Shown: positions 1 through 36,122 of the stretch, piece by piece
How positions within the stretch are numbered: position 1 is the stretch's first letter
Layout of the letters: each line of letters opens with the position of its first letter
Virus record (IMG/VR): IMGVR_UViG_3300021961_000288
Coordinates: 1-36,122 of that record
Reading direction: 5' to 3' (one strand)
Length of the DNA stretch: 36,122 nt
DNA from: a virus
Program-made: the position numbers and the translations under genes
The notes under the pieces: generated by a model
Databases searched by the model: none
What the model saw: the letters and a program-made list of their open reading frames with translations, nothing else
Told to the model about the DNA's origin: nothing

Positions 1-56
1 ACCTTACCTGCCGTAACGCGAAGAAGCAGGGCAAACTAACCGCCAAGACTGCCTAA
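1..56 (+). CDS. Major capsid protein, 3' fragment (second copy of C-terminus)
   Basis: The reading frame entering from the left edge encodes LTCRNAKKQGKLTAKTA and stops at TAA 54-56. It is identical to the C-terminus of the complete capsid gene at 34683-35621. It is not a separate gene: it is the tail of the capsid gene carried round by the overlap between the two window ends. Confidence 0.93.
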   Translation, partial: LTCRNAKKQGKLTAKTA

Positions 57-80
57 TAAGCGTCTAGGAACAGGTAACAT

Positions 81-114
81 ATTGGTGGTGGGGGTGTATG
101 CCCCCACCACCAAT
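81..114 (+). terminator. Strong hairpin after major capsid gene
   Basis: A perfect 14-bp stem (ATTGGTGGTGGGGG pairing with CCCCCACCACCAAT) closes a 6-nt loop TGTATG, 25 nt after the capsid stop codon and just before the next gene's RBS. No T-run follows, so it may be an attenuator or an mRNA 3'-end stabiliser rather than a full intrinsic terminator. Its position would allow more capsid transcript than downstream transcript. The second copy at 35646-35679 differs by one C-to-T that keeps a G-U pair. Confidence 0.8.
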
Positions 115-131
115 ACTATTCGGGAGAGATT

Positions 132-461
132 ATGGCTAAAGTTGGCAAAGGTCTTGGACCAAAAGATAAGTCGTACGAAAAGGCTGAAGAGAAGCGCCTA
201 GGAGGGTTGAAGCCATCCTCCAAGAAGGGTCCATCTTCTGCTTCTGCTGGCTACAAGAAGTTGAAGAACCCTGCCACTGAGGCTAAGCGACGCGAGTTCG
301 TAAAAGCAGAGTTGGCTAAGAAGAATATTACCCCCAGCGCCAGTGGTAAGCGTTCGGTTGCTGAGATTGCGGCTCGCGAAATGGCTCGCCAGAAGTTTGC
401 TCGTCAACGCAAGCGTCAACGCGCAGCCCGTAAGTCGTCATCCGATTATGGAATGGAATAA
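132..461 (+). CDS. Small highly basic protein downstream of capsid
   Basis: This 109-aa protein is rich in Lys/Arg and has no membrane segment. It contains a Lys/Ser-rich N-terminal half (KPSSKKGPSS) and a basic helical C-terminal half (ARQKFARQRKRQRAARK) that could bind nucleic acid. The start has a good RBS (GGGAGAG, 5 nt away). It follows the capsid hairpin and its stop overlaps the next ATG by one base (taATG), so it is co-translated with the 461-835 gene. I do not recognise a family; a DNA-condensing or minor head protein is only a guess. A variant copy lies at 35697-36026. Confidence 0.85.
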   Translation: MAKVGKGLGPKDKSYEKAEEKRLGGLKPSSKKGPSSASAGYKKLKNPATEAKRREFVKAELAKKNITPSASGKRSVAEIAAREMARQKFARQRKRQRAARKSSSDYGME

Positions 462-835
462 TGGCTGACAAAAAGCCGAAGGAAATCACTCCGATTCCAC
501 CAGACCGTTTTAATGCGTTGTCTGCTGCCGACAGGAATACCCACCTAGAGGAGTTGGGTCGTCAGGCGATGATTGGCAAAGCCAAATGGATTGAAAAGAC
601 TGGTGTTTTGGGCAGGCAGGTTGAAGCCTATAAGGCGGCTACTTCGCAGTCTGAACGTCGCAGCATTTTGCGCAATATGGGCGAACAGGTGCAGAATTCG
701 TATGTTTCTCGCAATTTCAAGAGCAGTACCTCCGCAAAGCCGCGTATGACGGTGCGTGAAGCCTTTGGTGCTGCGAAAATAGAATTGGGTCGTGGTGGTC
801 GTGGAGGTGGGGGTTCGCTGAAGCGAACCAACTAA
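461..835 (+). CDS. Hypothetical head-region protein
   Basis: The 124-aa product is mostly helical and hydrophilic, starting MADKKPKEITPIPPDRFNAL and ending in a glycine/arginine patch (GRGGRGGGGSLKRTN). The ATG overlaps the previous stop by one base. Lying between the capsid and head-tail adaptor genes, it probably acts in the head or connector, but no family is recognised. The repeat of its 5' end runs off the right edge of the window at 36026. Confidence 0.82.
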   Translation: MADKKPKEITPIPPDRFNALSAADRNTHLEELGRQAMIGKAKWIEKTGVLGRQVEAYKAATSQSERRSILRNMGEQVQNSYVSRNFKSSTSAKPRMTVREAFGAAKIELGRGGRGGGGSLKRTN

Positions 836-836
836 T

Positions 837-857
837 ATACGGGAACAAAACCCGTAT
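837..857 (+). terminator. Short intergenic hairpin
   Basis: ATACGGG and CCCGTAT form a perfect 7-bp stem around the loop AACAAAA, two bases after the stop at 835, followed by TTG. The stem is modest and has no long T-run, so it may be a weak terminator or an RNA stability element within the structural transcript. Confidence 0.5.
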
Positions 858-862
858 TTGTG

Positions 863-1141
863 ATGAACTCACAGCCCAATCCAGTTCCTGCACACTCCTA
901 TTATGGGGTACTTGTTGACGGTTACCGTCTGACCCCTACTGCCGACAGCCGTTTGGCTGCCCCCAGCGGACCATATTTGGGTCGTGATGGGAAATGCAAA
1001 TGGGCGGATGATACCTGTGAAGGGTTCGCGGTCAAGGATTCTGAGTTCTGCATTGGGCACACGAAGCGTGTTTCCAAGAGTAAGCAGCATCTGAAAGCCA
1101 AGACTGGCGAAAAATTGGTTGACCCCAAGGATGGTGAATAA
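863..1141 (+). CDS. Small Cys/His protein, likely zinc-binding
   Basis: The product is 92 aa from ATG 863; a GTG directly before it (860) is an alternative start. A CKWADDTCEGF...EFCIGH pattern (residues ~48-68) gives three Cys and one His spaced like a zinc knuckle, a layout seen in small phage proteins near head-tail genes. The C-terminus is lysine-rich. The stop overlaps the adaptor gene's ATG (taATG), implying translational coupling. No clear RBS was seen. Function unknown. Confidence 0.75.
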   Translation: MNSQPNPVPAHSYYGVLVDGYRLTPTADSRLAAPSGPYLGRDGKCKWADDTCEGFAVKDSEFCIGHTKRVSKSKQHLKAKTGEKLVDPKDGE

Positions 1142-1851
1142 TGGCTTATCAGACAATGACCGCAACTTCGTTGCGTCAAACTGTCCGCGATATTACCGAT
1201 TTGGACACCGAAGATTTGCCAGATTCGCTGCTGAACCTGTATATTCGTGACGGCTATTACAGGATTTTGGATGTTGAGAAGCGTTGGTCGTTTTTGGAGC
1301 AATCGTTTACGTTTAATACGGTAGCGGGACAAAGGGAGTATTCTATTTCGGCGTTTACCGCCGACCCCATTTCTCAGGTTGTGTCCATTGTTGACAATAC
1401 GGCTGTTGGGCAGCGTTTGGATATGGTTTCGTATGATATGGCTGAGCAGACTTATATGGGGTCATATGATACGTCTGGCGACCCTTTGTTTTATGCTGTT
1501 TGGGATGGCGCTATTCATTTGTTTCCGAAGCCGAACAATGTTAGGACGTTGACTTGTCGCGGTTATCGTGAACCGATTGATTGGGTCACCAGCGGTGGCG
1601 CTGTTGACGCGTCACCGTCTTTGCATTTTCCGTTGGTTTATTATGCGTGCAGCCGTATTTATCAGCGTCTTGAGGATTCTGCTATGGCTGCTGTTTATAA
1701 GCAGTCGTTTGATGAGGGTGTTGCTCTTGCTCGGGCGCAGATTAAGAAACCTGTTAGCCACGGGCATTTGATTATGGCGCATGGACAAACCAAGGGTCGC
1801 CCAACTTATAAGGGATGGTTGGAGCAACTTGGCAAGACGTTGGGGCAATAA
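1141..1851 (+). CDS. Head-to-tail adaptor protein (SU10-adaptor / gp11-like)
   Basis: This 236-aa protein has the layout of podoviral adaptor (tail tubular A-like) proteins that join the portal to the tail nozzle. It has an N-terminal helical part (LRQTVRDITDLDTEDLPDSL...RDGYYRI), a central beta-rich part with the typical W-G-D-P run (GDPLFYAVWDGAIHLFPKPN, ~118-137), and a C-terminal helical pair. It lies directly before the nozzle-like gene, the order usual in podoviruses. Assignment is by sequence pattern and synteny; confidence in the general role is good. Confidence 0.72.
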   Translation: MAYQTMTATSLRQTVRDITDLDTEDLPDSLLNLYIRDGYYRILDVEKRWSFLEQSFTFNTVAGQREYSISAFTADPISQVVSIVDNTAVGQRLDMVSYDMAEQTYMGSYDTSGDPLFYAVWDGAIHLFPKPNNVRTLTCRGYREPIDWVTSGGAVDASPSLHFPLVYYACSRIYQRLEDSAMAAVYKQSFDEGVALARAQIKKPVSHGHLIMAHGQTKGRPTYKGWLEQLGKTLGQ

Positions 1852-3462
1852 GTGTCGCAGTTGCAAATTTTCCAGCAGCAGGATTTTACTGGCGGGTTGA
1901 ACTTTCGTGCCGACCAGTTCCAGTTGGCTGAAAATGAGTCGCCGCGTATGTTGAATGTTGAGATTGACCCGCGAGGCGGCGTGTTTTCTCGGGGTGGTTA
2001 TCAACGGATTAACACGACGGCTGTTGCTGGCACGTGGGACCCACACCAGTTGTGGTGGTTTACTGGTGCTACGCCGCGGATTATGTTGACGAACGGCACC
2101 CAAGTTTTGCATTCCACTGGTGGGGATTTTACGGTGTTGGAAAGTTCCGCTGGGGTTCCTGTTGCTGCTTCAGCGGATGAGGGTGCATGTTTCGCGAACT
2201 GGGGTGACGAATTATATATTGCTGGTGGACATGGTGGTACTACTGGTTACCGTTGGAAAACAACTGACGCATATGCGACCTCTATTCCAGTGTTGACGTC
2301 GGCGCATTGGAACAACAATTACAATAGCCCTGGGTCTAACCATTTTCCGTTGGCTGAACACCTCGTTGTCCATGCCAACAAAATGTTTGCTGCCGATGTT
2401 ACCGTAAGTGGTACGCATTATCCGAACAGGGTGTATTGGTCGCATGAGAATCAGCCACGAGATTGGGCTGAAGCGGATTATGTAGAAATTAATACTGGTG
2501 GCACTGGTGTTCGCGGTATGGCTGTTGTGGCTGGTTCGCTGGTCATATTTAAGCCTCAGGCGGTATTTGTTCTTGTTGGTTATGATTCGGATAATTTTCA
2601 GTTGGTTGAATTGTCAACGAAAATTGGTGCTGTTTCGCATCGTGGTATTGCGGTATCTCAAAGCGGTGTATATTTCTTTAGCAACCCTGAGGGATTATAT
2701 TTCTTTAATGGTTCCAGTATTGTTGATATTTTTTCGCCGCTGCGTCCAGCAGCGGATTTGGGTCAGTTCAATACTGCTGTTCCTGAGGCGATTTCTTTGA
2801 GTTGGGTTAATAACAAGTTGTGGTTGTCGGCGGCGTATGACCGCACGACAACGGTTACGAATGTTACTGTTAATTTCGTGTATGACCCGAGCATTGGTGG
2901 TTCGGGTGCGTGGACAATGTTTCAGTCCTCTGATGGATATGGTCTGATTAGTGGTTCTGATTTTACGGATGCTAGTGACGTTAACCGTTCGTATATGATT
3001 CATCCTGTGCAGCCTTATGTTCTTGAGGTTGACCGCTATAGTACGGTAACTGACAACATTAATGGTACTCCCACAAACTTTACGAGTACGTATCGCACAA
3101 AGTGGTTTGATGGCGGCACGTATTTGCAGAAGAAAATGTTTCGCCGTCCCGATTTTGTGGTGAAGAACCCTGATATTTCTTCCAGTATTAATGTTAAAGT
3201 TTTTCACGATTATGATGATGGCGACAACAATCAGCGCCGTGCTTATGATTTGGTTATTTCTCCTCCAGATGCTGGTTTGATTTGGGGTACAGATTTGTGG
3301 GGTGATGTGTGGGGTTCTGGTTTGCCAACTTCGGCGATTATTGTTGGCAAGAATTTGGGTTTAGCCAAGGCTGTGCAAATTGAATTGACTGGTCCAGCAG
3401 GTCAGTCATGGGGCATTAACAGTATTGGCTGGAAGTATCAACCAAGGAGAATCAAAGGATAA
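1852..3462 (+). CDS. Tail nozzle / DNA-stabilisation beta-propeller-like protein
   Basis: The 536-aa product starts at GTG 1852, directly after the adaptor stop. Its N-terminus (DFTGGLNFRADQFQLAENES followed by a G-G-x-x-x-R-G-G-Y block) is the signature of podoviral nozzle and packaged-DNA stabilisation proteins such as T7 gp12 and P22 gp10. Repeated beta-rich blocks with aromatic/Gly motifs (VYWSHENQPRDW, GVYFFSNPEGLYFF) fit a beta-propeller. It would cap the head-tail conduit. The C-terminus has an RTKWFDGG motif common in this family. The exact homologue is not established here. Confidence 0.75.
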   Translation: MSQLQIFQQQDFTGGLNFRADQFQLAENESPRMLNVEIDPRGGVFSRGGYQRINTTAVAGTWDPHQLWWFTGATPRIMLTNGTQVLHSTGGDFTVLESSAGVPVAASADEGACFANWGDELYIAGGHGGTTGYRWKTTDAYATSIPVLTSAHWNNNYNSPGSNHFPLAEHLVVHANKMFAADVTVSGTHYPNRVYWSHENQPRDWAEADYVEINTGGTGVRGMAVVAGSLVIFKPQAVFVLVGYDSDNFQLVELSTKIGAVSHRGIAVSQSGVYFFSNPEGLYFFNGSSIVDIFSPLRPAADLGQFNTAVPEAISLSWVNNKLWLSAAYDRTTTVTNVTVNFVYDPSIGGSGAWTMFQSSDGYGLISGSDFTDASDVNRSYMIHPVQPYVLEVDRYSTVTDNINGTPTNFTSTYRTKWFDGGTYLQKKMFRRPDFVVKNPDISSSINVKVFHDYDDGDNNQRRAYDLVISPPDAGLIWGTDLWGDVWGSGLPTSAIIVGKNLGLAKAVQIELTGPAGQSWGINSIGWKYQPRRIKG

Positions 3463-3465
3463 TTT

Positions 3466-3693
3466 ATGGCTACTCTTAGTATTCCAAATAACTTTATTAA
3501 CGGCACCGTCGCAGTAGCGACGGAGGTTAACGCCAACTTTACGGCTGTTAAGACTTTCGTTGAGGGTATTTCGGCGGGGACAAACATTGACGATGGGGCA
3601 ATTACTTACAGCAAGTTGGATGCGAATGTCGCTTCTCAGTTGGCTGCTGGTGATTCGGCTGCTGTGGTTCTTGGGGCGCAGGTGTTTGGCTGA
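3466..3693 (+). CDS. Small tail-fibre-like structural protein
   Basis: The 75-aa product begins MATLSIPNNFINGTVAVATE and continues VNANFTAVKTFV. This IPNxFxNGTxAxAxxVNANF motif is widespread at the N-termini of phage fibre and baseplate-type proteins. Here the protein is much shorter than a full fibre, so it may be a trimeric adaptor or plug segment. It has a good RBS (AAAGGA) and lies 3 bp after the nozzle gene. Confidence 0.72.
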   Translation: MATLSIPNNFINGTVAVATEVNANFTAVKTFVEGISAGTNIDDGAITYSKLDANVASQLAAGDSAAVVLGAQVFG

Positions 3694-3695
3694 TT

Positions 3696-3842
3696 ATGCC
3701 AGCAGAGTTACTTTTGCCTCAGGTCAATGCGTTGGCTGGTCCAGACAAGGATGCGTTGACGAATATTTTTGCGGCGTTGCTGCGTGAAGTGAATCGTCTG
3801 AATACGGAGATTGATAATTTGCGTCGGGAGATGAAGCGATGA
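3696..3842 (+). CDS. 48-aa coiled-coil protein
   Basis: ATG 3696 opens a 48-codon frame beginning MPAELLLPQVNALAG, with a C-terminal heptad pattern (LLREVNRLNTEIDNLRREMK) that predicts a short coiled coil. It starts 2 bp after the previous stop and its TGA overlaps the next ATG (ATGA), which is strong evidence for a real, coupled gene. Likely a small tail or core accessory protein; no family recognised. Confidence 0.72.
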   Translation: MPAELLLPQVNALAGPDKDALTNIFAALLREVNRLNTEIDNLRREMKR

Positions 3843-4279
3843 GTAATGTTGAAACAGCGATGTATAGTGATTTTGGGTTGTCTGAGGCTGCTCAACGCCG
3901 TCAACGTTTGGCGCAGTCGCTGGCTAATCAGCAGGCGGCATTTATGGGTCAGACGCGTGGTCAGCGTCGTATTTCTGATATTACTCGCCAATATGCTGAG
4001 GGTTATCGTCCTCGTCAGGCTGAGTTTGGGCGCCGCGGTTTTGGTGGTCCCAATGTTCAGTCTGGTATTCGTCAGCGTGGTTTGCAGCGTTATGCGGAGC
4101 AGTTTCAACGTGATTTGGGTGATGAATCGTTGGCTTTGCAGCAGGAGTTGAATAATATTGCGATGTTGGAGGCTGGTGGTCAGGCTGATTTGGATTCGTA
4201 TCTGAATCAGTTGCGTGTCAATAAGGCTCAGCAGATTATGGAAGCGGCAGCGGCTTTGTCGCAATATACGGGATATTAG
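3839..4279 (+). CDS. Putative internal virion protein, Gln/Arg-rich helical
   Basis: A 146-aa product dominated by helical, Gln/Arg/Ala-rich sequence (AAQRRQRLAQSLANQQAAF; ALQQELNNIAMLEAGGQADL), without membrane segments. It starts in an ATGA overlap with the 48-aa gene and precedes two larger helical proteins, the position of T7 gp14/gp15-type core proteins in podoviruses. The family is not recognised; the role is inferred from position and composition. Confidence 0.65.
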   Translation: MSNVETAMYSDFGLSEAAQRRQRLAQSLANQQAAFMGQTRGQRRISDITRQYAEGYRPRQAEFGRRGFGGPNVQSGIRQRGLQRYAEQFQRDLGDESLALQQELNNIAMLEAGGQADLDSYLNQLRVNKAQQIMEAAAALSQYTGY

Positions 4280-4297
4280 AACAAGGAGCATAATGGT

Positions 4298-5437
4298 ATG
4301 ACTGTTACACAAGAAGAAATAGATGCATATAACAAGAGAATGCAGAATATTTATGCGCCTGCTTACACGCAGACTCGTGGTTTCAGCACCCCTAGGCAGT
4401 CGGTTGGTGGTGGTTTGTCGGGCAGGATTGACCCAGCAGAATTTGCAAAACGCCAACAGGCGCGTCTCAAGGATATAGAAAAAGCAAAGGAAGAAGAGAA
4501 GGACCTTGCTTCTGAAAAGTTGGCTATGGCTAGGGCGGCGGCTAGTTTGCAGGCTGACCGTGAGGCTCGTGAATGGGAAAAGCAAAAGCGCAAGTGGGAT
4601 GTTTCTGACCGCGATTTGCAGTTGCGTTTGGCTGAACAGCAGAGGGAGCGTGAAGCGGCTGAGCGAGCGCGTCAAGGTGCAGCATATCGCGGCATAGGCG
4701 ATTTGTATGCGCGTCAAGGTGAAGAGTCTTATCAGTCGGCGTTGCAAAGGATTTCCGATTTGTATGGCGGTGAAGAGGGTGCGTTGTCTGATGCACGTAA
4801 ACGCCAGTTGGATGCGTTGAGCAGAGCGTTGGGTGAATCTCGTGGGCAGATTACGTCCGCTGAGCAGCAAGCCTTGCAGGGGCTTGTTGCACCAACCGCG
4901 TATCAGAATGTTCCGCTGGTGGATTTGTCCCCGCAGCAACAGGTTCTTCAGGCAGCGTTGGCTGCTGAAGGTGTCGGTGCTTCACCCGAGCAGATTGCTG
5001 AACAGAATTATGCGCAGCAGTTGGCTGCGCAGTTTAATGAGTTGGCTAGGCGTTCATCTGAACAGTTGAATGTTGGGGAGCAGAACTATTTGGCTGCTTT
5101 GCGTAATGCTTTGACTGGTGGCGCTTTGGCGGCACGGACAGGTGTGGAGCAGCGTGGCACGGCGATTACGGGTGGCATTGAGGAGCAATATGGGGCGGCT
5201 ATGCGCGAGTTGGCTCGTCAACGGGCTGCTGAGCAGGCTGCCGCCGAGCAAGCACGTCAGGAGGCAGCACTTAGGGCTGCTGCGGCTCGTGCTGAGGCTG
5301 AAGGTTACTCCCCTGCCCCACAGTCGGATGAGGAAAAGCAAACTCAAACCGAGACTGAGGCTGAGGCTGCCCGTCGCAAGGCGATGGAGCAGTTGGCGGC
5401 TGCTATTCTCAGGGGTGAAGCCGTACAAATGCTTTAA
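4298..5437 (+). CDS. Putative internal core protein, long coiled coil
   Basis: This 379-aa protein is rich in Ala, Gln, Glu and Arg and predicted to be almost entirely helical or coiled coil from residue ~45 on (RLKDIEKAKEEEKDLASEKL; ELARQRAAEQAAAEQARQE). It starts at the second of two close ATGs, because the first (4293) stops after two codons; GGAG lies about 10 nt upstream. It lies directly before the giant virion protein, as ejection core proteins do. Function is inferred; nothing enzymatic is visible. Confidence 0.65.
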   Translation: MTVTQEEIDAYNKRMQNIYAPAYTQTRGFSTPRQSVGGGLSGRIDPAEFAKRQQARLKDIEKAKEEEKDLASEKLAMARAAASLQADREAREWEKQKRKWDVSDRDLQLRLAEQQREREAAERARQGAAYRGIGDLYARQGEESYQSALQRISDLYGGEEGALSDARKRQLDALSRALGESRGQITSAEQQALQGLVAPTAYQNVPLVDLSPQQQVLQAALAAEGVGASPEQIAEQNYAQQLAAQFNELARRSSEQLNVGEQNYLAALRNALTGGALAARTGVEQRGTAITGGIEEQYGAAMRELARQRAAEQAAAEQARQEAALRAAAARAEAEGYSPAPQSDEEKQTQTETEAEAARRKAMEQLAAAILRGEAVQML

Positions 5438-8400
5438 TTGGGGAACGTTTCCCGCATTATAGATATGGCTGCTGTTACTCCTGACCCAACTGAGCAGTAT
5501 ATTGCGAAATTAAAGCGCCAATATGGTAAGGATTGGCTTTCCAAGTCTTTGGGTGTTACGTCGCAAAGCCGAGCCATATATGAGAATCCCAATGCGTGGC
5601 GGAAACGCATAGGTGATGGCACTTATGACACGACCGTTAATGAGGAAAAAGCGAAGTTGGAAAAGGCTGCGAGTACCGCATCGCAGCGCATTAAGTATTC
5701 GTTGGACATTCCTTATGAGAAGCGTCAGGAACTTATTGCGGAAATCAATAAGGCGTCTCAAGGCGAAAAGGCTAATGTTGATAAGTCGTTTTGGGACAAG
5801 ATTACGGAGATTGCTACATCTCGTGTTATTTCGCCGTTCATAGGAAATTTCAAGGCGGGTGTTTCTCCTGCTGATAAAACCGAGTTGATTCCTTTCAAGA
5901 AGGAAGTTGCTACGGTTTGGAGTGGCACCAGAAAAGCGCAGAAGATTGCGCAGTCTGGTCTTAAAGAAATTCAGGACTTGCAGACGCAGTTGAAGAAGAA
6001 GGGTCCGTTGGGTGCTGGGGCTGCCGAGGCGGTGGGTTTGGTTGCTGGTGGAATTCCCAAGTTGGCTAATGCGATGCAAAGCATCGCTGGTTATTCTGCT
6101 AATTCTGAAGAATTCAAGAGGATTGCTGAAGAAAAAGGCGACAAGTTGAATCCGTCGTTTGACGAGTTCATTATGCAAATCAAGGACCCTGATTGGGCTT
6201 GGCGCAATAGCGTATATTCGCAGTCCATTAAAGAACGTAGCAAGGCGTGGCAGGAAAATCTGAAAGATTTGGATATTCCGTTGCCCAAGACGGATGTTGA
6301 TATTGAGGTTGGTCAGTTGGCTGCCCGTTTGCCTGCGTTCATTACAGATGTTGGTGTTGATGTGGCTACGGACCCGTTGTCGTATGTTACTGGTGTTGGT
6401 GAGGTTGCGTATATTGGTAAGGCTGGTCGCACACTTCTCGCTGAGAAGTTCGCGACTACCGAAATGGTAGCCAGATATCCTCAGTTGGCTGGTAAAACGA
6501 ATGAGATTTTGCGGTTGGGTCAGTGGGCTATTCCGAAGGAGATTCGTTTAGCGGAGGGAATTAACAGCGGTGTGCGTATTGCTGGTTCTCCGATTGCTGG
6601 CACGGACAATATTGCGATGATGGTTGGTAAGCCTTTGTCTATTGTTCGCGCAAAAATAGCGGACTATGCTGCCGCGACTCGTTTGGGTGATGTGTTGGGC
6701 AAGTATGGTACACGCAAATCTATTATTGAGTTGGCGAATGCTGGCAAAAAGGGAATTTTGTCCGAGGCTAATACTTGGAAGGCAACCGACGAGGAAGCGC
6801 GTCGGGGTGTTGCGGCTTGGTCCATGCGCATGATTGGAAAAGGCACCACGAATGAGGAAGCACGCAAGGCTGCGGCTGCGGTTAAGCCGATTATTCAGGA
6901 AGCCCAAAAAACTGGAAATAGGAATCTGCCTGAGTTGGTGGAAATGTTGGGAACTGCGCCTTATCGTTTGGATGAGACGCAACTCAAGTTGGCTACCGAT
7001 TTTAAGAATTGGCAGGATTCATTATACAAGTTGGTGCAGGAACGGTACGAAAAGTTCGGTTTGGATTTTGGTTCAACCATAAAGGATTGGTCGTGGTTGG
7101 ATGGTTATGTGCATCACACGATGACGCGTGAGGCACGCGATTTCTTGCGCAGTAAAGCGGGTGATGTTGCTCGTGGCGCGTTGCGTAATGGCGATTTCAC
7201 CTTGGATGAAATCCTGAATGTTGGTCGCCCGTTGCGTCACCGCAAGTTGGTTGCGGGTGAAGAGTTCATGGGTGTTGAAGTAAAACAGGGCACCATCACG
7301 GAAATGAACGACATTTTTAAGCGTGTGACTGGAACGGACATAAATTTCTTTGAGACGGATGTTGCTGTCGTTGCCGAATCTTACGCAAATTCAATGGCGA
7401 AAATGTTGGGTCGCGAAGCATTCACTCGTCGTGGCATGGCATTCGGTGGCGACGTAGCCCAAAAGTTGATTAAGGTTGATGTTCCAGATTCCAAGTTGGC
7501 TGAAACGTTAAAGAAGTCGTTGGTTGAGTGGCGTTCTGTCCGTGCTGGTTTGCGTGGCGATGTGGCGGCATCGTATAATGGTTTGGAGAAGTGGGTGCGC
7601 GAAGGCGTCAAGGAGGCTGAGCGCATCGTCAACAAGCAGGCGCGGGAAACCGCAACGAACGAAAACTCAATTAAGGTTGCCGTTGAACGTTTACGCAAAC
7701 TAGAGGCTGATTTGGTTGAGGCGCGTAATGCCGCCGACACTGTTGAAATGGCGATGCGTGGCGAGTTTGACACGCAGCACGCGGTGCTGCTGTCCGAGGT
7801 TCAGAATCTTCGTGTTGCTTTGGAAACTGGTAATGCGGATATGGCGGTTCAGCGTGAGATATTGCAGAACACCTATATGGCGATGTATCCGAATGCGAAG
7901 AAAATTCCTGATGATGTGGATGTGTTGGCTGACCGTATAGTTCGTGCGCGTGGTGGCGCAGCCTCCAAGGAGGTGCGTTTGATTGAGGACGAGATAACAA
8001 AAATTAGCACCAAGTTGGATGATGTTGACCCTAAAAGCCCAGAATATGTGGCGTTGACGAACCGTGAAGCAGAACTGAAAGAACTGTTGAATGGTTATAA
8101 TGTCGCAAGCGAGAACGCGTTGCGACAGGATTATGCGCTGGATACGCCGTTTTTGTTTATTGATGATTCGGAGTTGTTGCTAACCAGTCAACAGGTTCCG
8201 TTTACCATGTTGCGTTCCAATCCTCGTTCAGCGGGGACGGGGAAGTTGGTTGGTATTCGTGCGTTGGCAAATGACGAGATTTTGGATAGCCGCACGTTTG
8301 AGGGTGTAACACATATTTTTGGTGCACGCAGCATGGGTGAGGCGTTGGCTGACCAGATGGATTTGGCTGGTATTGATAGCACGTTGTATCGTGAGGTGTT

Positions 8401-10930
8401 GGACCGTCATATGGCTGGTTTGGCTGTTGACCCGCAGTTCCGTAATCAGTACCCTGATTTGTCGGGGTTGATGTACCAGTTTGATGACGTTGCAAACATT
8501 TCGTCGGTTGAATCTGATACGGCAAAAATGTTGTATGAGAATCTTGTTGACAATATGGTTGGTGTTGCCGTTAGGGCTGGAATTGCCAATCCTGAGGTTG
8601 CTGGTAGGCAGATGGTGGATTCGGCGTTGGGTGATTTGGCTGCTGCCGCTGAAGAAGTCGGGTTCGCTAAGGGCATTATGTTGCCTGCGGATTTGTTTGA
8701 TGAGGGCGCAGCGTTGGATGACATTGTGGTGTTGCGTTCACCCGATTATAGTCCGTCGCCGTCGCCAGCGCCGACGGCTGAGGTGTTGTCCGCGGATAAC
8801 AAGGTGTTGCAGTCGGTGTTGCGGTCAGATTTTTCTGCGGCATCGGCGCAAACTGCGGATGATTTGGAAACCGTTAAGCATGCTTTGACTTTGTTTGATG
8901 AGCAGCGTAACGAAATCAGGCGTTCCATTAAGGCGTTGAATGCGTCTCGTGCTGGGAAGATTGGTGCCGCGAAGAAACGCGTCACCAAAGCCGAGGCAGC
9001 GAAATTGGTGTCGGAGCGTGTCCGCACTGGTGAGGTTCAGGTTGTTGTTGGCGGCAAGAAGGTTCGGTTGAATCGCGCCCAGATTGAGAAGCAGTTGGAG
9101 CGGTCCACCAAGCAGGAGAATAAGTTGCGTACGAATTTGGAGCGTACTGTTGCTCAGGCGCGGGGACAAGTTCGGGTGGATGGCAGGACGGTCGCGGGGT
9201 TGGAACGTAATGTGCGTACGACTGGTGAGCATGTGGCTGTGTTGTTTGACCAGCAACGCGCCTTGAAGGCGTGGGAGGGTGGTTTGGGTGAGCAGTTGAA
9301 GGCGGATATAAACGCTTTCGGTCAGGCGTTGAGTGAGATGCCTCCCAAGGGTGCCGCTGGTGACGCTACTCGCGCTTGGGCGCGTCGTGTTCAGGCTACG
9401 ATTGAGCAGTCTAATCGCATTAAGGACCCGAAGTTGCGTGCGGCGTATGACAGGGTGACTACGTTGTTGCATGATGCGGAGGTCGGGTTGCATTTTGCTG
9501 AGCAGCAGGTTAAGGATTTGGAGTGGACGTGGGATGCGGTGCGTCATGCCCGTTTGGCTGCTGACACTATTGAGGTTGCGATGCGCGGCTGGGAGGAAAT
9601 TGCTGGGCTTGGTGTGCAGTTGCCAGATGAAGTGGTGAAGATGTGGAAACCGAATTTGGAGGACATTGTGAAGCAGTTGTCCTCGCAGACTCCTTTGCGT
9701 CAGGAGGCTGGCAGGGTGTTGGATGTAATCCATAAGTTCTTTAAGACGTATGCGATTGGTTCTGTTGGCTTTATTGCCCGTAACGCATATTCGGCGTTGT
9801 TTATGAATGGTGTTGCTGGTGTTGCTGGAAGTGCGACGATTGACGGCATTCAAGCCGTCCGCGCATACCGAAAGTATGGTCCGAACCGATGGTTGGACGC
9901 GTTGGGTATAACGGATGACGCTGAACGTTTGCTTTATGAGGAGGCTATGCGTGCACGTTTGGTAACTGGAAACGGTTTGTTCGGTGATTTGGCTGAACCG
10001 CAAGTTGGTGGCACGGTAACCGAGAAATTGTTGAACAACAAGTTCACGCGTGGTATTCGTCGCGGCAACGAATATGTTGAGGATGCGGTGCGGTTCCCGA
10101 TGGCGTTGGATACGTTACGCAAGGGCGGGTCATATAGCGAGGCTGTGCAACGCATCAGCCGATACCATTTTGATTACAGTGACTTGAGCAGGTTTGATGA
10201 AAAAATGTTGAGGATGGTTCCGTTCTGGATTTGGACTACGCGTAACATTCCGTCGCAGTTGGCTAACCAATATATGCGTCCGAGCACGTATGCGATTTGG
10301 GAGAACATTCAGCAGAACTTGCCTGTTGATGCTGGGATAACGATGCCAGCGTGGATTGACAAGTATGAGCCTCTTGGTTTGGTTGCGTTGGGTTTGCCTG
10401 ATGATATTGTGCTTCGCCCCGATTTGCCGCATCAGCGGTTGGCTGATTCCATTGAGCAGATAACGAACCCGTTGCGCCTAATTGGCAATATGTATCCGAC
10501 GATTAAGGTTCCCGCTGAGGCGGCGTTTGGTCGCCAGTTGGGTATTGATGTTGGTCCGTTTAAGGAGGAGCAGCGTGTCGCAAAAGGTTTGGAAAAACCG
10601 ATTGCGGAAGTATTGGCATTGTTGCCGTTCTTGGAGAAGGGTGTTGGGCGTAATGCTCAGGGGCAGCGTACGATTTCTGATTTCGCCAATTATGCGGTGG
10701 CGTCTTTCGCGCCACCTGTTGGCACTCTGCAACGTTTGTCGGGTGGCAGACTTGGCGGCAAGGACACGTTGTCCGAGCGGCAGTTGTCGTCTGTTGCGAA
10801 CTGGTTTGGTATTCCGTTGCAGGAAGTTAAAGATGTGCAGCAACGCGGCGAGATAATCAAACGCCAGTTTGATATCAAGGATTTGGTCGCCGAATTGGTG
10901 CGCAAGGGTTACGTCCCCAAGAAAGATTAG
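5438..10930 (+). CDS. Giant internal virion / DNA-ejection protein (1830 aa)
   Basis: The largest gene spans about 15 percent of the genome. The longest frame begins at TTG 5438, directly after the previous stop; ATG 5465 (residue 10) is equally possible as neither has a strong RBS. The protein is mainly helical with coiled-coil stretches (~740-800, ~1180-1330) and an Ala/Gly-rich hydrophobic stretch near 200. Near residue 1546 it has a VEDAVRFPMALDTLRKGG motif followed by a Trp-rich block (PFWIWTTRNIPSQLANQY), a conserved C-terminal region of very large phage virion proteins. I see no convincing lytic transglycosylase or protease motif. By size and place it is the analogue of T7 gp16: ejected with the DNA and forming a channel across the envelope. 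Confidence 0.75.
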   Translation: MGNVSRIIDMAAVTPDPTEQYIAKLKRQYGKDWLSKSLGVTSQSRAIYENPNAWRKRIGDGTYDTTVNEEKAKLEKAASTASQRIKYSLDIPYEKRQELIAEINKASQGEKANVDKSFWDKITEIATSRVISPFIGNFKAGVSPADKTELIPFKKEVATVWSGTRKAQKIAQSGLKEIQDLQTQLKKKGPLGAGAAEAVGLVAGGIPKLANAMQSIAGYSANSEEFKRIAEEKGDKLNPSFDEFIMQIKDPDWAWRNSVYSQSIKERSKAWQENLKDLDIPLPKTDVDIEVGQLAARLPAFITDVGVDVATDPLSYVTGVGEVAYIGKAGRTLLAEKFATTEMVARYPQLAGKTNEILRLGQWAIPKEIRLAEGINSGVRIAGSPIAGTDNIAMMVGKPLSIVRAKIADYAAATRLGDVLGKYGTRKSIIELANAGKKGILSEANTWKATDEEARRGVAAWSMRMIGKGTTNEEARKAAAAVKPIIQEAQKTGNRNLPELVEMLGTAPYRLDETQLKLATDFKNWQDSLYKLVQERYEKFGLDFGSTIKDWSWLDGYVHHTMTREARDFLRSKAGDVARGALRNGDFTLDEILNVGRPLRHRKLVAGEEFMGVEVKQGTITEMNDIFKRVTGTDINFFETDVAVVAESYANSMAKMLGREAFTRRGMAFGGDVAQKLIKVDVPDSKLAETLKKSLVEWRSVRAGLRGDVAASYNGLEKWVREGVKEAERIVNKQARETATNENSIKVAVERLRKLEADLVEARNAADTVEMAMRGEFDTQHAVLLSEVQNLRVALETGNADMAVQREILQNTYMAMYPNAKKIPDDVDVLADRIVRARGGAASKEVRLIEDEITKISTKLDDVDPKSPEYVALTNREAELKELLNGYNVASENALRQDYALDTPFLFIDDSELLLTSQQVPFTMLRSNPRSAGTGKLVGIRALANDEILDSRTFEGVTHIFGARSMGEALADQMDLAGIDSTLYREVLDRHMAGLAVDPQFRNQYPDLSGLMYQFDDVANISSVESDTAKMLYENLVDNMVGVAVRAGIANPEVAGRQMVDSALGDLAAAAEEVGFAKGIMLPADLFDEGAALDDIVVLRSPDYSPSPSPAPTAEVLSADNKVLQSVLRSDFSAASAQTADDLETVKHALTLFDEQRNEIRRSIKALNASRAGKIGAAKKRVTKAEAAKLVSERVRTGEVQVVVGGKKVRLNRAQIEKQLERSTKQENKLRTNLERTVAQARGQVRVDGRTVAGLERNVRTTGEHVAVLFDQQRALKAWEGGLGEQLKADINAFGQALSEMPPKGAAGDATRAWARRVQATIEQSNRIKDPKLRAAYDRVTTLLHDAEVGLHFAEQQVKDLEWTWDAVRHARLAADTIEVAMRGWEEIAGLGVQLPDEVVKMWKPNLEDIVKQLSSQTPLRQEAGRVLDVIHKFFKTYAIGSVGFIARNAYSALFMNGVAGVAGSATIDGIQAVRAYRKYGPNRWLDALGITDDAERLLYEEAMRARLVTGNGLFGDLAEPQVGGTVTEKLLNNKFTRGIRRGNEYVEDAVRFPMALDTLRKGGSYSEAVQRISRYHFDYSDLSRFDEKMLRMVPFWIWTTRNIPSQLANQYMRPSTYAIWENIQQNLPVDAGITMPAWIDKYEPLGLVALGLPDDIVLRPDLPHQRLADSIEQITNPLRLIGNMYPTIKVPAEAAFGRQLGIDVGPFKEEQRVAKGLEKPIAEVLALLPFLEKGVGRNAQGQRTISDFANYAVASFAPPVGTLQRLSGGRLGGKDTLSERQLSSVANWFGIPLQEVKDVQQRGEIIKRQFDIKDLVAELVRKGYVPKKD

Positions 10931-10937
10931 GTTAATT

Positions 10938-11417
10938 ATGGCTGAGAACAAAACACGTTTCTATAATTGGCAGAAGGCTACTGCGACCGATTATGTGAAG
11001 TTTCGTAAAGAGTCACCGAATCTGGTTGCACTCAAGGATTATCTGTGCAAGCGTTGGGGTGGTGCCAGTGTCGGCATTCTGAACAAGCGTCCCATTCGTG
11101 GTGGTACGTCCCCGTCGTCGCACACCTTCGGTGCTGCGCTGGACTGGCGATACGGCGACACCGTAGGGCATAGACACAAGGTGGAGGTGGAGGTGTTGCC
11201 TTGGCTGGTGCAACATTCGGAGGAGTTGGGCATCCAAGCCATCCACGACTATTATGGGGCTAGGATTTGGCGGTCAGTGCGTGAAGGTGGCAAACGTGGC
11301 TGGAAGGCTCAACCCGTGAAAGCGGATATGGGTGCGTCGTGGGCTAAGTGGTTGCATATTGAAACCACCAAGCGCGGATGGAAGGATGGTAGCCGTGTTG
11401 ATGGACGAATCCGTTAA
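10938..11417 (+). CDS. M15-family D,D- or L,D-type peptidase (endolysin or virion hydrolase)
   Basis: From ATG 10938, 7 bp after the giant gene, this encodes 159 aa. The frame is open further upstream into the giant gene, but that part is a shadow. It carries the M15 zinc peptidase signature SxHxxGxAxD (SSHTFGAALD, H62 and D69 as zinc ligands) and the second motif WLHIE (H140, E142) near the C-terminus. The family cleaves peptide cross-links or stem peptides of peptidoglycan. It has no signal peptide, so it needs a holin for lysis or acts from the virion. A separate lysozyme-like gene lies at 29589. Confidence 0.85.
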   Translation: MAENKTRFYNWQKATATDYVKFRKESPNLVALKDYLCKRWGGASVGILNKRPIRGGTSPSSHTFGAALDWRYGDTVGHRHKVEVEVLPWLVQHSEELGIQAIHDYYGARIWRSVREGGKRGWKAQPVKADMGASWAKWLHIETTKRGWKDGSRVDGRIR

Positions 11418-11505
11418 AACGTGTGGCTGTCTAAAGGACAGAACTATCCCCAAATCTAGGGACGTGTATTGCGACCAGTTGGATGAGCAAGACGACGAAG
11501 ATTAG
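11401..11505 (+). CDS. 34-aa Cys-rich mini-protein
   Basis: ATG 11401 inside the end of the peptidase gene opens a 34-codon frame with a C-x-C pair and a third Cys (KTCGCLKDR...VYCDQ) and an acidic tail DEQDDED. It overlaps the peptidase by 17 bp in another frame and its stop overlaps the convergent gene on the other strand. Short frames of this kind can be chance, but the Cys pattern and the use of nearly all the space to the strand switch support it moderately. Confidence 0.4.
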   Translation: MDESVKTCGCLKDRTIPKSRDVYCDQLDEQDDED

Positions 11506-11747
11506 TCGTAGTCGTCGGCGAGGGCGTTTTCTAGTTCGCCCATAATTCTTCCGTACTCTTTCAGGCATGCGGCGAACGCCTGCGAATCACCAGTTTGTGC
11601 CCTGTTCCATGTGCGCACTAGGTCACGTGCGGCTAGTCGGCTGATGGAGAACTCCATAATGTAACCCCTGTGTGCGTCCTCGTAAATGTGGGCGAACAAG
11701 TCCGACATTTCTTCCATGTCGTCTGGGTCAAAGTCGTATGGCTCCAT
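11502..11747 (-). CDS. Small acidic protein, last gene of leftward operon
   Basis: The 81-aa product is acidic and helical (MEPYDFDPDDMEEMSDLFAH, ending ENALADDYD). It ends tail-to-tail with the rightward transcript, its stop overlapping the end of the 34-aa frame by 4 bp, and no terminator hairpin separates the two strands. Five bases separate it from the gene above. No family recognised. Confidence 0.72.
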   Translation of the reverse strand: MEPYDFDPDDMEEMSDLFAHIYEDAHRGYIMEFSISRLAARDLVRTWNRAQTGDSQAFAACLKEYGRIMGELENALADDYD

Positions 11748-11751
11748 ACCA

Positions 11752-11916
11752 TTACGTTTCTCGTGCCTTGCGGATTGCTTTTATGGCGAGTTTGACATGC
11801 GTCAAATCGCCTTGACGTGCGTGAGGAATGCGAAGTTTCGCTGCTTCCGCCTCAAGGTCGTTCAGCATGCTCTCAAACAAATCTAAATTAATTTGCTTCT
11901 TTGGTGATTTCGTCAT
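11752..11916 (-). CDS. 54-aa hypothetical protein
   Basis: The frame is open up to 11952, but ATG 11916 has a proper RBS (GCAGGA, about 6 nt upstream) and gives a 29-bp overlap with the upstream gene instead of 65. The product, MTKSPKKQINLDLFESMLND and on, is helical with a hydrophobic/acidic N-half and a basic C-half (KLAIKAIRKARET). Unknown function; it is part of a tightly overlapping set of small early genes. Confidence 0.6.
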   Translation of the reverse strand: MTKSPKKQINLDLFESMLNDLEAEAAKLRIPHARQGDLTHVKLAIKAIRKARET

Positions 11917-12127
11917 ATATTCCTGCGGCGATGTTGGAGATTTTTTCGTCAATGTCTGGGAACAAAATGTTCAGCATGGCAACTGTGGCGAGAATGGTTG
12001 CGACGATAAAATCTTCGTCAACTGAAATCTCTCCACCCCCGAGATTTATTTTTCGCCCATTCTCTGATGAACCGTATTTGCTTTGAGGCGGTGTTGAACC
12101 TGTTTCTGACGTTGTGTTCTCGCTCAT
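11888..12127 (-). CDS. 79-aa hypothetical protein
   Basis: The Ser/Thr-rich, probably disordered N-terminus (MSENTTSETGSTPPQSKYGS) is followed by a hydrophobic helix (FIVATILATVAMLNILF, ~41-57) that could be a membrane segment or buried helix, then an acidic helix. Its ATG overlaps the stop of the DUF1599-like gene by 4 bp. No family recognised. Confidence 0.65.
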   Translation of the reverse strand: MSENTTSETGSTPPQSKYGSSENGRKINLGGGEISVDEDFIVATILATVAMLNILFPDIDEKISNIAAGIYDEITKEAN

Positions 12128-12666
12128 TTTGTATTCTCGCTTTCCGTTGTTGAGTATTTTCTTTTGGCGGTTTCATCGGGGTCCAAGTCTAACATGAACG
12201 TTCCGTCCCTGAGCATAACAGCGATACTTGCATAGCCAACGATGTCCTCGTAGGTGTCAATCATCGTTTCGTTTTTGACGGTGGCGGCGCCACGTTTCTT
12301 TATGTTTTTCGCTCGCGCAATCTTGTCGCACAACCGAACCGCCACCCCAACCAAACCGAAGTTGTCTATGTTTCCGTGCCCGTAGTCGTGCTGCTTGCGG
12401 CACAGCAACGTTTGCATGCCTTCGCGTGTTGGGAGGTGTCCCTGCTCGTGCATTATGTGCAGCGCACACGCTGCGGCTTGACGCATCAATGCTGCCGCTT
12501 GGAATATGTCCGCCTCGTGGGGTCGGCGCACAAACTCCGCCAACGCCTGTGAAACGGCATCCAACTCGGTGAAACCGAACGGGTCATTTATTCGCACGGT
12601 TTTGCTGTAATCAAATATTTCTTTCAACGCTTCTGCGCACGCTTCATCCCATGAATTTACTGGCAT
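12124..12666 (-). CDS. DUF1599-like nucleotide-modification-associated protein
   Basis: This 180-aa protein has a C-terminal half matching, from memory, the 'nucleotide modification associated domain 1' (DUF1599): KQHDYGHGNIDNFG, then GVAVRLCDKIARAKN, then KNETMIDTYEDIVGYASIA. Members often sit near base-modification or thymidylate genes in phages and may bind nucleotides. The N-half (~1-85) is a helical extension. No thymidylate synthase or methyltransferase is seen in this genome, so its partner is unclear. An AAGGAG lies ~13 nt upstream, and the start overlaps the HTH gene by 23 bp. Confidence 0.72.
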   Translation of the reverse strand: MPVNSWDEACAEALKEIFDYSKTVRINDPFGFTELDAVSQALAEFVRRPHEADIFQAAALMRQAAACALHIMHEQGHLPTREGMQTLLCRKQHDYGHGNIDNFGLVGVAVRLCDKIARAKNIKKRGAATVKNETMIDTYEDIVGYASIAVMLRDGTFMLDLDPDETAKRKYSTTESENTK

Positions 12667-12970
12667 ATAGTTCTGTGAACTCCTTGTTTTCTAGTAGTTT
12701 TTCTTTCAGGTTTTCTAACGCTTTGCGTGTTTTGCGCCAAGCGTGAGACTTCGCTTTGATTCCTATGTTGCTCGCCGAATCTTCGTACGTGTTCTGCAAA
12801 AAATATACTTCATGCAATATCAGCCTGTCCGCGTCGTTTAGTTCGTCGTAGCATTCGGTTACGATTCTAACAAGTTCATAGTCTGTGTCGGGTGATTGTT
12901 CGTAGAACGGCTCAGCCATGAGTAGTTCAACCAGCGACCTCCCAACGTTGGAACGTGGTTCATATTTCAT
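12644..12970 (-). CDS. Sigma-70 region 4-like HTH protein
   Basis: A 108-aa protein whose second half (~44-95) reads as a sigma-factor region 4 helix-turn-helix: LNDADRLILHEVYFL, then TYEDSASNIGIKAKSHAWRK, then TRKALENLKEKLLE. Region 4 contacts the -35 element. No region 2 (-10 recognition) is present, so it is unlikely to be a full sigma factor. It could be an anti-sigma-like or late-gene co-activator that binds host RNA polymerase, which fits a phage with no polymerase of its own. It overlaps the neighbouring genes on both sides. Confidence 0.68.
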   Translation of the reverse strand: MKYEPRSNVGRSLVELLMAEPFYEQSPDTDYELVRIVTECYDELNDADRLILHEVYFLQNTYEDSASNIGIKAKSHAWRKTRKALENLKEKLLENKEFTELYASKFMG

Positions 12971-13406
12971 AGTCGTAATCTGGGCTAGTCATTAGGTCGG
13001 CTACGTCGGCGGGTTCCAATAGGAACCCGCGTGACGGATTCTGTGAATTTCTGGCAAACGTTTTATAGTCCTGCGGGGACAACTGGCGCTGCTCTATGTA
13101 TCGGCGCATCCTGTCGGTGGCAACCATTATGAACGCCCCATCCAATGTGAACACGTACGCCCACCATTTTGCTTTGGTGACTTGCAGCCCTGACGGCTTC
13201 CATATGCCTGAACGGCGAGGGTTCTGTTCCATTTCTATGACCATGCGCCCGTTTCTGTAACGGTCGGTTTTCACCTCAAACGAACCCGCTTCCATGGCGT
13301 CCAAAAATTTTGTGACTAGTTTTTCGCCTTTATGCCCGTATTCCAAGTCTTTACGGAAATCAAACTTGCGTGCTGGCAAATCAAAATCGGAGAACTTTTT
13401 ACTCAT
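12960..13406 (-). CDS. PD-(D/E)XK nuclease-like protein
   Basis: From ATG 13406 the product is 148 aa (an upstream ATG at 13442 would add 12). It shows the restriction-endonuclease-like core: an N-terminal E in GHKGEKLV (~24-31), then SFEVKTDRY (E44-x-K46) and VIEMEQNP, then a KPSGLQVTKAKWWAYVF block (70-86) characteristic of a small phage PD-(D/E)XK family. Likely a DNA endonuclease used in recombination or host DNA breakdown. Nearby RusA and RecB-like nucleases support a DNA-processing role. Confidence 0.7.
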   Translation of the reverse strand: MSKKFSDFDLPARKFDFRKDLEYGHKGEKLVTKFLDAMEAGSFEVKTDRYRNGRMVIEMEQNPRRSGIWKPSGLQVTKAKWWAYVFTLDGAFIMVATDRMRRYIEQRQLSPQDYKTFARNSQNPSRGFLLEPADVADLMTSPDYDYEI

Positions 13407-13602
13407 GGAACGGCGATTTCTCGTATGTGCGAACAAACGCATGTATCTCTGCGGTTAGTTGTTGTCCCTGCTCCCAATGGAAGTCAGCCATCAACCAGTC
13501 TTTATACAGCAAACAGTCGTCGTACTGTTCCTGTTCGTTGACCATCGCTACCAGATATTGGTAAGCCCGCTGGTTACGTTTACGATTTTTCAGCCACCAC
13601 AT
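13399..13602 (-). CDS. 67-aa hypothetical protein
   Basis: ATG 13602 gives a 67-aa product beginning MWWLKNRKRNQRAYQYLV; an earlier ATG (13632) adds 10 residues but overlaps RusA by 53 bp. It is rich in Trp, Tyr and Gln (DFHWEQGQQL) with no recognised domain. It lies between the RusA and PD-(D/E)XK nuclease genes with overlaps on both sides, so it belongs to the replication/recombination transcript. Confidence 0.6.
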   Translation of the reverse strand: MWWLKNRKRNQRAYQYLVAMVNEQEQYDDCLLYKDWLMADFHWEQGQQLTAEIHAFVRTYEKSPFHE

Positions 13603-13939
13603 ACAATACCTGCTTGTCGTCGTCCCATGCACAGCCGTTTAAGCCGTCCATAATGGTTTTTATATAGTTGTCAATATCACCTCTAAGTTTTGACTCGCCT
13701 TCGTACGGGAACACACGGATGTGTGTACCGTCGTTGGAGAACGTGATTTCTATGCCTACGGCACCTGCGAATTTGCGGCGTTTGCCCCACGCATCCCTGA
13801 CCAATGCTTCGGCGTCCAATGTGCGTTGTGGTGTGAATACGCGCCCACGGCGCGTCATTCGCGGTCGTCCTTTGGGGACGGGTTTGTGTGGCACGAACAC
13901 TTGGACGGAGCCACGTTTGCGCGGTTTACGGACGGTCAT
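13580..13939 (-). CDS. rusA: RusA-family Holliday junction resolvase
   Basis: From ATG 13939 the product is 119 aa, the usual RusA length. It has the N-terminal PVPKGRPRMTRRGRVFTP block (20-37) and the acidic catalytic cluster GDIDNYIKTIMDGLNG (88-102) followed by WDDDKQV (105-111), whose Asp residues bind the metal. RusA dimers resolve four-way junctions formed by recombination or replication and tidy concatemers before packaging. ATG 13978 is an alternative start but lacks an RBS and overlaps the upstream gene by 53 bp. Confidence 0.92.
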   Translation of the reverse strand: MTVRKPRKRGSVQVFVPHKPVPKGRPRMTRRGRVFTPQRTLDAEALVRDAWGKRRKFAGAVGIEITFSNDGTHIRVFPYEGESKLRGDIDNYIKTIMDGLNGCAWDDDKQVLYVVAEKS

Positions 13940-14159
13940 GTGGCGCCCCCACCAGCCCGACGTACCAACGTCGCGCATTATAGATGTTTACGGAACCGTA
14001 CACGATTGCTCCCAGTATGAACCCGTATTGTCGGGTCGCAAGTGCGAACCCAACCCATATGCATTCGTTCGCGAATGCCAGCACCCACCCCCACCAGTAG
14101 CCGCGTCCGATAATCACCAGCGCGGTCACACCGATAACGGATAGCACGTAGGGCATCAT
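13926..14159 (-). CDS. Small membrane protein, three predicted TM helices
   Basis: ATG 14159 overlaps the primase stop (ATGATG/TGA), giving 77 aa; the longer frame upstream lies inside the primase gene and is Arg-rich shadow. Three hydrophobic segments are visible: YVLSVIGVTALVII, WGWVLAFANECIWVGFALA and YGFILGAIVYGSVNIY, ending RRWYVGL. The Trp/Gly pattern recalls small phage membrane proteins of PnuC-like appearance, but length is too short for a transporter. Possible inner-membrane effector or superinfection factor; unknown. Confidence 0.7.
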   Translation of the reverse strand: MMPYVLSVIGVTALVIIGRGYWWGWVLAFANECIWVGFALATRQYGFILGAIVYGSVNIYNARRWYVGLVGAPHDRP

Positions 14160-15067
14160 CCGTAGGCTCGCATCACCAGTTTGTCTAGTTCCATGTCGCC
14201 GCCGTCGGCGCGGAGATGGTATTTGCACCAACGCAAGTCGGCTGTTCTCAGAACGATTTTGCACATGCTGGGTGTCATGTGTGAGCGGTAGCATTCGTGT
14301 GCGAGTTTCGTTAGTGTTCTGGAACGGTCAGCCTCGGGGAGCGGACCGTCTCGCCAAATCACCTTGCCCAGCGGGGACAAGTATTGCATCGCGTCATCTA
14401 GCGTTTCGTCGCCTGTGATGTTGATGTTGACGCCGTGGGATGGTTGTGCTGGCGGTTTCCACAATGCGGCAAGTCTGTTGATTGTGTCGGGGTCGGTGCG
14501 GTTTGCGAGTGCGCGTTCCACGAACTCTTGTATGGGTAGCGGCTGGTCGTTGTCGTCAAGGATGCGTCGGTGAATTGCGCCTAGGTCTCTGGCGTTCCAA
14601 TATGGAAGTCGGACATAGTTGCCGTATTTGTTGGGCGTCAAGGTTTCTTGTTTCGGGTTGACTTCTCGTGCTGGGTAGTCGGCGACTTGGTGTGCGCACA
14701 ACAGCATCCGCCGCATCGCGGCGGCTGTGACTGGTTTGGTGGCGAATACCCACACGTGGTACCCTTTGGAGCGGGAGCGTTCCACCCATGCTTCTACGCC
14801 TGCGGCATGTAACGCCTGCTGGATGTTGCGTGCCGCCGACAAGTCCTCAACGTCTATGTCGGAGCATCCCCATACGACCCAGAAATCGCCGCGGTGGGGA
14901 ACCATCGGATAGACGCCGATTGCTTCGGTGCCGTCTAGGTGGCGTCGGAACACGTCAGGCGTGAGCGGTTGCTTGACGCACCGCCCCTCCTCGTGTCCAT
15001 AGACGTCGCCACGTCCGCGGAATAATTCCATGAACGTGTCCAATGTGCTTTGTGTTTCTGTAATCAT
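14156..15067 (-). CDS. Archaeo-eukaryotic-type primase (AEP / TOTE-like PrimPol)
   Basis: This 303-aa protein carries the AEP catalytic motifs: motif I SDIDVED (D70-x-D72), motif II SKGYHVWVF (100-108, the sxH motif with H104), and motif III region YGNYVRLPYW (148-157). The arrangement resembles the TOTE-type AEP primases of phages. It would make primers at the fork for the neighbouring DnaB-like helicase. The C-terminal ~80 residues contain Cys and His (MCKIVLRTADLRWCKYH), helical and like the PriCT-type extensions. An RBS GAGGAG precedes ATG 15067. No DNA polymerase gene is visible. Confidence 0.85.
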   Translation of the reverse strand: MITETQSTLDTFMELFRGRGDVYGHEEGRCVKQPLTPDVFRRHLDGTEAIGVYPMVPHRGDFWVVWGCSDIDVEDLSAARNIQQALHAAGVEAWVERSRSKGYHVWVFATKPVTAAAMRRMLLCAHQVADYPAREVNPKQETLTPNKYGNYVRLPYWNARDLGAIHRRILDDNDQPLPIQEFVERALANRTDPDTINRLAALWKPPAQPSHGVNINITGDETLDDAMQYLSPLGKVIWRDGPLPEADRSRTLTKLAHECYRSHMTPSMCKIVLRTADLRWCKYHLRADGGDMELDKLVMRAYG

Positions 15068-15070
15068 GTG

Positions 15071-16150
15071 CTACCACTCCTCTAAGTTAGCCATTTCTAG
15101 TGTTTCTGATTGCGGTGACGTACGGTTGTTGGTTGTTCTCATGTTGCTGGGCAACACGCCATTCGCAAGTGACACAAGTTTGCCTGTGCCTTGGCGAATT
15201 TCATAATCCATGTCATCCAACAATATGGACGCTGGGCGTTTGCATTTCACTAGGTTCACGGTCAATGTCAATGCGTGGATGCGTGCTTCGTAACGCAACA
15301 TGTCCAAGCGTTCCAGTAGCCGTTCCGTGTTTGCTGCTTTGTCCAAGCGTTCTTCAATTTCTCGGATTTGGGATTCAATCTCAAATTTCTTGCGACGGAC
15401 ACCGATTACGTGCGTTGCCTGTTGTTCACCGCCGTATGCGCCTGATGAGATGGTCATCTTGCGTCCGTCCGCGCCAGCGGAACGTGACGACTGGTGCAAT
15501 ACCAACAGCGGTATATTGTGGCGTTTGCCAAACGCTTTGATGCTGTTCGCTTTGCTGGGGACGTCCTCGCCCCCACCGCTTAACAGTTCCAAATAGTCAT
15601 ATACCATTAATGCGGGTTGTCCGAACATTTCGCGCACCTCACCCAATGCGCGTTCCATGTCCGCCAGTCCCATAATCTGGTCAAACACCGCTAGGTTCGG
15701 GAAGTCCTCGGTTGCGGTTTTGCGCAACAAATCTACTGCATGTTGTTCGCCGCTGGCGACATCCTGCTCCAATATGTTCGCATCCACATTATGCGCCAGA
15801 CACGCCAATTTAATCAGCGTGAGTTGTCGCGGTTCATCAGGACAGAAATAGACGACGCGTTTATCGCGGTTCGCATTCAGGATTTGCATGAGAAACAGCG
15901 TCTTGCCTGAGTGGCTGTATCCGTTAATCAAACACATTTCCGATGGTGCGATGCCACGCATCTGTGCGTCAATGTCGGGGAACCCTAGGTATATGCGTTC
16001 GTTCGGGTTTTGTGCCCAATGCACGAACTCGTCGGCAGCATGCACCAACGGTGTGAAGTATTGTGGTTGTGGACCAGCCGTAGATGCAGTTGGAGCGGGG
16101 ATTTCGCCCCGCTCCAATGCAACCCAGCGACCCGAATAATCGGGTGCCAT
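15071..16150 (-). CDS. DnaB-like replicative helicase (RecA fold)
   Basis: The 359-aa protein has a RecA/DnaB ATPase core: Walker A GYSHSGKT (77-84), Walker B ALMVYDYLELL (180-190), and the LLVLHQSSR motif (215-223). There is no N-terminal DnaB domain; residues 1-50 are a short leader. A ~45-residue coiled-coil insertion (IESQIREIEERLDKAANTER) lies after the core, and the tail is Asn/Ser/Thr-rich. It would unwind DNA with the AEP primase encoded 3 bp downstream. RBS GAGGT precedes ATG 16150. Confidence 0.85.
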   Translation of the reverse strand: MAPDYSGRWVALERGEIPAPTASTAGPQPQYFTPLVHAADEFVHWAQNPNERIYLGFPDIDAQMRGIAPSEMCLINGYSHSGKTLFLMQILNANRDKRVVYFCPDEPRQLTLIKLACLAHNVDANILEQDVASGEQHAVDLLRKTATEDFPNLAVFDQIMGLADMERALGEVREMFGQPALMVYDYLELLSGGGEDVPSKANSIKAFGKRHNIPLLVLHQSSRSAGADGRKMTISSGAYGGEQQATHVIGVRRKKFEIESQIREIEERLDKAANTERLLERLDMLRYEARIHALTLTVNLVKCKRPASILLDDMDYEIRQGTGKLVSLANGVLPSNMRTTNNRTSPQSETLEMANLEEW

Positions 16151-16152
16151 AA

Positions 16153-16614
16153 TTATCTACCTCGCGGCGCCCAGAATGCGTCCTCGGTGGTGGTGGACTT
16201 GAACCATGGACGCTTGGGGTTCTGCGCCAAACGGTCACGGTTGTCCCACACTTCGGTCACACCCTTCTTGGCGCACTCAGCGGCGAGCCATTCGGGGACT
16301 GGTCCGTGCTGCTTGCCCTTGATGCGGACGCTGAACCCCGTAGCGGGAGCGGACGGCATCTGCGGAGTCTGTGCGACTTGCGCATTCGGGAATGTCGCGG
16401 TGACGGCATCCACAAACTGTTCCTCGGTGGTGATTACTCCACCGCGGGTCATGTTGTGTGCGCCGAGCAACGCGTCGGTTGTGACCTCAAACGCCACCAA
16501 AAAATCGGCGAGGTTGCGCTGAACGTCGTCGGTTTTCGGTGTCAGGTCGGCGGCAATTTTTGCCGCTACCTGCGTAATGATTGATTGGTCCTTGCTGATG
16601 TTATTCATGTTCAC
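16153..16614 (-). CDS. Possible ssDNA-binding-type protein with degenerate zinc ribbon
   Basis: A 153-aa protein with a helical N-half, a Pro-rich linker (~80-92) and a C-terminal motif VWDNRDRLAQNPKRPWFK followed by FWAPRG. This matches a phage C-terminal module 'xWDNRxxxxNPKxPxFKCxxCxxxxW', usually a zinc ribbon attached to replication or ssDNA-binding proteins, but here only one Cys (AECAKK) remains. It lies between helicase and RecB-like nuclease and has a very strong RBS (AGGAGGG). An SSB role is inferred from context, not shown. Confidence 0.55.
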   Translation of the reverse strand: MNMNNISKDQSIITQVAAKIAADLTPKTDDVQRNLADFLVAFEVTTDALLGAHNMTRGGVITTEEQFVDAVTATFPNAQVAQTPQMPSAPATGFSVRIKGKQHGPVPEWLAAECAKKGVTEVWDNRDRLAQNPKRPWFKSTTTEDAFWAPRGR

Positions 16615-16653
16615 CCTCCTGTGTGGTGATTGTTGTTATTGGTATTACAAGTC

Positions 16654-16709
16654 GGGCTGACGGCGAGAGGTGTCCCACCGAATAATCACTTCGGTGGCAC
16701 CGCCAGCCC
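16654..16709 (-). ncRNA. Structured intergenic RNA between RecB-like and SSB-like genes
   Basis: Read leftward, GGGCTGGCGG pairs with CCGTCAGCCC over 10 bp including one G-U wobble, enclosing an inner perfect 8-bp hairpin (CCACCGAA with TTCGGTGG, loop GTGATTA) and an asymmetric internal loop. In the rightward sense the same outer stem has an A-C mismatch, so the leftward transcript is the one that folds well. No T-run follows. It could block exonucleases or act as an attenuator. It fills much of the 117-bp gap. Confidence 0.6.
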
Positions 16710-16731
16710 TTGGAGAATTGCATGGACAATA

Positions 16732-17571
16732 TCATAGCGCCTTGTGATGCGTGGACACAACCATTGATAGGTCGGAGACGCAAGCGCCTTTGCATTGTTT
16801 CCAGAAGTCGCACCATTTCGCTGAGCATAGATTGCCTTGGTCGTTGCGTAACCAGACGGTGGACGTGCTCAATGCGTGTGCCATTTGCACGACTGACTGA
16901 ACCTGATTTTTCAGCCATGTGAAATGTTCGCTGTTGCGGTGCAGTCTCAGGACTTGTCCCCGCGGTTTTTGTTGGCGAATCATTACGCCGTATGAGAAGT
17001 CCACGTGGTGCGGGTTCGGCACCCAGCCGAGTGATGCTGCCGCATAAGCGTACACGGTTGCCTGTATTGCGGACGCTTGTTTGTCCCGCTCATTATAGGC
17101 ACGGGATGCGGTTTTCCAGTCCCATACGACACCGCTGGGGGTCACATAGTCCATTGTGCCTTCAACGTGTACGTCCCAGCCGCCTATGTTGATTCCTAGG
17201 GGTACGTCAAATTTGGCTTCGCATTTGCCGCCACGTTCCACGTGCGGCAATACGTCGGTCGTGTAGCCGAGAATCATGGACTCAATCAGCAACGGTACGT
17301 CTGTGATGCCAGTGTCTTTGTGTGGTTGTTGGGCGAGTTCTTCGTATTTGGCGACGGATGTTTTGACCAGCGCCGCGAACTCAGGTTCTTTTGGTGCGGT
17401 CAGCAGTGTTTCAATTCCGTGGTGCACCGCTGTACCGATTATGGTCGCGTCAGAACCTTGACGCGACAGTGGGAACAGTGTGCCGAGTCGCGCACGTTCT
17501 GGGCACAACATCACGTCATTTAGCCATGACTGTCGCACGTATATGCGCTTGTTGATTGAATCGTATTTCAT
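16732..17571 (-). CDS. Cas4/RecB-like PD-(D/E)XK exonuclease with Fe-S cysteines
   Basis: This 279-aa protein has the RecB-type nuclease layout: an early Cys in VMLCPERARLG (C23), a helical region with GTAVHHGIE (46-54, catalytic His region), GTMDYV (D141) and VWDWKTA (D151, K153) for the metal site, and a C-terminal cluster CSAKWCDFWKQCKGAC (C249, C254, C260, C264). One early and three late cysteines would hold a 4Fe-4S cluster as in Cas4 and AddB. Likely 5'-3' exonuclease for recombination. An AGGAGG lies 8 nt before ATG 17571. Confidence 0.83.
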   Translation of the reverse strand: MKYDSINKRIYVRQSWLNDVMLCPERARLGTLFPLSRQGSDATIIGTAVHHGIETLLTAPKEPEFAALVKTSVAKYEELAQQPHKDTGITDVPLLIESMILGYTTDVLPHVERGGKCEAKFDVPLGINIGGWDVHVEGTMDYVTPSGVVWDWKTASRAYNERDKQASAIQATVYAYAAASLGWVPNPHHVDFSYGVMIRQQKPRGQVLRLHRNSEHFTWLKNQVQSVVQMAHALSTSTVWLRNDQGNLCSAKWCDFWKQCKGACVSDLSMVVSTHHKAL

Positions 17572-17603
17572 GGTCTATTTCCTCCTAGTTGATTGTTGAT
17601 GCC

Positions 17604-17612
17604 ATTTTAGCA
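17604..17612 (-). promoter_or_regulatory. Candidate extended -10 promoter for the replication genes
   Basis: Read leftward, TGCTAAAAT matches an extended -10 element (TGnTAtAAT), about 35 nt before the RecB-like start and ahead of its AGGAGG. A clear -35 box was not found, which extended -10 promoters can tolerate. It is the only notable AT-rich stretch between the 288-codon-frame gene and the RecB gene. Confidence 0.3.
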
Positions 17613-17631
17613 TGGACAAGTGGTTCATTTG

Positions 17632-18402
17632 TTATTTGTTTCTTTTACGGTATTTTACTGGTGTTGAGATATTGAGTATTACTCCTGTTTTATCATATAC
17701 CATACGCACGATTTTGGTTGGCGTGTGACCCGTGTTCAGGGCAAGGTTTTTTGCCATGGTTGTAGCCGCATCCATGTCGGCGGACTCGTCCATGGCATTT
17801 TTGTGGAGTTGCCTGCGACGTTCCTCCACTTCTTTTGCGAATGCCATAATGGTCACTTCTGGTACGTTCACTTTGCTGCGCAATTCCGCCATCGGCGGAC
17901 GTTGCGCTTTGGTGAGTTCCCGTTCCAAATAATCAATATCGTCCGCGGTGAGATGATATTTGCTTTTTCGTGAAACGCTGAGCGAATACCTGTATTCGTC
18001 GGGGCTGACTCCAAGTTGGCGCAACGTGTCTGACATGCTACGCCCATAAGTGTCGTACACCGTTCGGACATAATGCCTGATTTGTGTACGCCCACCATGT
18101 TCACCATGTCGCACATGTTCTGGTAGCGTCTGGGACTCAAAATCCCCAATGATTACGGGGTTTTTCTTCTGTTCCGCATAGGCATCGTAGAACGTGCACA
18201 AGTCCGTGAAATAGTCCAATATGTCGTTTGGCGTCCATGGTGCACAATAGTTTCTGACATCGCACAACTCGCGACCCATAAACATGTCGTTCACCAAATC
18301 GGCAACACCAATTTTTACGCCAATCGGTTTCACGTCACACAAACATTCGGAGCCGTGCTCCAAATATCCGCACGACTTGTCCTTGCCGTATTTGCGTTTC
18401 AT
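17632..18402 (-). CDS. Hypothetical early protein (256 aa)
   Basis: ATG 18402 is chosen because AGGAGG lies 8 nt upstream; ATG 18408 is only 1-2 nt from that RBS, and the longer frame to 18498 overlaps the zinc-ribbon gene. The N-terminus has three Cys (SCGYLEHGSECLC) and the middle contains helical segments such as SDTLRQLGVSPDEYRYSL, resembling an HTH or helical DNA-binding region. The C-terminus is basic (TPVKYRKRNK). A regulator is possible; no family is recognised. Confidence 0.7.
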   Translation of the reverse strand: MKRKYGKDKSCGYLEHGSECLCDVKPIGVKIGVADLVNDMFMGRELCDVRNYCAPWTPNDILDYFTDLCTFYDAYAEQKKNPVIIGDFESQTLPEHVRHGEHGGRTQIRHYVRTVYDTYGRSMSDTLRQLGVSPDEYRYSLSVSRKSKYHLTADDIDYLERELTKAQRPPMAELRSKVNVPEVTIMAFAKEVEERRRQLHKNAMDESADMDAATTMAKNLALNTGHTPTKIVRMVYDKTGVILNISTPVKYRKRNK

Positions 18403-18404
18403 TT

Positions 18405-18719
18405 TCATTCCTCCTCGTGGCTGTAATATTCGTTGGAACACTCCACACACATACCCAATTCCTCGGCATGAATGTCCGCTTTGACGGGTGCACCGCACTC
18501 GTCACACGGAACACTGTCGGCATCCACCGAAAACCACGCCATGACAGTCCGCAACAGATTGTCATAATCACCCGATGTAGCCTCCTCGTGGAACGCATCC
18601 CACTCGGAATCAGGCAAACCTGATTCACGCATAATGCGGCGAACACGCCCAAGTATTGAGAACGCGTTGCCATCCTCACCGACTAGCGGTATATTGATGT
18701 TTTCATGTATTGGTGTCAT
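18405..18719 (-). CDS. Small zinc-ribbon protein
   Basis: ATG 18719 has an AAAGGA RBS and gives 104 aa; an upstream ATG at 18764 has none. The C-terminus has a four-Cys ribbon (VPCDECGAPVKAD then LGMCVECSNEY, ~73-98) ahead of an acidic tail. The centre (EEATSGDYDNLLRTVMAWF) is typical of small phage proteins of unknown function. Probably protein- or nucleic-acid-binding. Its TGA overlaps the next start (ATGA). Confidence 0.72.
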   Translation of the reverse strand: MTPIHENINIPLVGEDGNAFSILGRVRRIMRESGLPDSEWDAFHEEATSGDYDNLLRTVMAWFSVDADSVPCDECGAPVKADIHAEELGMCVECSNEYYSHEEE

Positions 18720-18764
18720 TTCGTTTCCTTTGTTGGTAGTTGTTTTATGCATCCGTATTTCCAT

Positions 18765-18935
18765 TTAGGCAAGTTCAGCCACTCCGCCGATAGCGGAATA
18801 GTCCACGCCTGTTTCGTCGGTCATCAGCGTTTCCGCCAAACCGATAGCGTCGTCCTCGGTGCCAGCGAAAACACTCACTGTTTCAACCGAATAATCCGAC
18901 ACAAAATAAACATTCCACAATTTCTCCGTTTTCAT
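18765..18935 (-). CDS. 56-aa hypothetical protein
   Basis: ATG 18935 with a good RBS (GGAGG, 7 nt upstream) opens a 56-codon frame beginning MKTEKLWNVYFVSDYSVETV and ending GVAELA. The alternation of Val/Phe/Tyr suggests a small beta-sheet domain followed by a helix (DDAIGLAETLM), like small phage proteins that begin W-x-V-x-F/Y. It overlaps the end of the zinc-ribbon gene upstream by 4 bp and fills what would otherwise be an empty gap. Confidence 0.75.
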   Translation of the reverse strand: MKTEKLWNVYFVSDYSVETVSVFAGTEDDAIGLAETLMTDETGVDYSAIGGVAELA

Positions 18936-19117
18936 TTCGTTGCCTCCATTTGTGTAGCGCCGCCAGCATGCCTAGTGCATGCGGGTCGGAACGTTAGTGG
19001 TACATGCACCAGCACCCAAGCCGAACACTTGGGGCAAGCGTATTTCGTATTCTTTGGGTACGCCTTGGCGGGGGACTTGCGTCCCCCGCTCGTAGCGCCA
19101 TGCGGATTGTCACTCAT
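18932..19117 (-). CDS. Small zinc-ribbon protein
   Basis: The start at ATG 19117 overlaps the end of the DUF3846-like gene by 8 bp; a further ATG two codons upstream is less likely. The 61-aa product has TKYACPKCSAWVLVHVPLTF followed by PACTRHAGG: a CxxC...CxxH zinc ribbon in the form found in many actinophage and aquatic phage proteins, with a conserved final Met-Glu. It contains, in its coding sequence, a perfect GC hairpin (GCGGGGGAC / GTCCCCCGC near 19068-19089). Confidence 0.72.
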   Translation of the reverse strand: MSDNPHGATSGGRKSPAKAYPKNTKYACPKCSAWVLVHVPLTFRPACTRHAGGATQMEATK

Positions 19118-19712
19118 CGCCAATCCTTTTGGTCAGGTCATTCAGATAAGTCACCGAACGACTCAAAATATCTTGGAACCGTTCAGGAACATCGTTCACC
19201 GCCTCCATAAACCTGCCGTTCTGTTGAGCCTGCTCCGCGTACTGCTTCACATAATCAACATCATCCTTGGAGATGACGCCAGCACGGAACGCCAACGCAA
19301 CCGCACCAGACAACCCCTTTGAGAATTGCAGCATTTTCACAACCTCGGGGTGCATGTGCATGATGTAGTTGATGAAGTCCAACGGCAAATCGTAATTCTC
19401 GCCGTCATAATCACCGTTGTCAGGGTTCGTGCCGCTCACCAGCACAACGTCACCCGCTAGGTCGCGGTTGAACACGATAGACGCCAACGGGTTCATGGGC
19501 ATATTCAGAATCTTGCCCTCGTCGTGCACGTATCCGACCAGTACCATTTGTGTGTCATCGGACTCGTTGATTGCCTGCGTTTTCACGCTGTCAATATAGC
19601 CGCCGACTTTCGCCTGAATTTCGGTGAGCGAGTTTTCCGTAGAAAACACGAACGCCTCGGGTTCCTTCGTTGGGTCAGCATAAATCACCAACCCCGTAGT
19701 CATCCCAAACAT
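19110..19712 (-). CDS. DUF3846-like protein
   Basis: ATG 19712 (RBS AGAGG) gives 200 aa; the longer frame to 19760 runs into the hammerhead. The N-half matches DUF3846 from memory: IQAKVGGYIDSV (~33-44), then VGYVHDEGKILNMPMNPLAS and AGDVVLVSG (~57-93), a phage domain of unknown function usually in early operons. The C-half is helical and ends in a coiled-coil-like tail. Hammerhead A lies 28 nt upstream, so its mRNA probably begins at the ribozyme cleavage site. Confidence 0.78.
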   Translation of the reverse strand: MFGMTTGLVIYADPTKEPEAFVFSTENSLTEIQAKVGGYIDSVKTQAINESDDTQMVLVGYVHDEGKILNMPMNPLASIVFNRDLAGDVVLVSGTNPDNGDYDGENYDLPLDFINYIMHMHPEVVKMLQFSKGLSGAVALAFRAGVISKDDVDYVKQYAEQAQQNGRFMEAVNDVPERFQDILSRSVTYLNDLTKRIGDE

Positions 19713-19740
19713 GGTATTGCCTCTTTTCTGAGTGCTTTCT

Positions 19741-19801
19741 GGACTCGTCAGCACCAGCATCTACTGGTGGACACGGAGCGGGGAGACTCCGTGTTTCGTC
19801 C
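19741..19801 (-). ncRNA. Type II hammerhead ribozyme A
   Basis: Read leftward: stem II GGAC; GAAA; stem III ACACGGAG / CTCCGTGT (counting the closing A15.1-U16.1) with an 8-nt loop; cleavage triplet GTC; stem I CACCAG / CTGGTG with hexaloop TAGATG; core CTGACGA; stem II GTCC. Every invariant core position is present (C3 U4 G5 A6 N7 G8 A9; G12 A13 A14; A15.1-U16.1; H17 = C). Predicted cleavage falls between 19770 and 19769. Stem II is open to the flanks, so it is type II. It lies between a membrane-protein gene and the DUF3846-like gene; the 3' product would carry a 57-nt leader starting with the stem I hairpin. Confidence 0.94.
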
Positions 19802-19834
19802 TGCACCAACATTAGCATGCGGGTGCAACACTGC

Positions 19835-20092
19835 CTAGCGGCGACGGCTCGGGTGCCGACGCTTAGCCGCCGCCAATCGGCGACGACGACGCTGAAATGC
19901 CTTGTATTCGCCGACGGTTTCGTTCAACGTTATGCCGAACGGTATCCACACCAACGCGACAATCATCAGCGCCAGCAACGCTACGCCGTACGCGGTTGTG
20001 TCCGCGATGTTCGTGAAAACCAGCCACGAAACCATCAACGCACACACCAACGTAAGCGCCGTAAGCGCCGCATGTGTAAGTACGTACTTCAT
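19835..20092 (-). CDS. Small membrane protein, two TM helices, Arg-rich tail
   Basis: The 85-aa protein has two hydrophobic helices (ALTALTLVCALMVSWLVF, ~8-26, and YGVALLALMIVALVWIPFGI, ~35-54) and a strongly basic C-terminus (RRRRRLAAAKRRHPSRRR), predicting an N-in/C-in hairpin. Topology and charge resemble class II holins, but its early leftward location argues against a lysis role. It starts in an ATGA overlap with the gene above. Unknown function. Confidence 0.72.
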   Translation of the reverse strand: MKYVLTHAALTALTLVCALMVSWLVFTNIADTTAYGVALLALMIVALVWIPFGITLNETVGEYKAFQRRRRRLAAAKRRHPSRRR

Positions 20093-20361
20093 CCTAAATC
20101 ACCTCCATTCATCCATCCAAAATTGCGACGATTATATTCAGTCGGGCACCACTCGGTATTCGCCAGCGCCCAACCGCTCCACTGGACCACCTCAGCGGGT
20201 GCCATGCGACGTAGCGCCTCATGGTCAAGCGCACACCAGCCCGACATCGGGATGACGTCCGCCTCACCTTGCTCCCACTGACTCCATACCTTACGTGGTA
20301 CCTTGTCGCACACGTACCATGTGCCGTCCCGTGTGTTCACGATAACCGATGACATAATCAT
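20089..20361 (-). CDS. 90-aa Trp-rich hypothetical protein
   Basis: MIMSSVIVNTRDGTWYVCDK begins a small protein with seven or so Trp residues (VWSQWEQGEAD, VVQWSGWALANTEWC) and a C-terminal GWMNGGDLG. ATG 20361 overlaps the upstream stop (ATGA); the third codon ATG (20355) is an alternative start. An upstream GCAGGT may serve as RBS. No family recognised; it sits in the chain of small overlapping genes downstream of the vWA-like gene. Confidence 0.68.
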   Translation of the reverse strand: MIMSSVIVNTRDGTWYVCDKVPRKVWSQWEQGEADVIPMSGWCALDHEALRRMAPAEVVQWSGWALANTEWCPTEYNRRNFGWMNGGDLG

Positions 20362-20597
20362 TTACCTGCTTTCTTGTTGAGATTTGCGACCGCAACGTTC
20401 AACGTGTCGGTCAGATACTTGTCCCACTTCGCGACGTCATCCGTAGGAGCGCAACGCACCCACTCGTCGTTCACGTCATCCCAGACGGTGCCCTCGTCAA
20501 AACGCGCCTCCGTCATCGCCGTGTCCACGTGCCAACCCCATTGGGGCGAGTATGTGACCACGAAGTAGTGTTCCGTGTTTTCTGTTGATGTTTCCAT
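20358..20597 (-). CDS. 79-aa hypothetical protein
   Basis: ATG 20597 with an upstream GGAGGT is preferred over the longer frame to 20678, which runs into an intergenic hairpin. The product begins METSTENTEHYFVVTYSPQW and has an acidic centre (FDEGTVWDDVNDEWVRC) and a Lys-rich end. It has the look of a small beta-sheet plus helix phage protein. Function unknown. Confidence 0.68.
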   Translation of the reverse strand: METSTENTEHYFVVTYSPQWGWHVDTAMTEARFDEGTVWDDVNDEWVRCAPTDDVAKWDKYLTDTLNVAVANLNKKAGK

Positions 20598-20645
20598 AAT
20601 GTCGGCACCTCCATGCCGCGTATTGCATAATGTGTGTGTACCGTT

Positions 20646-20679
20646 GGTGGCGCAGGGGACACACAACCCCCGCGCCACC
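20646..20679 (-). other. Intergenic hairpin in leftward transcript
   Basis: Read leftward, GGTGGCGCGGGGG pairs with CCCCTGCGCCACC over 13 bp with one internal G-U wobble around the loop TTGTGTGT. In the rightward sense that wobble is an A-C mismatch, so the element is built for leftward RNA. It lies just after the vWA-like gene's stop and ahead of the next RBS, without a T-run: a 3'-end stabiliser or attenuator rather than a classical terminator. Confidence 0.7.
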
Positions 20680-20700
20680 GCCTACCCTCGCGGCTGGCGG

Positions 20701-21546
20701 CTATGCCACCAGCCCCAAGCCTGTGATTGTTTGCATCACCCATTCCACGGGGTCAGTCATGCACTGATTGGCGTATGACTCCAACCGCTCCATGCGGACG
20801 TCTGCACCGTACACCTCAGCGTACTTCGTGTGCACCGTTGAACCGTAGCCGCCGCCTTGCTTGGCGCCGATTTCGTTTGCGACCGATGACATCTCGCGGA
20901 CACAGAACGCCATACGTCGCAGCATGGACGGGTGAGCCAACGCGAACATCAACGTGTCAATGTCCATCTGTTCGGTTGCGTCGTGCAATTTGGTGACCGT
21001 CGTATGTGTGACGCCGCCGCCTCGCACCGCGGTCTCGCCCCACAACTCGCACGACACGCCCAACTTGCCCAACGTGTCCACCAGCGCCAGCAACACGATG
21101 CCACGCTTGCGGATGAATTCCGCGCTGAACGAACCCGACGCGCCATAATCAACGAACACGCGGACAACCTTGCCCATGCGTGCCTGCGGCTCGGCGACGA
21201 ATTCCATCATGCATTCGGGGTCGCCTTGCATGTAGCGTCCCATGTCCACGATTGCGCCGCTGACGCCATATTGCGTCGTGTGCGCCATGTCCAGCCGCTC
21301 CGCGAGTCTGTCGGTCAGCGAGTCCAACATCGCCTCAACCTCCGTGCGGACATCGTGCCAGCCGTCGCGTGCCAACGCGTACGCCTCAGCGAACGAATCG
21401 GTCATGGTGAATTCGCGGGTGCCAGTATCTGACATTCCGAATTGCGGGTTGGTCTTGCAGTACGCCAACATCTCACCGAACGATGAGAATTTATCCATGT
21501 GGACGGTAGCGCGTCCAACCTTGATTGTTTCAGTATGCGTATTCAT
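20701..21546 (-). CDS. vWA-like partner of MoxR-type ATPase (DUF7192-like)
   Basis: The 281-aa protein resembles the phage proteins paired with MoxR-type ATPases (DUF7192 from memory). The N-terminal part holds FGEMLAYCKTNPQF and a helical TEVEAMLDSLTDRLAERLD segment. A Rossmann-like core follows: VVRVFVDYGASGSFSAEF (128-144), where DxGxSGS at 133-139 occupies the place of the DxSxS metal-binding MIDAS motif, then GIVLLALVDTLGKLGVSCELW. It would act as the substrate adaptor of the AAA+ ring encoded immediately upstream. Good RBS (GGAGGT). Confidence 0.75.
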   Translation of the reverse strand: MNTHTETIKVGRATVHMDKFSSFGEMLAYCKTNPQFGMSDTGTREFTMTDSFAEAYALARDGWHDVRTEVEAMLDSLTDRLAERLDMAHTTQYGVSGAIVDMGRYMQGDPECMMEFVAEPQARMGKVVRVFVDYGASGSFSAEFIRKRGIVLLALVDTLGKLGVSCELWGETAVRGGGVTHTTVTKLHDATEQMDIDTLMFALAHPSMLRRMAFCVREMSSVANEIGAKQGGGYGSTVHTKYAEVYGADVRMERLESYANQCMTDPVEWVMQTITGLGLVA

Positions 21547-21589
21547 GTGTGCACCTCCGTGCGTTTGTGTGTGTATGTGATACTAGCGC

Positions 21590-21621
21590 GGTGGCACCAC
21601 CCCACGCGGGATGGTGCCACC
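21590..21621 (-). other. Perfect intergenic hairpin after the AAA+ gene
   Basis: GGTGGCACCA and TGGTGCCACC form a perfect 10-bp stem with a 12-nt GC-rich loop, 9 bp beyond the AAA+ stop codon. It lies between the AAA+ gene and the vWA-like gene, like the hairpins in other gaps of this operon. No T-run follows. It may set relative amounts or protect the 3' end of the AAA+ message. Confidence 0.7.
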
Positions 21622-21630
21622 ATTATGCCG

Positions 21631-22887
21631 TTATGCCAACGTGACGGACTCGCGAATCTTCGCGACTTGCTCATCCTTGGCGCCCTTCAACACGCGCATC
21701 TTGTACGCGGTCTCCATGTCCACGCCAGCCCTCAGTAGCCGCGCACCGTCAATCGTGGCGCGAGGCGACACGATGACACGCAACCCGTAGCGGGACACGT
21801 TCGCACGGGACGTACGAACCGCATTCAGCCACGTGCGGGACGTCTCAGCGTCCAACCCAACCGCATCCAACATGGACGACTCCAACGACTCATCTAGGTC
21901 AATCGCGACCATCGCGAACCTGTCCAGAAACGCCGCGTCAATCGGGTTGCGTCCCACATATTCCGCGGTCGCACCGTTGCCGTACGTGTTCGCGGACGCC
22001 ATACCCACGAACGAATCGTGACGCTTGACCATCCCATCGGGGAATGCCATCACGCCATTCGCCAGCGCACTATTCAGCACGTTCAGCACGTTCGGGTTGC
22101 CGTTGTCCACCTCATCCAGTAGGAACACGCCACCATGCTCAAACACGTCACGGAATGGCGTACGCACCGTGTTACCGTGCGCATCCACGAACCCCACCAG
22201 CGACGCCTCAGACGTCTGAGCGGTCACGGACTTAGCGGCGAACGGAACCCCTAGCGCCTTGGCGACGTTCTCGGCGATGGTGGACTTGCCAGTGCCAGCC
22301 GCGCCCACAAGGTACACGTGGACACCAGCGGACACCGACGCCAGCACGTTGGGGAATTCCGCGTGCTGACGTCCCGCAACCTGCACGGTCGCCTTGGACG
22401 GTAGCGTGATGTTGGTGACGTGCGGACGCATGTCCTGCACCATCCGCTCAACCTCGCCACGGAACCCTGCCATAATCGGCGAGACATTTTCGGCGACGAT
22501 TGCCGCCACCTCATCCTTGTCCACGCCAACCTTGGCAGACGCCAGCACCTCAGCGGCGGCACGACGTGCCACCTCCGCGATGACCGCATCCACACCCGTT
22601 GCATTATGCGTAGGCGCCGCTGGCGCCGTCACTGTCGGCTCCACTTGGGCGGACGTGTAGGTCACCGTCTTGGCGCCGCCACGAATCGCCGCCAACATCG
22701 CCTCGCTAGTGAAGTGCATCGGCGGACGTCCCACGAATGAGACACCCAGATACTTGCACAACGCGATGAGCGTCGTCTTGCGTGCCTGCACCAAGTCTAT
22801 GGTGCGTGCCGCGCCGTTGTATGCGTAAGTGACGCGTTCGCTAGACGCGTCATAGCCCGTAATCACGGGCGCCTTGTTTGCGGACAT
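21631..22887 (-). CDS. MoxR/AAA_5-type AAA+ ATPase
   Basis: From ATG 22887 (RBS GGAGGT) the product is 418 aa; the longer frame runs into hammerhead B and is rejected. The N-terminus (~28-72) is helical, SAP-like (LVQARKTTLIALCKYLGVSF), followed by a Pro/Ala linker and helical segment. The AAA+ core has Walker A GAAGTGKST (195-203), Walker B VFLLDEVDN (254-262), sensor 1 GMASANT (295-301) and an arginine-finger-like NPIDAAFLDRF block. MoxR-type ATPases remodel protein complexes with vWA partners; here the partner is the next gene. Its phage role is unknown. Confidence 0.87.
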   Translation of the reverse strand: MSANKAPVITGYDASSERVTYAYNGAARTIDLVQARKTTLIALCKYLGVSFVGRPPMHFTSEAMLAAIRGGAKTVTYTSAQVEPTVTAPAAPTHNATGVDAVIAEVARRAAAEVLASAKVGVDKDEVAAIVAENVSPIMAGFRGEVERMVQDMRPHVTNITLPSKATVQVAGRQHAEFPNVLASVSAGVHVYLVGAAGTGKSTIAENVAKALGVPFAAKSVTAQTSEASLVGFVDAHGNTVRTPFRDVFEHGGVFLLDEVDNGNPNVLNVLNSALANGVMAFPDGMVKRHDSFVGMASANTYGNGATAEYVGRNPIDAAFLDRFAMVAIDLDESLESSMLDAVGLDAETSRTWLNAVRTSRANVSRYGLRVIVSPRATIDGARLLRAGVDMETAYKMRVLKGAKDEQVAKIRESVTLA

Positions 22888-22918
22888 TACAATTACCTCC
22901 GTTTGTGTGTTTCCGATG

Positions 22919-22979
22919 GGACTCATCAGCGTGAGCACGTACTCACGGACACGGGGCGATTATGCCCCGTGTTTCGTCC
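22919..22979 (-). ncRNA. Type II hammerhead ribozyme B
   Basis: Read leftward: stem II GGAC; GAAA; stem III ACACGGGG / CCCCGTGT, extendable by one G-C pair; cleavage triplet GTC; stem I CGTGAG / CTCACG with hexaloop TACGTG; core CTGATGA; stem II GTCC. The core is the textbook sequence. Predicted cleavage is between 22948 and 22947. The TAG stop codon of the gene upstream (22981-22979) supplies the first G of stem II, so the ribozyme starts within the stop codon. The AAA+ start codon lies 31 nt beyond its 3' end, giving a 60-nt leader after cleavage. Confidence 0.95.
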
Positions 22980-23278
22980 TAGGCGACCCGTTCGTAGCGT
23001 GCGCCGCCCTTGCGGACATAGCGCCACCCGTACGGGGCGATGATTTTATTCATGCCCTGTTGGTCGCTCACGCTACCCCAACCCGTGCATTCTGGCGTAA
23101 ACGTCCACTCCGCACCGTGTGCGCTGTAAAACGTGCCCATGTGTGTTCCGTGATGGATGACGTGACGCGCCCAACCATCGTATGGGTTGCCCATATCCTG
23201 CACGCTCCACTTGCCAACCTTGCGTGTCCCCGCACGCCACGGCATAGCCGTGAAGTCGCCGATATTTTCCAGTCTCAT
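22979..23278 (-). CDS. 99-aa hypothetical protein between two hammerheads
   Basis: The product begins MRLENIGDFTAMPWRAGTRK and is rich in Trp, Gly, His and Tyr (GNPYDGWARHVIHHGTHMG, YGWRYVRKGGARYE), suggesting a compact beta domain; no family recognised. RBS GGAGG lies 6 nt before ATG 23278. It is flanked by hammerhead C upstream and hammerhead B downstream, so self-cleavage at both would release this gene as its own mRNA with a defined 5' hairpin and a 3' hairpin (stem III of B). Confidence 0.75.
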   Translation of the reverse strand: MRLENIGDFTAMPWRAGTRKVGKWSVQDMGNPYDGWARHVIHHGTHMGTFYSAHGAEWTFTPECTGWGSVSDQQGMNKIIAPYGWRYVRKGGARYERVA

Positions 23279-23301
23279 AATTGCCTCCGTTGTGTGTGTC
23301 T

Positions 23302-23369
23302 GAACTCATCAGCACGGACAGATATCCGTGGACACGTGGCACGGGTGAACCGTGCCGCGTGTTTCGTTC
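23302..23369 (-). ncRNA. Type II hammerhead ribozyme C
   Basis: Read leftward: stem II GAAC; GAAA; stem III of two helices (ACACG / CGTGT and GGCACGG / CCGTGCC) split by one C-A mismatch; cleavage triplet GTC; stem I CACGGA / TCCGTG with hexaloop TATCTG; core CTGATGA; stem II GTTC. Relative to A and B, stem II changes from GGAC/GTCC to GAAC/GTTC, a compensatory pair change. Predicted cleavage is between 23331 and 23330. The next start codon lies 23 nt past its 3' end. Confidence 0.93.
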
Positions 23370-23434
23370 TCGCGAGTGTGGACTTACGCCCCACCCGTTG
23401 GCGCCAATCGTAGCCGAACCTACGACCGCACTCC

Positions 23435-23812
23435 CTAGCAGCGTGCCGCCTGCGGCTGAGCCGCGGCGGATACACCCAACGATTGCGCTCCGTACGTCGC
23501 CACCGCGTCGTTGTCCTCCGCATTCTCGCGGCGACCATACTCCCAACGCGGCACGAATCGGACAGACTCGCAACCGCTCCCATTACGACTGGCGCACGGT
23601 TCAGTGTCCTCGCCCATCATCGCTGCATGCCGCGGATATTCCGCATCGCGACCTGAGCCGCTTGGCATGCCAACCCCTTCACGCGGCGTCTGGTCCGCTG
23701 ATTGCTTCGGGGCACTGACGCATCGGGGCGTAATCGCCACCGTGTCGTTCAGCCCTGCCGCTATTCGGGCAAGTCCCGTGAATCGGTGAGTGCCTCGCGG
23801 CGACCTCGCCAT
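23435..23812 (-). CDS. Possible first gene of leftward operon (uncertain)
   Basis: A 125-codon frame (extendable to 23833) lies ahead of hammerhead C in the operon. It has no convincing RBS, unlike nearly all genes of this operon, and no recognised domain. In its favour, the composition is balanced, with a plausible stretch CESVRFVPRWEYGRRENAED, and without it the region 23370-24295 would be an unusually long gap. It is GC-rich, so long frames arise by chance; other frames here are also open. Treat as tentative. Confidence 0.3.
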   Translation of the reverse strand: MARSPRGTHRFTGLARIAAGLNDTVAITPRCVSAPKQSADQTPREGVGMPSGSGRDAEYPRHAAMMGEDTEPCASRNGSGCESVRFVPRWEYGRRENAEDNDAVATYGAQSLGVSAAAQPQAARC

Positions 23813-23874
23813 CCGATTGACGATGACCATCACCGTAATGCCACCAAAACCGCCCTGTCAAGTCATCCACGGAA

Positions 23875-23914
23875 TTGGAATATATATATACATATATATT
23901 CCAAAAATTTTTTT
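23875..23914 (+). other. Perfect AT-rich palindrome followed by T7 tract
   Basis: TTGGAATATATAT pairs with ATATATATTCCAA over 13 bp around the loop ATAC, followed by AAA and seven T. This is a sharp AT island within a GC-rich surround. It could be a DNA-unwinding element or cruciform at an origin, or, read rightward, a weak terminator (its stem is mostly A-T, which disfavours efficient termination). Confidence 0.6.
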
Positions 23915-24045
23915 CAATGCGCCCACGACGCCCACACATACCCCCAGCCGCGGCACGCCATGCGGTCGCACGATGCGGGGGCGCCCGTGCGCGTGGTACC
24001 ATCTTCGGTGGCGGTTGTCAAGTACCCCCGAAAATTGGGGGCGGC

Positions 24046-24067
24046 ATTATGGGGCGATTATGGGGCG
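24046..24067 (+). repeat. Tandem 11-bp repeat (2 copies)
   Basis: ATTATGGGGCG occurs twice in direct tandem without mismatch. Iterons of this size can bind replication initiators or regulators. The same GGGGCGATTATG string also occurs in the stem III loop region of hammerhead B, which may be coincidence. Confidence 0.6.
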
Positions 24068-24295
24068 GTTTCGCGTACGTGGCGTACGAGCGCACGCGGA
24101 TGCGACCATGGGCGGGGGTGCATAGGGGGGCGTGCACCCGTCACGCGTGTAATATAGTTATAGCCTAGGGCGAGGGCGTGGTGTTTTTGGGTTGCGGATA
24201 CCTGTTGTGTGTCCGTGGTCACACCCCCCACGGGGGTTTGTTATGGGTCCCCTACGGGTTTGTCCATGCTGTAATAGTAAACTAGTTGTGTCGGT

Positions 24296-24583
24296 TTACC
24301 ATTTAACTTTGTCCGCCCAATAGGCGGCACTGATTGGTCCTCGCGCAATATTTTTACGGTGTCGTGACTTGAACCGTTTACGTTTCATCGTTGTTGCTTG
24401 GGATTCTCCACGGCGGGGTTTCCCCGCCGTTTTGGCTCCTTGTTCACCAAAACGAATTGTCTTAACTTTGGAACCAACTTTGGCAACGACAATGTGCGAC
24501 TTGGTTGGATGGTTCGGTGTCCGTTTCGGTTTGTTGTAACCTGAGACTCCTGCTCGTGCTAGACGTGGGTCACGTTTGGTCAT
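24296..24583 (-). CDS. DUF6321-like small basic protein
   Basis: This 95-aa protein matches, from memory, the DUF6321 family of marine phages and large viruses: RDPRLARAGVSGYNKPKRT, then HPTKSHIVVAKVGSKVK, TIRFGEQG, and the C-terminus ARGPISAAYWADKVKW. It is strongly basic. A good AAGGAG RBS precedes it and its start overlaps the upstream gene by 4 bp. Function unknown; its conservation together with two other basic proteins suggests a shared role in packaging or chromatin-like binding (inference). Confidence 0.85.
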   Translation of the reverse strand: MTKRDPRLARAGVSGYNKPKRTPNHPTKSHIVVAKVGSKVKTIRFGEQGAKTAGKPRRGESQATTMKRKRFKSRHRKNIARGPISAAYWADKVKW

Positions 24584-24981
24584 GGTTTTCTCCTTCGGGC
24601 ATTACGTCCTGCTGTTTTTGCAGCCTTGGTGTTCGCCACAAACTGACGTCCTTGCTTAGACGCTTGTAGTTTCTTGCGATTTGTAGCCTGCTTCTCTGCT
24701 GCCGATAGTTGATTCCACGCTTTCTCAGGCAAATAGCGTGTCGTGCCACTGTTTCTAATAGCAGGTTTTCCATCTGATGTTCTCCACTTCTCGGCTGTCC
24801 ACTGGGATAAAGATTTTTGTTTATCCGTTTTGGGACCAGTGAAACCTCCACCTGCCGCCTTATAGCGTTGGTTGGCAATTTGGGCTTTACGTGCAGACCA
24901 TTGTCCCGCTTTACCACCTTTTGTTCCAGCCTTAACGGCTGCAACAATACGTTCCCTGAGGGCAGGTTTTGTATAAGCCAT
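24580..24981 (-). CDS. DUF5872-like small basic protein
   Basis: The 133-aa protein matches the DUF5872 pattern from memory: KPALRERIVAAVKAGTKGGK, GQWSARKAQIANQRYKAAGG, then KQKSLSQWTAEKWRT, RYLPEKAWNQLSAAEKQAT and the basic tail KQGRQFVANTKAAKTAGR. The family occurs in phages and in giant eukaryotic viruses and is thought to be a virion or DNA-associated protein. Its ATG overlaps the stop of the DUF6496-like gene by one base. Confidence 0.85.
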   Translation of the reverse strand: MAYTKPALRERIVAAVKAGTKGGKAGQWSARKAQIANQRYKAAGGGFTGPKTDKQKSLSQWTAEKWRTSDGKPAIRNSGTTRYLPEKAWNQLSAAEKQATNRKKLQASKQGRQFVANTKAAKTAGRNARRRKP

Positions 24982-25208
24982 TACTTGCTGCGCTTACGAG
25001 TTTTGTGTCGCGCTCCACGCATCAATGTGCCATCGGGCATACGATGAAAACCCTTGGGGGTTTTCTTCTTTTTCTTGGACATCCCAGCCTCGGACATCGC
25101 AATCGCAATAGCCTGAGACCGCGACTTAACCTTAGAGCCAGAAGAACTCTTCAGGGTCCCCTGCTTATATTCACGCATTACTTTGGTTACTTTCGCTGGT
25201 TTTTTCAT
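24981..25208 (-). CDS. DUF6496-like small basic protein
   Basis: The 75-aa product contains VTKVMREYKQGTLKSSSGSK followed by VKSRSQAIAIAMSEAG (~7-43), the DUF6496 signature from memory, then an extremely Lys/Arg-rich tail (MSKKKKKTPKGF, ARHKTRKRSK). It is encoded in a chain of overlapping genes with DUF5872- and DUF6321-like proteins. The conserved helix plus basic tail suggests nucleic acid binding. Overlaps the gene above by 4 bp. Confidence 0.85.
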   Translation of the reverse strand: MKKPAKVTKVMREYKQGTLKSSSGSKVKSRSQAIAIAMSEAGMSKKKKKTPKGFHRMPDGTLMRGARHKTRKRSK

Positions 25209-25495
25209 TTCGGTTTCGTTACTTTCGGCACAAGTTTAATAATACTTTTTATCATAGCCTCAGGGATGTGCGTGACCTGAGAAACTTGACCAACACCCCG
25301 TGTGGCAACCAACACAATATACTCAGGCAAATTAGCATTAGCCCAATAGTAGCCAACAGACCGAACCAACGCCTGTGTCTCCCTGTAGCCGTCCACATCA
25401 TGCCACCCTGCTTGCGCATCAAAAGCATCCTGCCACTCAATTAACAGTAAATCCCAAGCACGCAACCCTGCGGTTTTACTCATTGATTTTTTCAT
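25205..25495 (-). CDS. Small conserved phage protein (WQDA...SVGY type)
   Basis: From ATG 25495 the product is 96 aa; ATG 25483 is an alternative, and the longer frame overlaps a small membrane-protein gene. It has WDLLLIEWQDAFDAQAGW, then ALVRSVGYYWANANLPEYIV and a C-terminal THIPEAMIKSIIKL. This W-x-D-A ... S-V-G-Y ... I-P-x-x-x-I pattern is a common small phage protein of unknown function. It is translated together with the basic-protein cassette. Confidence 0.72.
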   Translation of the reverse strand: MKKSMSKTAGLRAWDLLLIEWQDAFDAQAGWHDVDGYRETQALVRSVGYYWANANLPEYIVLVATRGVGQVSQVTHIPEAMIKSIIKLVPKVTKPK

Positions 25496-25586
25496 CAATC
25501 CGATGCATTTCCCGTACCAAATGCCACAACGCCATAGACACCAAAAAACCAGCAGCAATAAAACCTATGACCAAACCAGCAACCAT
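25476..25586 (-). CDS. 36-aa single-TM protein
   Basis: ATG 25586 opens a 36-codon frame: one hydrophobic helix (VAGLVIGFIAAGFLVSMALW) followed by a charged tail (LVREMHRIDEKINE). GTG 25607, with AGGA upstream, would add seven residues. An in-frame stop lies just above that. It overlaps the next gene, consistent with the tight packing of this cassette, and may be its first gene. Small bitopic proteins of this shape can be lysis or membrane regulators; function unknown. Confidence 0.55.
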   Translation of the reverse strand: MVAGLVIGFIAAGFLVSMALWHLVREMHRIDEKINE

Positions 25587-25675
25587 CTTCAATATGTTTA
25601 TAAGCACACCAAAACCAAGTTCCTAGTCCGTCTTGTCCTTGCTGCCCTCGCTATGGCTCGGGCAACCATTTACGG

Positions 25676-25713
25676 TTCCCTCACCCCCCCTATCCCCCCC
25701 TCTCCCGTTCCCT
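25676..25713 (-). promoter_or_regulatory. Homopurine/G-quadruplex-capable tract between divergent units
   Basis: On the minus strand this stretch has G-runs of 3, 3, 7, 7 and 3 separated by short A/T-containing spacers, meeting the usual G-quadruplex pattern; the plus strand is almost all pyrimidine. It lies in the gap between the leftward basic-protein cassette and the rightward terminase gene, where divergent promoters must lie. Near it, GTGGTCA occurs twice (25722-25728 and 25742-25748), a possible operator. No clear -35/-10 was seen. Confidence 0.5.
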
Positions 25714-25767
25714 AGCACACAGTGGTCAAACAACCACCCTCTGTGGTCAGGAACAACCTACGGTTTT

Positions 25768-26196
25768 ATGATGGATAACGACAACGTTTTAGACCCTAGG
25801 CAAGAAAAATATTTACAGTGGTTATGTTTACCCGCGCCACTAAGGGAGCCATCCTCCAAAGAAAAATATGCGAAAGAACACAGCGTGGACGTAACAACGT
25901 TACGTCGCTGGGAGAAAAAACCCGCCTTCAAGGCAGAGTGGGAAAAACGTGTCAACGACCTACAGGGTTCGCCTGAGCGAACCCAACGTCTGCTGGATTC
26001 ACTGTATGAAGCCGCTCTCAGCGGGGACAACAAAGCAGCACAACTATATTTGCAAGCAACCAACAGGTTCGCCCCAACCCAAATCAAAGTGGAACACAAA
26101 CAGTCGTTGGCTGAACTGACCGACGAAGAGTTGGATGCGTTAATTGCGCAGGAAGCAAAAGTTCTTCGTCAAGAGCGAGAACAGCCGACACTATAG
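25768..26196 (+). CDS. Putative terminase small subunit / HTH protein
   Basis: From ATG 25768 the product is 142 aa (ATG 25771 equally possible); the longer frame upstream is Pro-rich noise from the pyrimidine tract. It has PRQEKYLQWLCLP, then an HTH-like KYAKEHSVDVTTLRRWEKKP (~35-54) and a helical oligomerisation region, then an acidic C-terminus. This layout fits small terminases, which recognise phage DNA and load it on the large subunit. It opens the rightward virion module. Confidence 0.72.
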   Translation: MMDNDNVLDPRQEKYLQWLCLPAPLREPSSKEKYAKEHSVDVTTLRRWEKKPAFKAEWEKRVNDLQGSPERTQRLLDSLYEAALSGDNKAAQLYLQATNRFAPTQIKVEHKQSLAELTDEELDALIAQEAKVLRQEREQPTL

Positions 26197-26336
26197 TGAG
26201 TAGTCTTATAGAGTGCCCGATATGCGGATGCGAGTATCCGCCTGTGGCAACTAGGTGGCTATGTCCAGAATGCAAACATAAAGACTCCTGCTGCGAAGGG
26301 GAACCAAGAAAGTTCAGGGACAATGACAACTATTAA
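26196..26336 (+). CDS. 46-aa zinc-ribbon protein
   Basis: GTG 26196 overlaps the TerS stop (taGTG) and opens a 46-codon frame with two Cys knuckles, IECPICGCEYPP and WLCPECKHKDSCC, plus a charged tail. Seven Cys in 46 residues, with CPxC spacing, is a clear zinc ribbon and not expected by chance. It overlaps the next gene by 14 bp. Likely a small nucleic-acid- or protein-binding factor made with TerS. Confidence 0.72.
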   Translation: MSSLIECPICGCEYPPVATRWLCPECKHKDSCCEGEPRKFRDNDNY

Positions 26337-26604
26337 CGATGCGATGTTCACCGCCCTGAGGGCGTTGCACCCTACGGTTGCCCCCACCCTCGGTGATTTG
26401 TTGCACGCAGAGAACCTGTCGCCACGTTTGGGTTCTTTTGAGTATTATGCTGCCGTGGTACCTGCGGCAACCACTTGGTCGGATGCCGCTTTCCTATATT
26501 GGACGGACCCTGATTATGTGGTTTCCAACCTTGAGTTGGAAGATGGGAACGATTTACTATTAGAGGACGGCTCTTTTATGGTTTTGGAGGCTGGTAATGT
26601 CTGA
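26323..26604 (+). CDS. Small structural protein
   Basis: The 93-aa protein has a helical first half (MFTALRALHPTVAPTLGDLL) and a C-terminal LELEDGNDLLLEDGSFMVLE, a repeated L-x-L-E-D-G block common in small phage structural proteins. It is preceded by an AGGGA RBS and overlaps the next gene by 8 bp. Probably a virion or fibre accessory component; not a named family. Confidence 0.7.
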   Translation: MTTINDAMFTALRALHPTVAPTLGDLLHAENLSPRLGSFEYYAAVVPAATTWSDAAFLYWTDPDYVVSNLELEDGNDLLLEDGSFMVLEAGNV

Positions 26605-26824
26605 CCTAAAGATTTCACAACTTACAGCACTAACTAGTATTACGGCTGACTCAGCCGACGTGGTGCCTGTCGTTGACACTAGTGCGACGACCACCAAGAA
26701 GATATCGTTGGCTGATATAGTTGAATTTGTCCTTGGTAGCGGAAGTTTCACTTCCGCCCTAGATGCCGCTGGCAGTCCAGTGGATTCCGAGGATGCTGTC
26801 GTTGCGGCAGCAGTATTTTCATAA
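26597..26824 (+). CDS. Small tail-fibre-type structural protein
   Basis: MSDLKISQLTALTSITADSA with VVPVVDTSATTTKKISLADI is a well-known repeat-like motif (KISxLxxLT...DxxPVVD...TKKI) at the N-terminus of many phage tail-fibre and head-decoration proteins. Here the protein is 75 aa and probably contributes a small trimeric domain to the fibre or neck. It lies among other virion genes. Confidence 0.75.
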   Translation: MSDLKISQLTALTSITADSADVVPVVDTSATTTKKISLADIVEFVLGSGSFTSALDAAGSPVDSEDAVVAAAVFS

Positions 26825-26851
26825 AAGGAACAATTACCCCTAGGAGTAGAT

Positions 26852-27214
26852 ATGGCAACTTTCAGCAAAGTTAAATTGAGTGGTTCTACGGATGGTCGTG
26901 CCGTTAAGGTGTCGGCTACCGCAACTGCTGGTACGACAATTCATACTGGTTCAACGACCGCAACGACGTACGATGAGGTGTGGCTGTATGCGGTGAACAC
27001 CACTACGGCTGCAAAGAAGTTGACGATTGAGTGGGGTGGCACTACGTCGCCTGATGATTTGATTGAGTTGACGATTGCCGCCGAGTCGGGTTTGGTTCTT
27101 GTAGCCCCTGGGCTTTTGATTAAGGGTAATGCTACTCCGTTGGTGGTTCGTGCATTTGCTGAAACTGCTGATGTTATTGCGATTCACGGGTACGTCAACC
27201 AGATTACGGTCTAG
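26852..27214 (+). CDS. Structural protein, beta-rich
   Basis: This 120-aa protein is beta-rich with SGSTDGRAVKVSATATAGTT, YDEVWLYAVNTTTA, KKLTIEWGGTT and AIHGYVNQITV. This pattern recurs in marine phage virion proteins, probably fibre or decoration subunits. The start has RBS TAGGAGTA, a form used also before the scaffold-portal intergenic region and the capsid gene. Confidence 0.75.
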   Translation: MATFSKVKLSGSTDGRAVKVSATATAGTTIHTGSTTATTYDEVWLYAVNTTTAAKKLTIEWGGTTSPDDLIELTIAAESGLVLVAPGLLIKGNATPLVVRAFAETADVIAIHGYVNQITV

Positions 27215-27222
27215 GTGTCGTA

Positions 27223-28017
27223 ATGGGTTTTGCCTTACGCACACGTCCGTCACAATTTGTCAGTGATGTGTTCGGTTCTGGTCGCTCAAAGGTGATTGGT
27301 GTTGAGTATCTCATCGTTGGCGGTGGCGGTAGTGGTGCTAAGGGAACGCCAGCAGTTTGCTATGGCGGCGGTGGTGGCGGCGGCGGCACTTACAGTGGTT
27401 CTATCACTATCCCGACAAGCACAAACACGATAACGGTTGGTGGTGGTGGTGCTGGTTCGGCAAGTATCAGCACATCAGCAAGTGGTATTGCGTCGTCTGC
27501 GTTTGGTTTGACTTCGGGTGGCGGATTTGGTGGTGGCGCAAATAACCCTGTTGCTGGTTGGGGTGGGGCTTCTGGTAGTCCGCAATCAAATCCCAGCGCA
27601 ACAGGTTCATTCAATCCTTCTCGTGGCGGTTCTGGTGCTGGTGCGTCAGCAACAGCGACGAATGGTGGTGCTGGTATCTCATCATCCATAACGGGTAGTT
27701 CTGTTGGCTATGCAGGCGGTGGCGGTGGTGGTGGCGATTCGGTTGCTGGCACAGGCGCAGACGGTGGTGGTAATGGTGCGTTGGCTGGTGGTACGCCGAC
27801 AAGCGGTGCGGCTAATCGTGGCGGTGGCGGCGGTGGTATGCGTGGCGATGATGCATCCGCATCTGGAAGTGGCGGTAGCGGTGTTGTCATCGTTAGGTAT
27901 GTCACCACTGATTTGGCTGTTCAGGGGATTACATCGGTCTCGGGTGGCACTACTAGCACTTCGGGCAACTACACGATTCACACGTTCAACGGCAGTAGCA
28001 GTTTGGTGGTGGCGTAA
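27223..28017 (+). CDS. Glycine-rich adhesin-like fibre protein 1
   Basis: The 264-aa product has a short head (MGFALRTRPSQFVSDVFGSG) and then VEYLIVGGGGSGAKG followed by ~190 residues of poly-Gly-rich sequence, ending SGVVIVRYVT...TSGNYTIHTFNGSSSLVV. Polyglycine-sandwich folds of this kind form the receptor-binding tips of phage fibres (for example T-even gp38). It has a paralogue immediately downstream with the same beginning and end motifs, so the two could form alternative or combined receptor-binding tips. Confidence 0.78.
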   Translation: MGFALRTRPSQFVSDVFGSGRSKVIGVEYLIVGGGGSGAKGTPAVCYGGGGGGGGTYSGSITIPTSTNTITVGGGGAGSASISTSASGIASSAFGLTSGGGFGGGANNPVAGWGGASGSPQSNPSATGSFNPSRGGSGAGASATATNGGAGISSSITGSSVGYAGGGGGGGDSVAGTGADGGGNGALAGGTPTSGAANRGGGGGGMRGDDASASGSGGSGVVIVRYVTTDLAVQGITSVSGGTTSTSGNYTIHTFNGSSSLVVA

Positions 28018-28940
28018 TGGCTAGTCGTTTCGGTCAACGTCGCAGACCTTCCACGATTGTCGGTCAATGGTTCGGTAACGCTTGGGTTGCACCCGTATAT
28101 GATATTCCCAACATTGAGTACCTAGTTATTGCAGGCGGTGGCGGTGGAGGTCGTGGAAATAACAACTCAAGCGACGGCGGCGGCGGTGGTGCTGGCGGAT
28201 ACAGGTGTTCTGTCGTTGGCGAAACATCTGGTGGTGGCGCAGCAGCAGAATCAACCCTAAGTCTTGGTGCTGGCACATACACGGTGACGATTGGTGCTGG
28301 TGGTCCATCCGAAGGATTCGGTAACGCAAGTGTGTTTCACACAATCACATCAACTCGTGGTGCTGTTGGTGGACAGGGTGTTGGTGGCGGTGGCGGTACT
28401 GGTGGCTCTGGTGGCGGTGGCGCAACATCAAGTGGTGGTGGCGGTGCTGGAACACCAAATCAGGGTTATGGGGGTGGTGCTGGTTCCTCTACTGGTTCTG
28501 GTGGCGGCGGTGCTGGTGGTGGCGGCGGTGCGGCTGCAGGCGGCGGTGCTGGTGTTCTCAGCACTGGCGGCGCTGGTGGAGCAGGAAGGGCATCGTCAAT
28601 TACTGGCACATCAGTAACTCGTGCTGGCGGAGGCGGAGGTGCTGCTAGCAACCCACCTGGGACAACGCACGGTGCTGGCTATGGCGGCGCAGGCGGCGGT
28701 GGAAACGGCGGCTATTACTCCCTTGCAGGAAGTCCAGCAACGATAAATACTGGTTCAGGTGGCGGTGGTGGTGCAGACGGTGGAACTTCACCTGGGGGTG
28801 CTGGCGGTAAAGGTATAGTTGTTGTTCGCTATTTGACTTCCAACGCAACTGGTTTTACTGTTACTGGCGGAACCATTACCACAAGCGGTTCATACACGAT
28901 TCACACGTTTACCGACACAGGCTCACTTGTAATAGCATAA
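28017..28940 (+). CDS. Glycine-rich adhesin-like fibre protein 2
   Basis: A 307-aa paralogue of the preceding protein: head MASRFGQRRRPSTIVGQWFG, then IEYLVIAGGGGGGRG, long glycine-rich blocks with GxGG and GGGGAGG, and the same closing motif KGIVVVRYLT...TSGSYTIHTFTDTGSLVIA. The start overlaps the previous stop (taATG). The glycine region differs in length and in interspersed residues, as expected of a diversifying receptor-binding surface. Confidence 0.78.
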   Translation: MASRFGQRRRPSTIVGQWFGNAWVAPVYDIPNIEYLVIAGGGGGGRGNNNSSDGGGGGAGGYRCSVVGETSGGGAAAESTLSLGAGTYTVTIGAGGPSEGFGNASVFHTITSTRGAVGGQGVGGGGGTGGSGGGGATSSGGGGAGTPNQGYGGGAGSSTGSGGGGAGGGGGAAAGGGAGVLSTGGAGGAGRASSITGTSVTRAGGGGGAASNPPGTTHGAGYGGAGGGGNGGYYSLAGSPATINTGSGGGGGADGGTSPGGAGGKGIVVVRYLTSNATGFTVTGGTITTSGSYTIHTFTDTGSLVIA

Positions 28941-28950
28941 GGAGATTATT

Positions 28951-29325
28951 ATGGCGTATTTTGCAGAACTAGACGAAAACAACGTGGTACTTCGTGTGTT
29001 GGCGGTGTCCAACAATGATGCACCAGACCCAGCACCAGATAACGAACAACAGGGTATTGACTTCCTTGCAGGTTTGGGGTTGGGTTCTAACTGGAAGCAA
29101 ACCTCATATAACTCCACATTCCGCAAAAACTATGCTGGGGCGGGTTTTACATTTGATGCGGCTCGTGATGCGTTTATTGCACCGCAGCCATATGCTTCGT
29201 GGGTTCTTAATGAAACCACCTGCCGATGGGAACCACCCGTTTCGTATCCTACGGATGGAAAGTTTTATTCGTGGGATGAGGACACCGCAAGTTGGAAGGA
29301 AGTGGTAACTGATGGCAACGTCTAA
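28951..29325 (+). CDS. Conserved marine phage protein (FAxLDENNxV type)
   Basis: The 124-aa protein has the pattern MAYFAELDENNVVLRVLAVS, a WKQTSYN block and KNYAGAGFTFDAARDAF, then FIAPQPYASWVLNETTCRW and WEPPVSYP, found very widely in marine phages, usually close to fibre genes. A fibre-associated or chaperone role is likely, but the function is not established. A strong AAGGAG RBS precedes it. Confidence 0.8.
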   Translation: MAYFAELDENNVVLRVLAVSNNDAPDPAPDNEQQGIDFLAGLGLGSNWKQTSYNSTFRKNYAGAGFTFDAARDAFIAPQPYASWVLNETTCRWEPPVSYPTDGKFYSWDEDTASWKEVVTDGNV

Positions 29326-29551
29326 GAAAACTGTAAAGAAGCAAACCGTCAAGGTTGGTATTACTCACCGCCAGTGGCAGATGTTGTTGTCGTATCTGCG
29401 TTCTGCGCTGGCTGCGGTTATTGCTGTCGCCGCCACGTTGGATTATGAGCCGATGGACCTTGCGAAGGCGTTTGTTGCTGCTTTGATTCCTCCTGTGTTG
29501 CGTTGGGTTAACCCGAACGACCCAGCATTCGGTAGGGGTTCAGACCAATAG
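29312..29551 (+). CDS. Putative holin
   Basis: A 79-aa protein with a Lys-rich N-terminus (SKKTVKKQTVKV), a hydrophobic stretch (LRSALAAVIAVAATLDYEPM, ~29-48), a second weaker hydrophobic stretch (LAKAFVAALIPPVLRWV) and the closing motif NPNDPAFGRGSD. The LRWxNPxDPAFGR ending is typical of small marine phage proteins considered holins. It stands before the lysozyme-like gene, which supports a lysis role. Confidence 0.65.
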   Translation: MATSKKTVKKQTVKVGITHRQWQMLLSYLRSALAAVIAVAATLDYEPMDLAKAFVAALIPPVLRWVNPNDPAFGRGSDQ

Positions 29552-29556
29552 TGTGT

Positions 29557-29575
29557 CACACGCCTATGGCGTGTG
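29557..29575 (+). terminator. Short perfect hairpin between holin and lysozyme genes
   Basis: CACACGCC and GGCGTGTG form a perfect 8-bp stem around loop TAT, 5 nt after the holin stop. No T-run follows; the RBS GGAGG of the next gene comes 7 nt later. Likely an RNA stabiliser or attenuator between the two lysis genes. Confidence 0.55.
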
Positions 29576-29588
29576 CTAGACTGGAGGA

Positions 29589-29993
29589 ATGATGAAATTG
29601 TTGTTGGCTGCCATATTGGCATTGACACCAAGTCACGGCGAATGGAAACGCTCGTCGCATTGTCCAGAGTATGCGAACGCTATTGCGTTCGTAAAGTTCC
29701 CAATTTACGATAGGCAGATGGCGTTGCGAGTTATGCACAAAGAGTCTCGCTGCATTTATACGGTGTTCAACAAGAATGACCCGAATGGTGGCAGCATTGG
29801 TTTGTTTCAGATAAATATGTTTTGGTGTAAACCTTCCCGCTATTTTGCGGATGGATGGTTGCAGACTCAGGGCATTTTGGGTGAGTGTAATGATTTGTAT
29901 AATCCGTTGACGAATTTGCGTGCCGCTAAAGCAATATACGATTACAGTGTTGAGCATAATGATGGTAACGGCTGGCAGCCGTGGGGTTTATGA
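29589..29993 (+). CDS. Lysozyme-like / lytic transglycosylase-type enzyme with signal peptide
   Basis: This 134-aa protein begins with a short signal-like helix (MKLLLAAILALTPSHG) and has the SLT/goose-lysozyme core: HKESRC (E52 as the catalytic acid), N-x-N-D-x-N-GGSIGLFQIN (61-76) and a C-terminal LTNLRAAKAIYDYS. It cleaves peptidoglycan glycan strands. The signal or anchor means it may be exported or act as a signal-arrest-release endolysin. ATG 29592 is likelier than ATG 29589 because the latter is almost on top of the GGAGG. The gene overlaps the terminase start (ATGA). Confidence 0.83.
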   Translation: MMKLLLAAILALTPSHGEWKRSSHCPEYANAIAFVKFPIYDRQMALRVMHKESRCIYTVFNKNDPNGGSIGLFQINMFWCKPSRYFADGWLQTQGILGECNDLYNPLTNLRAAKAIYDYSVEHNDGNGWQPWGL

Positions 29994-31588
29994 ATATTCA
30001 GGAGTTGTTGCACGAAAAAGAGTGGCGTTTATGTCGTGGCGGGGACAACGCCACGGTAGATGAGCAGGTTGCTGCCTTTCAACATTTTTGTGAGAACTAT
30101 TGGCACATCAAACATCCCTCCAAGGGGCGTATCAAGTTTGTGTTGCGTCCTGCGCAGGTTGAGACTGTGCGCACTTGGATGTCGGAGCGTTATACGGTTG
30201 TTCTGAAGGCTCGTCAGATTGGGTTTTCTACGTTGGCTGCCGCTTACGCTTTTTGGATGTGCTATTTTTTCCCTGACCGTTTTGTGATTATGTTGTCCCG
30301 AACGGAACGTGAGGCGATGAAGTTGTTGTCCAAGTCTAAGTACGGTTATCGTTTTTTGCCGTTTTGGATTAAGGACCGCGGTCCGAAGCAGGTGACTGAC
30401 CACCAGTTGAAGATGGTGTTTGAGAATGAGTCGGCGATTGAATCTTTACCCAGTGGTTCTGACCCTGCTCGTGGTGAGTCTGTGTATGCGGTATTTGTGG
30501 ACGAGTGGGCGTTTTTGCCGAACCCCGAAGAGGCGTGGGCTTCCATTGAGCCTATTGCTGACGTTGGCGGTCGTGTCCACGGCTTGTCCACTGCCAATGG
30601 TTCTGGTAACTTTTTTCATCAGTTGTGGGTTGGCTCCCAAACTGGAGCCAACAAGTTTACGGGTATTTTTTATCCGTGGGATGCTGATGGTGAACGTGGA
30701 GAAAATTGGTATGAGGATAAGGTGCGCAATATGCAGCCTTGGCAGTTGCATCAGGAATATCCAAGGTTTCCTGAAGAAGCGTTTATTAAGTCTGGTAATC
30801 CTGTATTTGATATTGATTTGTTGGATGGTATGACTACTGTTGAAGCGGACCGAGGGTATTTGCATGTGTATGCGAATAATGTGGTTGAGTTTCATGCTCG
30901 TGCTGAGGGCGAGTTGTCAATATGGGAATTTCCTGACCCTGAGTGTGTTTATGTGGTTGGGGCGGACGTTGCTGAGGGGTTGTCGTATGGTGACTATAGT
31001 TCTGCGCATATAATTAATGCTTCCAAGGGTTATGTTGCTGCGCATTGGCATGGGCATATTGAACCTGATTTGTTTGGTGAGATGGCGGCACAGTTGGGTT
31101 GGTGGTATAATGGTGCGTTGTTGGGTATTGAAAACAATAACCATGGTTTAACCGCATTGAAGGCGGCTCAAAAATTGGGTTACAAAAATTTGTATAGGCA
31201 GCGTCGTTTGGGGCATGTGCGTCCCGAGGCTACGGATATGTTGGGGTGGCGTACAACCGTTAGTACTAAACCGTTGATGATTGACGAGTTGTCCGCTGCC
31301 CTCAGGACGGATGACCTTGAGGTGTATTGTGCGCAGACTATTGCCGAGTTGCGGACGTTTGTCCGCAAGGCTAATGGCAGGATGGCGGGTAGTCCGCATG
31401 ATGACCGAACTATCAGTTTGGCTATTGCTAACCAGATGTTGAAGTATGTGTGGTTGCCTGAATATAGGGGGGATGCGGCTGTTCCGAAGAATAGTTTAAT
31501 GTGGTGGGAGCAGTATATTCACCGTGATTATCCTACGGGAAAGGTGCCTATTGGGGCGCATAATATTCGTCCGCGTACTGGAATGTAG
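29990..31588 (+). CDS. terL: Terminase large subunit
   Basis: From ATG 29990, which overlaps the previous stop (ATGA), the product is 532 aa. The ATPase has a variant Walker A KARQIGFST (73-81), motif LSRTEREA (102-109), Walker B AVFVDEWAF (167-175) and the GLSTANGSGNFF coupling motif. The C-terminal nuclease has GADVAEGLSYGDYS (324-337), LLGIENNNHG and the late DDRTISLAI block carrying acidic residues. It packages DNA through the portal and cuts it. ATG 29981, three codons earlier, is an alternative. Confidence 0.95.
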   Translation: MNIQELLHEKEWRLCRGGDNATVDEQVAAFQHFCENYWHIKHPSKGRIKFVLRPAQVETVRTWMSERYTVVLKARQIGFSTLAAAYAFWMCYFFPDRFVIMLSRTEREAMKLLSKSKYGYRFLPFWIKDRGPKQVTDHQLKMVFENESAIESLPSGSDPARGESVYAVFVDEWAFLPNPEEAWASIEPIADVGGRVHGLSTANGSGNFFHQLWVGSQTGANKFTGIFYPWDADGERGENWYEDKVRNMQPWQLHQEYPRFPEEAFIKSGNPVFDIDLLDGMTTVEADRGYLHVYANNVVEFHARAEGELSIWEFPDPECVYVVGADVAEGLSYGDYSSAHIINASKGYVAAHWHGHIEPDLFGEMAAQLGWWYNGALLGIENNNHGLTALKAAQKLGYKNLYRQRRLGHVRPEATDMLGWRTTVSTKPLMIDELSAALRTDDLEVYCAQTIAELRTFVRKANGRMAGSPHDDRTISLAIANQMLKYVWLPEYRGDAAVPKNSLMWWEQYIHRDYPTGKVPIGAHNIRPRTGM

Positions 31589-31616
31589 TTTTTGGGAACA
31601 ACTAGGGCATAAATGT

Positions 31617-31841
31617 ATGATGATTGTGTGCGAACCGTGTGGAAAACAGTTTAAGTCCGACGAGATGCCTCGTCGGGGCGCTGTTTGTTTCGGTTGCCAT
31701 GTTAAAACCATCCGTTTGGGCTTTACTCACGGCAAGGACGACTTTCATGGACCGACCATTAAGGAACGTGCCGATAAGGCTATTTCTGATGCTCGGATTA
31801 ACGGTTATGACCCCCAACCTGTTGGGACACGTTGGGTTTGA
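31617..31841 (+). CDS. Zinc-ribbon protein next to terminase
   Basis: Starting at ATG 31617 (a second ATG follows), the 74-aa product has the knuckles CEPCGKQF and CFGCHVKTIRLGF, then a conserved FHGPTIKERADKAISDAR and GTRW. This CxxC...CxxCHxKxIxLGF pattern is a recurrent marine phage gene beside terL or portal. The unused frame upstream lies in the terminase gap. Function unknown. Confidence 0.75.
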   Translation: MMIVCEPCGKQFKSDEMPRRGAVCFGCHVKTIRLGFTHGKDDFHGPTIKERADKAISDARINGYDPQPVGTRWV

Positions 31842-31844
31842 TGC

Positions 31845-32042
31845 ATGGAAACCGTATTGGTCCCGATTGTCGTTGCCTTAATCGGTGGACCGTTGGTTGT
31901 GGTTATTCAGAAGTTGCGTAAGGAGAACAGTGACCAGCACGCCGAGGGGCGTGCATTGTTGGAACGTGTCGCAGACAAGGTGGATGGTGTGGCAACGAAA
32001 TTGGATGAACATATCGGATGGCATAAAGGGCGTGGTAAATAA
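31845..32042 (+). CDS. Small membrane-anchored coiled-coil protein
   Basis: The 65-aa product has one N-terminal hydrophobic helix (TVLVPIVVALIGGPLVVVI) followed by a charged helical tail (LLERVADKVDGVATKLDEHI) ending GWHKGRGK. This TM-plus-coiled-coil form with a D/E-H-x-x-W-H end resembles DUF2746-like or spanin/holin-type proteins near lysis or packaging genes. It overlaps the portal start by one base (taATG). Confidence 0.65.
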   Translation: METVLVPIVVALIGGPLVVVIQKLRKENSDQHAEGRALLERVADKVDGVATKLDEHIGWHKGRGK

Positions 32043-33787
32043 TGGCTAGGAAATCGTTGTCTGAACAGTTGGCTGTTTACAAGAAGCAGTTGTCTGCATC
32101 TAAGCAGTGGCGCAAAAATGAGCAGTATGACCAGATTTGGAAGCGTTTGCGTGATTTGTATCGTGGGCGTCATTATGACCATTATAGTGATTCTGACCGA
32201 ATGTTGGTTAACGTCGCGTTTGCGACGGTTAACGTTTTGGCTCCTGCTACGACGGTGAATTATCCGAAGATTACGGTTACGGCGACTAAACCTGAGAATG
32301 CGCCTCAGGCTGTTATTTCTGAGGCTGTGGTTAATTATTGGTGGCGCCATCGCCGTATTCATCCTGAGATTCGTAAAGCAACCAAGGACATGTTGATTTT
32401 TGGGCATGGTTGGATAAAGGTCGGTTACAGGTTCGTTGAGGAAGAAGTTGTTTCGGATTCTGATAATCCAGCCGATGATGTTGATGGTGGTGAGGCAACG
32501 CCGAATACGATTATTTTGGAGGATAGCCCGTTCGCGGAGCGTGTGTCCCCGTTTGATGTGTTTGTTGACCCAGATGCCACCAGTGATAAGGATATGCGTT
32601 GGATTGCACAACGTATCCGTAAGCCGATTGCTGAAGTTAGGGCAGATAAGCGTTATGTGAAAGCCGCCCGTGAAGAGGTTGGTGTGATGGCGGTAAGCCG
32701 TTACAGCGATGACCATAGTCAACGTAAGATTCAGGATAAGAACGTTGGCTATGCCGAAATTTGGGAATTTTATGATGTGTCCAAGCGGATAATGTGTGTG
32801 TTCGCGGAGGGTGGCGATTCGTTTTTGGTGAAACCAATTAAGATGCCGTATGCGTTCGGTCAACCTTTTGTAATGTTCCGTAATTATGATGTGCCTGACC
32901 AGTTTTATCCGATTGGCGATTTGGAAAGTATTGAGCCGCTGCAACGCGAGTTGAATGAAACTCGCACCCAGATGATGAATCATCGTAAACGGTTCGCTCG
33001 CAAATATCTATATAAGGAATCGGCTTTTGACCAGTTGGGTCGCGGTGCTTTGGAGTCCGATGAGGATAATGTGATGGTTCCTGTTATTTCGGATGAGCCG
33101 TTGGGTAACGTGATTACGCCAATGCCAGCCGTCATTAACCCTGCGGATTTCTATAATCAGTCCAATATGATTGTGTCGGATATTGACCGTGTGTCTGGTG
33201 TGTCCGAGTTCCAGCGTGGCGCAGTTTCTGAAATCCGTCGCACGGCGACGGAAATGGCTTTGATTCAGGATGCGTCTAATGCGCGGACAGCAGATAAGTT
33301 GGCTATTATTGAGTTGGGTATTGGTGAGGTTGGTCGTCGTTTGTTGATGATGGCTCAACAATTTATGACTGGCGAACAGGTGGCGCGTGTAACTTCCAAG
33401 AATGGCGAGTCTGTTTGGGTTGAGTTTGACCGCGATTACCTGCAAGGCGAATTTGACTTTGAGGTTGTTGGTGGTTCCACCCAGCCTGTGAATGAGTCAT
33501 TCCGACGTCAGCAAGCCCTTCAGATTGTGGATGCGATGGCACCGTTTGCGTCGGCTGGTGTTGTGGATATGCAAAAGTTGGCTGCCTATGTGTTGCAGTC
33601 TGGGTTCGGCGTTAAGAATCCTGAGCAGTTCATTATGTCCCCGCCACCTCCTCCTGAGGCGGCTGCCCCGATGGGGGCTTTGCCGCCAGCGGGTGCACCT
33701 TTGCCTCCAGATATGCCTTTGGGGATGGAATCTATGGCTGAACCGCCCATGCCTCAGGGTCCGCTGCCAACCCCGCCCATTGTCTAG
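32042..33787 (+). CDS. Portal protein
   Basis: The 581-aa protein has portal features: N-terminal helices (MARKSLSEQLAVYKKQLSAS), an APATTVNYPKITVTATKPEN block, NYWWRHRRIHPEIRKATKDM, the FVDPDATSDKDMRWIAQRIR motif and a C-terminal helical SEFQRGAVSEIRRTATEMAL stretch (crown/tunnel loop region). A Pro-rich tail (PPPPPEAAAPMGA-like) ends the protein. It lies between terL and scaffold, the usual order. The portal is the dodecameric DNA gate at one vertex and binds the adaptor at 1141. Confidence 0.9.
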   Translation: MARKSLSEQLAVYKKQLSASKQWRKNEQYDQIWKRLRDLYRGRHYDHYSDSDRMLVNVAFATVNVLAPATTVNYPKITVTATKPENAPQAVISEAVVNYWWRHRRIHPEIRKATKDMLIFGHGWIKVGYRFVEEEVVSDSDNPADDVDGGEATPNTIILEDSPFAERVSPFDVFVDPDATSDKDMRWIAQRIRKPIAEVRADKRYVKAAREEVGVMAVSRYSDDHSQRKIQDKNVGYAEIWEFYDVSKRIMCVFAEGGDSFLVKPIKMPYAFGQPFVMFRNYDVPDQFYPIGDLESIEPLQRELNETRTQMMNHRKRFARKYLYKESAFDQLGRGALESDEDNVMVPVISDEPLGNVITPMPAVINPADFYNQSNMIVSDIDRVSGVSEFQRGAVSEIRRTATEMALIQDASNARTADKLAIIELGIGEVGRRLLMMAQQFMTGEQVARVTSKNGESVWVEFDRDYLQGEFDFEVVGGSTQPVNESFRRQQALQIVDAMAPFASAGVVDMQKLAAYVLQSGFGVKNPEQFIMSPPPPPEAAAPMGALPPAGAPLPPDMPLGMESMAEPPMPQGPLPTPPIV

Positions 33788-33801
33788 TTCCCCTAGGGAA
33801 C
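33787..33801 (+). other. Short hairpin after portal gene
   Basis: GTTCCC and GGGAAC form a 6-bp stem around loop CTA, starting at the last base of the portal stop codon. It is too short to be a strong terminator, but it sits where the portal message ends and before the abundant scaffold/capsid genes. The scaffold start lies about 50 nt downstream. Confidence 0.45.
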
Positions 33802-33852
33802 AACTTTACATAGGAGTAGAGCAACCCTTAGGACTCTGGAGAGTAAAACAAT

Positions 33853-34647
33853 ATGAGCGAGGAAATCGCAACACCGTCAGCAGTGGACACCGAAGTTGGT
33901 GCAACCGAAACCGCAAGTACGGAAACATCAGAAGCAACGGTTAACTATTTGCCTGTTGACGACTACAAAGATTATGTAGTGCCAGTCAAGGTGGATGGGG
34001 AGGAACTTAAAGTTCCACTTGCTGAAGCAATTTCTGGTTATCAGCGTCAAGCAGACTATACCCGTAAGACGCAGGAGTTGTCACAACAGCGTGAGCAGAT
34101 GCAATTTGCTGCCGCTATCCAACAGGCGTTGGAACGTGACCCTTCTGCAACCATTGACCTACTTTCTAGGCATTATGGCATTTCACGGGCACAGGCTGCG
34201 GAAATGGCGGCTGAGGTTGAGGATACCGAGTCTCTTGACCCAGCAGAACGCAAGATGCGTGAACTGGAAGCCAAGGTTGCACAGTTTGAGGAATACAAGT
34301 CTCAACAGGAGTGGGAGCGAGAAATCGCGAAACTTCAGTCCAAGTATTCTGATTTTAATGTTAGCGAAGTAATTGGTACGGCTATCCGTAACAATTCAAC
34401 CGACCTTGAGGGCATCTATAAGCAGATGGCGTACGATAATTTTGTGTCCAAGCAGCGTTTGGAGCAGGAAGCGGCGTCTCGTAAACAGGCTGAAGAACAG
34501 GCTGTTGTTGAGGCTAAGCGTTCTGCGGCTGTGGTGGCTGGCGGGAATAATCCCGCCGCTTCTACAACGAACGAAAGCGTGGAACCGATTACGAACATCC
34601 GTGACGCTTGGGGTGCTGCCAAGAGACAACTTGGCTATAATCAGTAA
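33853..34647 (+). CDS. Scaffolding protein
   Basis: A 264-aa protein with a disordered acidic, Thr-rich N-terminus (MSEEIATPSAVDTEVGATET), a LPVDDYKDYVVPVKVDGEEL motif typical of phage scaffolds, and a long coiled coil (~68-230: ELSQQREQMQFAAAIQQALE; LEAKVAQFEEYKSQQEWERE). The C-terminus (NIRDAWGAAKRQLG) is a short helix likely to dock on capsid. Its place between portal and capsid is typical. Scaffold directs procapsid assembly and is lost on maturation. Confidence 0.87.
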   Translation: MSEEIATPSAVDTEVGATETASTETSEATVNYLPVDDYKDYVVPVKVDGEELKVPLAEAISGYQRQADYTRKTQELSQQREQMQFAAAIQQALERDPSATIDLLSRHYGISRAQAAEMAAEVEDTESLDPAERKMRELEAKVAQFEEYKSQQEWEREIAKLQSKYSDFNVSEVIGTAIRNNSTDLEGIYKQMAYDNFVSKQRLEQEAASRKQAEEQAVVEAKRSAAVVAGGNNPAASTTNESVEPITNIRDAWGAAKRQLGYNQ

Positions 34648-34682
34648 TTTCCCATTTCTACTAGTTACTTTTAGGAGTAATA

Positions 34683-35621
34683 ATGTCTAACCCAAACTTT
34701 GATGCTTTGCTCAGCACAACGCTGGCAAACTATCGTGACCAACTGACGGACAACGTTTTCTCGGCTCGTCCGCTGACCTACTTCCTCATGGACAAGGGTC
34801 GTATCCGCATGCTGAATGGTGGCTCCAAGATTGTTGAGCCGCTGGTGTACGGAACGAACAGCACTGTGGCGTCGTACAGCGGATTTGACACCATCTCGCT
34901 GACCGCTCAGGCTGGAATCACTGCCGCTGAGTACGACTGGAAGCAGTACGCTGCGTCCATCGCAATCTCGGGCATTGAGGAAGCGAAGAACAACGGCGAG
35001 CAGGAAGTTATCAACCTGTTGGAAGCCAAGATTATGCAGGCTGAAGAGTCAATGCGTGAAGGGTTCAACCAGATGCTGTTTGCTGATGGCACTGGCAACT
35101 CAGCCAAGGACTGGAACGGTCTGGGCAACATCGTTGAGGCTTCGGGAACCGTTGGTGGTATCAACCGTGCAACCGCTGGTAACGAATACTGGCGTTCGTA
35201 CGAGGAGAACACCGCTGGTGCGTTGACGCTCGCCCAAATGGCGACCGCCTACAACACCGTTTCGGTGGGCAACGACCACCCCGACATGATTCTTACGACT
35301 CAGACTCTGTTTGAGAAGTACGAGGCATTGTTGGTTCCGCAACTCCGCTTCACCGACAGCAAGACGGCTGATGCTGGATTCCAGAACCTGCTTTACAAGG
35401 CTGCACCCGTCACCTACGACGTGCACTGCACGGCTGGTGTCGTTTACTTCCTTAACAGCAAGTATCTGACCTTGGTTGGTCACAGCGACAAGTGGTTCGC
35501 TCAGACCGACTTCGTGCGCCCTGAGAACATGGATGCACGTTACGCCCTCGTGATGTGCTACGGCAACCTTACCTGCCGTAACGCGAAGAAGCAGGGCAAA
35601 CTAACCGCCAAGACTGCCTAA
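34683..35621 (+). CDS. Major capsid protein
   Basis: The 312-aa protein is the likely HK97-fold capsid protein: MSNPNFDALLSTTLANYRDQ, LTDNVFSARPLTYFL, KIVEPLVYGTNSTVASYSG, a long spine helix (NGEQEVINLLEAKIMQAEES) and the closing VRPENMDARYALVMCYGN LTCRNAKKQG region. It follows the scaffold, has a good TAGGAGTA RBS, and is followed by a strong hairpin. Codon use is distinct from neighbours (many CTG, ATC, AAC, more C-ending), as usual for the most abundant protein. Its 3' end recurs at 1-56. Confidence 0.92.
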   Translation: MSNPNFDALLSTTLANYRDQLTDNVFSARPLTYFLMDKGRIRMLNGGSKIVEPLVYGTNSTVASYSGFDTISLTAQAGITAAEYDWKQYAASIAISGIEEAKNNGEQEVINLLEAKIMQAEESMREGFNQMLFADGTGNSAKDWNGLGNIVEASGTVGGINRATAGNEYWRSYEENTAGALTLAQMATAYNTVSVGNDHPDMILTTQTLFEKYEALLVPQLRFTDSKTADAGFQNLLYKAAPVTYDVHCTAGVVYFLNSKYLTLVGHSDKWFAQTDFVRPENMDARYALVMCYGNLTCRNAKKQGKLTAKTA

Positions 35622-35645
35622 TAAGCGTCTAGGAACAGGTAACAT

Positions 35646-35679
35646 ATTGGTGGTGGGGGTGTATGCCCCCACCACTAAT
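35646..35679 (+). terminator. Hairpin after capsid gene, variant copy
   Basis: This repeats the hairpin at 81-114 with one C-to-T in the right arm, which turns a G-C pair into G-U in RNA. The stem therefore stays intact, evidence that the fold is maintained. Confidence 0.78.
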
Positions 35680-35696
35680 ACTATTCAGGAGAGATT

Positions 35697-36026
35697 ATGG
35701 CTAAAGTTGGCAAAGGTCTTGGACCAAAAGATAAGTCGTACGAAAGGGCTGAAGAGAAGCGCCTAGGAGGGTTGAAGCCATCCTCCAAGAAGGGTCCATC
35801 TTCTGTTTCTGCTGGTTACAAGAAGTTGAAGAATCCTGCCGCTGAGGCTAAGCGACGCGAGTTCGTGAAAGCAGAGTTGGCTAAGAAGAATATTACCCCC
35901 AGTGCCAGTGGTAAGCGTTCGGTTGCTGAGATTGCGGCTCGCGAGTTGGCTCGCCAGAAGTTTGCTCGTCAACGTAAGCGTCAACGCGCAGCCCGTAAGT
36001 CGTCATCCGATTATGGAATGGAATAA
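35697..36026 (+). CDS. Small highly basic protein, variant copy
   Basis: This is the second, slightly divergent copy of the 132-461 gene (109 aa). Differences include YEKAEEK to YERAEEK, SSASAG to SSVSAG, NPATEAK to NPAAEAK and AREMAR to ARELAR. The RBS has an A in place of G (CAGGAGAG) and is kept. It is the same locus seen again, not a paralogue. Confidence 0.85.
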   Translation: MAKVGKGLGPKDKSYERAEEKRLGGLKPSSKKGPSSVSAGYKKLKNPAAEAKRREFVKAELAKKNITPSASGKRSVAEIAARELARQKFARQRKRQRAARKSSSDYGME

Positions 36027-36122
36027 TGGCTGACAAAAAGCCGAAGGAAATAACTCCGATTCCACCAGACCGTTTTAATGCGTTGTCTGCTGCCGACAGG
36101 AATACCCACCTAGAGGAGTTGG
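36026..36122 (+). CDS. 5' fragment of hypothetical head-region protein (repeat copy)
   Basis: The first 32 codons of the 461-835 gene recur here and run off the window. Only one synonymous substitution (ATC to ATA) is seen in this part, consistent with purifying selection on the gene. Confidence 0.85.
   Translation, partial: MADKKPKEITPIPPDRFNALSAADRNTHLEEL

Follow-up and report, generated by a model that had tools for sequence, protein, structure and literature searches.

The closest described counterparts of the elements reported here are the clustered type II hammerheads of prophages (Perreault et al. 2011, PMC3088659; RF02276), for which a role in operon processing was proposed. A triple prophage array is cleaved in vivo in E. 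coli, array-carrying fragments of about 2 kb are cleaved in vitro, and the 5′ end of a halovirus transcript supports hammerhead activity in vivo (PMC3088659). A 2017 review remarked on the persistent link to phages and described the role of prokaryotic hammerheads as still open (PMC6155905); why bacteria and their viruses retain these ribozymes has been an open question since 2011.

The array described here shares with the clustered prophage hammerheads its permutation, its core and its clustering around genes or gene blocks, but differs from them in a stem II of only 4 bp with an A on each flank, a loop I of either 5 nt (UNANG) or 6 nt (UAAAUG-like), and the lack of a detectable loop I–tail pseudoknot. 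Moreover, almost all of the present elements fall below the Rfam cut-off, they reach up to 10 per genome, and their synteny is documented. The HHphage element of haloviruses HF1 and HF2 (Perreault et al. 2011) likewise lies within a polycistronic transcript, a few nucleotides before an early gene's start codon, although it is a single element with a variant core in an archaeal virus. The glmS ribozyme also self-cleaves in the 5′ region of a bacterial mRNA, but has a different fold, depends on a metabolite and lowers expression, whereas nothing suggests a ligand here. The sequence-only reading had believed that no described phage carried such an array, a belief that gives way before the clustered prophage hammerheads of 2011 and the same processing idea attached to them. 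What is new is the scale and precision of placement, the syntenic conservation, a subtype that is mostly below cut-off, arrays in cultured phages, on which no paper was found in the literature searched, and a covarying alternative RNA.

Hammerheads of the leftward operon

The window, an IMG/VR virus record of 36,122 bases analysed over its whole length, contains exactly three elements that match a descriptor comprising GAAA, stem III, NUH, stem I, CUGANGA and stem II, and every one of them lies on the minus strand (Table 1). The same scan places no hammerhead in the rightward region, and reversed copies of all collected loci yield 0 matches. A core-only pattern returns the same three window elements, against a mean of 0.02 in shuffled sequence, with 0 of 100 shuffles reaching three. 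In each element the core is complete, with CUGAUGA or CUGACGA, GAAA and a GUC cleavage site. Folded alone, each adopts the hammerhead shape as both its minimum free energy and its centroid structure, at −31.0, −30.3 and −26.5 kcal/mol for elements 1, 2 and 3 (z of −4.0, −4.5 and −3.5); in longer context, competing folds beat the stem-II-enforced fold by 3.4 kcal/mol (element 1) and 5.2 kcal/mol (element 2) in a model that leaves tertiary contacts out. Three helices surround the core with support from covariation, and in the window elements as in the alignment, loops close stems I and III while stem II is open, the arrangement of type II. Self-cleaving type II hammerhead ribozymes, with cleavage predicted from these features, are the best explanation of the three elements.

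Descriptor scan and folding agree with the sequence-only reading on the coordinates and strand of three hammerheads in gaps between leftward genes, and its account of the leaders holds as well. Specifically, it had anticipated leaders of 52–60 nt, and the computed lengths are 52, 60 and 57 nt; it had placed the elements 23–31 nt before a start codon, and the end of stem II is separated from the ATG that follows each leader by 23, 31 and 28 nt (elements 1, 2 and 3). The ribosome-binding sites it had noted correspond to Shine-Dalgarno (SD) motifs located in all three leaders, and the 6-bp stem I it had described is accompanied by an additional U-G pair. Hammerhead 2 begins on the final base of the stop codon upstream of it.

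Table 1. Hammerheads, predicted leaders and leftward genes of the window
Feature	Position	Strand	Evidence and remarks
Hammerhead 1 (type II)	23302..23369	−	predicted cleavage 23331/23330; pattern, descriptor, fold; model R1 53.8 bits
Predicted 52-nt leader of hammerhead 1	23279..23330	−	stem I at 5′ end; SD GGAGG 23288-23284
99-aa protein (g22979), behind hammerhead 1	22979..23278	−	no family match
Hammerhead 2 (type II)	22919..22979	−	predicted cleavage 22948/22947; pattern, descriptor, fold; model R1 62.1 bits
Predicted 60-nt leader of hammerhead 2	22888..22947	−	stem I at 5′ end; SD GGAGG 22900-22896
MoxR-like AAA+ ATPase (phrog_249, AAA_5), behind hammerhead 2	21631..22887	−	family matches
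DUF7192 protein	20701..21546	−	family match; no hammerhead right after the gene
Hammerhead 3 (type II)	19741..19801	−	predicted cleavage 19770/19769; pattern, descriptor, fold; model R1 63.8 bits
Predicted 57-nt leader of hammerhead 3	19713..19769	−	stem I at 5′ end; SD GAGG 19723-19720
DUF3846 protein, behind hammerhead 3	19110..19712	−	family match
Remaining leftward operon: exonuclease, DnaB-like helicase, AEP primase, RusA, others	12124..18764	−	no hammerhead

The rightward genes code for structural functions (terminase, portal, scaffold, major head protein and SU10-like adaptor), and the leftward operon is probably early, judging from the AEP primase, DnaB-like helicase, exonuclease and RusA downstream. 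The primase (14156-15067, −) has a match to PF22548, the AEP domain found in TOTE conflict systems. In two gaps without a hammerhead, 21547-21630 and 20598-20700 on the minus strand, there are long hairpins that are rich in GC and lack U-runs (z of −3.7 and −2.6). Promoters or terminators in place of ribozymes were rejected, as a scan for them performs at chance level.

The Rfam model RF02276 (Hammerhead_II) scores element 3 at 23.5 bits, below its gathering cut-off of 37 bits, and a whole-window Rfam search at E<=1 reports none of the three elements. At the gathering cut-off, only one hammerhead match is obtained in 15 array-rich or related loci; because the set lies largely below this cut-off, phage annotation misses it. 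The GGAC/GUCC of stem II is part of the search pattern, and neighbouring elements found by the descriptor only carry GAAC/GUUC, GACC/GGUC or GGUC/GACC at this position. A loop I–tail pseudoknot has been described for the majority of type II hammerheads (PMC3088659). Across 202 elements, loop I pairs equally well with its own tail and with the tail of another element in a swap control, and membership in the pseudoknotted type II subgroup (Perreault 2011) was rejected for want of such a signal.

Conservation and placement across viral genomes

The pattern combining the core with GGAC/GUCC occurs in at least 119 stretches in viral contigs. Among the matches listed, both hairpins form in 138 of 149 distinct core-only matches in viral contigs, compared with 17 of 29,800 shuffled interiors, and since this pattern makes no demand for stems I and III, the comparison is free of the descriptor's stem bias. 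An alignment of 58 elements shows pairing in 99.7% of its pair cells, a value biased upward because these elements were chosen by the stem-requiring descriptor. Compensatory change is seen at 13 of 16 pairs, double-change cells number 300 versus 84 in shuffles, and slid-alignment controls are at most 43% paired. Shuffles, reversed controls and covariation collectively reject a chance origin of the hammerheads.

In the gap ahead of the AAA gene, hammerheads are present in the window, in L123 (77% identity in the AAA protein), in L124 (55%), and in L061 and L099; in the gap ahead of the DUF3846 gene, they are present in the window and in L124, L085, L007, L020, L177, L195 and L203. L123, the closest relative found, carries hammerheads at two matching gaps, the second lying one gene further upstream and matching element 1, and L124 also carries two. 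Between relatives at 42–77% protein identity, same-gap elements have changed their stem sequences and kept the pairing. A hammerhead follows directly after the DUF7192 gene in some relatives, but not in the window. The expectation that related phages would have hammerheads in matching gaps is thus borne out in the closest relatives (77% and 55%) and fails in many at 36–50% identity in the AAA protein, which share the gene order and lack the hammerhead. This patchy presence implies that the phages can do without processing at these gaps.

A lenient scan combined with a covariance model recovers no diverged hammerhead at these gaps in the hammerhead-less relatives, except for a variant clade before DUF3846 (L174:1258-1316 (−), L193:7253-7311, L194:4121-4175, L212:5042-5098 (−) and L228:3886-3942). 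In this clade the G10.1-C11.1 pair is lost (U and U) and the cleavage site carries A; the L212 and L228 elements additionally have GAAU with a swapped 15.1-16.1 pair. The clade may be either degenerate or a functional variant.

Survey of 183 distinct elements reveals a start codon within 150 nt in 181 and an ATG with SD in 160, leaving 23 without such an ATG under automatic calling; the cleavage-to-start distance has a median of 52.5 nt (quartiles 47–58), the choice of start codon being automatic and favouring near starts. In half of 176 elements, no more than about 10 nt separate the ribozyme start from the stop codon of the upstream frame, and in all 43 of 43 multi-element loci the elements share one strand. 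The families encoded downstream are mostly accessory or DNA-related, including DUF932, AAA_5, DUF3846, helicases and ArdC-like proteins, and the 25 families listed downstream of hammerheads include no head or tail family.

An independent check of placement comes from the submitted annotation of two cultured Streptomyces phages, Yara (MH019215, 8 hammerheads) and Gibson (MK305891, 7 hammerheads), in which 14 of the 15 elements are intergenic and lie 11–17 nt before an annotated start codon. The remaining Yara hammerhead (L231:12914-12983) overlaps the annotated 5′ part of gene 88, which suggests that the start codon of this gene is annotated too far upstream. Whole-record search confines the arrays to one stretch, 52.1–58.0 kb of 68.7 in Yara and 53.2–59.7 of 69.4 in Gibson. 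Arrays of 5–10 elements recur in many viral contigs; five further array-bearing contigs searched over the whole record hold 5 to 10 hammerheads each, again clustered in one genome stretch. Regions of Sinorhizobium phiM5 and Rhizobium X2_24 contain no hammerhead, comparison with GenBank phages gave no close match for the window DNA or for two array-bearing queries, and a protein-pattern search with P0002 found nothing. Identical hammerhead sequences with identical flanks occur in L158 and L159 (three each) and L171 (one), from assemblies named Phycicoccus jejuensis, Streptomyces iakyrus and Eggerthellaceae MAG; this identity reflects either a shared phage or cross-contamination of assemblies.

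Proposed operon processing and competing explanations

The best explanation of the array, to which we assign a probability of roughly 0.6 on sequence evidence, is that an early polycistronic RNA cuts itself into gene-sized mRNAs while it is still being transcribed. The leftward genes would be transcribed as a single RNA, within which each ribozyme would fold on leaving the polymerase and cleave after GUC. The predicted units extend up to the gap before g22979, over g22979 alone (383 nt), from the AAA gene to g19835 (3178 nt), and from DUF3846 to the replication block. Each downstream unit would begin with the stem I hairpin, a 5′-OH and a 52–60 nt leader with its Shine-Dalgarno motif, while each upstream unit would terminate in the hairpin of stem III and carry a cyclic phosphate. 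Protection of both ends by hairpins, together with the lack of a 5′ phosphate, is plausible and chemically reasonable, and the likely benefit would be independent stability and translation of each unit. The proposal that the elements cut the transcript has partial support. It fits their placement, their orientation on one strand, the synteny and the wider survey; against it stand the many relatives without elements, the competing longer-context folds of elements 1 and 2, and the 23 surveyed elements that lack an ATG with SD.

Placement of the ribozymes directly next to stop codons and SDs also accommodates regulated cleavage, in which a hairpin between the tail and CUGANG, or ribosomes on the abutting stop codon or SD, would block folding, forming a switch that ties mRNA separation to translation, in contrast to a ribozyme that cuts constitutively. 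A core–tail hairpin of at least 5 bp can form in 54 of 211 elements, compared with a mean of 23.8 when tails are shuffled, where none of 200 shuffles exceeds 36, and is present in window element 2 (CUGAUG/CAUCGG) and in an L123 element. Moreover, core base N7 covaries with a tail base (25 T-A and 5 C-G versus 2 T-G and 1 C-A; Fisher p 5e-4, approximate because the sequences are related). However, the hairpin occurs in only about one quarter of elements and may merely lock the cleaved product, and we regard regulation of this kind as rather unlikely.

If the elements were neutral or selfish, spreading by copying from gap to gap and bringing the phage little benefit, this would account for the patchy presence across relatives, the loss of the G10.1-C11.1 pair in one clade, and the recurrence of identical stem I hairpins inside single contigs at 8 loci, with stem I similarity of 0.53 within contigs versus 0.37 between them. 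Yet compensatory changes in the same gap at 42–77% protein identity and the tight spacing to start codons indicate selection, making this account improbable. Formation of circular RNA is less probable still. Here two hammerheads would free an RNA with 5′-OH and 2′,3′-cyclic phosphate ends, which are compatible with ligation, and a host RtcB-type ligase would close it; hammerheads do yield circular RNA in retrozymes and circular RNA agents (e.g. PMC6155905). Against this, Perreault et al. sought circular or spliced products and found none (PMC3088659), a scan of the window proteins identifies no RNA ligase, and the window units of 383 and 3178 nt share no common size.

If operon processing is real, gene output in these phages is determined in part by catalytic RNA in place of host nucleases. 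The conserved, precisely placed arrays of cultured Streptomyces phages open this processing to a direct test.

A three-way-junction RNA before the AAA gene

At many loci, in one subgroup of relatives, the gap occupied by hammerhead 2 in the window instead holds an unrelated RNA with a three-way junction, found in 59 contigs (e.g. L125:2700-2759 (+), L044:3040-3099 (−) and L116:2187-2248 (+)). Its consensus is GGUGG-hairpin-AUUAGRUGUNCGUGAACGNACAGCC, with a possible base triple, and some 30 nt separate it from the SD and ATG that follow. The RNA belongs to no known Rfam family and occurs as one copy per locus in the sources searched; in the loci searched, none has both this RNA and a hammerhead immediately before the AAA gene. 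Covariation is strong, with double changes at 10 pairs, and slid controls are at most 48% paired. The operon gaps might serve as slots for interchangeable RNA processing elements, either a hammerhead or this uncatalogued RNA, a generalization that we consider unlikely; if it were true, the three-way-junction RNA would represent a new class of self-cleaving ribozyme.

Other structures are also seen upstream in relatives. Strong hairpins precede the AAA gene in, for example, L133-L137 and L141-L144, and tRNA genes, none of which occurs in the window, are similarly placed at L133:5434-5506, L137:5126-5198, L123:5530-5602, L145:2522-2594 and L141:1105-1177.
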